The notes: a model not told the origin generated them from the letters alone. Positions 1 to 64,000 are shown, numbered from the stretch's first letter. The stretch is DNA of 64,000 nt from Sorangium aterium (GCF_028368935.1 NZ_JAQNDK010000002.1:1488001-1552000), one strand, 5' to 3'. Numbers and translations are program-made.

Positions 1-387
1 ATCGACCCCGAGGTGAGCCGCATCCGGGCGATCCACGCCTATCGCGTGCCCTTCGAGGACAGGATGGCGCTCGCCCTCCCCTCGCTGGAGTTCGCGGCCT
101 ACAAGGCGCGATACCATGACGACGCGCGCGCCGGTCTACGGCGCCTCCTCGACTCGTTCGACGGGCTCGGCGTGACGTGGGAGCCGTCGGTCCGGCGCGG
201 CGACGCGAGGCGCGCGATCGTCCGCGAAGCCCGGCGGTGGAAGGCCGATCTCATCATCATGGGCACGCACGGGCGCTCGGGGATCTCGCGCGCTCTCCTG
301 GGCAGCGTGGCCGAATCCGTCATGCGCTCGGCGCCGTGCGACGTGCTGGTCGCGCGCCCCTCCACGTTCGTGCTGGAGCTGCCCTGA
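1..387 (+). CDS. Universal stress protein (UspA family), 5' end outside the window
   Basis: This is the C-terminal part of a Usp domain. The ATP-binding signature G-x2-G-x9-G-S is visible in GTHGRSGISRALLGS, followed by the final strand CDVLVARP. The frame is open to the window edge (codons I-D-P-E precede the GTG at 13), and the first Usp strand and its ATP-binding Asp are absent, so about 30 or more residues lie upstream. Usp proteins are cytoplasmic nucleotide-binding stress proteins. Whether this is a single or tandem Usp cannot be seen. The gene ends at the TGA at 385. Confidence 0.85.
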   Translation: MDPEVSRIRAIHAYRVPFEDRMALALPSLEFAAYKARYHDDARAGLRRLLDSFDGLGVTWEPSVRRGDARRAIVREARRWKADLIIMGTHGRSGISRALLGSVAESVMRSAPCDVLVARPSTFVLELP

Positions 388-539
388 GCGGCGCGGCAGC
401 GAAGCATGCCCGTGCGGCGCCCGGCTCATCGTGCACTCCAGCGCCGCCGGGAGCATATCGTTTCACTTTTCCTTCCCCCCGTTCCTCGATATCCTCGGCG
501 CGATCGTCCCCTGGACCATCGCCGGCGAGCCATTCATCC

Positions 540-2186
540 ATGCCTGAACCCGTCATCCGCAATCCGATCCTGCCGGGCTTCAACCCCGATCCGTCCATCG
601 TCCGCGTCGGCGACGACTACTACGTCGCGACATCGACCTTCGAGTGGTACCCCGGCGTGCAGATCCACCACTCGCGCGACCTCGTGCACTGGCGTCTGCT
701 CTCGCGTCCGCTCAACCGCGCGAGCCAGTTGAACCTGCTTGGCGACGGCGATTCGTGCGGCGTCTGGGCGCCGTGCCTGACGTATGCGGATGGCCTGTTC
801 TGGTTGATCTACACCGACGTGAAGCGCTACGGCCGGACCAGCGTCGGCGGCGCGTCCGGCGCGTCCATGCGCGACTTCCACAACTACCTGGTGACCAGCC
901 CCACCATCGACGGCGAGTGGTCGGATCCCGTTCATCTCAACTCGAGCGGCTTCGACCCGTCGCTGTTCCACGACGACGACGGCCGCAAGTACCTGAGCAA
1001 CATGCTGTGGGACCACCGGCCCGGCCACGATCGCTTTGCCGGCATCGTGCTCCAGGAGTACTCGCACGCCGAGCGCAAGCTCATCGGGCCTGTCACGAAC
1101 ATCTTCAAAGGCACGCCGATCGGCTACACCGAAGGTCCGCACATCTACAAGCGCGGCGGCTACTACTATCTGATCACCGCCGAGGGCGGCACATACCAGG
1201 GCCACGCCGTCACCATGGCGCGCTCCCGTGACCTCACCGGCCCGTACGAGCTGCACCCCGAGACGTACATCCTGACCTCGCGCGCTCGCGCCGACGTCGC
1301 GCTGCAGCGCGCGGGCCACGCTGACCTTTGCGATACGCCGTCGGGCGACGTGTACATGGTCCACCTGTGCAGCCGTCCCATCCCGAACCGCGGGCGCTCG
1401 ACGCTCGGCCGCGAGACGGCGATCCAAAGGATGGTCTGGTCGGACGACGGCTGGCTTCGCAAGGCCGATGGTGAAAATGTCCCGCGCGTCGAGGTCCCAG
1501 CCCCCGGCCTGCCCGCGCATCCCTTCCCCGCCCCGGCCGCGCGCGAGGACTTCGATTCACCGCAGCTGCCGATCGACTTCCAGTGGCTGCGCTCGCCCTA
1601 CCCCGACGAGCTGTTCAGCCTCACCGCACGTCCCGGTCATCTCCGGCTCTACGGCCGCGAGACGCTCGGCAGCCTGTTCCGCCAGTCGCTCGTCGCACGT
1701 CGCCAGCAGGCGCACTGCTACACCGCGGTCACGTCGGTCGACTTCGCGCCCGAGCGTTATCAGCAGATGGCCGGGCTCATCTGTTACTACAACACGAGCA
1801 AGTTCCATTACCTGCACATCTCGCACGATGAGACGATCGGGCGCACTATCCGGATCATGTCGGCGATTCCGGATGGGGTCATGGCGGACGCCTTCACCGC
1901 GCCCGTCCCCATCCCGGGCACCGCGCCCGTGCACCTGCGCGCCGAGCTCGACCACGACCGGCTCTACTTCGCCTACAGCCTCGACGGTACGGACTGGAGC
2001 TGGTTCCCCGAGCACCTGGACGCCAGCATCCTCTCGGACGAGGCCTCCGCGCCCGGCCTTCCCAACTTCACCGGTGCGTTCGTCGGCATGGCGTGCCAGG
2101 ACATGTCGGGTACCGCGCGCCCAGCCGATTTCGACTACTTCGAGTACCGCGAGCGCGAGTACCTGATCGACCCCAGGCGCTCGTAG
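540..2186 (+). CDS. Glycoside hydrolase family 43 beta-xylosidase / alpha-arabinofuranosidase
   Basis: A 548-residue GH43 enzyme that should cleave terminal xylose or arabinose from plant hemicellulose oligomers. The N-terminal five-bladed propeller has the expected acid residues: base Asp17 in FNPDPS, pKa-modulating Asp139 in GFDPSLF and acid Glu198 in TEGPHIYK. From about residue 330 the sequence fits the ConA-like C-terminal domain of XynB-type xylosidases, and total length is normal for that type. No signal peptide is visible, so it is probably cytoplasmic. The ATG at 540 is chosen because homology starts at once (PEPVIRNPIL); an upstream extension to 177 would overlap the usp gene. Confidence 0.93.
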   Translation: MPEPVIRNPILPGFNPDPSIVRVGDDYYVATSTFEWYPGVQIHHSRDLVHWRLLSRPLNRASQLNLLGDGDSCGVWAPCLTYADGLFWLIYTDVKRYGRTSVGGASGASMRDFHNYLVTSPTIDGEWSDPVHLNSSGFDPSLFHDDDGRKYLSNMLWDHRPGHDRFAGIVLQEYSHAERKLIGPVTNIFKGTPIGYTEGPHIYKRGGYYYLITAEGGTYQGHAVTMARSRDLTGPYELHPETYILTSRARADVALQRAGHADLCDTPSGDVYMVHLCSRPIPNRGRSTLGRETAIQRMVWSDDGWLRKADGENVPRVEVPAPGLPAHPFPAPAAREDFDSPQLPIDFQWLRSPYPDELFSLTARPGHLRLYGRETLGSLFRQSLVARRQQAHCYTAVTSVDFAPERYQQMAGLICYYNTSKFHYLHISHDETIGRTIRIMSAIPDGVMADAFTAPVPIPGTAPVHLRAELDHDRLYFAYSLDGTDWSWFPEHLDASILSDEASAPGLPNFTGAFVGMACQDMSGTARPADFDYFEYREREYLIDPRRS

Positions 2187-2372
2187 CGTCACTTTCCCGG
2201 GAGGGAGGCGGGTAAGGAACCTCGTTTTTGACCGCGGGTCGCTGGATCTTGGGTCGTGGCGCCCGAGGGGGTCGACGACGAGCGCTTCGCCGAAGCGCGA
2301 GGCGCGATCGAGCTCGCGCTCGCTCGGCTGGGCTCTCTGCAGCCCGTCAGGGTCGTGAGCAGGCCGGGGCCT

Positions 2373-3779
2373 TCAAGGCTCCTTCTTCTTCTTCCACTTC
2401 TTCTTCTTGGGCGGCGGGAGCTTCGTCTTGTTCGGGTCCTTGGGCGCCCACGGGACGCGCGTGTCGATCGGCAGGATGTCCTCGTGCGGCAGGGCGCGCT
2501 CGCCCTCGCGCTTCACCGCGAACGACGCCGAGACCACGTTGAGCCTGTGCGCGCCGATATCGGACAGATCGCCCTTGGCGCGGAGCCCGACAGGGATGCA
2601 GAACCTCCTCTTTCGCTCTTCTTCATCCATGTCGCCCGCCGGCGGCGCCCCGTCGCCCGGGCCGCGCAGCTGGCCGAGCCGACTCGGGTCCTCCATCGCC
2701 TGCTGGAGCTGCTCGAGCACCTCCTCGGCGCACACGAGCTCAGGCTTGGGCTTCTTCTTGCTGCCGGACGGATACTGCACCTTGGACTGGACCTTGACCG
2801 TCACGGTCACCGGCTGCCGGTCAGGCCCCATCTGCAGCGCGCTCCCCGCGAGCGCGCCCTTGGCCCCGTCCACGATGCGATCCCACGTGGGGCCGTCTCC
2901 GGCCGACGCGCTCACCAGCCGGACGCCGAGGACCTGGCCGTCGGCGCCGAGCTTGACCTCGAAGGTCGCCCGCGCGTCGAGGGGCGCGGCCGAGGAGCGC
3001 ACCATGTCCGCCAGGGTGCTCGCCACCGCGCCCGCGGCGGGGACGCTGATCCCGACGCTCTTGTCCTTGCCGTGCAGCGTCTCGTTCAGCACCGTGCCCG
3101 CGATCGCCGGATCCACAGGGCGAGCGCGCGGGGCGGCCGTCGGGGCGGCGCGCGGCGCGTCCGGGCCGGGAAGCACGCCGGGCACGGTCCAGAGGGGCGT
3201 CCCGAGCCCTGGCGCGAGCGCGATGCCCCCGCCCGCAGCGGGAGGTGCCCCGCCGTACTCGTCGCCGGGCGGCGCCGTCGCCGGGGCCGCCGGCGCCTGG
3301 GCGGCGGGCGCAGGGGCCTCGGCGGTGGGCGCGGGGGCGCCGGGAGCCTCGGCGGCGGGCGCACGGGCCTCGGCCGCAGGCCGGGCGGCGGCTTCGGCTG
3401 CGGGCGGCGCGCTCTCCGGAGGTGCGGCCTTCGGCTCTGCGGCCGGAGAGGCCGGCGCAGGCCTCGCGCGATCCACCGAGGCGTTCTTGGCCGCTGCGGC
3501 GCCTGGCGCGGGCGCCCGCGCCTTCTCGGCCGGAGGGGCCTTGCCGATCTCGCCGGCCTCCTCCGGCTCGCTCGCGACCGGCTCGCCCCCGGCCGGCGCC
3601 GCGGTTGCGGCCTGGGGAGCCGGTGGTTCCAGCTCGAAATCGATGCCATCCACGAGCGCGGACGGCTCGGCAGGGCCCTCGAGAGGCCGTTCCGGCGTCG
3701 GCGCGGCGAGGATCGCGGCGTGCGCCGCGACCGCCATGGCCAGGGCCACGGCATCGCGCCCCCGCAGGGAGATGCTCAC
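2373..3779 (-). CDS. TonB/AgmX-like envelope protein with Ala/Pro-rich linker
   Basis: A 468-residue protein read from GTG 3779, preceded by GAGGAG. One N-terminal membrane segment (AVALAMAVAAHAAILAA) is followed by about 180 residues rich in Ala, Pro and Glu, then a folded C-terminal half containing DGQVLGVRLVSASAGDGPTWDRIVDGAK, which resembles the TonB/AgmX C-terminal beta-alpha-beta pattern. The chain ends in a Lys-rich tail (PPPKKKKWKKKKEP). I infer an inner-membrane-anchored periplasm-spanning protein. No ExbB/ExbD or glide genes are adjacent, so its role is unknown. A longer ORF upstream to 4205 runs through a hairpin repeat and is unlikely to be coding. Confidence 0.6.
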   Translation of the reverse strand: MSISLRGRDAVALAMAVAAHAAILAAPTPERPLEGPAEPSALVDGIDFELEPPAPQAATAAPAGGEPVASEPEEAGEIGKAPPAEKARAPAPGAAAAKNASVDRARPAPASPAAEPKAAPPESAPPAAEAAARPAAEARAPAAEAPGAPAPTAEAPAPAAQAPAAPATAPPGDEYGGAPPAAGGGIALAPGLGTPLWTVPGVLPGPDAPRAAPTAAPRARPVDPAIAGTVLNETLHGKDKSVGISVPAAGAVASTLADMVRSSAAPLDARATFEVKLGADGQVLGVRLVSASAGDGPTWDRIVDGAKGALAGSALQMGPDRQPVTVTVKVQSKVQYPSGSKKKPKPELVCAEEVLEQLQQAMEDPSRLGQLRGPGDGAPPAGDMDEEERKRRFCIPVGLRAKGDLSDIGAHRLNVVSASFAVKREGERALPHEDILPIDTRVPWAPKDPNKTKLPPPKKKKWKKKKEP

Positions 3780-3967
3780 CGCCTCCTCGTGCCAAGGCAA
3801 GCGCGCATTGACCAGGTCTAGCACGCCCCCCGGCGCGCGGACCGGCATCCCCCTTGGTCCCCCGCCCACCGGCGTGAAAAGCACGATCGCGGCGCAGCGA
3901 TCGCGGCCATACCGCTCGGCCGCGGAGGCGGGGTGGCGAGGGGATTCTCCCACCTGCCGGAAGGATG

Positions 3968-4040
3968 GAACCGCCAAGTCGCCAGAAGACGCCAAAATTT
4001 TTTTTGTTTTTCTTGGCGTCTTCTGGCGACTTGGCGGTTC
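3968..4040. terminator. Perfect 28-bp inverted repeat, likely terminator of metG
   Basis: Arms 3968-3995 and 4013-4040 are perfect reverse complements of each other (28 bp) around a 17-nt T-rich loop. The arms are built from GCCAAG/GCCAGAAGAC units. The element lies 100 bp past the metG stop and upstream of the TonB-like gene, both on the minus strand. Position and strength suggest transcript termination or 3'-end protection. A related imperfect hairpin lies at 29193-29303. Confidence 0.75.
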
Positions 4041-4140
4041 AAAAGACCCCACCTGCGGCCAGAGGTACACCACCGCCAGAGGCCGGTGTTTCGCTCCCGT
4101 CGTAGTCGCTGCGCTGTGAATCGCGTGCCGACGTGCGGTA

Positions 4141-6225
4141 TCAGAGCACCGGCGTGCCCGGCGCGGCGTCCTCGACCGTGATGGTGCGGACTCGCCCCTC
4201 GACATCGGCGGTCAGCAGCATGCCTTCCGACACGAGCCCTTTGCCGAAGTCGCGCGGCGGCAGGTTGCAGATGACGACGACCCGCTTGCCCACCAGCTCT
4301 TCCGGGGCGTAGCTCGCCGCGATGCCCGAGATGATGCGCCGCGGAGCGCCGTCGCCGGTGTCGACGCGCAGATCGAGCAGCCGGTCCTTCTTCTTCACGC
4401 GCTCGGCGCTCGTGACCACGCCGATCCGGAGGTCCAGCCGGGCGAAATCGTCGAACGCCACGGGGCTCTTGCCCTGGCGCGCCGGCGGGGCAGCCACCTC
4501 GGCGCCGCCGCTCGCCGCGGGCGCGGCCTTCGCCTCCGGGGCCGCCTTCGACTCGGCCTTCGCGCCGGCCGTCGCGTCGGCCTTCGCCGGCTCGGCGTCC
4601 GGCCGCGGCGGGGCGAACCGGGCGAGCAGCTCGGCCTCTCTCTCCTTCTCGAGGCGCGGGAAGATGGGCGAGCCCCTGCGGAGCTTCTCGCCCGGCGCTC
4701 GCGCGGGGAGCGCCACCGGCCAGCGATCGCTGCCCGCCTCGAACGCGATCGGCGGCAGCCCGAGCTGCTCGCGCATCCTGCCCGCCACGACCGGCATCAC
4801 GGGGGAGATCATCACGCTGATCGCCTCGAGCTGCTCGATCAAGGTCGCGATGATCGTCCCGAGGCGCGCCGGGTCCGTCTTCTTGGCCACCCACGGAGCG
4901 GCCTTGTCGATGTAGAGGTTCGCCGCGGCGATCACCGTCCAGATCGCGTCGAGCGCGCGCGTCGGCTGGTTCGCGTCGAACGCGGCCGCCGCGGCCGCCG
5001 CGGCCTGCCGCTGCGCGCCGGCGAGCTCCTCCTCGAGCGGGCCCGAGGCCCCCTTCGCGGGGACCTCCTCGGCGAACGGGAGCACGCGATTCAGCAGGTT
5101 GCCGAGCGAATTGCCGAGCTCCGAGCCATACCGCGACAGCACGTCCTGAAGGCCGAAATCGCCGTCCTGGCCAAACGAGATCGCGCGCATCAGGCAATAC
5201 CGCACCACGTCGACCCCGACGGGCGGCGCGCTGGCCGCTGCATCCGGGCCGCCGGGCAGGGCCGCCGCGGCCGCCTCGGAGAGGGCGGCCGCCACCTCGA
5301 CGGGGCTGATGGTGTTGCGGAGCGTCTTCGACATCTTCTGGCCGCTGTACGTGAGGAACCCGTGGGCGAAGACCTGGCGCGGCAGCTCCGCCTCGCCGTA
5401 GCCGGCCGAGAGCAGGAACGCAGGCCAGTAGACGGCGTGGAAGCGCAGGATGTCCTTGCCGACGAGGTGCACGTCCGCGGGCCAGAAGCGCGTGTTGTCC
5501 TCCGGCTCCCGGAGGGCGGTCATGTAGTTCGCCAGCGCGTCGAACCACACGTACATGACGTGCTTCGGGTCGTCGGGGACGGGGATGCCCCACTGGAACG
5601 TGGTGCGGGAGACCGACAGATCCTGGAGCCCCTCGCGCACGAAGCTCACCACCTCGTTCAGGCGGCTCGCCGGCTGCACGAAGGTCGGGTTGCGCTTGTA
5701 GTAATCGAGCAGCGCGTCCCCGTACCTGGACAGGCGGAAGAAGTAGCTCTCTTCCTTGACGCTCTCGGCGGGCTTCTTGTGCAGCGGGCAGACGTTCCCG
5801 GGCTGCTCCAGATCCTTCTCGGTATAGTAGGCCTCGCACCCGACGCAGTAGAGCCCCTCGTAGTGGCCGAGGTAGATGTCCCCGCGCGCCTTGATCCGGC
5901 TCCAGAGCTCCTGCACGGCCTTCTTGTGGCGCGGCTCGCTCGTGCGGATGAAGTCGTCGGGAGCGCAGCCGAGCTTCGGCCACGTGTCGCGGAAGACGGC
6001 GGCGATCTCGTCGGCGTGGGCGCCCGGCGCGAGGCCGCGCGCCTCGGCGGCGCGCTGGATCTTGAGGCCGTGCTCGTCCGTGCCGGTGAGCATGCGGCTC
6101 TCGTGGCCGCGCAGCCGGTGGTAGCGGCACAGCACATCCGCGGCGATCGTCGTGTAGGCGGTACCGAGGTGCGGGACGTCGTTGATGTAATAGATGGGCG
6201 TCGTGACGTAGAAGCGGCTCGCCAT
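4141..6225 (-). CDS. metG: Methionyl-tRNA synthetase
   Basis: A 694-residue class I synthetase that charges tRNA-Met. The HIGH-type motif is HLGT (residues 19-22), the KMSKS-type motif is KMSKT (297-301), and a knuckle with CVGC then CPLHKK fits zinc binding. After an Ala/Lys/Pro-rich linker, the C-terminal 110 residues (DDFARLDLRIGVV onward) form an OB-fold tRNA-binding domain of the Trbp111/EMAP type, typical of dimeric bacterial MetRS. It starts 55 bp after the upstream unknown gene on the same strand, so the two may be co-transcribed. A strong hairpin follows the stop. Confidence 0.97.
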   Translation of the reverse strand: MASRFYVTTPIYYINDVPHLGTAYTTIAADVLCRYHRLRGHESRMLTGTDEHGLKIQRAAEARGLAPGAHADEIAAVFRDTWPKLGCAPDDFIRTSEPRHKKAVQELWSRIKARGDIYLGHYEGLYCVGCEAYYTEKDLEQPGNVCPLHKKPAESVKEESYFFRLSRYGDALLDYYKRNPTFVQPASRLNEVVSFVREGLQDLSVSRTTFQWGIPVPDDPKHVMYVWFDALANYMTALREPEDNTRFWPADVHLVGKDILRFHAVYWPAFLLSAGYGEAELPRQVFAHGFLTYSGQKMSKTLRNTISPVEVAAALSEAAAAALPGGPDAAASAPPVGVDVVRYCLMRAISFGQDGDFGLQDVLSRYGSELGNSLGNLLNRVLPFAEEVPAKGASGPLEEELAGAQRQAAAAAAAAFDANQPTRALDAIWTVIAAANLYIDKAAPWVAKKTDPARLGTIIATLIEQLEAISVMISPVMPVVAGRMREQLGLPPIAFEAGSDRWPVALPARAPGEKLRRGSPIFPRLEKEREAELLARFAPPRPDAEPAKADATAGAKAESKAAPEAKAAPAASGGAEVAAPPARQGKSPVAFDDFARLDLRIGVVTSAERVKKKDRLLDLRVDTGDGAPRRIISGIAASYAPEELVGKRVVVICNLPPRDFGKGLVSEGMLLTADVEGRVRTITVEDAAPGTPVL

Positions 6226-6280
6226 GGGAACGCCCTCTTAGCATGGGGCGCTCTCCCGCGGCGAGGCGGCGGGGCGCCGA

Positions 6281-7144
6281 TCAGAGCCGCGCGTCCTCGG
6301 GGAGCTCGGCCTGGTGCAGGACTCCATCCGTGAACACCTGGCCGTCGATCTCGTAATAGAGCCGGAGCTGCACCTTGCGCGCGTCCGGCCGCGGCGACAC
6401 CGAGCCCGGCGTCGCGGTGGATCCCTGGAAAATCTTGCCCGCGAAGCTGAACTGCTGGTTCGGGCCCCACCCGGTATACGAAAGCGGGATCGTCTCGGCG
6501 TGGACGAGCGCGTCGTGGCCGTCGAACACGTGGACATCGATCCATGCGCTGGCGCCCCACGCCGAATGGCTGACCCACGCGTCGAGGTCCAGGTGTATCT
6601 GGATGTCTGTCCCCGCGATCGGCCCCTGTGCGGGCCTCGGGAACGCGTAGACCTTCGAGACCCGAAAGGCCCGGACGTTCGTGATGTCGGGGCGCCGCTG
6701 CGCCCCCGCGCGGTAGACGACCGGCTGCGCCGGGATCCGCGGCGGCGGGCCGCCCACGTCGAACCAGTAGTTGTCGCCGAAGCGCGTGTCCCACGCCTCG
6801 CACCGGCGGCTGGTCTGAGAGAAGCCGTGGAACCAGATCTCCGCCTGGGTCGCGTCGTCGGGCACCGAGATCTCCAGGGCCGCGGGCCTGTGCGCGACGA
6901 CGTGCCCGGGCGGGTTCCCCGGGGCCCGCACCTCCTCGACGACGCTCCCTTGCACGATCGCGCCCCGCGGGTGGAAGCGGACGTAGGCGGTGATGTCGCC
7001 GATCTCGGCGCCGCGCCACGTCGTGAAGCAGCGCGACAGGCGGCTCAGCTCATACTCGATCCTGAGCTTCCCCCCGCGCTCGATCGGACCCTGCTGCGCG
7101 TGCTGCCAGTCAGGCAGGAACTGGAGAACAGCGGTCGTTGCCAT
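6281..7144 (-). CDS. Conserved protein of unknown function, possibly DUF6209-like
   Basis: A 287-residue soluble protein with an excellent ribosome binding site (AAGGAGG, 6 nt before ATG 7144). It opens with AVLQFLPDWQ, has a YELSRLSRC element, and is rich in predicted beta strand, with HGFSQTSR-CEAWDTRFGDNYWFDV in the middle and a C-terminal beta region. The pattern resembles, from memory, proteins annotated DUF6209; I cannot verify this. No signal peptide or membrane segment is seen. It sits between the Kelch lipoprotein and metG on the same strand. Function unknown. Confidence 0.75.
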   Translation of the reverse strand: MATTAVLQFLPDWQHAQQGPIERGGKLRIEYELSRLSRCFTTWRGAEIGDITAYVRFHPRGAIVQGSVVEEVRAPGNPPGHVVAHRPAALEISVPDDATQAEIWFHGFSQTSRRCEAWDTRFGDNYWFDVGGPPPRIPAQPVVYRAGAQRRPDITNVRAFRVSKVYAFPRPAQGPIAGTDIQIHLDLDAWVSHSAWGASAWIDVHVFDGHDALVHAETIPLSYTGWGPNQQFSFAGKIFQGSTATPGSVSPRPDARKVQLRLYYEIDGQVFTDGVLHQAELPEDARL

Positions 7145-7448
7145 CGGGACCCTCCTTGCATGGACGCGTAGCCAGGAACGGGCAGCCGATGCAAGCGGGG
7201 CGACGTTTCGGCCGGCGTGAAGGCCGATCGCCCGTCGGCCGATCGCGCCGGTGCGGTTCGAGGGGGGCGTGACGGCGGATCGCAGCTCCTCGGACGGCAT
7301 GGACCCGGACCGGGCCCAGCTGTCAAGCCCCGGGCCTGGGGTGATCGGCGACAGGTCGTCGACGTCGATCATGAGGTTGTCTGGCCGCGTGGGCGCCGCG
7401 CCTGCGCGACGGCCTCGCTCCCGCGGGGATGCGCGGGCCTCGCCGGGG
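7145..7448. other. Intergenic region between the Kelch gene and the unknown gene
   Basis: 304 bp on the 5' side of the minus-strand unknown gene. It must hold that gene's promoter unless the gene is read through from the Kelch gene. I see no convincing ORF, repeat or operator. Confidence 0.4.
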
Positions 7449-10187
7449 TCAGGGCGTGTAGACCTCGGCGCTCGGCAGACTTCCGAAGTATATTCCGCCT
7501 GTGACCAGTACCTTGCCGTTCCCGAGCAGGACCGCTGTATGGCTGTTTCGTGCCTGGTTCATCGCGCCGGTCGGGGCCGAAGTCGTTCCTGTCGAATTCA
7601 CGAGCCAGGCTGTCGCCAACTGAGACGTCCCCATATAGCCTCCAGCGATCAACACCCTGCCGTCCGTGAGCCGCGTCGCCGTGTGGTAGGCGCGGATACC
7701 GATGGCCGGTCCGGGTGACCAGCTGTTCGTCGCCGGATGATACAGCTCGGTGCTCGACAGATAGTTGTTGCCGTTGGCACCTCCGGCGATCAGCACGTCG
7801 CCATTGTTCAGCAACGTCGCCGTGTGATACCAACGCGGGACGCTCATGCTGCCCGCGGGCGACCAGCTGTCGGTCGCCGGATGATAGAGCATGGCCCTGT
7901 CCAACAGCGTCCCGTTGCCGTTACCGCCCGTGACCAGCACGTCGCCGCTCGTGAGCCGCGTCGCGGTATGCTTGCCGAGGGTGGCGCCGTCCGGCGCGGC
8001 AGGCGACCAGGTGTTGCTCGCCGGATCGTAAAGCGCGACTGGGGCAGTGAGAGCGTCGAGCAGGAACCCACCCACGACCAGCACCTTGCCGTTCAGGAGC
8101 AGCGTGGCCGAGTGTCCGACTCGGGCGGCGTGCGGCGATCCCGCGGGCGACCATGTGTTGGTCGTCGGGTCGTACACCTCGGCGGCGTTGGACGCGGACG
8201 TCCCGTGGCCTCCCACGACCAGCACCTTGCCGTTCGGGAGCAGCGTCATCGTGTGCTCATCTCGCCCAGTTGCCATGGGAGGGGCCGCTGTCCAGGTATT
8301 GCTTAACCGACCGTACAGCTCGGCGCGGTTGGCCGCTGGCGCATGGCCACCCCCCGTCACCAGCACCCTGCCGTCGTTGAGCACGATCGCTGCGTGCTCG
8401 GCTCGATCGTCATTCATCGGCGTGACCATCGTCCATGCCGTGGCAACCCACGTCGTGGTCGGATCGGCATAGAGCTCTGCGCTGGACAGGTACGCGTTCG
8501 TGATGATTCCATACCTCACGCCGCCCGCGAGGAGCACCTTGCCGTTCGCGAGCAGCGTCGCGGTGTGCCCGCTGCGCTCGTCGCTCATCGCTGGAACCGA
8601 GGTCCACGCATCGGCCGCCGGGTTGTAGAGGGCGGCGGTCGCGGTCGATGTGGTGAGGCCGATGGCCCCGCCCGTCACGAGCACGTCGCCATTGCTGAGC
8701 AGCGTCGCAGTGTGTCCGGTGCGGGGGACAGCCATCGGAGCGGCCGCCGTCCACGAGGGTGCTGCCGGATCGAAGATATCGGCGCTCGCGAGCTCGTGGG
8801 AGGAGGGGTTGTAGCCGCCCGTGACGAGCACCTTGCCGCTCGCGAGCCGCGCCGCGGCGTGTTGATAGCGGGGCGTGCTCATCGATCCAGCCGACGACCA
8901 CGCGCCGGCGCTCGGATCGTAGAGCTCCGTGCTCGAGAGGTAGGAGCCGTTGCGCCCGCCCGCGACGAGCACCTTGCCGCTCGTGAGCAACGTCGCGGTG
9001 TGCCCGCCACGGCCCTGGGTCATCGGTGCGGTCGCCGACCAGGTGCTGGTCGCGGGATGATAAATCTCGGCGCTGGCCACGTAGGTGTTGCCGGCGGTGA
9101 GCCCACCGGTCACCAGCACCGTGCCATCGTCGAGCAGCGTCGCGGTATGCCCCTGGCGCGAAGCGGTCATCGGCGCGGCCGCCGACCAGGTGTTCGTGCT
9201 CGGGTCGTAGAGCTCGGCGCTCGCGACTGGCGCGCTCGAGGCCCCGTTTCCGCCCGCGATGAGCACCCTGCCGTCGCTCAGCCGTGTCGCCGTGTGGTAG
9301 CGGCGGGCGGGGGTCACCGATCCGGCGGATGACCAGGTGTTCGTGCTCGGCCTGTAGAGCTCGGCGCTCGCCAGGAGAGCGCCGTTGTACCCGCCCACGA
9401 CGAGCACGTTGCCGTCGTAGAGCAGCGTTGCAGAGTGCCCGTGGCGCGCGGTGCTCATCGCGCCGGCCGGCGCCCACACGGGGTCGATCAGCGCGGGCTC
9501 GCCGCCCGCGTCCGCCCAGAGCTCGATGGTCGCCCCGCGCACCGCGAGGCGCGCGGCGATCGGGCGACCGCCGCGCGCGAACGCGGCCGGCGCCGTCACG
9601 CGCAGCCGCGGCGCGCCGGACTCGTCGACGACCTCGACGGCGTCGCCCTGCTGCCTCAGGGTCGCGCCCGCGACCTCCCACGCGGCCGCGGGAGCGCCCG
9701 CGCGCGCGATGCCCGCGTCGAGCAGCAGCCACTCCTCGTAGCCTTCCTCGATCGCCGACCAGAACGACGTGCCGCCTTCGCGCCGGAACGCCACCGCCTG
9801 CTCGGCGATAACGCCCTCGCCCTCGGCGCCGATCTCGCGCACACGCGCCTCGAAGCCGCCGGGCAGATGGAACCGGATCTCCCCCTCGCCGCGCGCCGGC
9901 AGCGCGGCGTGCAGCCCGCCGCGTCGCTGGAGCGAGGCCTCGATCTCGCCGTCGCCGGTTAATCCGACGGTCGAGGCGAGCGCGAAGCCGCGGTCGACCG
10001 CGACGAATGCCTCGCCGCCCCCGAGGATCTGCAGCGCGTGGTCGGGGAAGCGAAGCTGGAGCTCGTCGCCCGCGGGCGGCTCGGGGCCCAGCGCGCAGCC
10101 GGCGCCGCCCGTGGACAGCGCCCCGCAGAAGAGCAAGGTAGACAAGATGAACAGCCAGCGCTGGAAAGGGGAATCGAAACGCATCAT
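7449..10187 (-). CDS. Kelch-repeat lipoprotein with 14 Kelch motifs
   Basis: 912 residues from ATG 10187 (AAGGAGG 6 nt upstream). A lipoprotein signal (RWLFILSTLLFCGALS then GGAGC) is followed by about 270 residues of beta-rich sequence and then 14 consecutive Kelch motifs of about 47 residues. Each motif runs HTATLL..G.VLVTGG, then SAELYDP, then TW. Fourteen motifs fit two seven-bladed propellers. I infer an outer-membrane or surface-attached binding protein. The repeat DNA (about 7450-9460) is internally similar and prone to recombination. Upstream lie IS21-type terminal repeats. Confidence 0.9.
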   Translation of the reverse strand: MMRFDSPFQRWLFILSTLLFCGALSTGGAGCALGPEPPAGDELQLRFPDHALQILGGGEAFVAVDRGFALASTVGLTGDGEIEASLQRRGGLHAALPARGEGEIRFHLPGGFEARVREIGAEGEGVIAEQAVAFRREGGTSFWSAIEEGYEEWLLLDAGIARAGAPAAAWEVAGATLRQQGDAVEVVDESGAPRLRVTAPAAFARGGRPIAARLAVRGATIELWADAGGEPALIDPVWAPAGAMSTARHGHSATLLYDGNVLVVGGYNGALLASAELYRPSTNTWSSAGSVTPARRYHTATRLSDGRVLIAGGNGASSAPVASAELYDPSTNTWSAAAPMTASRQGHTATLLDDGTVLVTGGLTAGNTYVASAEIYHPATSTWSATAPMTQGRGGHTATLLTSGKVLVAGGRNGSYLSSTELYDPSAGAWSSAGSMSTPRYQHAAARLASGKVLVTGGYNPSSHELASADIFDPAAPSWTAAAPMAVPRTGHTATLLSNGDVLVTGGAIGLTTSTATAALYNPAADAWTSVPAMSDERSGHTATLLANGKVLLAGGVRYGIITNAYLSSAELYADPTTTWVATAWTMVTPMNDDRAEHAAIVLNDGRVLVTGGGHAPAANRAELYGRLSNTWTAAPPMATGRDEHTMTLLPNGKVLVVGGHGTSASNAAEVYDPTTNTWSPAGSPHAARVGHSATLLLNGKVLVVGGFLLDALTAPVALYDPASNTWSPAAPDGATLGKHTATRLTSGDVLVTGGNGNGTLLDRAMLYHPATDSWSPAGSMSVPRWYHTATLLNNGDVLIAGGANGNNYLSSTELYHPATNSWSPGPAIGIRAYHTATRLTDGRVLIAGGYMGTSQLATAWLVNSTGTTSAPTGAMNQARNSHTAVLLGNGKVLVTGGIYFGSLPSAEVYTP

Positions 10188-10644
10188 GACGCTCCTCCTT
10201 GAGTCATCGGTTTCCAGAGACCGCGGTCTTGGGGCGGAAAGGGAAAGAGAACCTCGGCGGCGTGTGGGGCTAAGAAATCCAAACGCGATGCTGCCTGCCT
10301 GCATGCTGCCACGTCGCAGGGTCATGGGGCCACCCCATCGCAGGATCATGGCGCCAGGGGGGAGACGACGTGATCGGTCTCGACCACGCCCGAGACCGCG
10401 AAGCGTGTCGATGTCTCCGGAGCCGGGCGCGCAGCGACCGGCGACCTCTCTTTTCGCAGGGTCATGGGGCCACCTAGGCCCCCGTGTAGATCCCGGCAGG
10501 GTCCGCGACGCTCAGGAGCGGGCAGGTTCACCCGCCCCCGGCGACACCAGCGGTCCTATCGACGAGGGGGGCGAGGCACACCGATCGGAGCGAGGGGTCA
10601 GAGGCGCGGCCCCAGACTCGACGTTCTCGCCGGGGCCGCAGCGG
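10188..10644. other. Intergenic region with IS21 terminal repeats
   Basis: 457 bp between the Kelch gene and the istA remnant. It holds the Kelch gene ribosome binding site and three copies of a roughly 20-bp repeat (listed separately). No gene is seen. An istB gene, expected after istA in IS21 elements, is absent. Confidence 0.5.
10314..10474. repeat. IS21-type terminal repeats (three copies)
   Basis: The 21-bp sequence beginning TCGCAGGGTCATGGGG and ending CCACC occurs at 10314-10334 and again, identically, at 10454-10474. A diverged third copy (TCGCAGGATCATGGCGCC) lies at 10338-10355. IS21-family elements carry multiple repeats near their ends, and the adjacent istA fragment supports reading these as one end of a decayed element. 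The exact IS boundary and target-site duplication are not visible. Confidence 0.55.
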
Positions 10645-11200
10645 TCATCGCCGCCTGCCGCGTGGGTGGGTGGGCGGCTTGCTGCGCGCGGTCACCGGCG
10701 CGGGCAGCGCAATGACCGTGCGCTGATCCGTGGACGGTGACGCCGGCGGCTTCGCCGTCTCGAGCATGCGCGCCACGCGCTGCACGTCGACGACATCGAA
10801 CGCGAGCGCGCTTTGGCAGATCGCCTCGACGCGCCCGTTGCCAAACTTCTTGCACAGACGCAGCAGTGCGTAGACCAGCCGCATGCGCGTCCAGGGCAAT
10901 GGCACCGCGAGCAGTCGCTCAGCGTAGACGCCGACGTGCACTCCGCACTTCTTCGCGCTCGCGATGAGCGAGGCGACGTCGCGCACCGCTGCGACGTCCT
11001 TGCCCATGGGGTAGTCGCTCGGATCGGTGGAACGCTTGCCCGGCGCGACGCGCGCGTGCACTTTCACGAGCTCCGTGCCGGCGTAGATCCTCACCGATGC
11101 GCGGTCGGCGCGAACGCGCACTGTGCTTCCGACGTAGCGGGTGGGCACGCTGTAGAGCGACCGGAGCACCTGCACGTATCCGCGAGGTGGACGAACTCGT
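10645..11200 (-). pseudogene. istA: IS21-family transposase IstA, C-terminal remnant
   Basis: About 180 codons match the C-terminal beta-barrel and tail of IstA: LYSVPTRYVGSTVRVRADR, then TELVKVHARVAPGKRSTDPSDYPMGK, then a helical tail. The N-terminal HTH and the DDE catalytic core are missing. Upstream of about 11200 the reading frame loses similarity. No istB follows. This is a dead fragment marking an old insertion between the Kelch and DUF1552 genes. Confidence 0.75.
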
Positions 11201-11374
11201 GCTCTCGGCGCGAGCGCCTGCCGGGCCGGCTCCAGCAGCGCTCGAGGTAGGGCGATCAGGGGGTGAGATCGATCAGCGATTGGGTGCCTACGGCTTCCGG
11301 GGGCGTCGGCGCGGTCGCTGGAGGGCTCGGGGGAGCACGGCGGTCCCGAGGCCGATGAAGACGAGGGAGACCGC

Positions 11375-13006
11375 TCAGGAGTTCGCCCTGAGCGCGGTGA
11401 ACTCGCCCGGATCGTGGATGGTGGGGGGATTGGTCCCGCCACCGATGAAGTCTTCCGTCCGGTCGTACATGCCGAAGTGGGTCACCGGCGCCGAACCGCC
11501 CTTTGCCGGGAAACCATCCGGGCCTGCCTTGACCCCGAGGGCGTTCATCAAGCTGCAGAAGTACTTGTTGATCGGCGCGTTGGCGAGCGATGGATCGGTC
11601 CCCGTTTCCTGGGAGATCGCGTCGACCCGGTCCGACGTGCCGTCGGCACACGTGATCTCGCTGTTGCCGGTCGTGAGATCGGGCGAGCCGTCATCGACGT
11701 TCACGGCCCAGCCGGTCTTGAAATAGCCGCCGGCGCTGCCGACCTGGACGATCGGCAGGTTGTTGAGGTTGCGGGCGCAGCCGTCCGACGCGTCCTGGAA
11801 CCAGACGGCCGCGCAGTTGTCGAGGAGCGTGCCGTCGCCCTCGTCGATACGGTTCAGCTGCCCGACGAGGTGGGCGAACTTCCTTGCATAGTAGTCGTCG
11901 ATCTTGAGGATCATGTCGATCACACCGGGGACGCAGGTGCCCGTCATGCCCGCGTGGTCCAAGCGACTCGCGAGACCCGCGGCCTCCTGCGTCAGGCCGA
12001 GCCCCTTGAAGCTGTAAGCCGCGGGGTACTTCAGGAAGATGACGGGGTTCGCGTTGCACGCCGCCGCGAGCAGGGCGAGGTTCGAATAGAGGTCCGCTCC
12101 GTCCAGGCCGCCTGAGATCGGCTGCGTCAGCTTGTCCGAGTAGTTCGCGTTGCTCACCAGGTCGATGTTTTCTTGCGTCACGCCGAGCGCCGTGGCGAGG
12201 GACGTGTTGCACTGCGAAGGAACCACCACGTTTCCTGTCGCGTGGAGGAGCTCCTTCCAGGCTGCGAGCTTCCGCTTGTCGGCACGGCTCATGTCGAACC
12301 GCTCGAGCGTCTGCAGATCGTCCCTCACGATGTCGAGGATGCTCTTGCCGCGCATCGCCGCGTAGGTGTCCGGAGACGTCGGCTTCCCCGCCTCGAAGAG
12401 TCCCGTGAGGCTGCTGAAGGCCTGCGACGCGGAGATGCTATTGAAGAGGGTCTCGGCAGCGGAGTAGGAGATCGCCGACTGAGAGTTGTCACGCTCACCA
12501 ATCGTGTTCATGAGCAACGGAGTGCCTTGCGGGCTGAGCTGTCGTGCGATGACGTGGTCCAGCGAGGGACCGGTCGGCATGGCGTAGAACTTCGTCGCCG
12601 TGTTGAAGCTGAACGGGTCGTTGCTGTTGGGAGTGACCGGGTGGCAAGTGAAGTACGACCCGTTCACCTGCGTATTTTCATCGTTCCCCTGCCCCCGAAC
12701 CATCGTCGCCGTCCACTCGTTCATCGCGCGGATGCCTCGGGGCATGAGGAGCTTGTCGACGTAAGGCGCCAGGTGCTTGAGCGTCGTCGACTCGAGGTCC
12801 GCCGCGGTGAGCGGCCCGTGCGATTTCTTCGGGAACCACCGCGTCGTGATGCAGCCATAGTGCGTGTACATCACGATGAGCCGCTTCGGTGGCGTGGCCG
12901 GCTGCGCCATCACGGTGCGGTCGAGGATCGAGCCGAGGAACGGCGCCGCGACGCAAGCTCCGCCCAGCCCCCGGAGGAAGATTCTTCGGTTCACGCGCTT
13001 CGCCAT
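11375..13006 (-). CDS. DUF1552 family Tat-exported protein
   Basis: 543 residues from ATG 13006. A twin-arginine signal (NRRIFLRGLGGACVAAPFLG) precedes the family pattern PKRLIVMYTHYGC, then MRGKSILDIVRDDLQTLERF and a C-terminal block with VWFQDASDG. DUF1552 proteins are abundant in planctomycetes and myxobacteria and usually sit beside a DUF1592/DUF1588 cytochrome-like partner gene; none is in this neighbourhood. Function in the family is not established. In frame after the TGA there is a 28-codon hydrophobic and Arg-rich stretch (11291-11374), discussed in findings. Confidence 0.88.
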   Translation of the reverse strand: MAKRVNRRIFLRGLGGACVAAPFLGSILDRTVMAQPATPPKRLIVMYTHYGCITTRWFPKKSHGPLTAADLESTTLKHLAPYVDKLLMPRGIRAMNEWTATMVRGQGNDENTQVNGSYFTCHPVTPNSNDPFSFNTATKFYAMPTGPSLDHVIARQLSPQGTPLLMNTIGERDNSQSAISYSAAETLFNSISASQAFSSLTGLFEAGKPTSPDTYAAMRGKSILDIVRDDLQTLERFDMSRADKRKLAAWKELLHATGNVVVPSQCNTSLATALGVTQENIDLVSNANYSDKLTQPISGGLDGADLYSNLALLAAACNANPVIFLKYPAAYSFKGLGLTQEAAGLASRLDHAGMTGTCVPGVIDMILKIDDYYARKFAHLVGQLNRIDEGDGTLLDNCAAVWFQDASDGCARNLNNLPIVQVGSAGGYFKTGWAVNVDDGSPDLTTGNSEITCADGTSDRVDAISQETGTDPSLANAPINKYFCSLMNALGVKAGPDGFPAKGGSAPVTHFGMYDRTEDFIGGGTNPPTIHDPGEFTALRANS

Positions 13007-13417
13007 GGTCGTATTTTTCCTGCCTCAGTTGAGGCAAACGCCCGGCTGACACTCGGATCGCCGTCGGATGCCCGCGTTTGCCACGTCTCCATCCCCCCTA
13101 CAATGCCCGCGGGCCCGTGAATGTATTTGGGTTTCGCTCGGCCGGGCGCGTTCGCCGAGCGGAAGGACGCCCCGCGATCACCGCTCGACGCGGCAGCCCG
13201 CCACGTCGCCGCAGTCCTCGAGAGCGCACCGGTCGCCCTTGCGATCCGTCCACACTCCGAAGACCGACGCCTGTTTGATCGCTCATCGCCGGGTCGAAGG
13301 GGCTGTCTTCACGCCGCCGCATGCGGGGCGTAGCATGCGCTTGGGCGCGCCGACTCCGGGGGCAGTCTGCCCGCGAGCGCTGCGCCGCGACGTCATCCAA
13401 CCCCATGGAGAGGTCTC
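13007..13417. other. Divergent intergenic region
   Basis: 411 bp between the divergent DUF1552 and RDD genes. It must hold both promoters. No ORF with family support, no clear repeat. Confidence 0.4.
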
Positions 13418-13927
13418 ATGAATTCTCCGACCGCGCAGCCCGCCGAGAGCTACAACCCCTACGAACCACCCAAGGCAGACGCCTCCGCGGCGCTGCGACC
13501 GGAGGAGCGCTCGCGGTTGCGGCTCGCGAGCAGCGACAGGCGGCTCGTGAACCTCGTCGTCGATTACATGGGATTGATGCTGTTCACGTTCCTCGTGGGC
13601 GTGATCTTCGGGCTCCTCGGAGGCGCCGACGTGTTCGAGAAGGCCAACGATACATTGCTCGGCCTCGTGATGATGTTCGCGTACTATGCCTCGATGGAGG
13701 CGATCTTCGGCGCCACGCCTGGCAAGCTCGTCACTGGCACGCGGGTCGTGATGGAGGACGGCAGCCGCGCCGGCCTCGGTCGGATCGCGCTCCGCACCCT
13801 GTGCCGGTTCATCCCCTTCGAGGCGTTCACGTTCCTGACGCGGCGGGGCGGCGCGCCCGTGGGCCTGCACGACCGGCTGTCGAAGACCCGTGTCATCCTC
13901 GTGCGCGGCTCTGACGACGCACGTTGA
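13418..13927 (+). CDS. RDD family membrane protein
   Basis: 169 residues. The start has GGAGAGG shortly upstream. A Pro-rich cytoplasmic N-terminus (about 45 residues) leads to SDRRLVNLVVDYMG, a variant of the family's Arg-Asp-Asp region, followed by two hydrophobic segments (LMLFTFLVGVIFGLLGG and LLGLVMMFAYYASMEAIFG), then TPGKLVTGTRVV and HDRLSKTRVI, both typical of RDD proteins. Some RDD proteins act in ion exchange, but for most the role is unknown. It converges with the small membrane protein gene downstream. Confidence 0.88.
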   Translation: MNSPTAQPAESYNPYEPPKADASAALRPEERSRLRLASSDRRLVNLVVDYMGLMLFTFLVGVIFGLLGGADVFEKANDTLLGLVMMFAYYASMEAIFGATPGKLVTGTRVVMEDGSRAGLGRIALRTLCRFIPFEAFTFLTRRGGAPVGLHDRLSKTRVILVRGSDDAR

Positions 13928-14075
13928 GAGGCGGTTCGCCGGGCTCCAGCGGGGACGAGCCGTGTCTCCGGGGGCCGGCGGCGTGCGTGGTGCCCGTCGC
14001 AAGAATGCGATCGTCTCTTCGTAGCCTCACGGCGTTCGCGGCGCGTGCGCCTTCGTCGCCTCGCGAAGGGGCAGG

Positions 14076-14396
14076 TCAGGGGAGGGGCTGCTTGCGAAGG
14101 CGAGCGAGAGAGCGAGCGCACTGGAGGGCCATGGCGCCGAACCCGACAAAACAGACACCGACGTCAGACCAGCTCCGGAGATCGAGGGCTTCGACGCGCA
14201 CAAGCAAGAGATACGCGAAGGCGAGGTTGGCCAGCGCCCAGGCGACGTTCACCGCCGGCGGCGACAACCCCTTGAATGGCGGTGATGCGAACGGGGTCTG
14301 CAACGGCTGGCCGGACACGCCGGCGATCAAGTGGGGGAGCGCATTGGCGAGGAACGCCCCACCGAAGAAGTACGCGAAATAGACATACCAGGGCAT
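14076..14396 (-). CDS. Small three-segment membrane protein, unknown function
   Basis: 106 residues from ATG 14396, with GAGGAG 6-7 nt upstream. Three hydrophobic segments are visible: WYVYFAYFFGGAFLANALPHLIAG, AVNVAWALANLAFAYLLLV, and VGVCFVGFGAMALQCA. No recognised domain. Longer upstream ORF extensions lack a ribosome binding site. Confidence 0.6.
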   Translation of the reverse strand: MPWYVYFAYFFGGAFLANALPHLIAGVSGQPLQTPFASPPFKGLSPPAVNVAWALANLAFAYLLLVRVEALDLRSWSDVGVCFVGFGAMALQCARSLARLRKQPLP

Positions 14397-14946
14397 GGTG
14401 ATCTCCTCGAGCTGTTCGAGCGGAGGCTGCTCTCGCGTCAAGAAGTACGCTGTGGCGGCTTTCACATGCAAGGAAGAAGACCGGGCCACCCCGGACCGTC
14501 GAGTGGAATCGTCTGGACTTCTTCCTGTCTCCTGCCCGAACACGAACAGCCGATGCCGTCTGCGCGCGTGGAGGCGCTCGGGTTCCGGCGGAACGACGAT
14601 CTGGCCGCGATGTACCCCATCCCGCCGAAGCGGGCGTGAGCGCGGCGGCCAGCGCCGCGGCGTCCTCTCACGTCCGGGATGGGCAGGCTCACCTGCCACA
14701 GGGTGTCACGTGACACCCTTGTGGCGATGTGTCACCCGCAGCGCTCCCGGCCGAAGGCTCGAGCAGGCGCCCGGGGGCTCCGCGCGCGCGCCTCCCCGCA
14801 GCGGAGGCGGGCGGCGCGCGACGAGGACGAGGCCCGACCCTCGCGGTCCGACGCGAGTTCGCCTCTGGCCTGCCGGTTGCTGAGGTCCCTGCGCGAGCGA
14901 GCCGTCGAGGTGAATCGACGGCCGCACCACCACAGGAGGACTCGTC
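14397..14946. other. 550-bp divergent intergenic region
   Basis: Lies between the divergent small membrane protein and secreted protein genes. The one notable element is the large palindrome at 14694-14725 (separate entry). No gene is supported. Confidence 0.45.
14694..14725. promoter_or_regulatory. Large near-perfect palindrome, candidate operator
   Basis: The core AGGGTGTCACGTGACACCCT (14700-14719) is a perfect 20-bp palindrome centred on CACGTG. Allowing one unpaired base, the arms extend to GCCACA on the left and TGTGGC on the right. A further half-site-like TGTCACC follows at about 14730. It lies about 220 bp before the secreted protein gene and 300 bp before the divergent membrane protein gene. 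A dimeric repressor site is the simplest reading. Confidence 0.5.
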
Positions 14947-15351
14947 ATGATGCTCGAACGACATGCGCTCATTCGCCGGACCTTGATCGCCGCTGCCCTC
15001 GCGTTGCCCATCGGCGCCGCGATCGCCGCGGGCGCGCCGAGCGACGCGGTGGCCGGCTGCCAGATCACGGTGAGCGTGCACAACTCCGGCAGCCAGGCGT
15101 TCACGGTCGACTGGGACGAGAGCAAGGTGAAGGTGTCCGGCGGCACGTGGGACAAGCTCGCGAACAACTCGTCCGAGCTGGTCGGCGCCGGTCAGACGAA
15201 ATCGGTCGTCTACGGGGCGCTCTTCAATTGCGGAGCGAATCGCCGGTACCAGATCCACACGACCCAGGGCGGCGACGAGGAGACGACCTATTTCCCGGGC
15301 GTCAGCTCCTGGACGACGGACCAGACACCCACGATCAACATCTCGATGTGA
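14947..15351 (+). CDS. Small secreted protein of unknown function
   Basis: 134 residues with AGGAGG 7 nt before the ATG. A signal peptide (RRTLIAAALALPIGAAIAAGAPSDAVAG) is followed by about 95 residues predicted to be beta-rich, with two Cys (GCQITV and FNCGAN) that could form one disulfide. Repeated short elements such as VSGGTWDKL and TQGGDEET suggest a single beta-sandwich, comparable in size to cellulose-binding-like folds, but no family is recognised. Confidence 0.7.
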   Translation: MMLERHALIRRTLIAAALALPIGAAIAAGAPSDAVAGCQITVSVHNSGSQAFTVDWDESKVKVSGGTWDKLANNSSELVGAGQTKSVVYGALFNCGANRRYQIHTTQGGDEETTYFPGVSSWTTDQTPTINISM

Positions 15352-15396
15352 CGCTGCCTCGAGCGCGGTCCGGGCCCCTCGCGCGGTGGGTCGACA

Positions 15397-17313
15397 TCAG
15401 CGCGCGAGGAGCGCGATCGCGTCCTGGATCCCGGCGTGGGTCAGCCGCACGCGGACGTCGAGGCGGGCCGCGCCGGAGCCGAGCACCTCGGAGGTGACGG
15501 CGAGCGGAATGGCGACCCCGCCGCGCGCCGGCAGCGCCGCGAGCGCGGCGAGATCCTTGGCGACCTTGTCCAGCGCCTCCGGCGTGTCGCCGTTCGCCGC
15601 GAGCAGCGTCAAGCCGGCCAGCGAGAAGAGCCCGCCGGCCAGCGTCCCGCGCCTCCGCAGCACGTCGATGTCCGGCGCCGCGCCGAGCGTGCCCTCGTCG
15701 CGCCCCGGATCCACCGCGACGCGCAGCCGATCCACGAGGGCGGCTTCGTCCTCGCCGATCCCGAACCACGTCCGCTGGCCGGCGGGGACGACGTAGAGGT
15801 GGGTCGTGTGCGCGGGCGGGGCGTCCTTCGTGAGCGGCTTCGAGCGGAGCTCGACGTGGAGCGTCCCCGCGGGCAGCGAGGCGGGCGCGCGGACGATCGC
15901 GTGCGTCGTGCGCTGCTTGTCCTCGTCGTCCTTGCGAGCGCCGTCCTTCGGCGCGCCCCCGGGCTTGCCCGCGGCCCGCGCGGTGTTTCCGTCCTTCGGC
16001 GCGCTCCGCTTGAGCTTGTCGAGCTCATCGCCGCGCAGGAGGAGCTCCTTCACGCTGGAGATCCAGGTCGGCGCCGGCTCCTCGACCGAGGCCAGCATCC
16101 ATCCCTGGAGCGCGAGGCGCGCCGCCTTTTGCGCGCGCTGCGCGCCCTTGTCGCGCTGGTAGGCCGCGAGCGCCTTCTCCGCCGCCGCGCCGTTCGCGCC
16201 CGCGCCGAAGACGAAGGGGCCGCCCGTGAGGGCCAGGGTCTCGAGGCGATCGAGGACCTGATCGAGCCGCGTCTCGTCGTAGCCGTCGTCGATCATGTCG
16301 TCGCGCAGCGCCTTGAAGACGGCCTCTCGCAGCGGGGTGAGCTCGGCGCGCGACGCGCCCTGCGTGTGGAAGGCGACCGCCGTGTCGGCCGGGAGGCGGA
16401 AGAAGGCCGGCGGCGGCGCGGCGTCCTGCGCCGCCGCCGGCGCGAAGGCCAGCGTGAGGGGCGAGCGCCGGCCCGCGAAGCGCAGCGTGAGGCCGACCTC
16501 GACGTCCGCGCGGCCCCACGTGAGGTCGACGTTCAACCTCTCGATATCGCGCAGGAACCCCGCGGCGAGCTCCTGGCCCAGCGCCCCCGCGCGGCCGTCG
16601 TCCTCGTCCGCGTCGCCCGCGCCGCTCGCCTCTTCCACGGCCTGGCGGAGGGTCCGCTCCGAGAGCTCGATCCGCGCGTCCGCGTCGAGCGGCTCGCGGG
16701 CCACGACCTGGACGAGGTAGGCCGCGGCGGTCTCGATGTCCTCCACGTTCGTGCCGCAGAGCAGGCGGGCGCCATCCCGCCGCTCGCCGGGATCGAACGC
16801 GCAGGCCCAGGGCGGCGCCTCGTCGTCGGGCTCGGCGTCACGCGCGCGCTCGACGCGCAACAGGCCCGGGTGCTCCTTGAGCTCCTTGAGCGCGAAGCGA
16901 TCGGCCAGCCGCGGCACGTCCTGCTCCGCGACCGACAGGGAGGCCACGGCGTGATCGCCCATGGTGCCCAGGAAGGCGACGTCGAGCGGCCTGTCCAGAT
17001 CGACGATGGCGGCGAGCTCCGGGCCCACCGCTTGCGCGAGCACCTTCGTGGGATCCGTCGAGCCGATGGTGAACACGAACGCGCTGCTCGGCAGGAGCCG
17101 CGCGACGTTGTCCCAGGTCCGCTTCGGATGGGCGATCCTCAGCACGAAGGCGAGCTCCGCCGGCGCTGTCGCGGGCTGCGCCGCCGCGACCGCGGGCGCG
17201 GCGACGGCGGGGCGCGGCGCCGCGAGCACCGGCGCGTCAGGGGCCCGCTGGGGAGCCGGGGCGCCGGCGCACGCGGTGAGGAGGGCGATCGGGAGGAGGG
17301 CGGCGCGCTTCAT
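15397..17313 (-). CDS. Large lipoprotein of unknown function
   Basis: 638 residues. Lipoprotein signal MKRAALLPIALLTAC, then an Ala/Pro-rich linker (about residues 20-50). The body has regularly spaced segments such as LAFVLRIAHPKRTWDNVARLLPSSAFVF and LGTMGDHAVASLSV, suggesting repeated alpha/beta units, plus a Lys-rich stretch around residue 440. No recognised catalytic motif. The same strand carries the following beta-propeller lipoprotein upstream, 48 bp away, so they may be an operon. Confidence 0.75.
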   Translation of the reverse strand: MKRAALLPIALLTACAGAPAPQRAPDAPVLAAPRPAVAAPAVAAAQPATAPAELAFVLRIAHPKRTWDNVARLLPSSAFVFTIGSTDPTKVLAQAVGPELAAIVDLDRPLDVAFLGTMGDHAVASLSVAEQDVPRLADRFALKELKEHPGLLRVERARDAEPDDEAPPWACAFDPGERRDGARLLCGTNVEDIETAAAYLVQVVAREPLDADARIELSERTLRQAVEEASGAGDADEDDGRAGALGQELAAGFLRDIERLNVDLTWGRADVEVGLTLRFAGRRSPLTLAFAPAAAQDAAPPPAFFRLPADTAVAFHTQGASRAELTPLREAVFKALRDDMIDDGYDETRLDQVLDRLETLALTGGPFVFGAGANGAAAEKALAAYQRDKGAQRAQKAARLALQGWMLASVEEPAPTWISSVKELLLRGDELDKLKRSAPKDGNTARAAGKPGGAPKDGARKDDEDKQRTTHAIVRAPASLPAGTLHVELRSKPLTKDAPPAHTTHLYVVPAGQRTWFGIGEDEAALVDRLRVAVDPGRDEGTLGAAPDIDVLRRRGTLAGGLFSLAGLTLLAANGDTPEALDKVAKDLAALAALPARGGVAIPLAVTSEVLGSGAARLDVRVRLTHAGIQDAIALLAR

Positions 17314-17361
17314 GGAGGCGCCGATCGTCGCGCTCGAACCGGGCCCCTGGCAAGCGGGGTG

Positions 17362-18474
17362 TCACTTCGGGAGCTTCATCACCGTGCCTGCGGCGCTGTT
17401 CGTCCAGTAGACACTGGTCGCGTCCACGGTGATGCCCAGCGGATGATCTTGCCCCGTCGCGAGCGTCTCGGGATCGCCGCCTCCGATGGGCACCCTCTTC
17501 ACGGTGCCGTCATCGTTCGTCCAGTACACGCTCTCGGCGTCGATCGCGAGCTTCCGCGGGTTGCGCTGCCCCTCCGCGAGCGCGACGGGGGGGCCGCCCT
17601 CGAGCGGAGCCTTCATCACGGTGCCTCCGTCGTTGGTCCAGTAGACGGCGGCGGCGTCCACGGCGATGTCCTGCGGCTTGACCTGCCCGTCCGCGATCGC
17701 GCTCGGGGCGCCGCCCGCGACAGGCACCTTCATCACCGTGCCTCCTTCGTTCACCCAGTAGACGTGGGTCGCGTCGACCGCGACGCCGAGCGGGGAGTCC
17801 TGCCCCTCCGCGAGCGCGACCGCGGCGCCGCCCGCGACGGGCACCTTCATGACGGTGCCCTGGTCGGCGCTCGTCCAGTAGACGTTCGCGGCGTCGACCG
17901 CGATGGCCATGGGGTATGTCTGCCCGTCCGCGAGGATCGTGGAATCGCCCTCGTACGTCGCCATCATGATGATCTCGAGGCCGGAGTCGGTGAAATAGAT
18001 CTGGCCGGAGGCGTCGAGCGCGATGCTCTGGGGGGCGAAGGGGGGGTCTCCCATGAAGAGGAACTCCGCATTGCCGCCGCGGACAGGCACCGTCATCACC
18101 TGTCGAGCGACGGGATCGACCCAGTACGCCGTGGTGTCGTCGACCGCGATGTCCGTCGGTTCGACGCCGCCCGACGCGAGGAGGAGGGGCTGGCAGCGCG
18201 ACGCCACGCACGGCGCTCCCAGGCAATAATGGTCGCAAGCGCCGCAGTGCTCCGGATCGGAGGTCTTGTCCGCGCAGGCGCCGCCGCAGAAGGACAGGCC
18301 ATCCTGGCAGCCGGGCGCGTCGTCGCCTCCGGCCCCCGCCGCGGCCACGGCGTCGCCTCCGCCCCCGCCGGAGGTCCCCGAGCTCGTGGCGTCGGAGCTC
18401 CCAGGAGCGAAGTCCCGAGCTTCGGGGCTGCACGCGGACAAAGCAAGCACACTCATCAGCAGGAAGCGGTTCAT
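17362..18474 (-). CDS. Beta-propeller lipoprotein with Cys-rich motif
   Basis: 370 residues from ATG 18474. Lipoprotein signal MNRFLLMSVLALSAC, a Ser/Gly linker, then the cysteine-rich element FCGGACADKTSDPEHCGACDHYC, a motif common in myxobacterial surface proteins. The rest is seven repeats of about 40 residues (IAVDATHVYWVNEGGTVMKV and variants), the NHL/YWTD-like pattern of a six- or seven-bladed propeller. I infer a cell-surface binding protein. An extension upstream to 18804 lacks a signal peptide and is not preferred. Confidence 0.82.
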   Translation of the reverse strand: MNRFLLMSVLALSACSPEARDFAPGSSDATSSGTSGGGGGDAVAAAGAGGDDAPGCQDGLSFCGGACADKTSDPEHCGACDHYCLGAPCVASRCQPLLLASGGVEPTDIAVDDTTAYWVDPVARQVMTVPVRGGNAEFLFMGDPPFAPQSIALDASGQIYFTDSGLEIIMMATYEGDSTILADGQTYPMAIAVDAANVYWTSADQGTVMKVPVAGGAAVALAEGQDSPLGVAVDATHVYWVNEGGTVMKVPVAGGAPSAIADGQVKPQDIAVDAAAVYWTNDGGTVMKAPLEGGPPVALAEGQRNPRKLAIDAESVYWTNDDGTVKRVPIGGGDPETLATGQDHPLGITVDATSVYWTNSAAGTVMKLPK

Positions 18475-18562
18475 GGCGCGCAGTGTACACGGAACGCGGG
18501 AGCACGTCGGCAAGCCTGCCTCGGAGCGCTCGTGCTGTTCGCTGCTGTCGGGCGCTGTCGTA

Positions 18563-19000
18563 TCAGCGCGCCAGCGCGACGAGCGACTCGGGCATTCCGA
18601 GATCGACGAGGGCCGGCCGCACGAGGGAGAAGAGCTCGAGCCAGACGCGATCGAACGCCGCCTCGAGCGGCGTCGCGGCCTTCCTCGATACCGACCGGCG
18701 ACGTTCGATGAGCCCATCTCCGGCGCGGCACCGGATGTGCCGGACAGGAGCATCGTCGAGCGCCCACCGCTGGAAGGCCTCGGGGAGCTCGCGGAGCGCG
18801 CCACTGAGCCTCTCGAAGGCTTGCGGGGTCAGCAAGATGTCGTGGCGTGTCCCGGTTCGCTCCTCGGGGCCCGACGGCCCGATCCAGTGGCACCTCACCG
18901 CGCCATGGCCGCCCACGCGCAGCGTGGCCTCCCAGCCCGCGAGCGATGCCGAGAAGCCGGGGACGAACGCGAGGTCGATCTCCATGCGCGCCGGTTCCAT
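18563..19000 (-). CDS. Conserved hypothetical protein, third gene of a small operon
   Basis: 145 residues; start at ATG 19000 or possibly the in-frame ATG 18985. No family recognised. The protein is soluble, with one basic stretch (IERRRSVSRKA). It begins 13 bp after the end of the preceding gene and probably belongs to the same three-gene transcript. Function unknown. Confidence 0.55.
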   Translation of the reverse strand: MEPARMEIDLAFVPGFSASLAGWEATLRVGGHGAVRCHWIGPSGPEERTGTRHDILLTPQAFERLSGALRELPEAFQRWALDDAPVRHIRCRAGDGLIERRRSVSRKAATPLEAAFDRVWLELFSLVRPALVDLGMPESLVALAR

Positions 19001-19012
19001 GGCGGGCGCGCC

Positions 19013-19633
19013 TCAGCGCGCCGGAGGCATGCCCGTGTCGTCGAGCGCCGGCCAGGCTGGCCGGAGCGGCAGGACGAGCGCATCGAACGGAGCGGGCAGC
19101 GATACAGAGGTTGCCGCGTGCAAGCAGAACTCCCGGCCGGGCCCGAGCACCATCTGGCGCATCCACAGGCCGGCGCTCGCCTGCTCCAGGATCGGCGTGA
19201 GCCGGGTGAACAGCTCACCGTAGGACACGCCGTCGGGCTTGCCGAACCAGTGGGCGTAGCCGGGCGCGCGCAGCGCAACTCCGCCCCGCAGGCGATACAG
19301 GCCCCCGGCCCCGCCGCCGGCGACCGCGGCCGCCGCGTCGTGCGGCGCCGAGCGGCTGGCGGAGACCGCGGCCTCGTTCAAGGCGCCGAGCGCACCGAAA
19401 TCCTGCACCAGGTACCAGTCCTCGTAGGCGTCTCCGCCGCCGGCCGCCCATGGCGCCCCGGAGAGCCCGACGCTGAACGACCGGAGAAAGCCCGGCGCGG
19501 GCGCCGCGGCGAGCGCCGCATGGAAGGCTCGCTGCCGGCGCTCGTACTCCTCCGCAGCGGTCTCGGGTCGTCTCCAGTGCCAGAACACATAGGCCAGCAC
19601 GGACTCGCTGTTCCCTTCCGCGGGATAACTCAC
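19013..19633 (-). CDS. Conserved hypothetical protein, translationally coupled
   Basis: 206 residues starting at GTG 19633, which overlaps the TGA of the YdeI-like gene by 4 bp (GTGA). The opening LAYVFWHWRRPE with the following EEYERRQRAFHAAL recalls small bacterial proteins of unknown function. No signal peptide, no catalytic motif recognised. Coupling to the upstream gene indicates related roles. Confidence 0.65.
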   Translation of the reverse strand: MSYPAEGNSESVLAYVFWHWRRPETAAEEYERRQRAFHAALAAAPAPGFLRSFSVGLSGAPWAAGGGDAYEDWYLVQDFGALGALNEAAVSASRSAPHDAAAAVAGGGAGGLYRLRGGVALRAPGYAHWFGKPDGVSYGELFTRLTPILEQASAGLWMRQMVLGPGREFCLHAATSVSLPAPFDALVLPLRPAWPALDDTGMPPAR

Positions 19634-19884
19634 GTCTTCTCCGATGCCGGATGCTTCATGTTCATGTAAACACCGCCGGCTTCGAGCTCATCCAGCATCT
19701 GGCAGAGGCGCTTCTCCCTGGTCTCCTGCCGCTTCGCCTTGTCGATCCATCCGATATAATCGTTCTGCTGGTACGCGGGGCGGGCCTTGTAGGCATCCAT
19801 CAAGCCACGCTCGTTCAGCGCGTTCTCGACGAAATCGGGGATCGGGTGCCTTGGCCGTCTCAGGCCTGACGCGTCGGCGCTCAT
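19630..19884 (-). CDS. YdeI/OmpD-associated-like small protein
   Basis: 84 residues from ATG 19884 with GAGGAAG just upstream. The block PIPDFVENALNER, then YIGWIDKAKRQETREKRL, matches the C-terminal segment of YdeI/OmpD-associated (bacteriocin-protection) proteins, in which a WI-x-AK-x-ETR-x-RR helix is characteristic. The protein is much shorter than full YdeI (about 190-200 residues), so it is a domain-only version. It heads a three-gene operon with a 4-bp overlap to the next gene. Confidence 0.65.
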   Translation of the reverse strand: MSADASGLRRPRHPIPDFVENALNERGLMDAYKARPAYQQNDYIGWIDKAKRQETREKRLCQMLDELEAGGVYMNMKHPASEKT

Positions 19885-20046
19885 GACTTCCTCGTTATAC
19901 CGATGCACGGCGTGGAGGTGAAGCCGAGGGGCGTGCCCCTCGCCGCTCGGGGCTCGCCCCGGGCGAGCACGGGCGGGGCGCGCCCGTGGGGGTCGATGAA
20001 ACTTTCACCGCCGTGGGGCGTCTCAGCTCCCCGGAGGTTCCGCCCG

Positions 20047-20955
20047 ATGCCCAGACGTCGTGGTCTCTTCCTTGCGTTCTCCCTTCTTTGCCCGGCGCTG
20101 CTCTCCGCCGGGTGTTCCCAGCCGATCGACGCTCCGGACGCGACCGCGTACGTGCTGCTCGATCCCGCGGCGCGCGCTCGCTGGACCGTGGCCAGCGACG
20201 GCTGGCAGGGCGCGCCGATCCTGCCGGTCGCCCTCGACGTGGAAGAGACGGCCGTGCTGCGCGGCCCGGAGGGCGCGGCGCGGATCGCGCTGCGCGGGGG
20301 CATGCTCGCGCACGTCCGCGGCGCCGAGGGCGAGATCCGATGGCTCGCGCTGGGGGAGGAGGCGCGGGACGACCGCCTGACGCTGCACGCGAGCAAGGCG
20401 GCCGCGGCGGCGCTCGCGGCGCTCGTCGGCGGCGAGATCTCCCGGCGTCGCGACGGCATGTGGACGCTCACGGCGCCGGACCTGCTGGAGCGTGGCTCTT
20501 TCCTCGATCCGCCCGAGGGCGTGATCGAGGCCCTGCCCGATGTGCGGCGCGATCCCGGCGATCCCGCCGCGTTCGCGCCTTCGGCGGCGCAGGACGCCCT
20601 GGACGCGCTCGCCGCGGTGCCGGCGGCCCCCAGAGGCGGCGCGCTGGAGCCTGGCGGCGCGGAGGCGGAGCTGGTCGGCCTCTACGCCGCGGGGCTGCGG
20701 ACGCTCCTCCTGGACGCGTCCGGGGGCTTCACGCTCGAGGACCGCTGCTCCGGGGAGGTGGTCGCGACAGGCCAGTACTCGGCCGCGGGCGATCGCGTGA
20801 TGCTGCGATCCGCGGGGGCAGCGCCGATCGTGCTGGGCCGGGATCGGGATAGGCTGGTGCAGGCAGGCGGGTCGGCCTTCGCGCCGCTCGCGCCCGAGCC
20901 CTCGGGGCGCGGCGAGACGGAGAGCGAGCTGCTCGGGAACGGCGGTGAGGAGTGA
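20047..20955 (+). CDS. Lipoprotein heading the DUF692 operon
   Basis: 302 residues from ATG 20047, with GGAGG 9 nt upstream. Lipoprotein signal GLFLAFSLLCPALLSAGC. The mature part opens with SQPIDAPDATAYVLLDPAARARW and continues as a beta-rich, acidic chain ending ESELLGNGGEE. No recognised domain. It is the first gene of four that follow each other with a 2-bp gap or 4-bp overlaps, so it probably works with the DUF692 enzyme, as a partner or as a target in the envelope. That role is inference. Confidence 0.75.
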   Translation: MPRRRGLFLAFSLLCPALLSAGCSQPIDAPDATAYVLLDPAARARWTVASDGWQGAPILPVALDVEETAVLRGPEGAARIALRGGMLAHVRGAEGEIRWLALGEEARDDRLTLHASKAAAAALAALVGGEISRRRDGMWTLTAPDLLERGSFLDPPEGVIEALPDVRRDPGDPAAFAPSAAQDALDALAAVPAAPRGGALEPGGAEAELVGLYAAGLRTLLLDASGGFTLEDRCSGEVVATGQYSAAGDRVMLRSAGAAPIVLGRDRDRLVQAGGSAFAPLAPEPSGRGETESELLGNGGEE

Positions 20956-20957
20956 CC

Positions 20958-21734
20958 ATGAAGCGCAGGCATTTGCTGGGAGCGACTGCAGCAGGGCTCG
21001 CGGCCACCGCGTGGCCCGCGTTCATCCGCGACGCGTTCGGCGACGGCGCCGCGTGCGACGAGAAGGGGACGCCAGCGGCGGCCTCGGGGTCGCTGGTCCA
21101 GGTCTCGGCCGCGTTCCGGCGCGCCCGGCAGGCGAACAGGGCGCTGCTCGTCTTCGTCATCCCTGCCGACGACAGCGCCAAGTGGGAGCGCGGCCACGCG
21201 TTCGGCGAGCTGCTCAACTTCGGCGCGGACGGGGATCTCGCCCCGCTCGCGGGCGTCGAGGTCGTCTGCGCGACCATGGCGGATCTGAAGAAGCTCGTGC
21301 CCGGCGCAGGCAGCGGGGAGCCGCTCCTGGTGGTGGTCGGGACCGACAAGGTGCCCGTCGCCGCGACGCAGCTCGACGTCGCGCTCCCGAGCTACGACGG
21401 AATGCGCCGCATGGCGGCCGGGGGCCGGGAGGAGCAGCTGAAGCACGACGAGCGCATCGCTGCGCAGCGGATCGGCGCGCTCGGGGCGCTGCTCCGGAAG
21501 GGCCTTGGCGCCGACGCGCGCGACGTGGAGGCCCGCGCCGCGAGCGTGCGCGCGCGGCTCGTGAAGGCGCCGCCCGCGGGCGCGCACTGGGCGATCGCGA
21601 GCGGCTGCGGGATCGACGTCGAGGGGGCCAAGGACAGCGGGCTCATGGCCTGCGGCATGGGGCACGTGCCCTCCAAGTCGCGGCGCTTCCTGTACTTCTT
21701 CTCGGTCGACGGGCGCGGGGCCTCCACGCGTTGA
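20958..21734 (+). CDS. Tat-exported protein with C-terminal Cys pair, in the DUF692 operon
   Basis: 258 residues from ATG 20958 (GAGGAG upstream). A twin-arginine signal (MKRRHLLGATAAGLAATAWP) leads to a mature region with a thioredoxin-like alternation (ALLVFVIPADDS, then EVVCATMADL, then PLLVVVGTD). The last 45 residues carry two Cys in SGCGIDV and MACGMGHVP followed by a hydrophobic stretch (RRFLYFFSV). Its stop overlaps the TTG start of the DUF692 gene. The Cys-bearing C-terminus makes it a candidate substrate of the enzyme, but this is not shown by the sequence alone. Confidence 0.75.
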   Translation: MKRRHLLGATAAGLAATAWPAFIRDAFGDGAACDEKGTPAAASGSLVQVSAAFRRARQANRALLVFVIPADDSAKWERGHAFGELLNFGADGDLAPLAGVEVVCATMADLKKLVPGAGSGEPLLVVVGTDKVPVAATQLDVALPSYDGMRRMAAGGREEQLKHDERIAAQRIGALGALLRKGLGADARDVEARAASVRARLVKAPPAGAHWAIASGCGIDVEGAKDSGLMACGMGHVPSKSRRFLYFFSVDGRGASTR

Positions 21735-22633
21735 TCCCGGTCGGCCTCACGCTCCAGCCCGACGCGGCGTTCCTCGACCTGCTGGCCGAGGTGATCCTGC
21801 GCGACGCCGACTACTACGAGGTGGCGCCCGAGACGCTCTGGCGCGTGCCGGACGCCGCCGAGGCCGATCTCCAGGAGAACGGCTTCCACCGCCGCTTCGC
21901 CGAGCTGGCGCGCCGGTCGGACCGGCCGTTCGTCGCCCACGGCGTCGGCTGGTCGCTCGGCGGCGCCTCGGCCGCCGACGCGGGCCGGCGCGCCCGCTGG
22001 CTCGCGGCCCTCCGGCGCGACCACGCGATCTTCCGCTTCCGCTGGTACACGGATCACCTGGGGATCAGCGCGCCCGCCGGCCTTTCGGCCGGGCTGCCGC
22101 TCCCGATGCCCATGAGCGCGCACGGCGCCGCGGTCGCCCGCCGCGCGCTCCGGGCGATGCAGGCCGTCGTCGAGGACGTCGGCGTCGAGAACAGCGTCAG
22201 CTACTTCGTGCTCGGCGATCCGCTGGACGAGCCGCGCTTCCTCGAGCGCATCCTGAGGGCGCCGCGGACGCACCTGCTGCTCGACCTGCACAACGTCCAC
22301 ACCATGGCGGAGAACTTCGGCTTCGATCCGGCCGAGTACGTGGCGCGGCTCGATCTCGCCCGGGTGATCGAGATCCACCTCTCCGGCGGCGGTCCGAGCG
22401 ATCCGGGCTGGCTGCCTTCGGGCCGGGTGTTGCGGCTCGACGGCCACGACGACGCGGTGCCGGAGCCGGTGTGGCGCCTCCTGGACGAGGTCGCGCCGCG
22501 CTGCCCGAACCTGCGCGGGGTGACCCTGGAGCGCATGGAGGGCACGGTGCACGGCGCGGGCGACGTGGCTGCCGTGCGGGAGGAGCTTCGCCGCGCGCGG
22601 CGCGCGCTCGGCAGGCGCGGGAGGCGCAGGTGA
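21731..22633 (+). CDS. DUF692 family multinuclear iron oxidative enzyme (MNIO, MbnB-like)
   Basis: 300 residues. A TTG at 21731 overlaps the previous stop (TTGA) and is the start that fits the family. All expected TIM-barrel metal-ligand positions are present: Glu30/Glu34 (YYEVAPE), His70 (AHGVGWSLGG), Asp108-His109, Glu153-Asn154, Asp185 and Asn188 (LDLHNVH), His216 (IHLSGG), Asp237-x-His239 (RLDGHDDAVPEPVW) and Glu267. Known members (MbnB, TglH, bufferin enzymes) oxidise Cys residues of peptides with di- or tri-iron centres, usually with a partner protein. The coupled next gene fits that partner. Function as a Cys-modifying enzyme is inferred from family knowledge. Confidence 0.9.
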   Translation: MIPVGLTLQPDAAFLDLLAEVILRDADYYEVAPETLWRVPDAAEADLQENGFHRRFAELARRSDRPFVAHGVGWSLGGASAADAGRRARWLAALRRDHAIFRFRWYTDHLGISAPAGLSAGLPLPMPMSAHGAAVARRALRAMQAVVEDVGVENSVSYFVLGDPLDEPRFLERILRAPRTHLLLDLHNVHTMAENFGFDPAEYVARLDLARVIEIHLSGGGPSDPGWLPSGRVLRLDGHDDAVPEPVWRLLDEVAPRCPNLRGVTLERMEGTVHGAGDVAAVREELRRARRALGRRGRRR

Positions 22634-23181
22634 CGCGCGCGGCCGGCGGCGGGGCGGCGGGGCGCGCGGCGCGTGGGAGGGCAGGGGAGGCCCGCGGCGG
22701 GGCAGCGGAGGCCCGCGGCGGGGCAGGGGAGGCCCGCGGCGGGGCAGGGGAGGCCCGCGGCAGGGCAGCGGAGGGCCCGGCGGCGCGGCCGGCGCGGCTG
22801 ACCGGGGCGCAGGCGCACGCGCGTTACGAAGCGCTCGTGGCGCGCGCGATGACCGCCGAGGATCCCGTGGCCGCGCTGCGCGCCGCGGCCGAGGATCCGG
22901 CGCTGCCGCCCGCGCTCCGGCGGGCGCTGCTCGGCGCGGACGAGGACGGCGTGAGGATGTCGGCGCTGCTCGTGGCGCGGCTGCGCTTCGAGCGGCTCCT
23001 GCGCGGCTCGCCCGAGGCCGAGGCGTGGTTCGACCGTGATCCTGCGGACTTCAGCGCCGCGTTCCGGCGCTACCACGCCGAGGTGCCGCCCACCGCGTTC
23101 TTCCCGCCGGGCGAGGCTCGCCTGTTCCGCCGCTGGATGGAGGCGCCCTCCGCGCCTACGCGCGCCCGACGGCCCCGATGA
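22630..23181 (+). CDS. Partner protein of the DUF692 enzyme (MbnC/DUF2063-like)
   Basis: 183 residues from GTG 22630, which overlaps the DUF692 stop (GTGA). The C-terminal 125 residues are helical and end FRRYHAEVPPTAFFPPGEARLFRRW, the pattern of partner proteins that follow DUF692 enzymes. In known systems the partner binds the substrate peptide for the iron enzyme. The first 50 residues are low complexity, built from GEARGGA heptads encoded by 21-bp tandem repeats, and are probably disordered. Partner role is inferred from position and C-terminal similarity. Confidence 0.75.
   Translation: MTRAAGGGAAGRAARGRAGEARGGAAEARGGAGEARGGAGEARGRAAEGPAARPARLTGAQAHARYEALVARAMTAEDPVAALRAAAEDPALPPALRRALLGADEDGVRMSALLVARLRFERLLRGSPEAEAWFDRDPADFSAAFRRYHAEVPPTAFFPPGEARLFRRWMEAPSAPTRARRPR
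22678..22780. repeat. 21-bp tandem repeats inside the partner gene
   Basis: About five copies of a 21-bp unit (GGGGCAGGGGAGGCCCGCGG plus C) lie in frame in the partner gene and encode GEARGGA heptads. Because the unit is a multiple of three, gain or loss of copies would keep the frame. Confidence 0.85.
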
Positions 23182-23186
23182 CCAGT

Positions 23187-23268
23187 GGGCGTCAGCAGCG
23201 CTTCCTCGCACCCCCGCCGGGCGTCAGCAGCGCTTCCCTCACCCCTGCCGGGTGTCAGCAGGGCCTCT
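23187..23268. repeat. 31/32-bp intergenic tandem repeat
   Basis: Two and a half copies of a unit starting GGGCGTCAGCAGCGCTTCC fill the gap between the DUF692 operon and the Uma2 gene (copies at 23187, 23219 and 23250). Function unknown; it follows the operon's last stop. Confidence 0.75.
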
Positions 23269-23315
23269 TGTCCTCGTCGGAGATGGTGAGGTTGACCCGG
23301 TGCATGCCCACGGGG

Positions 23316-24011
23316 TCAGCCGCCTCGTCGGCGCAGCTCGGCCTCGAGCTCGGCGACTCGCCGCTCCGCCGTCGCGCGGGCGGCCTGCTCGGCCTCGGCG
23401 CGGCGTCGCTCCGCCTCCTCAGGGGTCGGGACGAGCTCCGCCCCGTCGGGGGTGCGGGCGAGCCGAAGCGCCGCCGGCTGGCCTGCGGCAGGGACGATGA
23501 CCCAGTGCAGATTGAGCACGGTGCACGGGCTGCGTTCCCCTTCGACGACGCGCTCGATCAGATCGTCGTCGATGCGATCCCAGACCCGCAGCCGCTCTCC
23601 TGACGCGGCGTCAGGATCGAACGCGACGAGCTCCAGCACGCCGAGCTCGTGGTACTTGCGGAGCTTGTCGGCCCACGTCTGCGGATCCGAGTCGTGCTCG
23701 CTCACGATCTCGACGGCGAGCTCAGGGGCACCACGCTCCCACGTCTTCCAGGAGCCGAACGGCGTGTCAGGGGTGCCGAGCCGGACAAAGGCGTCCGGCG
23801 CCAGACACCGGCTCGGATCCGACGCGGACCAGTAGACGAACTGGTCGGATCCGATCGACGCGCGATCCGCGAAGGTCTTGAGCACCACATAGAGCAGGGT
23901 CCTGATCTCGAGGTGGCGCTTGGTCTCCGGCACGAGGGCCTCTTCCGGGAAGTGGAGCGGGGAAGGCGCGCGAACGTGGCGGAGCCGGCGCGCGAGCGCG
24001 GCGTGCTGCAT
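23316..24011 (-). CDS. Uma2 family putative nuclease
   Basis: 231 residues from ATG 24011. Uma2 (DUF820) proteins have a PD-(D/E)xK restriction-like fold. The catalytic acids are visible in LAPDAFV and LAVEIVS, with the flanking KRHLEIRTLLYVVL helix. A C-terminal coiled-coil-like tail (EEAERRRAEAEQAARATAERR) is common in myxobacterial and cyanobacterial copies. No good ribosome binding site is visible. The biological role of the family is unsettled. Confidence 0.85.
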   Translation of the reverse strand: MQHAALARRLRHVRAPSPLHFPEEALVPETKRHLEIRTLLYVVLKTFADRASIGSDQFVYWSASDPSRCLAPDAFVRLGTPDTPFGSWKTWERGAPELAVEIVSEHDSDPQTWADKLRKYHELGVLELVAFDPDAASGERLRVWDRIDDDLIERVVEGERSPCTVLNLHWVIVPAAGQPAALRLARTPDGAELVPTPEEAERRRAEAEQAARATAERRVAELEAELRRRGG

Positions 24012-24125
24012 GGGGACAGTATCCACACGCCTTGTGTGTACGTCGACCGCGACGCGGCTCGGTTTGCTCGCTTCGTCGAGATCGCCTCGAGATCGTTGCG
24101 GCGCGCGCCGGTGTAGCCTGGCAGC

Positions 24126-24559
24126 GTGCGCCCCCGCCGCCTCCGTCACGCCCTCGCCCTCGCCGCGCTGGCGGCCAGCGCCGGCATCGCCGGGTGCTCG
24201 TGGTGGCCGTCCGAGGGGCCCTCCGCGGCGCGCCAGGATGTCCGGAGGGCAGAGGGGCAGCCGTCCGCCGCGCCGCCCTCTCCCGCCGCGGGAGGGCCGC
24301 AGCCCGCCGCCGCGCCGCAGGGAACCCCGCCGCAAGCGCGGCCTTTCCTGCTCCTCACGGACCCTGCCGTGCTCGCCGAGCTCGAGGCCGCGGGCCTCGA
24401 GCTCGGCTCGGTGCTCACGGGCGCGCCGGGCGCTACGCGCCGCTGGCCCTCGAGAACACCCCCGACGTCGCCCGGCTCTCGCGCGACCCGGCGCGACGCG
24501 AGCGGCTGCGAGGCCAGCAGCGTGGCGCGCTGCCGGGCAGGTCCGGGAGGCCGCGCTAG
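24126..24559 (+). pseudogene. Probable frameshifted lipoprotein gene
   Basis: The frame from 24126 starts with a clear lipoprotein signal (LALAALAASAGIAGC), an Ala/Pro linker and FLLLTDPAVLAELEAAGLELGSVLTG, then turns into atypical Arg/Ser-rich sequence. In another frame from about 24430, RYAPLALENTPDVARLSRDPARRERL continues naturally and stops at 24559. A one-base shift near 24425-24430 would join them. It is either a decayed gene or a sequencing error. Its 3' end meets the GNAT gene tail to tail. Confidence 0.45.
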
Positions 24560-25059
24560 CGCCCGGCGCCGGGGCGCGCCAGGAAGCCGGTCTTCTCGCC
24601 CGCGCGGAAGCCGCACGCCTCATAGAAGCGGTGCACCTCGGGCTCGCGGGACCCTGTCATGAGCATGACCTTGTAGCACCCGGCCTCCCAGGCCTCCGCC
24701 AGCGCATGGCGAACGACGCGCGCGCCGAAGCCTCTACGCCGGTGCTCGCGGTGGGTCACCACATTCTCCAGCAAGGCATACGGCCGGCCCCCGCGCGTGA
24801 GGTTCGGAATGACGATGAGGGAGCAGCAGGCGGCGAGGGCGGCGTCGCGCTCCAGGACGAAGAGGTGATGCCCGGGCTGCTCGATCATGCGCTTCCAGAG
24901 CGCGGAGAGCTCGGGCTCGGGAGGGAACGGCGCGTCCTCGGGGTGGAGAGCACGATAGAGCTCCAGGACCCCCGGAAGATCCCCCGCCTGCGCCCCCCGG
25001 ACGATGCCGTCCGGCATTGCCGAGCCCGCCCGCCCATCGCCGCCCTGTCGCATCTCCAT
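24556..25059 (-). CDS. GNAT family N-acetyltransferase
   Basis: 167 residues; start at ATG 25059 or the in-frame ATG 25017 (MPDGIVRGAQ), which better fits the usual GNAT opening. Motif A for acetyl-CoA binding is visible in ENVVTHREHRRRGFGARVV (RRGFG), and the C-terminal FYEACGFRAGEKTGF fits motif B. The acceptor cannot be deduced. Confidence 0.9.
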   Translation of the reverse strand: MEMRQGGDGRAGSAMPDGIVRGAQAGDLPGVLELYRALHPEDAPFPPEPELSALWKRMIEQPGHHLFVLERDAALAACCSLIVIPNLTRGGRPYALLENVVTHREHRRRGFGARVVRHALAEAWEAGCYKVMLMTGSREPEVHRFYEACGFRAGEKTGFLARPGAGR

Positions 25060-25372
25060 TCGATATCACCGGGCCCCGGACGACAGAAGTTCTGCAGGTG
25101 CGCTGCGAAACAAAGTCCTTGCTCGAGTCTGTCCGTTATAGTAGATGTTTGTCCTATAAAACGGATACGGCGGATTGAAGCCGCTGTCCGCTGCTTTCCT
25201 GGCCTCGTCGGCGCTCGAAGCGCGCGCGTCGCCGGAAGCTCGACCTCACCGTCCGCGCTTCCGGGGCGACGCGCCTCGATCTGAGCTCACAGGCCGATTC
25301 TCACGGGTGCCTGGTCGCGAACGCCGCGGCGGGCCGACGCGAAGGTCTGTCCAACGAACGGAGCTGAATGCC
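25060..25372. other. AT-richer upstream region of the peroxidase gene
   Basis: 313 bp. It contains an unusually AT-rich patch (25115-25165). Within it CCGTTATAG (25133) and CTATAAAACGG (ending 25164) form an imperfect inverted repeat, a candidate promoter/operator. No gene is seen; the ORF extension to 25175 carries no signal peptide. Confidence 0.4.
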
Positions 25373-27226
25373 ATGACCACCGATTCTCATGACAGCGATC
25401 CCAGGAGCGATGCTTCGACTCCCGAGGCCCCGAAGCCCGTGAACCCCGAGGGCGCTGCAAAGCGGCCGGGGGCCGAGAAGGTCTCAGGCCGACGCGCCTT
25501 CATGGGTGTGGCCGGCTCGCTCGCCGTGGGAGGCGTACTCGCCGCGAACCCCGGTGTTGCCAATGCAGCGCGGGGCAGGGGCGTCGACGATCTGCTCGAT
25601 GGGTTCGATTCGTCGCGCCGCGATCCGCGCGTCTCACCGCTCGATCACGAGCTCCGCCTCCGCGCGCTGCGCGTGCGCGTGGAGGCCGCGGTCGACCAGT
25701 TCGAGGAGCCGATCGCGCCGCACCCGAACAACGGCGACGAGGAGCGCTATCCCAACAAGATCGGCACGAACACGCGCGGCCTGCCGCACGACGAGCGAGG
25801 CGAGGTGGATCCGGCGGCGTACCGCGTCGCGTCGAGGGCCTTCGCGTCGCGCGAATGGGACGATTTCGAGGCCATCCCGCTCGGCGGCGACCGCAAGCTT
25901 GTCAGTCCGATCGGCACGCTCGCGGTAAGCCTCATCGGCACGACCCCGGCCCAGATCGGCTTGCCCCCGGCCCCCGCGCTGGCGAGCGCCGAGAGGGCCG
26001 CCGAGGCGGTCGAGGTCTACTGGCAGGCGCTGCTGCGGGACGTGCCTTTCGAGAGCTACGCCGACAGCAGCGATGTGGCGGACGCGATCGACGAGATCAA
26101 CCGGCTCTCCGGCTACACGGGCCCGCGCGCTCGCGGCCGCGTGACGCTGGGGACGCTGTTCCGCGGCAGCGTCACCTACGCCGATCCCCGGGATCGCTCG
26201 GGCAGGACGGCCAGGCACGTGATTCCTCCCGGCGTGCTCAACGGCCCTTACATCTCGCAGTTCCTCCTGCGGGACATCCCCTATGGACCCCAGGTGATCG
26301 GGGGCAAGATCCGCACGGCGCTGCCGGGCAACGACTTCCAGACCGAGTATGACGAGTGGCTCGCGGTGCAAAACGGGATCAGCCCCACCCGGTCGATCGC
26401 GTACGACCCGGTGCGCCGCTATGTCTCGACAGGGCGCGATCTGGCGGAGTATGTGCATGGCGGCTCGCCCCTCTACTGGGGCGCGGCGCTGCTCCTCGGC
26501 GCGGCGCGCAGCACGAACCCGGGCGTGCCGGGGGGCATCGCGGCCCCCCTGAGCCCGACCAACCCCTACCTCACGTCGCGGACGCAGGCCTCCGCCGCCG
26601 CGACCTTCTCGCTCGGCTACCTGCAGAGCCTACTCCCCTTCGGGACGTCGCGCGAGATCCGCGCCACCTACTGGCAGAAGTGGTTCGTGCACAACAACCT
26701 CCGCCCCGAGGCGTACGGCGGGCTGGTGCACCACCGCCTCGCGAACGAAGCGCGCGATTACCCGCTGCACCGCGATATCCTTGAGTCGCAGGTGGTCGAG
26801 CTGACGTACGACGCGTTCGGCAGCTACCTCTTGCCGCAGGCCTTCCCGGAGGGCGCCCCGCTCCACGGGTCGTACCCGGGCGGCGCCGCCGCCATCGCCG
26901 GGGTCAACGTGACGCTCATCAAGGCGTTCTTCGACGAGGACCACGTCATCGAGGATCCGTTCGTCCCCGATCCGGCCGATCCGACCCGGCTCGTTCCGTA
27001 CAGCGGGCCGCCCCTGACCGTGGGCGGCGAGCTGAACAAGCTGGCGACCAACGCCGCCTTCGGGCGCAACTGGGCGGGCATCCACTGGCGCACGGACGCC
27101 GCGGCGTCGCTGGCCCTCGGCGAGGAGGTGGCGATCAGCCTGCTCCGGGACGAGCGCCGGACCTTCCGCGAGCCGTTCAAGGGCTTCACGTTCACCAGGT
27201 TCGACGGCACGCGGGTCACCGTGTGA
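25373..27226 (+). CDS. Vanadium-dependent bromoperoxidase-like protein with altered active site
   Basis: 617 residues from ATG 25373. A twin-arginine signal (SGRRAFMGVAGSLAVGG) indicates Tat export. The C-terminal half matches algal-type vanadium bromoperoxidases: Lys436 and Arg444 (KWFVHNNLRP), His498, and Arg565-x5-His571 (FGRNWAGIHW), where His571 would bind vanadate. The usual SYPSGHA loop reads SYPGGAA: the vanadate-contacting Ser is Gly503 and the acid-base His is Ala505. Peroxidase activity may be altered or lost, or another ligand bound. It stands alone on the plus strand. Confidence 0.88.
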   Translation: MTTDSHDSDPRSDASTPEAPKPVNPEGAAKRPGAEKVSGRRAFMGVAGSLAVGGVLAANPGVANAARGRGVDDLLDGFDSSRRDPRVSPLDHELRLRALRVRVEAAVDQFEEPIAPHPNNGDEERYPNKIGTNTRGLPHDERGEVDPAAYRVASRAFASREWDDFEAIPLGGDRKLVSPIGTLAVSLIGTTPAQIGLPPAPALASAERAAEAVEVYWQALLRDVPFESYADSSDVADAIDEINRLSGYTGPRARGRVTLGTLFRGSVTYADPRDRSGRTARHVIPPGVLNGPYISQFLLRDIPYGPQVIGGKIRTALPGNDFQTEYDEWLAVQNGISPTRSIAYDPVRRYVSTGRDLAEYVHGGSPLYWGAALLLGAARSTNPGVPGGIAAPLSPTNPYLTSRTQASAAATFSLGYLQSLLPFGTSREIRATYWQKWFVHNNLRPEAYGGLVHHRLANEARDYPLHRDILESQVVELTYDAFGSYLLPQAFPEGAPLHGSYPGGAAAIAGVNVTLIKAFFDEDHVIEDPFVPDPADPTRLVPYSGPPLTVGGELNKLATNAAFGRNWAGIHWRTDAAASLALGEEVAISLLRDERRTFREPFKGFTFTRFDGTRVTV

Positions 27227-27272
27227 ATCGGCCCCTCGCCGGCGTTTGGCCCCGAGGAGGCCCAGCGGCAGT

Positions 27273-28040
27273 TCAGGGGCAAAACACGATGTCGTAGTCT
27301 TCCCCGGCGCAGGCGGCCATCGACTCCTGATCATCGCCCGACCACGAATACGCGTCCTTGCATTGCTCTTCGAAGTACATGGCCACGGGGCTCGTGGGAT
27401 CGTCCCGGTCAGGGCTCACGCAGGAGATCGTCGCGCCGCTCGCGTCCTTGTAGCGACCCACCTCCGGGCACCCCGCGAGGAGGCTCGCCGGGCACGACAG
27501 CGTCCGGCAGTCCGGCAGGCCTACGGGCACGATCGCCAGGGGGAGGTTGTGCGCGTCCACGTGGCTGATGTTGTACCAATCGAAGTCGTTGAAATCGGTG
27601 TTGAGGGTCATCTCGGCCAGCGTGTGTCGGCCGCCGCCGGGGTCCGACCCGGCATACGCCCAGTAACGCAGGGACGACAGCGGCTCCTCGCTGGTGCCCA
27701 CGTCGCGGCAAGCGAACTGCCCGGGCCCGAGCTCCCCGCCCTCGATGAGGCTCCCCTGGAACTGGAGCGGCTGGTCGCACTTGTTGACGAAGGCCAGGGT
27801 GGACTTCCCATCCCCGGGGGTGCGGCAGTCGATCTCGCCCGGATTGCTGGGCGGCTGGCCTGTCGACGCGCTGCTGGCTTCGCTCGATGAGGCTCCGCCG
27901 GTCGCGCTGGACGCGGAGCTGACCGAGGTGGCGCCGCCGCCCGTCGCGCCGGAGGATGTGTCCTGCTCGGGGGACCCGCAGCCGGCATCCAGCAGCGCAA
28001 TGGCGAGCAGTGCGGCCGCGGTCTTCCCATGGTGCGACAT
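27273..28040 (-). CDS. Thaumatin-like lipoprotein
   Basis: 255 residues from ATG 28040 with AAGGAGG 6 nt upstream. Lipoprotein signal (AAALLAIALLDAGC) and a Ser/Thr/Gly linker to about residue 65. The mature domain matches thaumatins: STLAFVNKC, DWYNISHVDAHNLPL (acidic-cleft strand), DCRTLSCPASLLAGCP, YFEEQCKDAYSW and the terminal IVFCP. Ten Cys excluding the lipidated one fit the small five-disulfide class. Plant thaumatins bind or cut glucans; a cell-wall or prey-related role here is inference. Confidence 0.88.
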   Translation of the reverse strand: MSHHGKTAAALLAIALLDAGCGSPEQDTSSGATGGGATSVSSASSATGGASSSEASSASTGQPPSNPGEIDCRTPGDGKSTLAFVNKCDQPLQFQGSLIEGGELGPGQFACRDVGTSEEPLSSLRYWAYAGSDPGGGRHTLAEMTLNTDFNDFDWYNISHVDAHNLPLAIVPVGLPDCRTLSCPASLLAGCPEVGRYKDASGATISCVSPDRDDPTSPVAMYFEEQCKDAYSWSGDDQESMAACAGEDYDIVFCP

Positions 28041-28167
28041 GATGGTCCTCCTTGCGGACTCGGTGGCGGGAGGAGGATGAGGATACAGAAAGCCTCGTCC
28101 ACCGAGAAGCCGTGTCCTCTCGGGCCGCGAGCAACGACCCGCGCGGACTCGCGACCTCGGGCGTCCT

Positions 28168-29178
28168 TCAGGGCGCCTGGCAGGACACGCGGTGGATCGG
28201 CTCCTCTTTCCCTTCACCGACCGTCACGTAGTCCCATCCGCCGGGCACCCACGCGATCGCCTCGGCCTGCTCCTCGTCGGGCGACGGCAGCACGCAGGGC
28301 GGTTCGGCCAGCGCCTGCGCCACGGTCTGATCCGGTGTCATGGGGTAGTAGAGCACGTGGGATGAGGTGCGCAGCAGCACGCCCGTGCCGTCCGGGTGGA
28401 CGTCGCCGCTGGTGAAGCGCGCGCTCCCGGCGGGCGGCTCGATGGATCCCGTCCGGACGAGCGTCGCCGGCGCGCCCGCTGCGGGCAGCGCTGGCAGCTC
28501 GTAGATGCCCGAGGTGCCCTTGTTGACCTTCGTCACGATGGTGAGCGCTCCGGTGGCGGGGTGAATGAGCAGCGTCTCCGCGTCGTGGTCTCCGTCGGGG
28601 TACGAGAGCACGAACACCTCGGCGGTCGAGGCGAGCGGCGCTCCTCCGAGCGTGTCCGGCTCCGGCACGCCGTAGATTGTGTAGCTGTCGCGCTCGCCGT
28701 CGTTGTCGCCGATGTCCGCGAGGAACAGGCAGCTGCCTCCGCCCGAACGGCACGGGCCGCGCGCGATGTCCTCCCAGTCGATCGCCGCCGCGCCGGCCAC
28801 GGTCACCTCGGCCCGCAGCGCGCCGTCGAGCCCGATCGCGAAGAAGCGAGGGTCATCGCCGTGGTCGTTGTGAACATAGAGCGTGTCCGGGTGCAGCGTG
28901 CTGGCGACGACACCGGAGCACTCGTCGATGTCGCCCGGCGGGAGCGCGCCGATTCGCGCGGCTCCGGTGCAACGAGGGCAGCCCGACTCCCGCACCGGCG
29001 GCGGATCCGAGGCCCCGCAAGCCGACAGGAGCAGCGAGAGCGCGAGCGCCGGCGCCGCAGAGCGCCGTGCCAAGGCTCCTGGCGCAGGTCCTCCATCCGG
29101 ACGGGACGCCCGGAGGCGACGCGGCAGCAGCCGCGGGGCGCGGAGGATCTCGATCGCAGACGTCGGTGACATGCGCAT
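28168..29178 (-). CDS. Beta-propeller-like lipoprotein of unknown function
   Basis: 336 residues if ATG 29178 is used. A lipoprotein signal (ALALSLLLSAC) lies unusually far in, so a TTG at 29073 just before it is an alternative start; neither has a well-spaced ribosome binding site. The mature part has TLYVHNDHGDDPRFFAIGLDG, DWEDIARGPC, FLADIGDN and TIYGVPEP, a repeated pattern seen in bacterial propeller proteins. Catalysis is not evident. A large hairpin sits directly upstream. Confidence 0.75.
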   Translation of the reverse strand: MRMSPTSAIEILRAPRLLPRRLRASRPDGGPAPGALARRSAAPALALSLLLSACGASDPPPVRESGCPRCTGAARIGALPPGDIDECSGVVASTLHPDTLYVHNDHGDDPRFFAIGLDGALRAEVTVAGAAAIDWEDIARGPCRSGGGSCLFLADIGDNDGERDSYTIYGVPEPDTLGGAPLASTAEVFVLSYPDGDHDAETLLIHPATGALTIVTKVNKGTSGIYELPALPAAGAPATLVRTGSIEPPAGSARFTSGDVHPDGTGVLLRTSSHVLYYPMTPDQTVAQALAEPPCVLPSPDEEQAEAIAWVPGGWDYVTVGEGKEEPIHRVSCQAP

Positions 29179-29192
29179 CGCGGTCCGGTGCA

Positions 29193-29303
29193 GAGAGAGA
29201 GTTGAACGCAAAGGCGCCAAGAGCGCAAAGACGGCAAAATGCATGATATTCATTCTTTCTTTTGCGTCTTTGCGTCTTTGCGCCTTTGCGTTCACTCTCT
29301 CTC
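29193..29303. terminator. Long imperfect inverted repeat, likely terminator
   Basis: Arms 29193-29239 and 29260-29303 are complementary over about 44 bp with a few indels and a 20-nt loop. The arms carry GAGAGAGAG at the base and GCAAAGGC/GCAAAGAC units toward the loop. It begins about 20 bp after the stop of the lamin-tail lipoprotein gene and resembles the hairpin at 3968-4040, which is also downstream of a gene. Confidence 0.65.
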
Positions 29304-29323
29304 CGGATCCCCGGCGGGCGGAG

Positions 29324-29995
29324 CTAGGGCGCCGCGTTCTCCGCCCCGGGGGTCGGCGCCGTGACGGCGCCCTCGCCGGTCAGGTCGGGCAGCCTGCCCC
29401 ACGTCTGCCCATCGGCTGCTGCCTCCATCGGATACTCGAACTGGGCGAGCACCTGGTCGCTCTGGGAGATGAGGTAGACGGTCTCGCCTCTGGAGGCGCT
29501 CACCTTCCAGGTCGCATAGAAGCAGCTGCTCGGGCCGCCGTCCGGCAGGCACGCGGTGTGGGGCCCAGGGCCGTCCTCGGGCAGCTGGTCGCCGAGGATC
29601 AGCAGGTACGCGCCCGGGGCGAGCTGCGTGCCTTCGGGGAACCTGAGCGCGTCGGCCGTGTTGCACTGCCCGCTGTCGTCGGAGTCGCACAGGCCGAGCC
29701 CGCCGAGGTCGGCCGAGCCTGGGCCCGGGTTGCCGAGCTCGATCCAGTCGCCGCCCTTGGCCGAGATCTCGTTCACGACGACGGTCGTCGTCGCGGTCCC
29801 GCCGCCCGTCCCCCCTTGGCCGCCGCCGCCCGCGCTGCTCGAGCTCTGGGACGCGCTGCTCGAGCTCTGGGACGTGGTGGTCGCGCCCGTGCCGCCCGCG
29901 CCCCCCGTGCCCGTGTCCCCGGGCTCGTCGCTCGAACCGCAGCCTCCCGCGCAGAGGGCAGCGATGCAGAGCGCGGCGTATCGAAATTGTGCCAT
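29324..29995 (-). CDS. Lamin-tail-domain lipoprotein
   Basis: 223 residues from ATG 29995 (or GTG 29998), with GAGGAG upstream. Lipoprotein signal (YAALCIAALCAGGC), a long Gly/Ser/Thr linker (about residues 22-70), then a lamin tail (LTD) pattern: VVVNEISAKGGDWIELGNPG, LGGLGLCDSD, PGAYLLILGDQ. LTD modules in bacteria occur on secreted or surface proteins and are thought to bind other molecules. Four Cys could pair. Confidence 0.82.
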   Translation of the reverse strand: MAQFRYAALCIAALCAGGCGSSDEPGDTGTGGAGGTGATTTSQSSSSASQSSSSAGGGGQGGTGGGTATTTVVVNEISAKGGDWIELGNPGPGSADLGGLGLCDSDDSGQCNTADALRFPEGTQLAPGAYLLILGDQLPEDGPGPHTACLPDGGPSSCFYATWKVSASRGETVYLISQSDQVLAQFEYPMEAAADGQTWGRLPDLTGEGAVTAPTPGAENAAP

Positions 29996-30161
29996 CACGA
30001 TGTTCTCCTCGGCCCCAGCACACGGCGATCCCGGCGGTGTGTCAACGGTGTGTCGACGGGCGGCGCGCGCGAGCTCCCGTTCGCAGCCGCCCCCGCCATG
30101 GACGCGCGCGTCTGTCCCGCCGCGGACGCGCGCGCGTCTACGAAGCGCGCCGCCGCGCCCC

Positions 30162-31586
<1,425 letters not shown>

Positions 31587-31901
31587 GAACCTCTCCAGGG
31601 GCTTGAGGACGGCGGCGATCTCCGGGGACCGACTCTACAGCGCCCACGACGTGGGTGTACCCCGGACATGGGGGAGTGACATCTTCAACCTTCCAGAGCG
31701 CCGTGGCGAGGAGCGCGGGGCCGGCGGGCGGGCGCGGGGTCGGCGGACGGGCGCGGCGCCTGGATGGGCGTGCGTGGGGCCGGCGGGCGCGACGCGTGGA
31801 TGGGGCGGGCGCGGGGCCGGCGAACGCGGCGCGTGGATGGGGGTGCGCGGGGCCGGCGGGCGCGGCGCGTGGACGGGCGGGCTCAGCGGGCCCGCGGGGC
31901 G
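31587..31901. other. Intergenic region dominated by a tandem repeat
   Basis: 315 bp between the hydrolase stop and the M20 peptidase start. Most of it is the 36-40-bp tandem repeat listed separately; the rest holds the peptidase promoter and ribosome binding site. No gene. Confidence 0.6.
31712..31890. repeat. 36-40-bp GC-rich tandem repeat
   Basis: Four to five degenerate copies of a unit reading GGGGCCGGCGGGCGCGGCGC then GTGGATGGG, with starts near 31717, 31736, 31776, 31813 and 31849. It lies between the stop of the hydrolase gene and the start of the peptidase gene and is not coding. Copy number may vary between strains. Confidence 0.8.
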
Positions 31902-33164
31902 TCAGGGCCGCTTCTCGAAGGTCACCTCCGGGTACTCCGGCGACGAGCCGTCGAGCAGCGGGGCCGCGTCGCCGCGCACGTGCGCCTGGACGAAGGCGCG
32001 CGTGTACGCGTTCGTGATCTCGACCGCGCGGGCCGGCTCGAGCGTGCCGAGCAGCTCCGGGAGTACGCTCTCGCCGAGGAAGTGCTCGACGACGAGCGGC
32101 AGGTCCGAGAACGTGAGGTGGGCGGTGTCTTCGACCCGCGCCCGGTAGGCCTGCCCGTTCAGCGCGCCGTAGGTCTCGTCGATGCTCGCATCGTCGGGGT
32201 GGTCCGCCGCGAGCATGATGAAGAAGGGCTGCGCGAGGCTCCTGCCGCCGGCGCCGTTCTGCGGCCCGAAGAGGCTGCCGTCGATGTCGAGGCCGGCGTC
32301 GAAGCGGTCGTCGCGGGCGCACGCCTCGGCGGCCATCGCGCCGCCGTAGGAGTGGCCGAGCACGCCGACCCGCTCGAGGTCGAGCCGGCCCGTGAGCAGG
32401 CCGCCGGGGTCGTCCTGCGCGGCGGCCGTGAGCTCGTCGAGCACGAAGCGCGCGTCGTCGACCCAGACAGCGACGTGCTCGTTCATCGCCTGAGAAAAGG
32501 CCTCGATCTCCTCCTCCGACGCGTCCATCGCCGGCGTCAGGACGACCGAGCCGAAGGGCACCGCGCGGCCGTCGGGGAACACCGTGAGCTCGGTGTCGTA
32601 GGTGTGGCTGATGGCGGCCACCACGAAGCCGTGGCTCGCCAGGTCCTCGAGGAGGCTCGTGTAGTCGGCGCGGAGCATCCCGAACCCGTGCGAGAAGAGG
32701 AGCACCGGGTGGGGCGCGCCGTCTTCGGCGAGCGGCACGCCCACGCGCGCGTGCGTGACGATGCTCGCCTCGAAGCCGTCCTCGATCGGGAGGCCGCCGG
32801 TCGTACGGCGGCTGTCGCCCTCCTCCGGCGACAGGTACGGCGCGAGCTGCCCTGCGCCGCAAGGATCGGCCGGGTAAAAGAGCTGCACCACGAGCTCGCG
32901 GCGGTCGTCGGGATCCTCCGTCGCCTCTTCTCCACGCGCGCTGTCGGTGAGGGCGCGGATCTGCGTGCCGACCGGGTGCGGGCCGGTCGGGCGGGGCAGC
33001 TCGAGGACGCCGTCGGCGGGCGCCTCGTCGCCCCAGCCGGTGCAGGCCGGCTCGCCTTCGTGCGGCGGCAAGGCCTCGTCATCGGCGCAGCCGGCGAGGA
33101 GCGTGAGGGCGGAGAAGGCTGCGAGCAGGCAGAGGGCGTGTCGAGAGACGTCGCTGTGGAGCAT
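31902..33164 (-). CDS. Alpha/beta hydrolase lipoprotein (PAF-acetylhydrolase-like)
   Basis: 420 residues from ATG 33164. Lipoprotein signal (HALCLLAAFSALTLLAGC). The oxyanion region is LLFSHGFGMLRADY, the nucleophile elbow is GHSYGGA, the acid is likely in AGLDIDGSLFG and the His in ARVEDTAHLTFSD. This order and spacing fit PAF-acetylhydrolase/chlorophyllase-type enzymes. It probably acts on small esters at the cell surface; substrate unknown. Confidence 0.88.
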   Translation of the reverse strand: MLHSDVSRHALCLLAAFSALTLLAGCADDEALPPHEGEPACTGWGDEAPADGVLELPRPTGPHPVGTQIRALTDSARGEEATEDPDDRRELVVQLFYPADPCGAGQLAPYLSPEEGDSRRTTGGLPIEDGFEASIVTHARVGVPLAEDGAPHPVLLFSHGFGMLRADYTSLLEDLASHGFVVAAISHTYDTELTVFPDGRAVPFGSVVLTPAMDASEEEIEAFSQAMNEHVAVWVDDARFVLDELTAAAQDDPGGLLTGRLDLERVGVLGHSYGGAMAAEACARDDRFDAGLDIDGSLFGPQNGAGGRSLAQPFFIMLAADHPDDASIDETYGALNGQAYRARVEDTAHLTFSDLPLVVEHFLGESVLPELLGTLEPARAVEITNAYTRAFVQAHVRGDAAPLLDGSSPEYPEVTFEKRP

Positions 33165-33511
33165 GCGCGCATCGTTCTCACGGCGTGGCCGAGGCCGGCG
33201 CGGCGAGCACGATCGTGGCGCGGAAGGAGCGGAGAGGCGCAGGGGCGAAGACCGTCGGCAATGTTCTTCCCGTCTTCCTCTTGGATCCGATGAGCCGTCG
33301 GCGACCGTCCAGAGTGGTCGTGGAGCATCGGGGCAGCGGATCTGCCCGAGCTCTGTGCCTCTCCGCCGCACCGATGCAATTGCCGAGAACGCCTCTCATC
33401 GTCTCGTCGCGGTGGGGCCCTCTCGACTGGAGACCGTTGACGGTCCTGCGAACGACGCGAGGTCGTTGCTGAAGTCTACGAGTCGGGCAGCGCGCCTTCA
33501 GCCTGCATTGC
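33165..33511. other. Intergenic region
   Basis: 347 bp between two minus-strand genes. I see no ORF with domain support, no repeat and no clear hairpin. Confidence 0.4.
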
Positions 33512-34450
33512 TCAGCTCAGCTCGTCGAGCACCTCGGCGAGCGATGTGGCGACGATGGCCCGCTCCAGCCATCGCTCCAGTGCCTCCGGATCCTGCTCGG
33601 CCAGGATGCGCTCACGCGCGGCGTCCGGCACGGCGATGCCGCGGACCCTGAGCGCGGTCAGCACGGCCCGCGCCGCCTCCTCCGCGCGCCCCTGGGCGCG
33701 CCCCTCGTCACGACCTTCCTTCCGCTCCTCGGCGCGGAGCTTCTGCTCGTACTCCTTGAACCACGCCCGGATCTCTGCGCTCACATCGTCCTCCTCGTCG
33801 GTCGTCGGCTCCTGGATTCCGTGCCGGAAGTGTACCAGCAGCGGCGTGGCGACGCTCTTCTCCCAGGCGTCGTCTGGCAGTGCCGCCAGATCCGCCAGCG
33901 CCTCGCGCAAGCGGCGGCCTGAGCCGAGCAGCCGGAGCAGCAGGGTTGCGCGCGTCCGGGGCAGCTCTGAGAGCACCACCACGCGCATCACCAGGCCCGG
34001 TACGGCGTGGTAGACGCCGGCTTGCGCCGGCTCGCACCGGTAGGCGTCGAGCACCGTCTCGGGACGCCCCGGGCCGATGACGACCAGCGCAGGGAAGGCC
34101 ACCGCCGGCTGCGGCGGTGCGTCTGTGTCCTCGTCCGGCGCGACGGAGCGCGCTGCAGAGCGGGCGCGGCGCTCGAGCTCGTGGTGCCATGTGAGCTGCT
34201 TGCGCAGGCATTGCCGGACCTGACGAAGGCCCGGCGTGCCGTGAAATGGTTCGAACAGGCTCGGCTCCGCCGAGAGCTCGCCGAGCAGGCCCATGCCGGC
34301 GCGTTCGGATTCCCGCGCAGGATCAGGCACGCTGTAGACATCGATCTTCTGTGTCGCCGCCAGCACCTCGACCTCGGTCTCGGCCGCCGAGACGAGGCTC
34401 AGCCCGTCGCGCAGCAAGCTCTTGGTGAACTGGTCGGAGCGGTTATGCAT
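33512..34450 (-). CDS. Rpn/PD-(D/E)xK nuclease-like protein
   Basis: 312 residues. The N-terminal block SAAETEVEVLAATQKIDVY recalls the nuclease core of Rpn-type (recombination-promoting nuclease, formerly transposase_31) proteins, followed by ELLGELSAEPSLFEPFHGTP-like elements. The C-terminal third has the charged, helical tail of this group (KEYEQKLRAEERKEGRDEGRAQ) and ends in ERWLERAIVATSLAEVL. Such genes are numerous in large myxobacterial and cyanobacterial genomes. Nuclease activity is inferred. Confidence 0.7.
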   Translation of the reverse strand: MHNRSDQFTKSLLRDGLSLVSAAETEVEVLAATQKIDVYSVPDPARESERAGMGLLGELSAEPSLFEPFHGTPGLRQVRQCLRKQLTWHHELERRARSAARSVAPDEDTDAPPQPAVAFPALVVIGPGRPETVLDAYRCEPAQAGVYHAVPGLVMRVVVLSELPRTRATLLLRLLGSGRRLREALADLAALPDDAWEKSVATPLLVHFRHGIQEPTTDEEDDVSAEIRAWFKEYEQKLRAEERKEGRDEGRAQGRAEEAARAVLTALRVRGIAVPDAARERILAEQDPEALERWLERAIVATSLAEVLDELS

Positions 34451-34975
34451 TCGCGAGAGACTTTAACCCACCGTCGCGGCATGAGCCAGCATGTTTCAAT
34501 GGGTCGGGGCGAGTCAGAGAGTCGTCGCGTCGCGCTACGAGATTGCAGATGCGTTCGTAATGCGACATGGGAGCACGAGCAATTGCCGTCAGGTGGAGCC
34601 AGTCGTGTGGAAATCGTATTCGGTCGCGCGAGATATCCTGTCGACTGGGGGAATGAGCACTTTGGCCTCCGGGGCGGTCGGCATGTCGACGAGCGGAGCG
34701 GCGAGGGGACTCTCTTCGGTGCCGCTCATGGGGGCGATCCGACCCAGGTCGGGTTCGCGCCTTCGCTGGTGCGACCAGCCTCGATCGCGCTCGGCAGACG
34801 CGAAGATCCGCCTGACAGAAGCCGCAGACCCCGGTAGTATCCGCACCATGCGGGGCAGTTCAGGAGGCGTGACCGCGACCGAACGGCGGGCGCATCGGGC
34901 AGGCCCGCGACGGCGGTACGAGGCGGGGCACCGCTTGAGGAGCCGCGACGCCGCGACCGTGTGGAGACATTCAAG
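34451..34975. other. Divergent intergenic region
   Basis: 525 bp between the divergent Rpn-like and MBL-like genes. Several short ORFs cross it, none with recognisable features. No repeat or palindrome stands out. Confidence 0.4.
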
Positions 34976-35710
34976 ATGTTCGAGTACAGCCCCGCATGGC
35001 CGCATGGCGAGGTTCAGGACGCATTCCCAGAGGTCTTTTACGTCATGGGTACGAACAGGACTCACCACGCCGGGATCGATCTCCAGACGAGCCGCACGAT
35101 GACCGTGCTCCGACAGAACCGAGAGCTCACGCTCGTGAACACCGTGCGCCTGACCGAGGAAGGGCTGCGCCAGCTCGACGCCCTCGGCAGGGTCCGCCAC
35201 ATCGTGCGGCTCGGTGCATTCCACGGCCGAGACGATCCCTTCTACCGTGACCGCTACGGCGCCACCCTCTGGGCGCTTCCCGAGGCTGTGGCGGCCGATG
35301 GCCGGCCTGCCGACCGAGCGCTCGCAGCAGGAGGCCCGTTCCCGGCGCACGGAGGCATCGTGTTCGTGTTCACGACGGCGCGGTTCCCGGAAGCCGCCGT
35401 TTTGCTGCCGGGGGAGGGCGGAATCCTCATCACCTGCGACGCTGTCCAGAACTGGTCACACGTCGATGCCTTCTTTTCCGATGAAACGGGCGCGCTGTTC
35501 GTCGCCCAAGGGTTGATCGGCGTGGCGAGCATCCCGGCGACCTGGCGAGAGGCGTGCGCTCCCGACGTTTCTGATTTTCGCCGCCTCGCCGACCTGCCGT
35601 TTCACCATCTCATCAGCGCCCATGGTGAGCCGCTTCGTGACGACGCCAAGAAGCTGCTCCATGCCCGCATGGAGGAGGTGCTTCGCCTGCGAGAACAGGA
35701 GCCGATGTGA
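34976..35710 (+). CDS. Metallo-beta-lactamase-fold-like protein (DUF4336-like)
   Basis: 244 residues from ATG 34976 (GGAG 9 nt upstream); an in-frame GTG at 34961 is possible. The pattern TVRLTEEGLRQLDALG, IVRLGAFHGRDDPFY, ILITCDAVQNW and HLISAHGEPLRDDA follows the order of MBL-fold elements, but the HxHxDH metal site is reduced to HGRDD, so metal binding may be partial. It resembles DUF4336-type proteins. Function unknown. Confidence 0.65.
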   Translation: MFEYSPAWPHGEVQDAFPEVFYVMGTNRTHHAGIDLQTSRTMTVLRQNRELTLVNTVRLTEEGLRQLDALGRVRHIVRLGAFHGRDDPFYRDRYGATLWALPEAVAADGRPADRALAAGGPFPAHGGIVFVFTTARFPEAAVLLPGEGGILITCDAVQNWSHVDAFFSDETGALFVAQGLIGVASIPATWREACAPDVSDFRRLADLPFHHLISAHGEPLRDDAKKLLHARMEEVLRLREQEPM

Positions 35711-35865
35711 CGCTGCTGATGCATCGAAGATGGCGATGGCCTGACGCGGGAGGAGCGCGTCGAGCTCTTCACCAGCCGCTGTTCCTCTTCACGGTGGAAC
35801 CGCACGATGAACTGTGGCCCGATGATGACAGGCTACAGCTCGAGGGGTGATGAGAGCTTGTTGGT

Positions 35866-36264
35866 ATGTCGGGCACCTGGATTGACCTGTCGGACAGAGA
35901 GGCAGCCAGCGACGACGTCGCTGAGGCGCGTTCTCAGTGTTCTTTCTGTCGACGCGGGGTGGCCGTCCTCGAGCGCCTCATCGCTGCCGCTGATGTCAGC
36001 ATTTGCAGCGCTTGCGTTCACGAATGTGCCCGCCGTCTTCGCCGCCATAATGTCCTCGGATGGCGCCCCTGGTGGCGATTCTGGGAGGACGGCGAGCCGA
36101 GCAAGACGCGGACAGGGCTCAGCTATCGGGACCCGCATCTTGCGTGCGCGTTCTGCAAGCGTTCGCTGGTCGATGTGCCCGCGCTGTTAGGGGTCGGCCG
36201 GATCAACATCTGCAGTGCCTGCGTGCGTCTCTGCATGGAGATCCTTCGCGAGGAACCTCGGTGA
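35866..36264 (+). CDS. Stand-alone double ClpX-type zinc-finger protein
   Basis: 132 residues. Two complete zinc-binding domains of the ClpX type are visible: C25-x2-C28-x18-C47-x2-C50 (CSFCRRGVAVLERLI, then ICSACVHEC) and C94-x2-C97-x18-C116-x2-C119 (CAFCKRSLVDVPALL, then ICSACVRLC). The x18 spacing equals that of ClpX. A Trp-rich linker (GWRPWWRFWED) joins them. There is no AAA+ domain. In ClpX this module dimerises and binds adaptors and substrates, so a regulator of ClpXP is a reasonable guess. Confidence 0.85.
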   Translation: MSGTWIDLSDREAASDDVAEARSQCSFCRRGVAVLERLIAAADVSICSACVHECARRLRRHNVLGWRPWWRFWEDGEPSKTRTGLSYRDPHLACAFCKRSLVDVPALLGVGRINICSACVRLCMEILREEPR

Positions 36265-36295
36265 ACCGATCCGCCCAGATTGTGCGCCGACGACT
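36249..36295 (+). repeat. Direct repeat, copy 1, spanning the zinc-finger stop codon
   Basis: About 45 bp beginning CGAGGAAC and containing GGTGAACCGATCCGCC, roughly 85% identical to 36640-36686. The TGA of the zinc-finger gene lies inside this copy. Confidence 0.8.
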
Positions 36296-36427
36296 AGAGA
36301 CATCCTTGAACACGGCCGTCTGCCATTCGCGGAGCTCCAGGATGGTGCGTGGCGCCGCCAGGATCATCAGCGGCCGGGGTGCGCCGCCCGCTGGACCGTG
36401 TGGCGCCGAGCTGACATACAAAGCTGC

Positions 36428-36610
36428 GTGGGTACCTCACAGGACGCGCTCTGGTTCCTGAACAATCTGGTGTTCATCCGGATTGCGGGAGCCGCGACAG
36501 GCGGGCGCCTCTGTGTGGTGGAACTGCACGGTGGGCCCGGCGATACGGTCCCACTCCACCGGCACGGCCCGAAAGGAACACGGCGGAGGCGTGTTGGAGG
36601 GGATCGATGA
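36428..36610 (+). pseudogene. Truncated cupin-domain gene
   Basis: 60 codons from GTG 36428: DALWFLNNLVFIRIAGAATG, LCVVELHGGPGDTVPLHRHGP, then a stop at 36608. This is the start of a cupin protein up to the first metal-binding His motif (PLHRH), after which the frame breaks into Arg/Gly-rich sequence. The rest of the barrel is missing. It is flanked by the direct repeats. Confidence 0.5.
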
Positions 36611-36639
36611 CCGCAGGCCTCGGGGGATGTGCTCCGGGG

Positions 36640-36686
36640 CCGAGGAATCCCGGTGAACCGATCCGCCAGGACTGCGCGCCGAGGGC
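36640..36686 (+). repeat. Direct repeat, copy 2
   Basis: Second copy of the sequence at 36249-36295, with GAGGAATCCC in place of GAGGAACCTC before the shared GGTGAACCGATCCGCC. It looks like the 3' end of a second zinc-finger gene copy (E-E-S-R-stop) whose body is gone. Confidence 0.75.
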
Positions 36687-36729
36687 TCGGAATAGCTTGT
36701 CGCCGTGGATGGTTGACGTTGCCTGACCC

Positions 36730-37329
36730 ATGACCCCCCCGACCCTTGGTCACCGCGCGCGGGAAGCGCTCCTCCTGTGCATGGCGGTGCCCTTCCTCGG
36801 GATCCTGTTCGGCGGGATCTACTCCGTGCCCGCGCTCCAGCTCAGCCGCGGGCGCGATCCCTGGCTCAGCCTTCTCCTGCTGTCCGGCCTCGCCCTCACC
36901 GTGTTCGGCGCCGGGTCTCTCCTGCGAATCCCGGCCGGCCTCCTGGGAGGCGTCTACGTGGTAGCAGCGGTCGCCCTCTTCGTGGTCCGGAGGGCCTACG
37001 GCGGGCTCGATGGGAATCTGGAGCGCTTTGGCATCGTGCACCTGTTCGCGCTGGCGCTGGTTTCCTTCGCGCACAGGCGCCGCTCAGCGATCATGGTGAG
37101 AACGTGGGCGGACTCGTCGCAGTGCCCGGGTTCGTCGAAAGCGGCTGCTCGAAATGCGGCCTCGGCGAGGGCGCAGCCCTCTGGTTCCGGGACAACGTTG
37201 TTCACGCGACAGAGATCACGCTCTCGGAACGCTGCGGCGAGTGGGAGCGGCTCGAACCTCCCTCTGGCTGGATGCGCTTCTGGTCACGCCGTGTGGCAGG
37301 TAGCGCGAACGAGGATCGCCTCGAGCTGA
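36730..37329 (+). CDS. Membrane protein, C-terminal part probably not native
   Basis: 199 codons. The first 115 residues are a membrane protein with hydrophobic segments ALLLCMAVPFLGILFGGIY, LSLLLLSGLALTVFGAG, GLLGGVYVVAAVALFVV and IVHLFALALVSFA. After about 37085 the frame runs 220 bp into the PP2C gene and becomes Ser/Arg-rich, so the original stop was probably lost by a frameshift, or the two genes truly overlap. No family recognised. Confidence 0.5.
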   Translation: MTPPTLGHRAREALLLCMAVPFLGILFGGIYSVPALQLSRGRDPWLSLLLLSGLALTVFGAGSLLRIPAGLLGGVYVVAAVALFVVRRAYGGLDGNLERFGIVHLFALALVSFAHRRRSAIMVRTWADSSQCPGSSKAAARNAASARAQPSGSGTTLFTRQRSRSRNAAASGSGSNLPLAGCASGHAVWQVARTRIASS

Positions 37330-37883
37330 GCTGCCGTGGCGATCGGTGGACCGTGGCCATCGCCGACGGGGCGGGTGGGCTCTCGGGCGGCGCGGCCGCC
37401 GCCCGCTCGGCGACGAGCGCAATGGTGGCGCTCGGCGCCGAGATGGAGCTCGACGCGGACGGCTGGTGCGAGCGCCTCAGCCAGCTCGACCGTGAGCTGG
37501 AAGCGGAGCCCAGATGTGGCGAGACGACCCTCGTTGTGGTCCAGGTGAGCCGAGGCGAGCTCTGGGGCGCCAGCGTGGGGGACTCCGGCGCGCTCCTCGT
37601 CACGCCCGACGGACCGATCGAGCTGACGGCGGCGCAGAGCCGCAAGCCGCTGGCCGGCAGCGGCGCGTGCAGGCCCGCGATCATTCCCCGCCAACCGCTC
37701 TCGGGACGCCTCCTGGTCGCCACCGATGGCCTGCTGAAGTACACTTCGCTGGCGACCACCAACGCTCTTGCGCGCACAGGTGACGTGAAATCGGCGGTCG
37801 AGGCGTTGATCCAGGCGGCGGCTCTTCCATCCGGCAACCTGCAGGACGATGTCGCGGTGGTGCTCGGCGAGCGCGTCGGCTGA
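37104..37883 (+). CDS. PP2C-family serine/threonine phosphatase
   Basis: 259 residues from GTG 37104. The start is uncertain; an ATG at 37272 just before the catalytic domain is possible. PP2C motifs are in order: GSANEDRLEL, VAIADGAGGLSGGAAAA (metal Asp), CGETTLVVVQ, WGASVGDSGALLV, LLVATDGLLKYTS and the final DDVAVVL, which holds the last metal Asp. These are manganese- or magnesium-dependent phosphatases that reverse Ser/Thr kinases, which are numerous in myxobacteria. No kinase is adjacent. Confidence 0.88.
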   Translation: MGGLVAVPGFVESGCSKCGLGEGAALWFRDNVVHATEITLSERCGEWERLEPPSGWMRFWSRRVAGSANEDRLELSCRGDRWTVAIADGAGGLSGGAAAARSATSAMVALGAEMELDADGWCERLSQLDRELEAEPRCGETTLVVVQVSRGELWGASVGDSGALLVTPDGPIELTAAQSRKPLAGSGACRPAIIPRQPLSGRLLVATDGLLKYTSLATTNALARTGDVKSAVEALIQAAALPSGNLQDDVAVVLGERVG

Positions 37884-37912
37884 CCTGGCGCCGCTTCGCG
37901 GCGCGGCAGGGT

Positions 37913-38010
37913 GGTGCTCGATCAGGATCACCGTGTTCCTCGCGTCCACGAGCCGGTCGATGATGCGCACCAGCAGGTCGATGTCCGAGAGGTGCAGCCC
38001 GGTGGCGGCG
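37913..38010 (-). pseudogene. UvrA C-terminal fragment
   Basis: The minus strand encodes TGLHLSDIDLLVRIIDRLVD then ARNTVILIEHH, which matches the H-loop region of the second ATPase of UvrA. Similarity begins abruptly in the middle of the DEPTTGLH motif and ends after IEHH. About 33 codons remain of a gene of more than 900. A 9-bp-stem hairpin (38001-38020) marks the break. Confidence 0.6.
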
Positions 38011-38150
38011 AGCCGCCACCGTAGGCCTCCTTTCTGAGCGGAGGGGCACCCTATCATGCCTCGGCGACTCGCACGCCGGCGCGCGGCCATGGCACCTGCG
38101 TCGTCGGAGCGCGGCGTCCACGGGCGGCGCGCCCGGTGTTCGGCCGGCGC

Positions 38151-38810
38151 TCAGCCCTGCTTGCGGGGCGCCTTGAGCGAGAGCTTCAGCAGCACGTCGT
38201 CGCGGATCAGATCGTCCTGCTTGCCCGGATAGACGATGCCGAAATCCTTGCGGTTGATCACGAACTCGGCGCTGCCCGAGACGGCGTCGGCGCCCTCGGT
38301 GATGGTCGCCGGGAAGGTGATGGTCTTCTTCACGCCGTGCAGATCGAGCTCGCCGGTGACGGTATGCGTCGCGCCGTTCTCGCCGCCGGCCTTGATCTCG
38401 GTCGAGGTGAACGTGGCCTTCGGGTACTTCTCGACGTCGAAGAAGTCCGGCGACTTGAGGTGGCCGTCGAGCTTCTCGGCGTCGGTCTTCACCGACGACG
38501 CGTCGGCCTCGATGGTGAGCTTGCCGCCCGCGGCCTTGCCGCCGGCGAGCGTGATCGAGCCCGAGACCTTCTCGAATTTGCCCTCGTGTTTGCCCGTGAC
38601 CTTCGAGCCGACGAAGCCGATGGTCGAGGCGGCCGCGTCGATGGGCAGCGTCTCGGCGGGGCCCGAGGGCGCGGCGGCGGCCTGGGTCTGCGCGGGCACG
38701 GCGGTCGAGATGGTCGCCTTGGGCTTGTCCTTGGTCGGATCTTCGCACCCCGCGAGCGAGAGCAAGAGCGCGGCGGGGAGGGCGATGCGAGCGAAACGAG
38801 CGGTGAACAT
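38151..38810 (-). CDS. YceI family lipoprotein
   Basis: 219 residues from ATG 38810 (AAGGAG 10 nt upstream). Lipoprotein signal (RIALPAALLLSLAGC), an Ala/Thr linker, then the YceI lipocalin-like barrel: STIGFVGSKVTGKHEGKF, SSVKTDAEKLDGHLKSPDFFDVEKYPKATF and the terminal strands. YceI proteins bind isoprenoid-type lipids in the periplasm. It ends a unit downstream of the dioxygenase gene on the same strand (21 bp apart). Confidence 0.92.
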   Translation of the reverse strand: MFTARFARIALPAALLLSLAGCEDPTKDKPKATISTAVPAQTQAAAAPSGPAETLPIDAAASTIGFVGSKVTGKHEGKFEKVSGSITLAGGKAAGGKLTIEADASSVKTDAEKLDGHLKSPDFFDVEKYPKATFTSTEIKAGGENGATHTVTGELDLHGVKKTITFPATITEGADAVSGSAEFVINRKDFGIVYPGKQDDLIRDDVLLKLSLKAPRKQG

Positions 38811-38831
38811 GAGAGACAATCTCCTTATCTG

Positions 38832-39776
38832 TCAGCCAAACTGCACAGAACGTCTCGTGAACGAGCCATAGGTGAGCCCCGTGATGGGGAACTGCACAGG
38901 CTCGCTCACGTCGATCGACGCCCCCATGGCGGCGACGACCGGCACGAAATGCTCGTGGGTCGGGAGCGCCATCCGCACTCCCGGCGCGCGGGCGCGGTAC
39001 TCGACGAGCGCGCCCACGTCGCGGCGCGAGAGGACCTCGGCGCACCATGCGTCGAACTCCGTGGCCCAGGGCTGCGCGACCGCATCTCCGCGCCAGTCTG
39101 CCGCGCGGAGGTTATGGGTCAAGAAACCGCTGCCGACGATCAACACCCCCTCGTCGCGGAGCGGGGCGAGCGCTCTCCCCATCTCGAGGAGCGGAGCTGG
39201 AGAGAGCGTCGGCAAAGAGATCTGGAGCACCGGGACATCCGCGCCCGGGTACATGCAGACGAGCGGCACATAGGCGCCGTGATCGAGCCCGCGGCGAGGA
39301 GCCTCGGCGACCGGCCCCAGCGGGCCGAGCAGCTCGCGGACGCGCCGCGCGAGCGCGGGGGCGCCGGGCGCGGGGTACTCCACCCGATAGTACTTCTCGG
39401 GGAAGTTGTAGAAGTCGTAGACGAGGGGCACGGTCTCGGTGGCGCCGAGCGTGACCGGCGCGTCCACCCAGTGGGCCGAGATCATGAGGATCGCCGTGGG
39501 GCGCGGCACCGCCTGCGCCCAGGCGGCGAGCTCGGCGACCCACGCGCGATCGTCGAGCAGGAAGGGAGAGCCGTGCGCGAGGAACAGGGCCGGCATGCGC
39601 CCCTCGCGCGCCTTGTGCTGGGTGTCGGACATCGAACCTCTCTCGGCCGCGGTGGACGTGGAGCTCGACGCCGGAGCCGGGCCGGGCGCTGTCGACGTCG
39701 AGCGCCCGCACGCGCCGGCGATCGGTACGGCCCCGCCCGCGGCAAGGAGGAGCCTCAATGCAGCCCGGCGATCCAT
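38832..39776 (-). CDS. DODA-type extradiol ring-cleavage dioxygenase
   Basis: 314 residues. It carries an N-terminal signal (RRAALRLLLAAGGAVPIAGAC) that could be Tat- or lipoprotein-type. The catalytic pattern of class III LigB/DODA enzymes follows: LFLAHGSP, MISAHWV, LDHGAYVPL and THEHFVPVV. These His residues bind iron or zinc. Family members open catechol rings; some are quinone or DOPA dioxygenases. It is divergent from the LysR gene with 48 bp between starts, so that regulator probably controls it. Confidence 0.9.
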   Translation of the reverse strand: MDRRAALRLLLAAGGAVPIAGACGRSTSTAPGPAPASSSTSTAAERGSMSDTQHKAREGRMPALFLAHGSPFLLDDRAWVAELAAWAQAVPRPTAILMISAHWVDAPVTLGATETVPLVYDFYNFPEKYYRVEYPAPGAPALARRVRELLGPLGPVAEAPRRGLDHGAYVPLVCMYPGADVPVLQISLPTLSPAPLLEMGRALAPLRDEGVLIVGSGFLTHNLRAADWRGDAVAQPWATEFDAWCAEVLSRRDVGALVEYRARAPGVRMALPTHEHFVPVVAAMGASIDVSEPVQFPITGLTYGSFTRRSVQFG

Positions 39777-39813
39777 GTTGCGCTCACCCTAGGTCGTTTC
39801 CAGGAGTGGTACA

Positions 39814-39828
39814 ATGACCCTGCAATGA
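39814..39828 (+). other. Four-codon mini-ORF coupled to the LysR start
   Basis: ATG-ACC-CTG-CAA-TGA; its stop overlaps the LysR ATG. CAGGAG lies 7 nt upstream of this ATG, while the LysR ATG itself has no other ribosome binding site at normal distance. Translation of the LysR gene may therefore depend on termination here. Confidence 0.4.
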
Positions 39829-40784
39829 AACGCCAGGTTGCCAAAACGGAAACGATCGACGCGAATGTGACCGATTTGCGGGCCTTCTGCCTGGTGGTCG
39901 ACCTCGGATCGATCACGGCGGCCGCGAAGACGCTGGGCGAGACGAAGGGCAGCGTCAGCCGCCGCATCACGCGCCTGGAGCACGCGCTCGGGGTGGAGCT
40001 GCTCCGCCGCAGCCCGCGGCTCGTGCAGGCGACCGAGGACGGCGTGGCCTACCGGATGCGCGTCGGGCGGGCGCTCGAGCTGCTGGAGGACGCGAACGTG
40101 GCGGTGCAGCAGGCGCGCTCGAGGCCGCGCGGGCACCTGCGGGTGACGGCGCCGTTCGATCTCGGGCTGAGCATCCTGGCGCCGCTCTCGGCCGGCTTCG
40201 CGGAGCGCTTCCCCGAGATCTCGCTGGAGCTGCTGCTCACCGAGGCGCTGCTCGACTTCGACGCCCACCAGGTCGACGTGGCCCTGCGCGCGACCTCGAG
40301 CCTCCCGGACTCGTCGCTCATCGCCCACAAGCTGCAGCACATCGAGGTCGGCCTGTTCGCGGCGCCGTCCTACCTCCGCAAGCACGGGGCGGTGCGCCGG
40401 CCCGAGGACCTCGCGGGGCACCGGCTGCTGCTCGCCCAGACCGCGCGCGGGCACGCGACGATCGCGCTCTCGGCGCGCGACGGCCGCGATCGCGCGGAGC
40501 TGCGGGTGCGCGCGGCGATCTCGGCCTCCGATTTCTCCTTCTGCCGCGAGGTCGCGCTGGCCGGGGGCGGGATCGCGCTGGTCCCCGCGATCAACGTGCG
40601 GGGCGACCTCGACGCGAAGCGGCTCGTGCCGGTGCTCAAGGACTACGCGATCCACGGCGCCGCCTCCCTGTACCTCGTTCACCCGGGGACGCGCTTCCTG
40701 CCGTCCAAGATCCGCGCCTTCCGCGACTACCTGCTCGACGCGTTCGGCGTCCAGGGGCGGCGCGAGGCCGCCGCCGCGCGGTAG
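39825..40784 (+). CDS. LysR-family transcriptional regulator
   Basis: 319 residues from ATG 39825. The HTH is in residues 12-60 (LRAFCLVVDLGSITAAAKTLG then SVSRRITRLEHALGVELLRR), followed by a PBP-like effector domain (GHLRVTAPFDLG, LFAAPSYL). The ATG overlaps the stop of a four-codon ORF (39814-39828) that has its own CAGGAG. It is divergent from the dioxygenase and probably regulates it. The inducer is unknown. Confidence 0.93.
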   Translation: MKRQVAKTETIDANVTDLRAFCLVVDLGSITAAAKTLGETKGSVSRRITRLEHALGVELLRRSPRLVQATEDGVAYRMRVGRALELLEDANVAVQQARSRPRGHLRVTAPFDLGLSILAPLSAGFAERFPEISLELLLTEALLDFDAHQVDVALRATSSLPDSSLIAHKLQHIEVGLFAAPSYLRKHGAVRRPEDLAGHRLLLAQTARGHATIALSARDGRDRAELRVRAAISASDFSFCREVALAGGGIALVPAINVRGDLDAKRLVPVLKDYAIHGAASLYLVHPGTRFLPSKIRAFRDYLLDAFGVQGRREAAAAR

Positions 40785-41154
40785 CGGGCCGCCCCCGCCG
40801 CGCTCGCTCCCGCCGGAGGGAGCCGGCCGTGCTCGCGCCGGAGCAGCGGATCACCACCGGCTGTTGCTGGGGAAGCAGCGCGGCCGCGGCCCGGCCGTCG
40901 CGCCGCCGGCGGGCGCCTCGCGACGGCGGGCGCGGGCCGCTGGACCGCGCCGTCCCCAGGGCGAGCGGCGCGGCGGCATGGGCGTTGCTGGTCATGGCGA
41001 GACGCTCCCGAGGACGGACCGCGAGCCATCGGCTCGGTGAGGCCCATCCCGGGGTCTCCTGAGCGCTCCTCTCCGCCGCCGGCTGGGCGGCGGGCGGGGC
41101 GGCGCCTGGGCAGCAGCGAAACGGCACCGCTTCCAGCCGCGCACCGAGGTCCAT
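40785..41154. other. Intergenic region upstream of the transporter operon
   Basis: 370 bp. A hairpin (GCTCCC/GGGAGC, 40806-40823) just after the LysR stop could be a weak terminator without a T tract. I see no riboswitch I can name and no supported gene; a minus-strand ORF here (opening MTSNAHAAAP) has no recognisable feature. Confidence 0.4.
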
Positions 41155-42246
41155 CTGCGCTCGTTCATCGACAGGATTCGCTCACTCGCGACGCTCGCGG
41201 CGCTCTCTGCGCTGATCGCGTCGTCCGGGTGCAAGCGCGACGGCCAGGCGAGCGCCGCTGCCACGCTCGCCCCGGACGCCCCGATCCCGGCCGAGATCCC
41301 GCGCGAGACGCGGCTCAGCATCGGTGATCCGACGGTGCAGAAGCAACTCCAGCTCTCCGGCGACCTCGACAGGCTGCCGTTCCGCGTCGACTGGCAGAAC
41401 ATCAGCGGAGGACCGCAGACCGTCGAGGCGTTCCGCGCCGGCGTGCTCGACGCGGGCGCGGTCGGCGATACGCCGCCCATCCACGCCACGTTCACCGGGC
41501 TCGACGTGAAGATCGTCACCGTGCAGGTCAGGGAGAAGCCCATCTACGAGCTGGCCACCGCGCCGGGCGCGCGGGTCGCGTCCACTGACGATCTCCGCGG
41601 CAAGAAGATCGCCTATTCGCCGGGGCAGGCCCAGGGCGCGCTCGTGCTGCGCGCGCTGAAGAAGGCCGGGCTGTCGCAGAAGGACGTCACGCTCGTCCAG
41701 CTCGCGAGCACAGAGTTCAAGGAGGCGCTCACCAGCCGCCAGGTCGACGTCGCGCCGCTGTCCGGCGTCACCCTGCTGCGTTATCTCAACGAGTACCGCG
41801 CCGAGGGCGCCTCGTCGATCACGCACGGCGTCCGCGACAACCTCGGCTTCCTTTACGTGCGCGCCGAGGCGCTCAAGGACGCTCACAAGGCGGCCGCGCT
41901 GGTCGACTACGCCAGGTGGCGGGCCAAGGCCCAGCTCTGGGCCTATGCGCACCCGGAGGCGTGGATCGAGGCGTACTACGTCAAGGACCAGGGCCTCTCG
42001 GCCAGGGAAGGGCGCTTCCTCATCGAGGCCGCCGGCAAGCCGCAGTACCCGGGCGACTGGTCCGAGGCGATCGCGCTGACGCAGGAGACCGCCGACCTGC
42101 TCGCCGAGGCCTCCGGCCAGAAGCGGTTCGAGGCCAGGACGATCTTCGACCTCCGATTCCAGACGATCGGAGCGGAGGTGGCCGGCGCCGCCGAGGGCGC
42201 CGGACCGACGGACAGGCCGGCGACGGCCGACAGGAGCACTCCATGA
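41155..42246 (+). CDS. ABC transporter substrate-binding lipoprotein (sulfonate/taurine/nitrate type)
   Basis: About 363 residues. The frame holds a lipoprotein signal (LATLAALSALIASSGC) and then a TauA/SsuA-like binding protein (DWQNISGGPQTVEAFRAG, VGDTPPIHATFTGLDVKIVTV, DDLRGKKIAYSPGQ). No ATG, GTG or TTG lies in frame between the stop at 41038 and the signal; a CTG at 41155 with GAGGT upstream is used here. The GTG at 41335 would remove the signal. The stop overlaps the permease start (ATGA). Confidence 0.82.
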   Translation: MRSFIDRIRSLATLAALSALIASSGCKRDGQASAAATLAPDAPIPAEIPRETRLSIGDPTVQKQLQLSGDLDRLPFRVDWQNISGGPQTVEAFRAGVLDAGAVGDTPPIHATFTGLDVKIVTVQVREKPIYELATAPGARVASTDDLRGKKIAYSPGQAQGALVLRALKKAGLSQKDVTLVQLASTEFKEALTSRQVDVAPLSGVTLLRYLNEYRAEGASSITHGVRDNLGFLYVRAEALKDAHKAAALVDYARWRAKAQLWAYAHPEAWIEAYYVKDQGLSAREGRFLIEAAGKPQYPGDWSEAIALTQETADLLAEASGQKRFEARTIFDLRFQTIGAEVAGAAEGAGPTDRPATADRSTP

Positions 42247-43151
42247 CGACCGCACTGCCCACGAGCGCCGCCTCGCCGCGCCTCGCCAGCTTCCCGGATC
42301 TCACCGCGACCGCGGATCTCTCCGCGCCGCCGTCCGGCGCGCCGATCGGCCGCCGCCTGTCCGGTCGCCGCTTGCGGCGCCGCCTGGGCCCGGGGCGGCG
42401 CATCCCGTACGGCCTCGCGCTCGGCCCGGCGTTGCTGCTCGCGCTCTGGACCGTCGCCTCGGCGACGGGCGCGCTCGACGCGCGCGTGCTCTCCGCGCCG
42501 TGGACCGTGGTGACCACGGCCCACGAGCTGATCGCCGACGGGCGGCTCCAGGCCAACCTGCTCACGTCGGCGCAGCGGGCTTTCCTGGGGCTCGCGCTCG
42601 GGGCTGGCCTGGGCACGGTGCTGGCGCTCCTCGCCGGGCTGACGCGCGTCGGCGAGGCGCTGGTCGACGGGCCCGTGCAGATCAAGCGCGCGATCCCGAC
42701 GCTGGCGCTCATCCCGCTGCTGATCCTCTGGTTCGGCATCGGCGAGCAGATGAAGGTGCTCACCATCGCCCTCGGCGTCGTCATCCCGGTCTACGTCCAC
42801 ACCCACGCGGCGCTGCGCACCATCGACGCGCGCTACGTGGAGCTGGCCGAGACGGTCCGCCTGACGAGGTGGCAGTTCATCCGGAAGGTGGCGTTGCCGG
42901 GGGCGCTGCCGGGCTTCCTGATGGGCCTCCGGCTGGCGGTGACCGGCGCGTGGCTGGCGCTCGTCGTCGTCGAGCAGATCAACGCCACGAGCGGCATCGG
43001 CTACATGATGTCGCTGGCGCGCTCGTACGGGCAGACGGAGATCATCCTCCTCGGCCTCGTCGTGTACGGGCTGTTCGGCCTGGCCTCCGACTCGGCCGTG
43101 CGGCTCATCGAGCGAAAGGCCCTGTCATGGCGCCGCATCCTGGCCGGCTGA
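42243..43151 (+). CDS. ABC transporter permease (SsuC/TauC type)
   Basis: 302 residues starting at ATG 42243 inside the preceding stop (ATGA). After an Arg-rich cytoplasmic N-terminus there are about six membrane segments, for example LALGPALLLALWTVASATG and FLGLALGAGLGTVLALLAGL. The EAA loop that docks the ATPase is ELAETVRLTRWQFIRKVALP. It overlaps the ATPase gene by 25 bp. It forms the inner-membrane channel of the importer. Confidence 0.93.
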   Translation: MTTALPTSAASPRLASFPDLTATADLSAPPSGAPIGRRLSGRRLRRRLGPGRRIPYGLALGPALLLALWTVASATGALDARVLSAPWTVVTTAHELIADGRLQANLLTSAQRAFLGLALGAGLGTVLALLAGLTRVGEALVDGPVQIKRAIPTLALIPLLILWFGIGEQMKVLTIALGVVIPVYVHTHAALRTIDARYVELAETVRLTRWQFIRKVALPGALPGFLMGLRLAVTGAWLALVVVEQINATSGIGYMMSLARSYGQTEIILLGLVVYGLFGLASDSAVRLIERKALSWRRILAG

Positions 43152-43915
43152 CGGCGGCACCGCCCACGGTGCGGATCCGCGGTCTGGTCCGCCGCTTCGG
43201 CGCCCGCGTGGTGCTCGACGGGATCGACCTCACGATCGAGCGGGGCGAGTTCGTCGCGCTGCTCGGCCGCAGCGGATCGGGCAAGAGCACGCTGCTGCGG
43301 GCGATCGCCGAGCTGGACGACGAGGTGACCGGCTCGGGCGAGCTGCACGTGCCGGACAACCGGGCGGTCGTGTTCCAGGACACGCGGCTCCTGCCGTGGG
43401 CGCGGGTGCTCGACAACGTGATCCTGGGGCTCGATGTGCCGCAGGCCCGGGAGCGCGGCCTGGACGCGCTCGCGGAGGTGGGGCTCGCCGGGCGGGAGCG
43501 CGCGTGGCCGGTCGAGCTGTCCGGCGGCGAGCAGCAGCGGGTGGCGCTGGCGCGGTCGCTGGTGCGCGATCCGGAGCTCGTGCTGGCCGACGAGCCGTTC
43601 GGCGCGCTCGACGCGCTGACCCGCGGGCGCATGCACGACCTCCTGCGCGAGCTGTGCGCGCGGCACCGGCCGGCCGTGCTGCTGGTCACCCACGACGTCG
43701 ACGAGGCGATCGCGCTCGCCGATCGGGTGCTGGTGCTCGAAGGCGGCCGCATCGCCGAGGAGCGGCGGATCGATCTGCCGGCGCCGCGCCCGCTGCGCGA
43801 TCCGCGGTTCCTCGCCCACCGCGAGTCGCTGCTCTCGGCGCTGGGCGTCGCGGCGGGCGCGGCCGCTGCCGGAGATCCTGACTCGAACCCTGAACTGGAA
43901 CGGAGTTCCCCGTGA
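43127..43915 (+). CDS. ABC transporter ATP-binding protein (SsuB/TauB type)
   Basis: 262 residues from ATG 43127. Walker A is GRSGSGKST, the Q-loop VFQDTRLLPW, signature LSGGEQQR, Walker B LVLADEPFGALD and the H-loop VTHDVDEA. FQDTRLLPW is typical of sulfonate/nitrate importers. Its stop overlaps the GTG start of the monooxygenase (GTGA). Confidence 0.95.
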   Translation: MAPHPGRLTAAPPTVRIRGLVRRFGARVVLDGIDLTIERGEFVALLGRSGSGKSTLLRAIAELDDEVTGSGELHVPDNRAVVFQDTRLLPWARVLDNVILGLDVPQARERGLDALAEVGLAGRERAWPVELSGGEQQRVALARSLVRDPELVLADEPFGALDALTRGRMHDLLRELCARHRPAVLLVTHDVDEAIALADRVLVLEGGRIAEERRIDLPAPRPLRDPRFLAHRESLLSALGVAAGAAAAGDPDSNPELERSSP

Positions 43916-45264
43916 CCCAACGACCCGGACAGCTGCATCTCAACGCGTTTCTCATGAGCGTCGGCCACCACGAGGCCTCGTGGCGCTTGCCGGAGAGCGA
44001 TCCGTTCGCGAACACGAGCGTCGCGCACTTCAAGAACCTGGCCCGCATCGCGGAGCGGGGGAAGCTCGACTCGGTGTTCCTCGCCGACAGCCCGGTGCTG
44101 TGGAACAACGTGGGCCGGAGGCCGGCCGGGACGCTCGAGCCGACGGTGCTCCTCGCGGCGCTCGCCGGGGTGACCGAGCACATCGGGCTGATCGCGACCG
44201 CCTCGACGACGTACAACGAGCCGTTCAACCTGGCCCGGCGGTTCGCCTCGCTGGACCACCTCAGCGGGGGTCGGGCGGGCTGGAACATCGTCACGACGGC
44301 GGGCGTGGACGCGGCGCGCAACTTCAACCTGGACGAGCTGCCGGCGCACAGCGACCGGTACGCGCGGGCGGCGGAGTTCATCGATGTGTCGCTGAAGCTG
44401 TGGGACAGCTGGGACGACGACGCGCCGCTCGGCGACAAGGAGAACGGCGTCTGGGGCGACGACCGCAAGATCTATCCGCCGCGGCATGTTGGGCGGTACT
44501 TCAAGGTCGAGGGGGCGCTCAACGTGCCGCGCTCGCCGCAGGGGTATCCGCTGCTCGTGCAGGCCGGCTCTTCGGATGACGGCAAGGAGCTGGCGGCGCG
44601 GTACGCGGAGGCGGTGTTCACGGCGCAGCAGACGCTGGAGGACGCGCAGCGGTTCTATGTCGATCTGAAGGGGCGTGCGCGCGCGCTGGGGCGCGATCCG
44701 GGGTCGATCAAGATCTTGCCGGGGATCGTGCCGGTCATCGGCGCCACCGAGGCGGAGGCGCACGCGCTCGACGCGGAGCTCGATCGGCTCATCAAGCCGG
44801 AGTATGCCAAGCGCCAGCTCGCGCAGACGCTGCGGGTGAAGCCGGAGGATCTCGACCTCGACGCGGAGCTGCCGCGGGATCTTCCGAGCGAGGATCAGAT
44901 CGAGGGGGCGAAGAGCCGTTACACGCTGATCGTGAGCCTGGCGCGGCGGGAGCGGCTGACGGTGCGCCAGCTCATCGGGCGGCTGGGCGGCGGCCGCGGC
45001 CACCGGACGTTCGCCGGCGCGCCCGAGCAGGTGGCGGACGCGATCCAGCACTGGTGGGAGCAGGGGGCGGCCGACGGCTTCAACGTGATGCCGCCGGTGT
45101 TGCCGTCGGGGCTCGAGGCGTTCGTCGAGCACGTGGTCCCGATCCTGCAGAAGCGCGGGCTGTTCCGGACGGAATATGCGGGACAGACGTTGCGGGACAA
45201 CTATGGGCTGCCGAGGCCGGCAAACCTCAACCCCGGTCGGGATCTAGTCGCGGCGGCAGAGTGA
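43912..45264 (+). CDS. Flavin-dependent monooxygenase, NtaA/SnaA/DszA family
   Basis: 450 residues from GTG 43912. This bacterial luciferase-like family uses reduced FMN from a partner reductase to oxidise sulfur or nitrogen compounds. Family elements are LHLNAFLMSVGHHEASWR, LDSVFLADSP, HIGLIATASTTYNEPFNLARRFASLDHLSGGRAGWNIVTT and PLLVQAGSS. Linked to an importer, it likely attacks the imported compound for sulfur or nitrogen. No flavin reductase is adjacent. The last 14 codons lie inside a repeat that recurs downstream. Confidence 0.93.
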   Translation: MTQRPGQLHLNAFLMSVGHHEASWRLPESDPFANTSVAHFKNLARIAERGKLDSVFLADSPVLWNNVGRRPAGTLEPTVLLAALAGVTEHIGLIATASTTYNEPFNLARRFASLDHLSGGRAGWNIVTTAGVDAARNFNLDELPAHSDRYARAAEFIDVSLKLWDSWDDDAPLGDKENGVWGDDRKIYPPRHVGRYFKVEGALNVPRSPQGYPLLVQAGSSDDGKELAARYAEAVFTAQQTLEDAQRFYVDLKGRARALGRDPGSIKILPGIVPVIGATEAEAHALDAELDRLIKPEYAKRQLAQTLRVKPEDLDLDAELPRDLPSEDQIEGAKSRYTLIVSLARRERLTVRQLIGRLGGGRGHRTFAGAPEQVADAIQHWWEQGAADGFNVMPPVLPSGLEAFVEHVVPILQKRGLFRTEYAGQTLRDNYGLPRPANLNPGRDLVAAAE

Positions 45265-45590
45265 GATGAATTGCATTTGGCCTCAACCACGGTTGGGTGA
45301 GCTGCAACCCCGGTGAGCCGCAATCCCGCTCAGGGAGCGAGCGAACCTCAACCCCGGTCGGGATCTGGTCGGCGGCCAAGTGAGATGAATTACGTTGGTG
45401 GCTGAGCCGCAACCCCGGTCGGAAGCGGCTGAACCTCAACCCCAGTCCGGATCTGAACCTCAACCCCGGTCGGGATCTGGTCGGTGGTGGAGTGAGGTGG
45501 ATTACGCTGAACCCAACCCCGGTCGGGGATCGGGGATCGCGAACCCAACCCCGGTCGGGTCGAACCGCCAACCCAACCCCGTTGCTCGCC
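45223..45590. repeat. Cluster of CAACCCCGGTCGG repeats
   Basis: About eleven exact or degenerate copies of CAACCCCGGTCGG occur here. Three belong to a longer 50-bp unit (GAACCTCAACCCCGGTCGGG then ATCTGGTCGG and AGTGAGATGAATT) at about 45223, 45342 and 45453. The first unit includes the end and stop of the monooxygenase gene. The rest fills the gap before the S41 peptidase gene. No reading frame is kept between copies, and spacing is irregular, so this is not a CRISPR array. Confidence 0.85.
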
Positions 45591-45618
45591 CTTTCCGTTT
45601 CGTGGTGTGCTGGGGCGC

Positions 45619-46941
45619 ATGGTCGCCTCGAAGCTCGTCGCGGTCCTCTCCACATGCACCCTCGCGCTGGCCGCCGCCGCGACGGGAGGCTGTACCGCCT
45701 CGGACGGTGATCCAGAGCCAAAGGCAGACTGCTCACCGCAGGGACAGAACCAGTTCCTGTTCGAGCTGATGAAGGACGCCTATCTCTGGTACGACACCGT
45801 ACCCGACGTGGACTACCGGGCGTACCCCTCGCCCGAGGCGCTGCTCGTGGATCTCGTCACCGAGCCGCGAGACCGCTGGAGCTACATCTCGAGCAAGAGC
45901 GTCGACGACGCGTTTTTCCGGGAAGGGCAGACCCTCGGGTTCGGCATGCGGTGGAGCTTCGACCAGGAGGACAGCCTCCGGTTCGCGATGATCCAGCCGG
46001 GCTCGCCTGCCGGAGAGGCCGGCCTCCGGCGGGGCGACGCGGTGGTGGCGATCAACGGGATCGACGTCGAGCAGGTCGTGAGCGACGACCTCTGGGAGGA
46101 GCTCGCAGGCCCCGACGAGGAAGGATACGAGATGTCGCTCACGATCGAGCGCGCGGACGCCGAGCCCTTCACGGTCGCGCTCCGGAAGGCGTGGTATGGC
46201 ATCACCACGGTCGTGAGCCCGCGTGTCGTGCAGGCAGGTTCCGCGACCATCGGATATCTCATGCTCACCACCTTCATCGAGCCTTCGGTGAGCGAGCTCG
46301 ACAGCGCCTTCGCGCTGTTCAGGGAGAGCCAGGTCGACGAGCTCGTGCTCGATCTGCGCTACAACGGCGGTGGGCGCCTCTCCGTCGAGAGGCACCTCGC
46401 GAGCCTGATCCACCGGCCGGCAGAGGCCGGCGCGCTGCTCGACATCACCGCGCACAACGACAGGCACGTCGACTGGGACAAGCGGGAGACGTTCGAGGAC
46501 CTCGACCAGCCGCCGCTCCCCCTGTCCCGGCTGGTCGTCATCACGTCCGGCGGGACGGCCTCCGCGAGCGAGACGCTGATCAACAGCCTGCGCGCCTACA
46601 TGGACGTGAAGATCGTCGGCTCGACCACGCACGGCAAACCCGTCGGCATGTACGGATGGGACAACTGCGACATGGTCGTGCACCCGATCGCGTTCCGGGT
46701 GCTCAACGCGAAGGAAGAGGGCGACTTCTACGATGGCTTCCCCCCCGACTGCGCCGCCGACGACACGCTCAGCGCAGAGCTCGGCGACGCGGGCGAGACG
46801 TGCCTCGCCGAGGCCCTGCACCTGCTGGAGCACGGCGAGTGCTCGACCGCGGCGCAGCCGGACGGGGCGGGCGAGCGCCGCGCCTCGCCGCCGCGGGAGA
46901 TCCCGTGGCGCGGCCTCCGGCGCGAGGTCGGCGCGCTCTGA
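45619..46941 (+). CDS. S41 family C-terminal-processing-type peptidase lipoprotein with PDZ domain
   Basis: 440 residues from ATG 45619 (GTG 45607 possible). Lipoprotein signal (VLSTCTLALAAAATGGC). A helical N-domain (LMKDAYLWYDTVPDVDY) precedes a PDZ domain (QPGSPAGEAGLRRGDAVVAING, about residues 115-185) and the S41 core: VLDLRYNGGG, ITSGGTASASETLIN with the nucleophile Ser, and STTHGKPVG with the Lys. The order matches bacterial C-terminal processing peptidases with an LWY N-domain. It probably trims envelope proteins. Confidence 0.93.
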   Translation: MVASKLVAVLSTCTLALAAAATGGCTASDGDPEPKADCSPQGQNQFLFELMKDAYLWYDTVPDVDYRAYPSPEALLVDLVTEPRDRWSYISSKSVDDAFFREGQTLGFGMRWSFDQEDSLRFAMIQPGSPAGEAGLRRGDAVVAINGIDVEQVVSDDLWEELAGPDEEGYEMSLTIERADAEPFTVALRKAWYGITTVVSPRVVQAGSATIGYLMLTTFIEPSVSELDSAFALFRESQVDELVLDLRYNGGGRLSVERHLASLIHRPAEAGALLDITAHNDRHVDWDKRETFEDLDQPPLPLSRLVVITSGGTASASETLINSLRAYMDVKIVGSTTHGKPVGMYGWDNCDMVVHPIAFRVLNAKEEGDFYDGFPPDCAADDTLSAELGDAGETCLAEALHLLEHGECSTAAQPDGAGERRASPPREIPWRGLRREVGAL

Positions 46942-47107
46942 CGCGCGGCCGCGCCGGCCAAGCGCGGCGCGGTGCGGCGCGGTGCGGTCGAACGCGCCGG
47001 CGGCGCCCCGGCGCGAAACACCGCCGCTCCCGGCTTGACACGCTGAGCGGCTTGACGGAGATTCCTCCGCCATAGCGGAGACTGGGCCGCGGCCAGGAGG
47101 GAATGTC

Positions 47108-47746
47108 ATGAGCCTGCAACTCGGAAGCATCGCGCCTGATTTCGAGCAAGAGTCCACGCACGGGACCATCCGATTCCACGAGTGGGCCGGGAGCTCGTGG
47201 GTGATCCTGTTCTCGCACCCGAAGGATTTCACCCCGGTCTGCACGACCGAGCTCGGCGCGGTCGCCAACCTCAAGGCGGAGTTCGACAAGCGCGGCGTGA
47301 AGCCCATCGCGCTCAGCGTCGACGACGTCGACTCGCACAAGCGCTGGTCCGTGGATATCGAGGAGACACAGCGCACGAAGCTGAACTACCCGATCCTCGC
47401 CGACGTGGACCGGAAGGTGTCGGGCCTTTACGGGATGATCCACCCGCAGGCGAGCGACACGCTCACGGTGCGCTCGGTGTTCGTCATCGATCCGAACAAG
47501 AAGATCCGCGCGACGTTCACGTATCCGGCGAGCACGGGGCGCAACTTCGACGAGATCCTGCGCCTCATCGACTCGCTCCAGCTCACGGACAGCCACTCCG
47601 TGGCGACGCCCGCGAACTGGAAGGACGGCGATGAGGTGGTGATCGTCCCCTCGCTCCAGGACCCCGCCGTCCTCGCGCAGAAGTTCCCCAAGGGGTACAA
47701 CGCCGTCCGCCCGTACCTGCGCCTCACCCCGCAGCCCAACCGCTGA
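47108..47746 (+). CDS. 1-Cys peroxiredoxin (Prx6/AhpC-TSA type)
   Basis: 212 residues with AGGAGG upstream. The peroxidatic Cys45 lies in DFTPVCTTELG, and it is the only Cys in the protein, so this is a 1-Cys enzyme. The C-terminal domain (TPANWKDGDEVVIVPS, KGYNAVRPYLRLTPQPNR) is typical of the Prx6 subfamily. It reduces peroxides with an external thiol. A TTGACA hexamer stands about 70 bp upstream, but a matching -10 is not clear. Confidence 0.96.
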   Translation: MSLQLGSIAPDFEQESTHGTIRFHEWAGSSWVILFSHPKDFTPVCTTELGAVANLKAEFDKRGVKPIALSVDDVDSHKRWSVDIEETQRTKLNYPILADVDRKVSGLYGMIHPQASDTLTVRSVFVIDPNKKIRATFTYPASTGRNFDEILRLIDSLQLTDSHSVATPANWKDGDEVVIVPSLQDPAVLAQKFPKGYNAVRPYLRLTPQPNR

Positions 47747-47752
47747 TGCGGC

Positions 47753-49057
47753 GTGGCGCCGCCCGAGCGCGGCCAGGCGTCGACGCGGCGCCTCGCCGCG
47801 CTCGCCGTGGTGCTGCCGGCGGCGTGCTCGCGCGCGCCCGCGCCCGAGGCGCTCGGGGCGAGCGGCGGCGGGCCGAAGCCGGCGGCGCGGGCCGCCGGCG
47901 CCGGCTGGAAGCTCGTCCACCACGAGACCTTCGATGCGCCGTTCCAGGAGCCCGCGGCGTGGATCGAGGATCGGTATGGGGACGAGAGCCCCTATCACGT
48001 CGACGTCTTCGACGAAGATGGGGAGTTCTTCTCCGCGCGGGGCGGCGAGGTGTTCCGGGAAGGGCTGCGGAGGTTCCGATCGTTCCGGAAGTCCTTCACG
48101 TACGGCGAGGGCGGCTGGCTCACGGTCGAGCTGTACGGCCGCGACAGCGACCGCGATGGCGTCCCCGAGACAGGCGGCCGCTTCGAGGCGGTGGGCGGCA
48201 AGGCGAGGCTCGTCTCCACCCGCCATTACGACGGCGCGATCCTCCGCTCGACCGCGCCGCTGCCGCCGCGGTACCGCGTGGAGGTGACGGTCTCGAACAT
48301 CGACTTCGGCGGCCTGCGCGAGGGCAGCAGGACGCACGGGGGCAAGACCAACGGCTACGACGGGGACGAGCTGGCCGACCCGTAGCGGTTCAGCGATCGC
48401 AGCACCGCGCCGCGGTCGGCGATATTCGATAATGGTGTTTACTTTCTCTGCATCACCGATTATCCGCGGCCGGCCCCTCACAACAACGTCTTCATCCATC
48501 ACCACCGGAAGGTCGTGATGGACACCGACAGCAACTTCGGAGAGGACGGCCCCTGGTCGGCGGTCTGGAACCCCTCGACCGGCCGGGCCGAGCAGGATGG
48601 ATCACGCTATGTGAGCATGATCTGGCTCCGCGGCGATGCGTTCGGGAGCCCGTGGACCGGAAATGGGTTCACGTCGTACACCGCGGCCGGGTGGAAGGAC
48701 GGCCCCATCTTCGTGGACAAGTACCTCGACAGGGAGGCTTACGTATTCACCGTCGAGCGCGACGGCCGGGGCTATGCGATGTCCGCGGCGGGCAGGTTCC
48801 ACCACGGCGGCAGCACGACGTACGCCGCGCGGAGGGACTTCCGCGAGCCGCCGGTGACGTGGCACTACAACCAGCGCCCCGACGAGATCGAGGCGGAGCG
48901 CCACGGCGAGACGGTCGATTTCGGCGAGACCTTCGAGACCTGGCCGGCGGGGTCGGCCTACCCGGATCACTTCTTCTTCGGTGATCCGCACATCAACTAT
49001 TACGAGGGCACCGCCGAGTTCGACGACGTGAAGCTCTACGTGCCGGACGACGGCTAG
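47753..49057 (+). pseudogene. Lipoprotein gene interrupted by one in-frame amber codon
   Basis: A lipoprotein signal (RRLAALAVVLPAAC) from GTG 47753 leads to a beta-rich protein (GWKLVHHETFDAPFQEPAAW, then RYRVEVTVSNIDFGG). The frame stops at TAG 48383 after DELADP, then continues open in the same frame (RFSDRSTAPRSAIFDNGVYF) to 49057 without loss of coding character. Full length would be 434 codons, with TGG (Trp) to TAG the simplest change. The protein has features of a concanavalin-like sugar-binding or glycosidase fold, but no family is certain. Either half may still be made. Confidence 0.7.
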
Positions 49058-49150
49058 CGCCTGTTCCGGCGGGCGTCGCTGGTCGGGCGGGGCTCCGGCG
49101 GCGGCGGTCTCACCCGGACGATCTGGCCCCGAGCCTCCGGTCGAGCGCGT

Positions 49151-49699
49151 TCACTTGGGCGTGCACCCCGGCGAGAGCGTCAGGAGCGGTCCCGGTGTGC
49201 AGGAGTCCAGGCCGAGCCGGAGTTCGGCCACCAGGTGATCGAGCGCCAGAAGGGGCGCCGGCGCCTCGGCATACCCGTAGAGGTGCGACGTCTCGAGACC
49301 GTCGCGGCGCAGGTGCACCGACGTTGCGCCGCCGTCGGCGCAGTCAGGGCAGCCGTAGCGGTCGTCGAGGGCGACGCCCGATAGCGCGTCCTCGATCTCG
49401 TCGAGCTTTCGCGCGCCTTCGTCCGTCAGCGTCGCCAGGTTCGAGCGGGGACAGCCCTGGTTGTGCGTGCAGGCCTTGAGCGAGAGCTCGGCGCCGTCGC
49501 GGGAGACCGTCGTGATGCACTCGCCGGAGCAGAGCCCGAAGGAGTATTTCGTGGAGCGCCAGATCCCCTCGGCGTCGGACGAAGCGCCGAGCGACTGTTG
49601 CCCCGGTGCCGACTCCTCCTCGGAGCCGAGAGCGCAGCCGGCGGCGAACGGGAAGCTAGCGACCAGCACAAGGACCTTGAAGAGCGTGTTCGGTTTCAT
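49151..49699 (-). CDS. Lipoprotein of unknown function
   Basis: 182 residues from ATG 49699. Lipoprotein signal (FKVLVLVASFPFAAGC). The mature part has several Cys (FGLCSGEC, ACTHNQGC, RYGCPDCADG, DSCTPG, PGCTPK) that could pair in disulfides. TVSRDGAELSLKAC and LTDEGARKLDEIEDALSG suggest a small alpha/beta domain. No family recognised. Confidence 0.75.
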   Translation of the reverse strand: MKPNTLFKVLVLVASFPFAAGCALGSEEESAPGQQSLGASSDAEGIWRSTKYSFGLCSGECITTVSRDGAELSLKACTHNQGCPRSNLATLTDEGARKLDEIEDALSGVALDDRYGCPDCADGGATSVHLRRDGLETSHLYGYAEAPAPLLALDHLVAELRLGLDSCTPGPLLTLSPGCTPK

Positions 49700-49872
49700 G
49701 CCAGCACCAGACGGCAACCCGTGTGCCACGAGCCAGGGCGCCTCACGTGGCTCCGGTGCAGGCAGCGTCCTGCGGCCGGGCAGAACAAGGCTGCACGCCC
49801 GCCCGGCTGCTCGGCGAAGGCGACCTCGCCAGAAAGCGACAGGCGGCCTGGCTCAGCCTACAGGCATCGATG

Positions 49873-50280
49873 TCAGACCTCGCACTTTTTGCCAGCGAAG
49901 CGGTGCTGATCCCACGGCAGCTCGATGCGTTCGCCGGCAGGCGTCTCCACGGTGACCGGCGCTGCGCCGAGCGCGGCGACGACGTGCATCTCTTCCTCAC
50001 CCGTGTTCACGATCTGGTGCGGGACACCCGCCGGTACGATGAGCGTCGAGCCCGGGCCGAACGTGAGGGCCACTCCATCGATCTCGCATGTCCCGGAGCC
50101 GCGGAGGACGACGATCACCTCCTCACATGCGTGCCGGTGACGCGGCGTTTGCGCGCCCGGCGCAACGGTCTGCATCCACACCTCGAGCGTCCGGAGGCCG
50201 TCGCGAGGGCCGGCGAGGGTCTGGTGGGCGAGCCCGGGCAGGCTGAGCTTCTCGATCGAGGCGATGTTCAGGACAGTCAT
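49873..50280 (-). CDS. Single-domain cupin protein
   Basis: 135 residues from ATG 50280. One cupin barrel: motif 1 PRHRHACEEVIVVLRGSG and motif 2 LIVPAGVPHQIVN carry the usual His/Glu metal ligands. Such small cupins bind a metal and may be isomerases, dioxygenases or sensors; nothing nearby decides. Confidence 0.88.
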   Translation of the reverse strand: MTVLNIASIEKLSLPGLAHQTLAGPRDGLRTLEVWMQTVAPGAQTPRHRHACEEVIVVLRGSGTCEIDGVALTFGPGSTLIVPAGVPHQIVNTGEEEMHVVAALGAAPVTVETPAGERIELPWDQHRFAGKKCEV

Positions 50281-50475
50281 GGGTTGATCCTCCACGGCAG
50301 CGTCGGGCGCGGGTCTGCCCATCGCGACAGGCCGTCGCGACAGGCCGCCCTGCTCGCTGGATACGGCAGCCCTCCGCCGCCGTTTCGCTGGCCGAGCAGG
50401 AATGTCGATGGGGTTCCGGGAGCCAGGCGCGGGCGATGCCGCCCCGACGTCGCCGCGCCGCGCGCCGATGTCGGC

Positions 50476-51177
50476 TCAGCCGCCTGCGGCCGCGACGATG
50501 TCGCGCACGAGCGCGGCCAGCTCGTCCGGCTGCGACAGGAACGGTGAGTGGCCTGCGTCGAGGCGCCGCACGTCCCTCGCGCGCTGCGACATCGCCTCCT
50601 GCGCGAACAGCGGGATGGCGTTGTCGCGCTCGCAGATCACGTACGTGGAGGGCAGCTCCTGCCAGGCCGCGGCCCCCAGCGGCTCCGTGAAGGACGCCTT
50701 GGACTGGGGCCGCAGCGCCGTTGCCGCGGCGGCTGCGACCTCGTCGCTACAGTCGTTGTAGAAGATGTCGCGCGCGCGGTCGGGCATCATCGTCCGGCCA
50801 TCCGTGGAGGTGATCCACCACGGCGGCTCGTGGCCTCCGATCGCCGAGAGCAGGGATTCCCCCGGGCCGAGCATGAACGCGCACAGGTAGACGAGGTGGG
50901 CGACGTTGCCCGCGCGGGCCGCCACCTCCGTGACCGGCAATCCCCCATAGGAGTGCGCGACCACGACGGCCTCGCCTGGCGCCTCGGCCAGCGCCGCCCG
51001 CACCGCCTCTGCGTCCGCCGCGAGGCTCCCCGGCTCGCCGGCGGCGGGCCCGACGCTCGGCAGCTCTGGCACCCGGACGTCGAGCCCGCCGGCGAGCAGC
51101 CGACACGCGACCTGGGACCAGCAGGACGGGCCGTGCCAGGCGCCGTGGACGAGTACGACCGATGAGATCTTCCGCAT
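50476..51177 (-). CDS. Alpha/beta hydrolase (salicylate-esterase/hydroxynitrile-lyase-like)
   Basis: 233 residues from ATG 51177 with GGAGGAGAGG upstream. The fold elements are VVLVHGAWHGPSCW (oxyanion), VVAHSYGGLPV (nucleophile Ser), and the His in LDAGHSPFLSQPDEL. This matches the small esterase group that includes plant methyl-salicylate esterases and bacterial EstC. It is divergent from an IclR regulator across a palindromic site and may be its target. Confidence 0.92.
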   Translation of the reverse strand: MRKISSVVLVHGAWHGPSCWSQVACRLLAGGLDVRVPELPSVGPAAGEPGSLAADAEAVRAALAEAPGEAVVVAHSYGGLPVTEVAARAGNVAHLVYLCAFMLGPGESLLSAIGGHEPPWWITSTDGRTMMPDRARDIFYNDCSDEVAAAAATALRPQSKASFTEPLGAAAWQELPSTYVICERDNAIPLFAQEAMSQRARDVRRLDAGHSPFLSQPDELAALVRDIVAAAGG

Positions 51178-51395
51178 GTGCTCCTCTCCTCCGCAGCTCA
51201 CGGCGGGACGGAAGGACGCTATCCGACCCCCTCGAGCGACACCAGCGCGCGTCGCCCCCAGCGCTGAGCCCGCTGCCCCAGCGCCTCCTCCGGCCCCGCG
51301 CGCCTCCGCCCGCCATGCCGCGGGAATCCCGCGGCGCCGCGCCGCACCCGAGGCGCGCCCTCGACCGCGGCGCGGGATGGAGGTATACCATTAAT

Positions 51396-51410
51396 CGGAA
51401 CGTAATTCCG
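51396..51410. promoter_or_regulatory. Candidate IclR operator
   Basis: CGGAACGTAATTCCG is an inverted repeat (CGGAA/TTCCG) close to the GGAA-N-TTCC pattern of IclR-type operators. It lies 16 bp before the IclR gene start, in an AT-rich patch of the 248-bp region shared with the divergent hydrolase. Auto-regulation and control of the hydrolase are likely. Confidence 0.5.
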
Positions 51411-51425
51411 AATAGTGGAACTAGC

Positions 51426-52139
51426 ATGGAGCGATCCGGGACGGTCGACAAGGCGGTGCGCGCCCTCGAGGCGCTGCGCGAGGGGGGTGGCAGCGCTTCG
51501 CTCTCGGAGCTCGCGGAGCGGCTCCGCATGCCGAAGGCGACCCTGCACCGGCTGCTCGCGTCGCTCGCCGCGCACGCGCTGGTGGAGCAGGACGGGGAGG
51601 GGCGCTACCGGCTCGGCGTCGGCCTCATCCGGCTCGGGCTCGGGGCGCAGGGGCTCGACGCGGTCGCGCGCGTCGCGAGGCCCGAGCTGGAGCGGGCGGC
51701 GCGCGCCTTCGGCGAGACGTTCTTCCTCGTCGCCGCGCGCGCCGGCAGGCTCGTCGTGCTCGACAAGGCGGAGGGCACGGGGCTCCTTCGCGCGACCCCC
51801 ACCGTCGGGGCCGAGGTGCCGGTCGACGTCACCGCGAGCGGCCGGCTCTACCTCGCGCACGCGCCGGAGCTCGTGGGCGCCTCGGGCGCGGACCCCGCCA
51901 CGCTCCGCGCCGCGCGGCGCGCGGCGAAGCGCGGCCACGACGTCAACGAGGGGGAGTGGATCGACGGGCTGACCGTCATCGCGGCCCCGGTGCTCGCGCG
52001 AGGCGGCCTGCACGGCTGCGTCGCCTGCGCCGCGGCCGCCCAGAGCCTGCGCGGCGATCGTCGTGACGCCGCGGTGAGTCACACACGCGACGCCGCCGAG
52101 CGGGTCGCGCGCGCCCTCCAGGGCGAGGGCAGGAGGTGA
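51426..52139 (+). CDS. IclR-family transcriptional regulator
   Basis: 237 residues. The winged HTH is in residues 1-70 (VDKAVRALEAL, LSELAERLRMPKATLHRLLASL), and the effector domain follows (RPELERAARAFGETFFLVAARAG and VDVTASGRLYLAHAPE). IclR proteins respond to small organic acids. Its stop overlaps a possible GTG start of the aminotransferase gene, so the two are co-transcribed. Confidence 0.94.
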   Translation: MERSGTVDKAVRALEALREGGGSASLSELAERLRMPKATLHRLLASLAAHALVEQDGEGRYRLGVGLIRLGLGAQGLDAVARVARPELERAARAFGETFFLVAARAGRLVVLDKAEGTGLLRATPTVGAEVPVDVTASGRLYLAHAPELVGASGADPATLRAARRAAKRGHDVNEGEWIDGLTVIAAPVLARGGLHGCVACAAAAQSLRGDRRDAAVSHTRDAAERVARALQGEGRR

Positions 52140-52144
52140 ACGGC

Positions 52145-53035
52145 ATGAAGACATGGATTGATGGGCGGATCGTCGACGCTGCGGACGCGACCGTGAACGT
52201 GACCGATCACGGGTTGCTCTACGGCGACGGCGTGTTCGAGGGCATGCGCGTCGCTGCGGGGCGCGTCTTCCGGATCGAGCGCCACCTCGCGCGGCTCGAG
52301 ATCGGCGCGAGGGCGCTCGGCATCGCGCTCCCGCGCTCGCTCGACGGGCTCCGCGCCATCGTCGAGGAGACCGCGCGTGCGCACGGCCAGCCCGAGGCCT
52401 ACGTGCGCCTCGTGGTGACGCGCGGCGTGGGCCCGCTCGGCGTCGACCCGACGACCTGCGAGCGGCCGGGGCTGTTCTGCATCGTGGGGGCCATCCGCCT
52501 CTTCGACGACGAGCAGCGGCGGCGCGGCCTCGAGCTCATCACGTCGAGCCACAGGAGGCCCAACGCGGACGCGCTCGACATGCGGATCAAGAGCCTGAAC
52601 TACCTCGGCTCCGCGCTCGCGAAGCTCGAGGCGAGGCAGCGCGGCGCCGACGACGCGCTGCTCCTGAACGCGCGGGGCCACATCGCCGAGGCCTCCGTGG
52701 CCAACGTGTTCGCGCTCCGCGGCGACGTGCTCGCGACGCCGCCGGCCACCGACGGCTGCCTCGAGGGCATCAACCGCGCGGCCGTCATGGATCTCGCGCG
52801 CGGCATCGGGCTCACGGTCGTGGAGCGTTCGATCGGGCGGCTCGACGTCTTCGCCGCCGACGAGGCGTTCCTGACGGGCACCGGCGCGGGCGTGATCGCC
52901 ATCCGGAGCCTCGACGGGCGCACGATCGGCCGCGGCGAGCGCGGCCCCGTCACGGCCCGCCTGACCTCGCTCCACCGGCAGCTCGCCGAGACCGAGGGCA
53001 CCCCGTTCATCGCCGCGCCCGGCGGCCCGGGTTGA
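52145..53035 (+). CDS. Class IV aminotransferase (branched-chain amino acid type)
   Basis: 296 residues from ATG 52145 (AGGAGG 8 nt upstream; GTG 52136 also possible). The PLP Lys is in MRIKSLNYLG; other family elements are DHGLLYGDGVFEG near the start, ARGHIAEASVANVF and FLTGTGAGV. Class IV enzymes include IlvE, D-amino acid aminotransferase and PabC; the sequence does not settle which. Coupling to an IclR gene suggests regulated, possibly catabolic use. Confidence 0.93.
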   Translation: MKTWIDGRIVDAADATVNVTDHGLLYGDGVFEGMRVAAGRVFRIERHLARLEIGARALGIALPRSLDGLRAIVEETARAHGQPEAYVRLVVTRGVGPLGVDPTTCERPGLFCIVGAIRLFDDEQRRRGLELITSSHRRPNADALDMRIKSLNYLGSALAKLEARQRGADDALLLNARGHIAEASVANVFALRGDVLATPPATDGCLEGINRAAVMDLARGIGLTVVERSIGRLDVFAADEAFLTGTGAGVIAIRSLDGRTIGRGERGPVTARLTSLHRQLAETEGTPFIAAPGGPG

Positions 53036-53130
53036 ACGGCGGCGCGAGTTAACCGGTTCATCCATTCGTCACTCGGCACGTCGGCTCGCCTCCGCTCCCG
53101 CGAGACCTGGTCGCCGCGCGGGAGAGCGCG

Positions 53131-54051
53131 TCAGCTGTCGCGGGCGATCTCCGCGAAGACGCCGCGCAGCCAGATGTGCGCCGGGTCCTTCGCGTGCCGC
53201 TCGTGCCACACCTGATCCACGGAGAACCCGCCGAGCTCCACGGGCGGCTTCATGACGTGCAGCTCCTCCATCTCCGCGAACACGCGCGCGATGCGCGCCG
53301 GCACGGTCAGGACGAGGTCGGTCTGGGCCACGATGTGGGCCGCCACCAGGAAGTGCGGGATCTGCAGCGCCACGCGGCGTGAGAGCCCTCGTTCGGCGAG
53401 GACCTCGTCGACCCGGCCTCCCCCCTCGCCGCGCGGGCTGATGAGCGCGTGCGGCAAGCTCGTGTACGTCTTGAGCGTGAGCTTGCCCCGCACCGCGGGG
53501 TGGTTCCTTCGCACGACGCACATGTAGCGCTCCTCGATGAGCCTTTGCCGGTAAAACCCCGCGGGCAAGGTGGGGAGCAGGCCGATCGCGAGATCGACCT
53601 TGCCGGTCTCCATGGAGCTCCACATCTCGCTGTCGTAGGGGCGCGCGACGAGGTCGATGAAGGGCGCCTCGGAGACGAGCTTCTGCACGAGCCGCGGCAG
53701 CAGGATGAGCTCCACGTAATCGACCGTGGCGACGGTGAACGAGCGGCGCGCCGTCGCGGGCTCGAAGCGAGGGCTGCGCGCGACCGTCGCCTCGATCTTG
53801 GCGAGGGCCTCGCGGATGGGGCCGATGAGCTCCTGCGCGCGCGGCGTCGGGATCATCCCCCGCGGCGTGCGCACCAGGACGGGATCGTCGATCAACACGC
53901 GGAGGCGCCCGAGGGCGTGGCTCATCGCCGACTGGCTCAGCCCGACGCGCGCCGCCGCGCGCGTGACGCTCCCCTCCGCCAGCAGGGCGTCGAGGACGAC
54001 GAGCAGGTTCAGGTCGATGGAAGCGAGATGCACGGGATGCATGGGGCCCAT
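53131..54051 (-). CDS. LysR-family regulator (NodD-like group)
   Basis: 306 residues from ATG 54051; ATG 54042 or 54078 are alternatives, none with a good ribosome binding site. The HTH is LASIDLNLLVVLDALLAEGS, then TRAAARVGLSQSAMSHALGRLR, with DPVLVRTPRGMIPTPRA following, the pattern of the NodD/LeuO-like subgroup. The effector domain follows. No divergent target is close; the next plus-strand gene is 650 bp away. Confidence 0.92.
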   Translation of the reverse strand: MGPMHPVHLASIDLNLLVVLDALLAEGSVTRAAARVGLSQSAMSHALGRLRVLIDDPVLVRTPRGMIPTPRAQELIGPIREALAKIEATVARSPRFEPATARRSFTVATVDYVELILLPRLVQKLVSEAPFIDLVARPYDSEMWSSMETGKVDLAIGLLPTLPAGFYRQRLIEERYMCVVRRNHPAVRGKLTLKTYTSLPHALISPRGEGGGRVDEVLAERGLSRRVALQIPHFLVAAHIVAQTDLVLTVPARIARVFAEMEELHVMKPPVELGGFSVDQVWHERHAKDPAHIWLRGVFAEIARDS

Positions 54052-54698
54052 GCTACTAATGAGTTGGAAGCGCGCCATCGGCCGACCTAAACGTTGGCCA
54101 TTGAACCGGCACGGTCACTGATCTCACCGCGAGAGGTGAGGGGATGCCGCCGGTCTTCGCACCCATGTCCGCTTCGATCTCCCGAGCACGCCCGCGGAGC
54201 CGGGCACACGGCTCCTCCTCGCGCCCGCTCCGCCCGCCGTCATGGCGATACCCGGCGATGCCGCAGGCCGATCAGCCGGAGAATGTCGTCTCGTGATCCT
54301 GCTTGTAAAGGTTCGTTAGGAAGTCAGATTTGTGCTGCGAACGTTTGTGAACGTTGCCATGTCTGGTCCGGTCCGCTAAGTAATCGCCGCCTGAGATCGC
54401 CTGTGGCGCGATCCCCGTAGGGGGTCGTATCGAGGCGGAGCGGCCCGAGCGCGCTTGTCGCATGGAGCGCGCGAGGACCGGGCCTCGAGCCTCCGGCGTG
54501 CCTCCAACGCCGCGGGGATGGCCTGGATCGGCCATCTCGCCCGCAGCGCCGGCGCCGCGTCGGCCGCCGGCCGTCATCGTAGCGCCAGGTCGGTTTCACC
54601 TGTGTTTCCTCGGCGCTGCCGCCGGACGGCGCGCCGCATCCATGAACGCCGTGGTTCGGAATCGGTGTCGAACAACAGTAACAGGAAGAGAGCGCGTC
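54052..54698. other. Long divergent intergenic region
   Basis: About 647 bp between LysR and the cytochrome gene. An AT-richer part (54295-54360) carries GAACGTT twice, 10 bp apart (54339 and 54349), a possible tandem operator. No gene is supported. Confidence 0.4.
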
Positions 54699-56273
54699 AT
54701 GCCAAGTCCGAGATTGAGTTCCTTGATCCTCGCCCCCATCGTCTCTGTTTCCCTCCTCGCCTCGTGCGCCCCTTCCGCGCCGGAGGGCGAGGGCGAGGTA
54801 GAGCCCCTCGGCGCCGCGTCGAGCGCGCTCACGGCTCAGCAGCGGCTCGCGGCTTGCGACCAGGATCCTCGCGTGATCGCCGGGCTCGTCACGAGGGAGA
54901 TCTGCGCGGGCGCCGATATCTTCTTTCGCGAGACCTTCGAGGGCAACGGCCGCTCCTGCGGGACGTGCCATCCTGTCGGAAACAACTTCACGATTGACAT
55001 CCCCTTCATCGACGCTCTGCTCGAGGACAACCCCCTCGACCCGCTGTTCGTCTTCGAGCAGGACCCGGATCTGACCGATCTCGAGACGCCCGAGCTGAAG
55101 ACGCTCGGCCTGATCCGCGAGAACATCGATGGCTTCGACGATCTCGACAACAAGTTCTCGATGCGCGCGGTCCCCCACACGCTCTCGCTGGCGACGAGCA
55201 TCACGCCGGATCCGGTGGACGGGATAGCGAGCCCGCCGGTCCATCGCACGGGCTGGTCGGGCGACGGCGCCCCGGGCACCGGCTCGCTGCGCGAGTTCCT
55301 CACCGGGGCGATCACGCAGCACTACCCGACGGATCTCGGCCGCGTGCCGGGGGTCGCCTTCCGGCTCCCGACGGCGCAGGAGCTCGATCTGACGCTCGCC
55401 TTCCAGATGAGCCTGGGCCGGACGAACGAGCTCAACCTCACGCAGGTGAACCTCGCCGATCCCGAGGCGAACGAGGGGCGGCAGGCGTTCCTCGACCCGG
55501 CGCGGGGCCGCTGCAACGTGTGCCACGCGAACGCGGGCGCGAACCACCTGGACACGGGGCGCAACCGCAACCTGGACACGGGCACCCGGAAGGCCCCCGC
55601 GACCGGCACCATCGGCGCGTTCGACGGCGGCTTCGGCGGCAGCGGGCTGGCCTCGCCCAACATCGATGTCCTGGACATCGGCTTTCTCAACGGGTTCGGC
55701 GACGGCACGTTCAGCACCCCGCCCCTCATCGAGGCCGTGGACACGCCGCCGTTCTTCCACACGAACGCCTTCGGGAACCAGATCGAGGGCGCGGTGGCGT
55801 TCTACCTGTCGAACTTCTTCAAGGACTCGCCGGCCGGCCTGGAGCTCGAGGCGCGGTTCGGCAGCCCCATCCAGTTCCCCGACACCGACATCAACAAGAT
55901 CGGGCGGTTCCTCCGCGTGCTGAACGCGGCGTTCAACCTCGACATCGCAAGACAGCGCCTGAACGCCGCCCAGGTGCTCGTCCAGCAGTTCCACGACACG
56001 CGCGCCGACGTCCAGCGGCGCCTGATGGAGCTGGCCGAGGCCGAGATCGACGACGCGCTGGAGGTCCTCGACGCCGGCGGCACGCCGCTGCACCCCGTCT
56101 CCACGGATCGCCTCCAGCTGGCGAAGACCGAGATCGCGGCGGGCCTCTCGGCGGCGACCTGGTCGCAGCGCCAGGGCCGGATCTCGAACGCGATCTCGCG
56201 CGTCCAGAACGCGCGCGATCAGTTCGGATCGAACATCAACTTCCAGCTCGGCAAGGGCAACCTGATGTACTAG
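54699..56273 (+). CDS. Diheme c-type cytochrome lipoprotein
   Basis: 524 residues from ATG 54699 (AGGAAGAG upstream). Lipoprotein signal (SLILAPIVSVSLLASC). Two heme-binding CxxCH motifs: CGTCH at 87-91 and CNVCH at 272-276. The spacing and the RAVPHTLSLATS and APGTGSLREFLTG segments recall the CcP/MauG-like diheme family. The C-terminal 130 residues are helical without heme motifs. It could be a peroxidase or an electron carrier in the envelope; the sixth ligands cannot be assigned here. Confidence 0.88.
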   Translation: MPSPRLSSLILAPIVSVSLLASCAPSAPEGEGEVEPLGAASSALTAQQRLAACDQDPRVIAGLVTREICAGADIFFRETFEGNGRSCGTCHPVGNNFTIDIPFIDALLEDNPLDPLFVFEQDPDLTDLETPELKTLGLIRENIDGFDDLDNKFSMRAVPHTLSLATSITPDPVDGIASPPVHRTGWSGDGAPGTGSLREFLTGAITQHYPTDLGRVPGVAFRLPTAQELDLTLAFQMSLGRTNELNLTQVNLADPEANEGRQAFLDPARGRCNVCHANAGANHLDTGRNRNLDTGTRKAPATGTIGAFDGGFGGSGLASPNIDVLDIGFLNGFGDGTFSTPPLIEAVDTPPFFHTNAFGNQIEGAVAFYLSNFFKDSPAGLELEARFGSPIQFPDTDINKIGRFLRVLNAAFNLDIARQRLNAAQVLVQQFHDTRADVQRRLMELAEAEIDDALEVLDAGGTPLHPVSTDRLQLAKTEIAAGLSAATWSQRQGRISNAISRVQNARDQFGSNINFQLGKGNLMY

Positions 56274-56426
56274 CGGAGCGCCAGGAGCCCTGTCAGGGCG
56301 CTGACCCAGCGGTCCAGGCGACACGCGGGCCGCGCCCCTGGTTCGTGTCCCCGCGGCTGGCGAACGCCGCACAAATCGGTAGCTTACGGGCCCCGGCATG
56401 GCCGGTATGCCAGGTGCCCTGCGCTG

Positions 56427-58361
56427 ATGTTGTCCGGTTCACGTCCTGATGTCGGTTCCCTCGCTTCGCCTGAAACAGGGCGCTCCCGCGAGGGCGGCTC
56501 TCTCCTGCTGCGGCTCCTCGGGCTGAGCTGGGCGTACCGCGGGCGCGTCCTCCGTGTCCTCGGCTACCAGATCGTCCTGCTCTCGCTGGGGCTCGCTGGG
56601 CTCGGCCTGACCGGCCTCGCCATCGACATCCTCCGCCATCGGCTCGATCCGTCGAACCGCCTCCCCGATCTGCCGGCCGGCCTCGGCACGCTGGTAGACG
56701 CCGAGCGTGAGCCCATGCGCGCGGTCCTCTCGATCGGCGCCGCCATCCTCGCGATGGCGGTCGCGCGCGCGGTGATCAACTACGGCTACGCGCTCTCGGT
56801 GGGCCACCTCGTCCACATGGAGATCGTCCCGGATCTCCGGGCACGGGTGTACGACAAGCTCCAGCGGCTGAGCTTCCGGTTCTTCGACGCCAACAAGAGC
56901 GGCTCGCTCATCAACCGCGTCACCGGCGACGTGCAGCTCGTGCGCTCCTTCGTGGACGGGGTGCTGCTCCCGAGCGTCATCATGGTCCTGTCGCTCGGCG
57001 TGTACGTCGCGTACATGCTCCGCGCGCACGCCCTCCTCACGCTCGCGTGCCTCGCCCCGACGCCGCTCCTCTGGATCACGAGCACGCTCTTCGCCCGGTG
57101 GGCGCAGCCCGCCTACCTGCGCAACCGGGAGCTCGTGGACCGCATGGTCCTGAGCTTCACGGAGGGGCTGCAGGGCATCCAGGTCATCAAGGGGCTCGGG
57201 CGAGAGCGCGAGGCCCATCGCCGCTTCGACGAGCGCAGCCGCGAGGTGCGCGAGCAGCAGCAGGAGACCTTCCGGACGGTCAGCGTGCTCAGCCCGACCA
57301 TCGATCTGCTCGGGCAGATCAACCTCGTCATCCTGCTCGGCATGGGCGGGCTGCTCGTCACGCGCGACCGGATGACGCTCGGGCAGCTCGTGGTGTTCGC
57401 CGGCATCCTGCAGCAGTTCTCGGGGCAGATCGCGAGCATGGCGACGATCGTCAACACCGCGCAGCAGAGCCTCATCGGGGCGAAGCGCGTCTTCGAGGTG
57501 CTCGACACCCCCGTCGAGATCACGAGCCCCGAGGCGCCGGCGCGCCCTGCCCGGGTGGAGGGGCGCCTCGTGTTCGAGCGCGTCACGTTCGGGTACGATC
57601 CGGAGCGGCCCGTCCTCCACGACGTCCACCTCGACGTCGCGCCGGGGCAGTTCGTCGCCGTGATCGGCCCGACCGGCGCGGGCAAGAGCACGCTGCTCAG
57701 CCTGATCCCGCGCTTCTACGATCCGACGTCGGGGCGTGTCCTCCTCGACGGCGTCGACCTCCGGCGCCACGACCTCGACCACATCCGCCGGCGCATGGGG
57801 GTCGTCTTTCAGGACAACTTCCTCTTCAGCAACACGGTGGCGGCGAACATCGCGTTCGGCGCCCCGCACGCGACGCGCGAGCAGATCGAGCGCGCCGCGG
57901 CCGTCGCCTGCGCCGACGAGTTCATCCGGGAGCTGCCCGAGGGCTACGACACCGAGCTCGGCGAGGCGGCGGCCAACCTCTCGGGCGGCCAGCGGCAGCG
58001 GCTCGCCATCGCGCGCGCCGTGCTGCTCGACCCGCCGCTGCTCCTGCTCGACGACCCGACCGCGGCCGTGGACGCGAGCACCGAGCGCGAGATCCTCGAC
58101 GCGATCCTCAGCGCGACGCGGGGGCGGACGACGATCATGGCGACGCACAGGGCGCACCTGCTCCGCCGCGCGCACCAGGTGATCGTGCTCGACCGGGGCC
58201 GCATCGCCGAGCGGGGGACCCACGAGGAGCTGCTCCGGCGGCGCGGCCACTACGCGAGCGCCCTCGCGCTGCACGACGCCCACGCCTCCGGGGCGCGGGC
58301 GGACGACACCCCCTCGCGCCGCGCCGCCGCGGGCGCGCGCCCTGCCGAGGACCCGGCGTGA
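56427..58361 (+). CDS. ABC exporter subunit 1 (permease-ATPase fusion, degenerate site half)
   Basis: 644 residues. Six membrane segments in the first 330 residues, then an ATPase domain with Walker A GPTGAGKST, Q-loop VVFQDNFLF, signature LSGGQRQR and H-loop THRAH. Walker B reads LLLLDDPTAAVD, with Asp in place of the catalytic Glu. Its stop overlaps the start of subunit 2 (GTGA), so the two form a heterodimer. The exported compound is unknown. Confidence 0.94.
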   Translation: MLSGSRPDVGSLASPETGRSREGGSLLLRLLGLSWAYRGRVLRVLGYQIVLLSLGLAGLGLTGLAIDILRHRLDPSNRLPDLPAGLGTLVDAEREPMRAVLSIGAAILAMAVARAVINYGYALSVGHLVHMEIVPDLRARVYDKLQRLSFRFFDANKSGSLINRVTGDVQLVRSFVDGVLLPSVIMVLSLGVYVAYMLRAHALLTLACLAPTPLLWITSTLFARWAQPAYLRNRELVDRMVLSFTEGLQGIQVIKGLGREREAHRRFDERSREVREQQQETFRTVSVLSPTIDLLGQINLVILLGMGGLLVTRDRMTLGQLVVFAGILQQFSGQIASMATIVNTAQQSLIGAKRVFEVLDTPVEITSPEAPARPARVEGRLVFERVTFGYDPERPVLHDVHLDVAPGQFVAVIGPTGAGKSTLLSLIPRFYDPTSGRVLLDGVDLRRHDLDHIRRRMGVVFQDNFLFSNTVAANIAFGAPHATREQIERAAAVACADEFIRELPEGYDTELGEAAANLSGGQRQRLAIARAVLLDPPLLLLDDPTAAVDASTEREILDAILSATRGRTTIMATHRAHLLRRAHQVIVLDRGRIAERGTHEELLRRRGHYASALALHDAHASGARADDTPSRRAAAGARPAEDPA

Positions 58362-60280
58362 GCCGCGGAGTCGACGCGCCGAGCCGCCCCGCGACGACGT
58401 CGGGAACGGCCCGCTCCGCGGCCGAGGCGGCGCCGATCGACGTGCGCCTCGGCCTCACGCGCGTGGCGCTCGACGACGAGCGGGACCAGCACCACCGCAC
58501 GCTCGATCTCGGGCTCGTGCGGCGGGTGTTCGCCTTCACCCGCCCGTACGCGCGCAAGCGGAACGCGCTCTTCGCCCTCGTGGTGGTGAGATCGATCCAG
58601 CTCCCGATCCTGACCTGGGCGGTCGGCGCCATCATCAGCGGCCCCGTGGCCCGGCGCGACGCGCGCGCGACGCTGCTCGCCGTCCTCGGCTTCGCGGCGC
58701 TCGTCCTCTTCACCGAGATCGTCTTCCACTACCGCGCGCGGCTCGCGCTCGAGCTCGGCGAGGCGGTGGTGTTCGACATGCGCGATCGGCTGGAGGCGCA
58801 CCTCCTGCGCATGCCGATGCGCTTCTTCGTGAAGACGAAGGTGGGGCGCCTCATCGGCCGCATGACGTCCGACATCGACGCGATCCGGGTGGCGGTGCAG
58901 GACGTCGTGTTCGTGAGCACGGTGAACCTCGGCACCATGGCCGTCGCGATGGCGCTGATGGCCCACGCGCACTGGCAGCTCTTCCTCGTGGTGGTCGCGA
59001 TGGTCCCCGTCTTCTGGGGGCTGATCGTCTATTTCCACAAGCGCCTCGGGGCAGCCCACCAGCGCGCGCAGGAGAGCTTCACCCGCGTGACCGCGACGCT
59101 CGCCGAGTCGGTCACGGGGGTGCGCGTGACGCAGGGCTTCGTGCGGCAGGACATCAACGGCGGGCTGTTCCGCGCGCTGATCTTCGACCACTCCCGCTAC
59201 AACATGGATGCGGCGCGCCACTCGGCGGCGTTCCTTCCGCTCCTCGAGTTCAACGGGCAGCTGTTCCTGGCCGTCCTCGTGGTCGCCGGCGGCTATCAGG
59301 CCCTCCACGGCGCGATCGAGCTGCGCGTGCTCGTGGAGTTCTTCTTCCTCGCGAACCTCCTGTTCAACCCGATCCCCGTCCTGGGCAACCAGTACAACCA
59401 GGCCCTCACGGCGATGGCGGGGGCCGAACGGCTCTTCCGCGTGCTCGATACGGCGCCCGACTGGCCCGACGAGCGCGGCCTCCCGGCGCTGCCCCCGGTG
59501 CGCGGCCGGGTCGTGTTCGAGGGGGTCCACTTCGCCTACGATCCGGGCAAGCCGGTGCTCCACGGCGTCGATCTCGTCGCCGAGCCGGGGCAGATGATCG
59601 CGCTGGTCGGGCACACGGGCAGCGGCAAGACGTCGATCCTGAACCTGCTCGCGAAGCTCTACCTGCCGACGGCGGGGTCGATCACCGTCGACGGGCACGA
59701 TATTGCGGCGACCTCGTCCGCCTCGCTGCGGGCGCAGCTCGGGCTGGTGCTGCAGAGCAACTTCCTCTTCAGCGGGACGGTGCTCGACAACGTGCGCCTC
59801 GGCAACCCCGCCGCGACGGACGCCGAGATCCGCGACGCGGCGCGGGGCCTCGACGTGCTCGACATGCTCGACGCGCTGCCGGACGGCCTGCGCACCGAGG
59901 TCGGCGAGCGCGGGACGGCGCTGTCGCTCGGGCAGCGGCAGATCGTGTGCTTCCTGCGCGCCATGGTCGTGAGCCCGCGCATCGTGCTGCTCGACGAGGC
60001 GACGAGCGCCGTGGACGCGCTCACCGAGGCCCGGCTGCAGGCGGCGCTCGGGAAGCTCTTGCGGGGGCGGACGAGCTTCGTGGTGGCCCACCGGCTGAGC
60101 ACGATCCGGCACGCCGATCGCGTCGTCGTGCTCGACCACGGGCGGGTCGTCGAGCAGGGGACGCACGCCGAGCTGCTCGCGCGGGGGGGAGCGTTTGCGG
60201 CGCTCCACCGGGAGCTCGTCCACGAGGGGCCGGCGCCCGTGGAGGGGGCGCGCGGCGTCAGACGGTCAGGCGACCTCTAG
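58358..60280 (+). CDS. ABC exporter subunit 2 (permease-ATPase fusion)
   Basis: 640 residues from GTG 58358. Membrane segments lie in residues 70-350, then the ATPase domain with Walker A GHTGSGKTS, Q-loop LVLQSNFLFSG, Walker B IVLLDEATSAVD with the catalytic Glu, and H-loop VAHRLSTI. The signature reads LSLGQRQ, not LSGGQ. Paired with subunit 1, the altered signature and the Asp of subunit 1 meet in the same ATP site. The 3' end overlaps ohr by 15 bp on the opposite strand. Confidence 0.94.
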   Translation: MSRGVDAPSRPATTSGTARSAAEAAPIDVRLGLTRVALDDERDQHHRTLDLGLVRRVFAFTRPYARKRNALFALVVVRSIQLPILTWAVGAIISGPVARRDARATLLAVLGFAALVLFTEIVFHYRARLALELGEAVVFDMRDRLEAHLLRMPMRFFVKTKVGRLIGRMTSDIDAIRVAVQDVVFVSTVNLGTMAVAMALMAHAHWQLFLVVVAMVPVFWGLIVYFHKRLGAAHQRAQESFTRVTATLAESVTGVRVTQGFVRQDINGGLFRALIFDHSRYNMDAARHSAAFLPLLEFNGQLFLAVLVVAGGYQALHGAIELRVLVEFFFLANLLFNPIPVLGNQYNQALTAMAGAERLFRVLDTAPDWPDERGLPALPPVRGRVVFEGVHFAYDPGKPVLHGVDLVAEPGQMIALVGHTGSGKTSILNLLAKLYLPTAGSITVDGHDIAATSSASLRAQLGLVLQSNFLFSGTVLDNVRLGNPAATDAEIRDAARGLDVLDMLDALPDGLRTEVGERGTALSLGQRQIVCFLRAMVVSPRIVLLDEATSAVDALTEARLQAALGKLLRGRTSFVVAHRLSTIRHADRVVVLDHGRVVEQGTHAELLARGGAFAALHRELVHEGPAPVEGARGVRRSGDL

Positions 60281-60691
60281 GCGGACGGGGACGTTGTTGC
60301 GCGTGGCGTTCGAGTAGGGGCAAACCTGGTGCGCCTTCTCGACCAGCTGCTCGGCTTGCGACCGCTCCAGGCCCGGCAGCGCGATCCGAAGGCCGATGTC
60401 GAGGCCAAACCCGCCCTCGGAGCGCGGGCCGATGCCGACGCTCGCCGTCACGGTGGCCTCGGCCGGGATCCGGGCCTTCTCCTGCGCGGCCACGAACTTG
60501 AGGGCGCCCAGGAAGCAAGCCGCGTAACCCGCCGCGAACAGCTGCTCCGGGTTGTTCCCCTCGCCGCCAGCGCCGCCGAGCTCCTTCGGCGTCGAGAGCT
60601 TGACCTTGAGAGCACCGTCGGCAGTGGCAGCGTGGCCATCGCGGCCGCCATGGGCCGTGGCTTGCGTCGTGTACTTCACGTCAACAGGCAT
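60266..60691 (-). CDS. ohr: Organic hydroperoxide resistance protein (OsmC/Ohr family)
   Basis: 141 residues from ATG 60691 (AAGGAA upstream). Peroxidatic Cys59 (GYAACFLGAL), resolving Cys in HQVCPYSNATR, and the supporting Arg17 and Glu49 fit the Ohr subgroup. Ohr reduces organic hydroperoxides with lipoylated partners. No OhrR gene is adjacent. Confidence 0.95.
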   Translation of the reverse strand: MPVDVKYTTQATAHGGRDGHAATADGALKVKLSTPKELGGAGGEGNNPEQLFAAGYAACFLGALKFVAAQEKARIPAEATVTASVGIGPRSEGGFGLDIGLRIALPGLERSQAEQLVEKAHQVCPYSNATRNNVPVRLEVA

Positions 60692-60900
60692 TGGAGCGTT
60701 CCTTTCGTGGCGATGGGCTCGGTCACGGGCAGCTCGCCCCCGCCGGGCACGGCCCGACCGGGCAGCGCCGTTCGGGTACGCTCCCATAGTGCCCACTTTC
60801 CTCCCGGGCAACCGCGGGAGGAGACGCCACCCGGAAATCACGCCAGGCATCGACCGCGCGGCGTCATCCGATTGTAATCAGCTTGCAGTCCGCTGGCGGC

Positions 60901-61509
60901 TCACGGACCAGCCCAGGTGTAGTCCAGCGCGGAGAGGTCGGGCGCCCCGACCGGTATCTCCCCGGTGAAGCCGAGCGTGACGAGCTCGAGGCGGTTGCCG
61001 AATGGATCGTTGAAATAGAGCGACGCCTGGCCCGGCGGTCCGAGCCGCGTGGGGCCGTACGTCGGCACCGAGGCCGCGTTCAAGCGCTCCTTCCACGCAA
61101 GCAGCTTCCCGGGCGCGACCCAGAGCGCGCAGTGCGGATGATCCGCTTTCCGGGGCGGCTGCCCGATCGGCGACTCGAAGAGGTCGAGCCGCGGCCCCCC
61201 GGCGAACACGACCGAGAGGTGGACCCCCCGCGCGATCTCGTCTGCAGGCCGCCCCATCCGCTCGAGGAACGGGACGTCGACGCGCATCATCAGGCGCGCG
61301 CCGAGCAGCCCGACATAGAACCGCTCCGCCACCCGGAGATCCGAGCACGGCACGGTGAGGTGATCGACAGCGCGCAGCTTGCCGCCCCACGGCGGAAGCA
61401 GGCGATACGCAAGGTGCGACCAGGCGAAGAACAGACGCATCCCCACGCCTATCGCCTTTCGCTGGACCCGGGCGGCGAGCGGCGCGGTGGTGAGCTCCAA
61501 GGACATCAT
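60901..61509 (-). CDS. VOC (glyoxalase-like) family protein
   Basis: 202 residues from ATG 61509 with GGAGG upstream. After a helical N-terminus of about 45 residues with a hydrophobic part (GMRLFFAWSHLAYRLLPPW), one VOC domain follows: LRAVDHLTVPCSDLRVAERFYVGLLGARL, PHCALWVAPGKL, and SLYFNDPFGNRLELVTLGF with the Glu metal ligand. The substrate cannot be told. It is divergent from a TetR gene across a palindrome. Confidence 0.9.
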   Translation of the reverse strand: MMSLELTTAPLAARVQRKAIGVGMRLFFAWSHLAYRLLPPWGGKLRAVDHLTVPCSDLRVAERFYVGLLGARLMMRVDVPFLERMGRPADEIARGVHLSVVFAGGPRLDLFESPIGQPPRKADHPHCALWVAPGKLLAWKERLNAASVPTYGPTRLGPPGQASLYFNDPFGNRLELVTLGFTGEIPVGAPDLSALDYTWAGP

Positions 61510-61531
61510 GCATTTCCTCCATGCGATGGGA

Positions 61532-61553
61532 GTCAATCAATCAGTTGATTGAC
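61532..61553. promoter_or_regulatory. TetR-type operator between the VOC and TetR genes
   Basis: GTCAATCAA and TTGATTGAC are perfect 9-bp inverted arms around TCAG, in the 136-bp divergent promoter region. The form matches TetR-family operators, and the site lies 23 bp before the VOC gene start and 93 bp before the TetR gene start. It likely controls both. Confidence 0.75.
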
Positions 61554-61645
61554 AATACGCGACGGCGGCCGGACGGTCAAGGCGCGCGCCGCGGGCGCTT
61601 GCTGGGACCGGAGGAAACCTGTAGCTTTGCGCGGGCTTGGCGAAG

Positions 61646-62299
61646 ATGAGAAGCGCCGCCGCGGGCGGCAAGACCTCGTCCACGGAGCTCGGTGCAGCGC
61701 GGCGGCGCGACCTGCTCGAGGCGGCGTATACGCTCATCGCCGAGAAGGGCCTCGAGGGGCTGCGGACGCGCGACATCGCGGCGCGCGCAGGGGTCAATAT
61801 CTCGACGCTGCACTACTATTTCGGGACGAAGGACGAGCTCCTCGCGGCCATCGTCACGCACGTGACAGACAAGTTCGTGGAGGCGCAGCGACGCCCGGCA
61901 GGCCAGGGCGCCGCAGGCCCGGCGGACGCGCGCGCGATCCTGAGAGCGCACCTCGAGAGCGCATGGCGCACCTTCCAGGACAATCCGCACCTCGCGGCCG
62001 TGCTGCAAGAGCTCTCCGTGCGCGCGCAGCGCGACCCGGCGGCGCAGGCGGCGCTCCGCGCCGTCCACAAGGAGTGGAACCTCGCTGTCGAGCACCTCGT
62101 GCGACAAGGCGTGCGCGGCGGACAGCTGCGCTCCGATCTGGATCCTCGCTCCGCGGCCCGCGTGGTCACGTCGTTCATCATCGGCGCCATGACCCAGCTC
62201 GGGATCGACTCCGAAGCGTTCGACTTTCACCTCGTCTCGGACGAGCTCGATCGATGGCTCGCGCCCGCGGACGGCAAGCGGGCGCGCAGCCGCGGGTGA
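61646..62299 (+). CDS. TetR-family transcriptional regulator
   Basis: 217 residues from ATG 61646 (TTG 61637 possible). N-terminal HTH: RDLLEAAYTLIAEKGLEGLRTRDIAARAGVNISTLHYYFGTKDELLAAI. The C-terminal ligand domain is helical (QELSVRAQRDPAAQAALRAVHKEWN). It is divergent from the VOC gene and probably represses it. Confidence 0.95.
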   Translation: MRSAAAGGKTSSTELGAARRRDLLEAAYTLIAEKGLEGLRTRDIAARAGVNISTLHYYFGTKDELLAAIVTHVTDKFVEAQRRPAGQGAAGPADARAILRAHLESAWRTFQDNPHLAAVLQELSVRAQRDPAAQAALRAVHKEWNLAVEHLVRQGVRGGQLRSDLDPRSAARVVTSFIIGAMTQLGIDSEAFDFHLVSDELDRWLAPADGKRARSRG

Positions 62300-62395
62300 G
62301 CGGCTCGACAGCCGTCGAGCGACGCAGAGGCGCTCCCCGCCACGTCACGTCAGCTCATCAGCTCAAGCGCGCGTCGATGCGCGCGCCCGGTCGGC

Positions 62396-63667
62396 TCACC
62401 GCGGGCCCTTGGCGCCGCAGTGGGAGAGCGCGTAACGCAAGGCGCTCTGGAGCACGCTGAAGGTCTTGAACCCGCCATCCGCCGCGCCGAGCTCCGTCAT
62501 CGTCCGCGCGATCTCGGGCGAGATCCCGGAGACGAGGCAGCTGCTGCCGAGGAGGTTCGCCGCGCGCACCACGGCGAGGAGGTGAGCCACGGTCGCGGCG
62601 TCCACCGCGCTCACGCCGGTCAGGTCGAGGATGGCGAAGCGCGCGCTCGTCCGCACGATCTCGGTGAGCAGCCGCTCCATGATGTCATTCGCCCGCCCCG
62701 TCTCCACGGTCCCGATGATCGGCAGCACGAGGACCCCCTCCCACGCCTGGATGATGGGCGTGGACATGGCGCGCATCGTCTCCTGCTGCTGCCGCATCAG
62801 CGCCTCGGCGCGCTCGCGCTCGGCGTTCTCCGCCGCGAGAAGGCGGTTCTTCTCCTCGAGCTCCTCTGCGTGGATGGCCCGGCGCTGGAGCGCCTCCCTG
62901 AGCTCGGCCTCCAGCTGCTTGAAGGGCGTGATGTCCCTGATCGTGATCGCGACACCGTCGCTCAGCGGGATGACCTGATGCTGGAACCACCGATCCTTGT
63001 GCAATGGACTGTCGCTCAGCTCCTCCTCGAGGAGCCGCTCGCCGGTCCGAGCGACGCGCGCGTACTTGTCCAGCTGCTGGCGCGCGGCGGGCGAAAGCTC
63101 GCTGAGCCGCTTGCCGACGATCTCCTCGCGGGGCATCGACATCCCCGCGAGGGCCCTCTGGTTGGCGTCGGTGATCACGAAATCCACGAGTGTCCCGGCC
63201 TCGTCGAGCGCGCTCCGGAGCACGAAGAAGGCGTCCAGGCTCCCTTCGACCGCCGCCCGGAACCGGGACTCGGCCTCGATCAGCGACTCCTCCGCGCGCT
63301 TGCGATCGGTGATATCACGAGCGACGAAATAGACGAGCTCCTCCTCCGGGTGAACCGACGAGTTCCACTCGATCCATCGGTAAGAGCCGTCGCGACACCG
63401 GTAGCGGTTCGTGAACGTCACGCTGCCGCTGCCGCCGAACACCTGCGCCGACTCGGCCAGCGTGCGCTCTCGATCGTCGGGGTGCACGAAGTCGATGAAC
63501 GGCGTCGACAAGAGCTCTTCGCGCGAGAACCCGAGCGTGCGCTCCCACGCCTGGCCAACCCGCTTGAAATGCCCGTCAAAACCGGCGGTGCCGATCAGAT
63601 CCACGGACATCTCGAAAAAGCGGCCCAGCTCGTCCGTTTGCCACGCTTGTTTCATGGTAAATTCCAT
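62396..63667 (-). CDS. PAS-PAS-STAS sensor protein (RsbR/stressosome-like)
   Basis: 423 residues (start ATG 63667, or ATG 63655). Two PAS domains (about residues 15-125, ending YFVARDITDRKRAEE, and 130-255, ending ITIRDITPFKQLEAEL) are followed by a coiled coil (EELEEKNRLLAAENAERERAEALMRQ) and a C-terminal STAS domain (WEGVLVLPIIGTV, ARFAILDLTGVSAVDAATVAHLL, CLVSGISPEIA). This is the layout of RsbR-type stressosome subunits; the PAS pair probably senses a ligand or redox state. RsbS, RsbT and RsbU homologues are not seen. Confidence 0.92.
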   Translation of the reverse strand: MEFTMKQAWQTDELGRFFEMSVDLIGTAGFDGHFKRVGQAWERTLGFSREELLSTPFIDFVHPDDRERTLAESAQVFGGSGSVTFTNRYRCRDGSYRWIEWNSSVHPEEELVYFVARDITDRKRAEESLIEAESRFRAAVEGSLDAFFVLRSALDEAGTLVDFVITDANQRALAGMSMPREEIVGKRLSELSPAARQQLDKYARVARTGERLLEEELSDSPLHKDRWFQHQVIPLSDGVAITIRDITPFKQLEAELREALQRRAIHAEELEEKNRLLAAENAERERAEALMRQQQETMRAMSTPIIQAWEGVLVLPIIGTVETGRANDIMERLLTEIVRTSARFAILDLTGVSAVDAATVAHLLAVVRAANLLGSSCLVSGISPEIARTMTELGAADGGFKTFSVLQSALRYALSHCGAKGPR

Positions 63668-63889
63668 CGCTATCAGATCCGGCGTCCACGATCGAGCCTC
63701 TGGCGCGACGCGAGGCCCAGCGCTGCGGACGAGCCTGCCAACGGTCGAGGGGTGCGCGCTGGGCGACCGCGCTCCCGGTCAGCCTCACTCGACGCCTGAA
63801 GGAGAGAGCCCCTTGATGAAGCACATTGCCATGCTGGCTTCCCCAGGCTTCACGTCGCTCGAGATGCCGCGCTCGCCCGACGCGGCCGG

Positions 63890-64000
63890 TCAGCTCGCGC
63901 GGAAGGCGCTGTAGAGCTGGTCGCGCCACGCGATCAGGTCGTCGTAGCGATCGCGCAGGTCGGGGTCGGAGAAGCACCGCCGGCTGGCGGCGCCGAGCTT
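63890..64000 (-). CDS. C-terminal end of an unidentified protein (partial)
   Basis: The last 36 codons of a minus-strand gene running out of the window: SRRCFSDPDLRDRYDDLIAW then RDQLYSAFRAS and a TGA at 63890. The pattern is compatible with the C-terminal helix of a glutathione-transferase-like protein (DPDL-x-RY-x2-LIAWRD), but too little is visible to decide. Confidence 0.45.
   Translation of the reverse strand, partial: KLGAASRRCFSDPDLRDRYDDLIAWRDQLYSAFRAS

Follow-up and report, generated by a model that had tools for sequence, protein, structure and literature searches.

The locus lies in a window of 64,000 nucleotides (the whole stretch of DNA that was analysed) from a Sorangium-like genome of 13.47 Mb with seven DUF692 genes. 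Four closely coupled genes are found there on the plus strand. The first (20047..20955, +) encodes a lipoprotein of 302 residues with a lipobox cysteine at position 23, and is followed after a 2-bp gap by the gene for a 258-residue protein, P0002, which begins MKRRHLLG (20958..21734, +) and carries a predicted twin-arginine (Tat) signal region in residues 1–28 (20958..21041, +). An overlap of four nucleotides, TTGA (21731–21734), joins this gene to that of the MNIO enzyme (DUF692, PF05114; 21731..22633, +), which is read from a TTG start and yields the 300-residue P0003. A second overlap, GTGA (22630–22633), leads into the gene for a 183-residue partner protein, P0004 (22630..23181, +), where a GC-rich in-frame tandem repeat of 21/42 bp (22654..22789, +) lies in the variable N-terminus, outside the conserved all-helical core (22807–23178). 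The sequence-only reading had reported this four-gene arrangement with its gap and overlaps, and each element was confirmed. The same gene order and TTG start are seen in Sorangium cellulosum So0157-2, the closest named relative among those compared, whose MNIO is 94% identical to that of the window. A promoter and terminator scan gave no signal above chance. The lipoprotein, the Tat protein, and the partner matched no family in Pfam, NCBIfam, or PHROGs, and DUF2282, Buf2, and DUF2063 had no Pfam match in the four operon proteins or in the partner and Tat alignments.

P0003 matches PF05114 with 122.4 bits against a cut-off of 25. The iron sites of TglH, two to three in number, involve H71, H107, E151, D184, N187, H216, D229, H231, and E258 (PMC10880893); the equivalents in the window MNIO are H70, H109, E153, D185, N188, H216, D237, H239, and E267, and all nine positions align to columns that are invariant in 18 relatives. 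The best NCBIfam match is MNIO_ChrH (NF050165), at 113 bits against an equivalog cut-off of 600, and because that cut-off is not reached, P0003 is not called a chryseobasin maturase. In a tree of the window clade, nine Myxococcota ChrH-like enzymes (which match NF050165 at 200–290 bits and do not include ChrH itself), and six paralogues from the window's genome, with TglH and MbnB absent, the window and ChrH-like clades group together at 100/100, apart from the six paralogues. At five of the nine ChrH-like loci, precursors end in QCLACGMG, DCTACGRG, or PCPACGRG, or have CxACGL near the end. Based on the NCBIfam match and the tree, the window enzyme is placed by sequence comparison as sister to the ChrH/DybH group, which replaces the methanobactin, 3-thiaglutamate, and bufferin enzymes that had been named as its relevant relatives. 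Two separate paralogues in the same genome (L001 and L003) represent bufferin/captophorin-like systems.

The operon is kept in Myxococcota and Planctomycetota, and the order lipoprotein, Tat protein (one to four copies), MNIO, and partner recurs across the scanned regions. A homologue of the Tat protein was present in 14 of 145 relatives. When 379 Myxococcota genomes were searched with a profile, 14 were clearly positive and two further matches were put down to chance. All of the genomes in that set with an MNIO of this clade carry the Tat gene (12 of 12); the clear positives missing from the list of 12, G201 and G399, each have an array at a contig end. By tblastn, nearly all strongly matching Tat homologues adjoin MNIO and partner genes; the others are cut off by the end of a contig or locus. 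Several loci stop at contig edges. Planctomycete enzymes at E ≤ 1e-43 occur in 15 of 294 Planctomycetota genomes, with a clear gap below. Because only the four operon genes recur around the locus in at least three lineages, antisense shadow ORFs of them aside, the recurrence of the operon is far beyond chance. The sequence-only reading had staked its proposal on the Tat and MNIO genes occurring together elsewhere, as they do across both phyla. It had also seen no short precursor, and no short Cys-rich precursor or small ORF near the orthologous operons was conserved in at least three lineages. Its candidate substrate, the Tat-protein C-terminus, survives both comparisons. Weak matches to the Tat protein at other places in Sorangium, as well as in G163 and G283 (L021–L023, L030–L032, L047, and L048), were attributed to chance, with no Tat-like gene at the four inspected (L021, L030, L047, and L048). 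At one locus (L082), the Tat gene is split over two frames.

The Tat, MNIO, and partner genes form the constant core of the operon. Because searches for the lipoprotein found no homologue in G036 or G328, whereas this core is constant, the lipoprotein is classed from gene content as an accessory operon member. A PDB profile search with the lipoprotein alignment gave no significant match. One could propose that the modification falls on the lipoprotein rather than on the Tat protein, given that the lipoprotein gene is the first of the operon and that MNIO-modified lipoproteins (DAG-RiPPs) exist (PMC12636315). However, its lipobox Cys23 is its sole invariant cysteine among homologues, and G036 and G328 keep Tat and MNIO genes; we regard this proposal as extremely improbable.

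The Tat gene itself is often multiplied: tandem copies number two to four in Myxococcota and about nine in a planctomycete locus (L169), with one MNIO per array, and the arrays have arisen separately in several lineages (G201, G399, G213, G157/G205, and G104/G126). Such one-enzyme arrays would suit substrates, not enzymes, as the role of the Tat copies. At L176 and L178, the enzyme is present with no recognised tail in cis.

The Tat assignment, and with it the predicted export of P0002, rests on conservation of the arginine pair (R3 and R4 in all 28 homologues that reach that far) and on matches to Tat-signal models among the 30 aligned homologues (PF10518 in eight, TIGR01409 in four). Mean column identity across the 30 MNIO-linked Tat proteins is 29%. 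The C-terminus had been described as Cys-rich, a description that does not hold, as the whole protein has four cysteines, of which only C217 (codon 21606–21608, +) and C232 (codon 21651–21653, +) are present in every one of the 30 linked homologues. The EGKCG repeat is absent. The body of about 200 residues has a conserved core and belongs to no recognised family. Its size and conservation would be compatible with an exported accessory protein or enzyme, such as a thioredoxin-like redox protein; its tail cysteines would then make up a disulfide or a metal site, and the substrate of the MNIO would be a peptide encoded elsewhere. Foldseek matches of the structure model, a poor one (pLDDT 43, built from just three sequences), were mostly to the thioredoxin fold, coherent but insignificant (E 0.04 or worse), and a direct hhalign comparison between the Tat profile and E. 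coli thioredoxin gave nothing. A PDB profile search with the Tat alignment produced no significant match, and its Phe-tRNA ligase matches to GCG were dismissed as chance.

The conservation pattern of the tail bears directly on that alternative. The proposed substrate tail (residues 203–258; 21564..21731, +) reads G-x2-W-x4-GCG-x12-ACGMGHVP-x4-RFLYFF in the window and has the consensus G-x2-W-A-x3-GCG-x2-VE-...-[AG]CGMGHVP-x4-RFLYF. Only six columns do not vary among the 30 MNIO-linked homologues (G208, W211, C217, C232, G233, and M234), and all lie within the tail. Identity of at least 90% is reached by 12 of the 46 columns of the tail and by 4 of the 161 of the body (Fisher p 3.7e-6), whereas mean column entropy does not differ between tail and body (Mann–Whitney p 0.16), the difference being confined to the count of nearly invariant columns. 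A tail-only profile run against 19 whole genomes found 31 matches at E ≤ 1e-13, all inside the operon; the next best had E 0.02. The cysteines equivalent to C217 and C232 are 15–23 residues apart in the 30 linked proteins (alignment A2), and in the window they are 15 apart, with 24 more residues after CGM.

A natural control is provided by two homologues, in G157 and G205, that lie away from any MNIO. These unlinked copies keep the signal, the body, and GSKW and end GSKWIIPATEG...VPYLSFD, with both tail cysteines missing, whereas the linked copies of the same genomes retain both. The control represents a single event in one genus, and the unlinked copies form a long branch whose position in the tree is not fixed. 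Against an accessory role, then, stand a tail never found without an MNIO in 19 genomes, the loss of its cysteines from copies away from the enzyme, the expansion to about nine tandem copies beside one enzyme, and the existence of CPPCGM versions with the known ChrH substrate motif; that role is accordingly considered very unlikely. On present alignments, the MNIO very probably acts on the Tat protein.

The relationship to ChrH-type substrates becomes apparent when the motifs are placed on the enzyme tree. ChrH-type enzymes target a C-terminal CPxCGxG motif, yielding products of −4 or +10 Da that contain a hydantoin and a thiohemiaminal macrocycle (PMC12636315). The chemistry is a four-electron oxidation at the second Cys of the motif, in which the thiol of the first Cys attaches to the former beta carbon and hydantoin formation is marked by the disappearance of the amide NH signals of Met and Gly (PMC12636315). 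DybH modifies CPACGMG appended to GFP, so that the motif alone is enough, and tolerates one extra ring residue (PMC12636315). In the window tail, GCG-x12-ACGMG, CGMG is retained and the CPxC spacing is gone. Other forms of the motif are found in planctomycete loci. At two of these (L181 and L182), whose enzymes fall in the ChrH-like clade, the precursors are short and end in CPACGRG and CPGCGRG. Three on basal branches (L177, L179, and L180) have protein-sized substrate candidates with PCPPCGMA about 20–25 residues before the end, and the CPPCGM proteins of L179 and L180 carry RR signals and the Tat-protein body. At L174 and L175, CP[PT]CGM and GCG..CG[MR] proteins stand beside one enzyme, and the crown clade that includes the window (100/99) has only the GCG..CGM form, with its first Cys displaced upstream. 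This continuum leads us to interpret the tail in the window as a ChrH motif with a moved first Cys, and not as an unrelated Cys pair. The series from peptide CPxC through protein CPPC and both forms in one operon to the displaced Cys would represent a stepwise takeover of a RiPP motif by proteins.

A different chemistry on the same tail also has to be weighed. In a bufferin/captophorin-type reaction, each Cys would be converted separately to a copper ligand such as a 5-thiooxazole, and no ring would form; the two displaced cysteines would instead chelate a metal. Both tail cysteines precede Gly, as in EGKCG repeats (PMC13097082), their spacing of 15–23 residues is unlike the known macrocycle, and one paralogue in the window's genome (L001) serves an EGKCG-like precursor. 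The enzyme, however, groups with ChrH-like proteins and apart from the paralogues of its own genome at 100/100, no DUF2063 partner is found in Pfam, and C-G-M together with the CPPCGM intermediates indicates the ChrH motif. Separate thiooxazole formation is thus judged unlikely, if clearly less so than an accessory role of the protein.

The partner offers a further link to ChrH. In ChrH, a C-terminal helical domain is fused to the enzyme, and in Melainabacteria it is a separate, essential protein, MelHc (PMC12636315). The P0004 model is all-helical (pLDDT 76), and alignment of its profile to the ChrH C-terminal helical domain with hhalign gave a weak match (score 26.1, probability 40%), above the 200 column-shuffled control profiles (at most 17.1) and the reversed profile (13.2). 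By this profile comparison, the partner resembles the helical bundle at the C-terminus of ChrH-type MNIOs. Structure comparisons of the partner model with Foldseek and VIA-align gave no convincing match, TglI/DUF2063-like folds remaining compatible, and a PDB profile search with its alignment gave no significant match. Because MNIO and partner are fused into a single reading frame in eight loci, there is good sequence-based evidence that the partner acts on the enzyme.

Taken together, these data suggest a model in which the operon would combine a divergent ChrH/DybH-type MNIO (P0003), a helical substrate-engaging partner (P0004), and the substrate tail of the Tat-exported P0002, modified before export; we hold this model to be likely. 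By analogy with the enzyme family, MNIO and partner would grip the P0002 tail in the cytoplasm, P0004 serving as a separately encoded counterpart of the ChrH C-terminal bundle, like MelHc, and the iron enzyme would oxidatively rearrange the tail at C232-G-M. C217 would most likely become joined to the former C232 in a hydantoin and thiohemiaminal macrocycle, as with ChrH and DybH, giving a ring of at least about 15 residues, compared to the small CPxC ring. Folded and modified, P0002 would then leave via Tat, with the lipoprotein as an optional extracytoplasmic or envelope companion. The exact product and the biological role are the least certain parts of this proposal. The same product as in ChrH-type systems is not assured, because all characterised ChrH-type substrates have the CPxC spacing and the window does not; alternatively, C217 could undergo a modification of its own or act as a ligand. 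More broadly, a ChrH-type MNIO branch may have exchanged short CPxCGxG peptides for folded, Tat-exported proteins as its substrates, cross-linking two cysteines 15–23 residues apart into a large thiohemiaminal/hydantoin macrocycle, with up to about nine paralogous substrates per enzyme, a scenario that we advance tentatively and with some reserve.

The Tat pathway takes its cargo only after folding in the cytoplasm. Because only folded cargo is accepted, the premature-export problem of Sec-exported MNIO substrates would be solved, and the Tat signal would be a natural answer to how modification comes before export. How Sec-borne MNIO substrates escape export before modification has been raised as a question (PMC12452194). 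If the model is true, the reach of MNIO chemistry goes beyond peptides and takes in a family of exported proteins found in two phyla, and the displaced-Cys tails probe how far apart two cysteines may stand for ChrH-type ring formation. The minimal three-gene system and the MNIO-less homologues without tail cysteines make the operon directly testable.

Protein-sized exported MNIO substrates are not new. One natural substrate, the 34 kDa protein MelA1, bears a secretion signal and receives its modification at a C-terminal CPACGMG (PMC12636315); TIGR04222 proteins have been proposed as protein-sized substrates (PMC12452194). The novelty claimed in the sequence-only reading for a protein-sized, Tat-exported substrate thus narrows to the export route. 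In the openly accessible MNIO literature searched, the Tat route, displaced cysteines, and tandem arrays were not found described, and these three features appear to be new.

Several known systems share parts of this arrangement. The bufferins and captophorins (Buf1, Buf2, EGKCG) also have a signal-peptide-bearing substrate and the order precursor, MNIO, partner, but use a Sec signal, a DUF2063 partner, and another MNIO branch. The TIGR04222 proteins likewise are proposed protein-sized substrates with C-terminal cysteines (PMC12452194); in contrast to P0002, they are integral membrane proteins, mostly of Actinomycetota, with several cysteines and another signature. ArlA of Archangium, another member of the Myxococcota, carries an embedded CPACGMMM (PMC12636315) and is alike in its myxobacterial host and in a motif off the C-terminal end, but is peptide-sized and retains the CPxC spacing. 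The chryseobasin-type RiPP systems ChrA–ChrH and DybA–DybH share the sister MNIO group (100/100), the C-G-M-G core, and a helical bundle partner, and differ in their short CPxCGxG peptide precursors and fused helical domain, where the window has GCG-x12-ACGMGH. MelA1–MelH–MelHc of Melainabacteria, within the ChrH subfamily, has a protein-sized substrate with an export signal, a C-terminal CGMG motif, and a separate helical-bundle protein. MelA1 belongs to the TPR proteins with CPACGMG at their very C-terminus, and its signal is not described as Tat (PMC12636315); the window, by comparison, has a Tat signal, another body, a Cys pair 15 residues apart with 24 residues after CGM, tandem arrays, and a lipoprotein gene.

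The genome carries seven DUF692 genes, that of the operon and six others (L001-L006), and their substrates differ. One of these MNIO genes (L001) adjoins a 149-aa precursor of the ECKGKGGCKG type with 10 Cys, and a DUF2063-like partner is also found beside it. A second (L003) lies next to a 137-aa lipoprotein-like peptide with the C-terminal end GHAGCGQGTCG, and a third (L002) next to a 420-aa MopE/EF-hand/cytochrome-c protein.

In the L174 and L175 loci, substrates bearing CPPCGM or CPTCGM occur together with displaced GCG..CGM substrates within a single operon each, which makes these operons ideal cases for asking whether one enzyme accepts both forms. In a planctomycete (L169, G725:C277), about nine tandem copies of the Tat-protein gene (8166-15497) are accompanied by a single MNIO; one copy has no recognisable tail, and the tails of several others have diverged. 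Two Tat-protein homologues encoded without an MNIO (L078:6846-7682 and L079:6704-7576) lack the tail Cys. Near each is an ORF that resembles an FAD-dependent oxidoreductase, with a GLGTAGAAAAA start.

In the Sorangium aterium operon, a GC-rich, in-frame 21/42-bp tandem repeat (22654-22789) lies within the N-terminus of the partner gene, and the partner protein of S. cellulosum So0157-2 is shorter at this site. Immediately 3' of the operon stop, a 31-bp repeat unit (GGGCGTCAGCAGCGCTTCC...) is present in 2.4 copies (23187-23261). Further downstream, on the opposite, minus strand, is a gene for a putative Uma2-family endonuclease (PF05685; 23316-24011).

Upstream of the L178 MNIO, which belongs to the same group as the operon enzyme, lies a frame that looks like a TPR protein and has no Cys tail. 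This TPR-like frame recalls MelA1, a TPR substrate.
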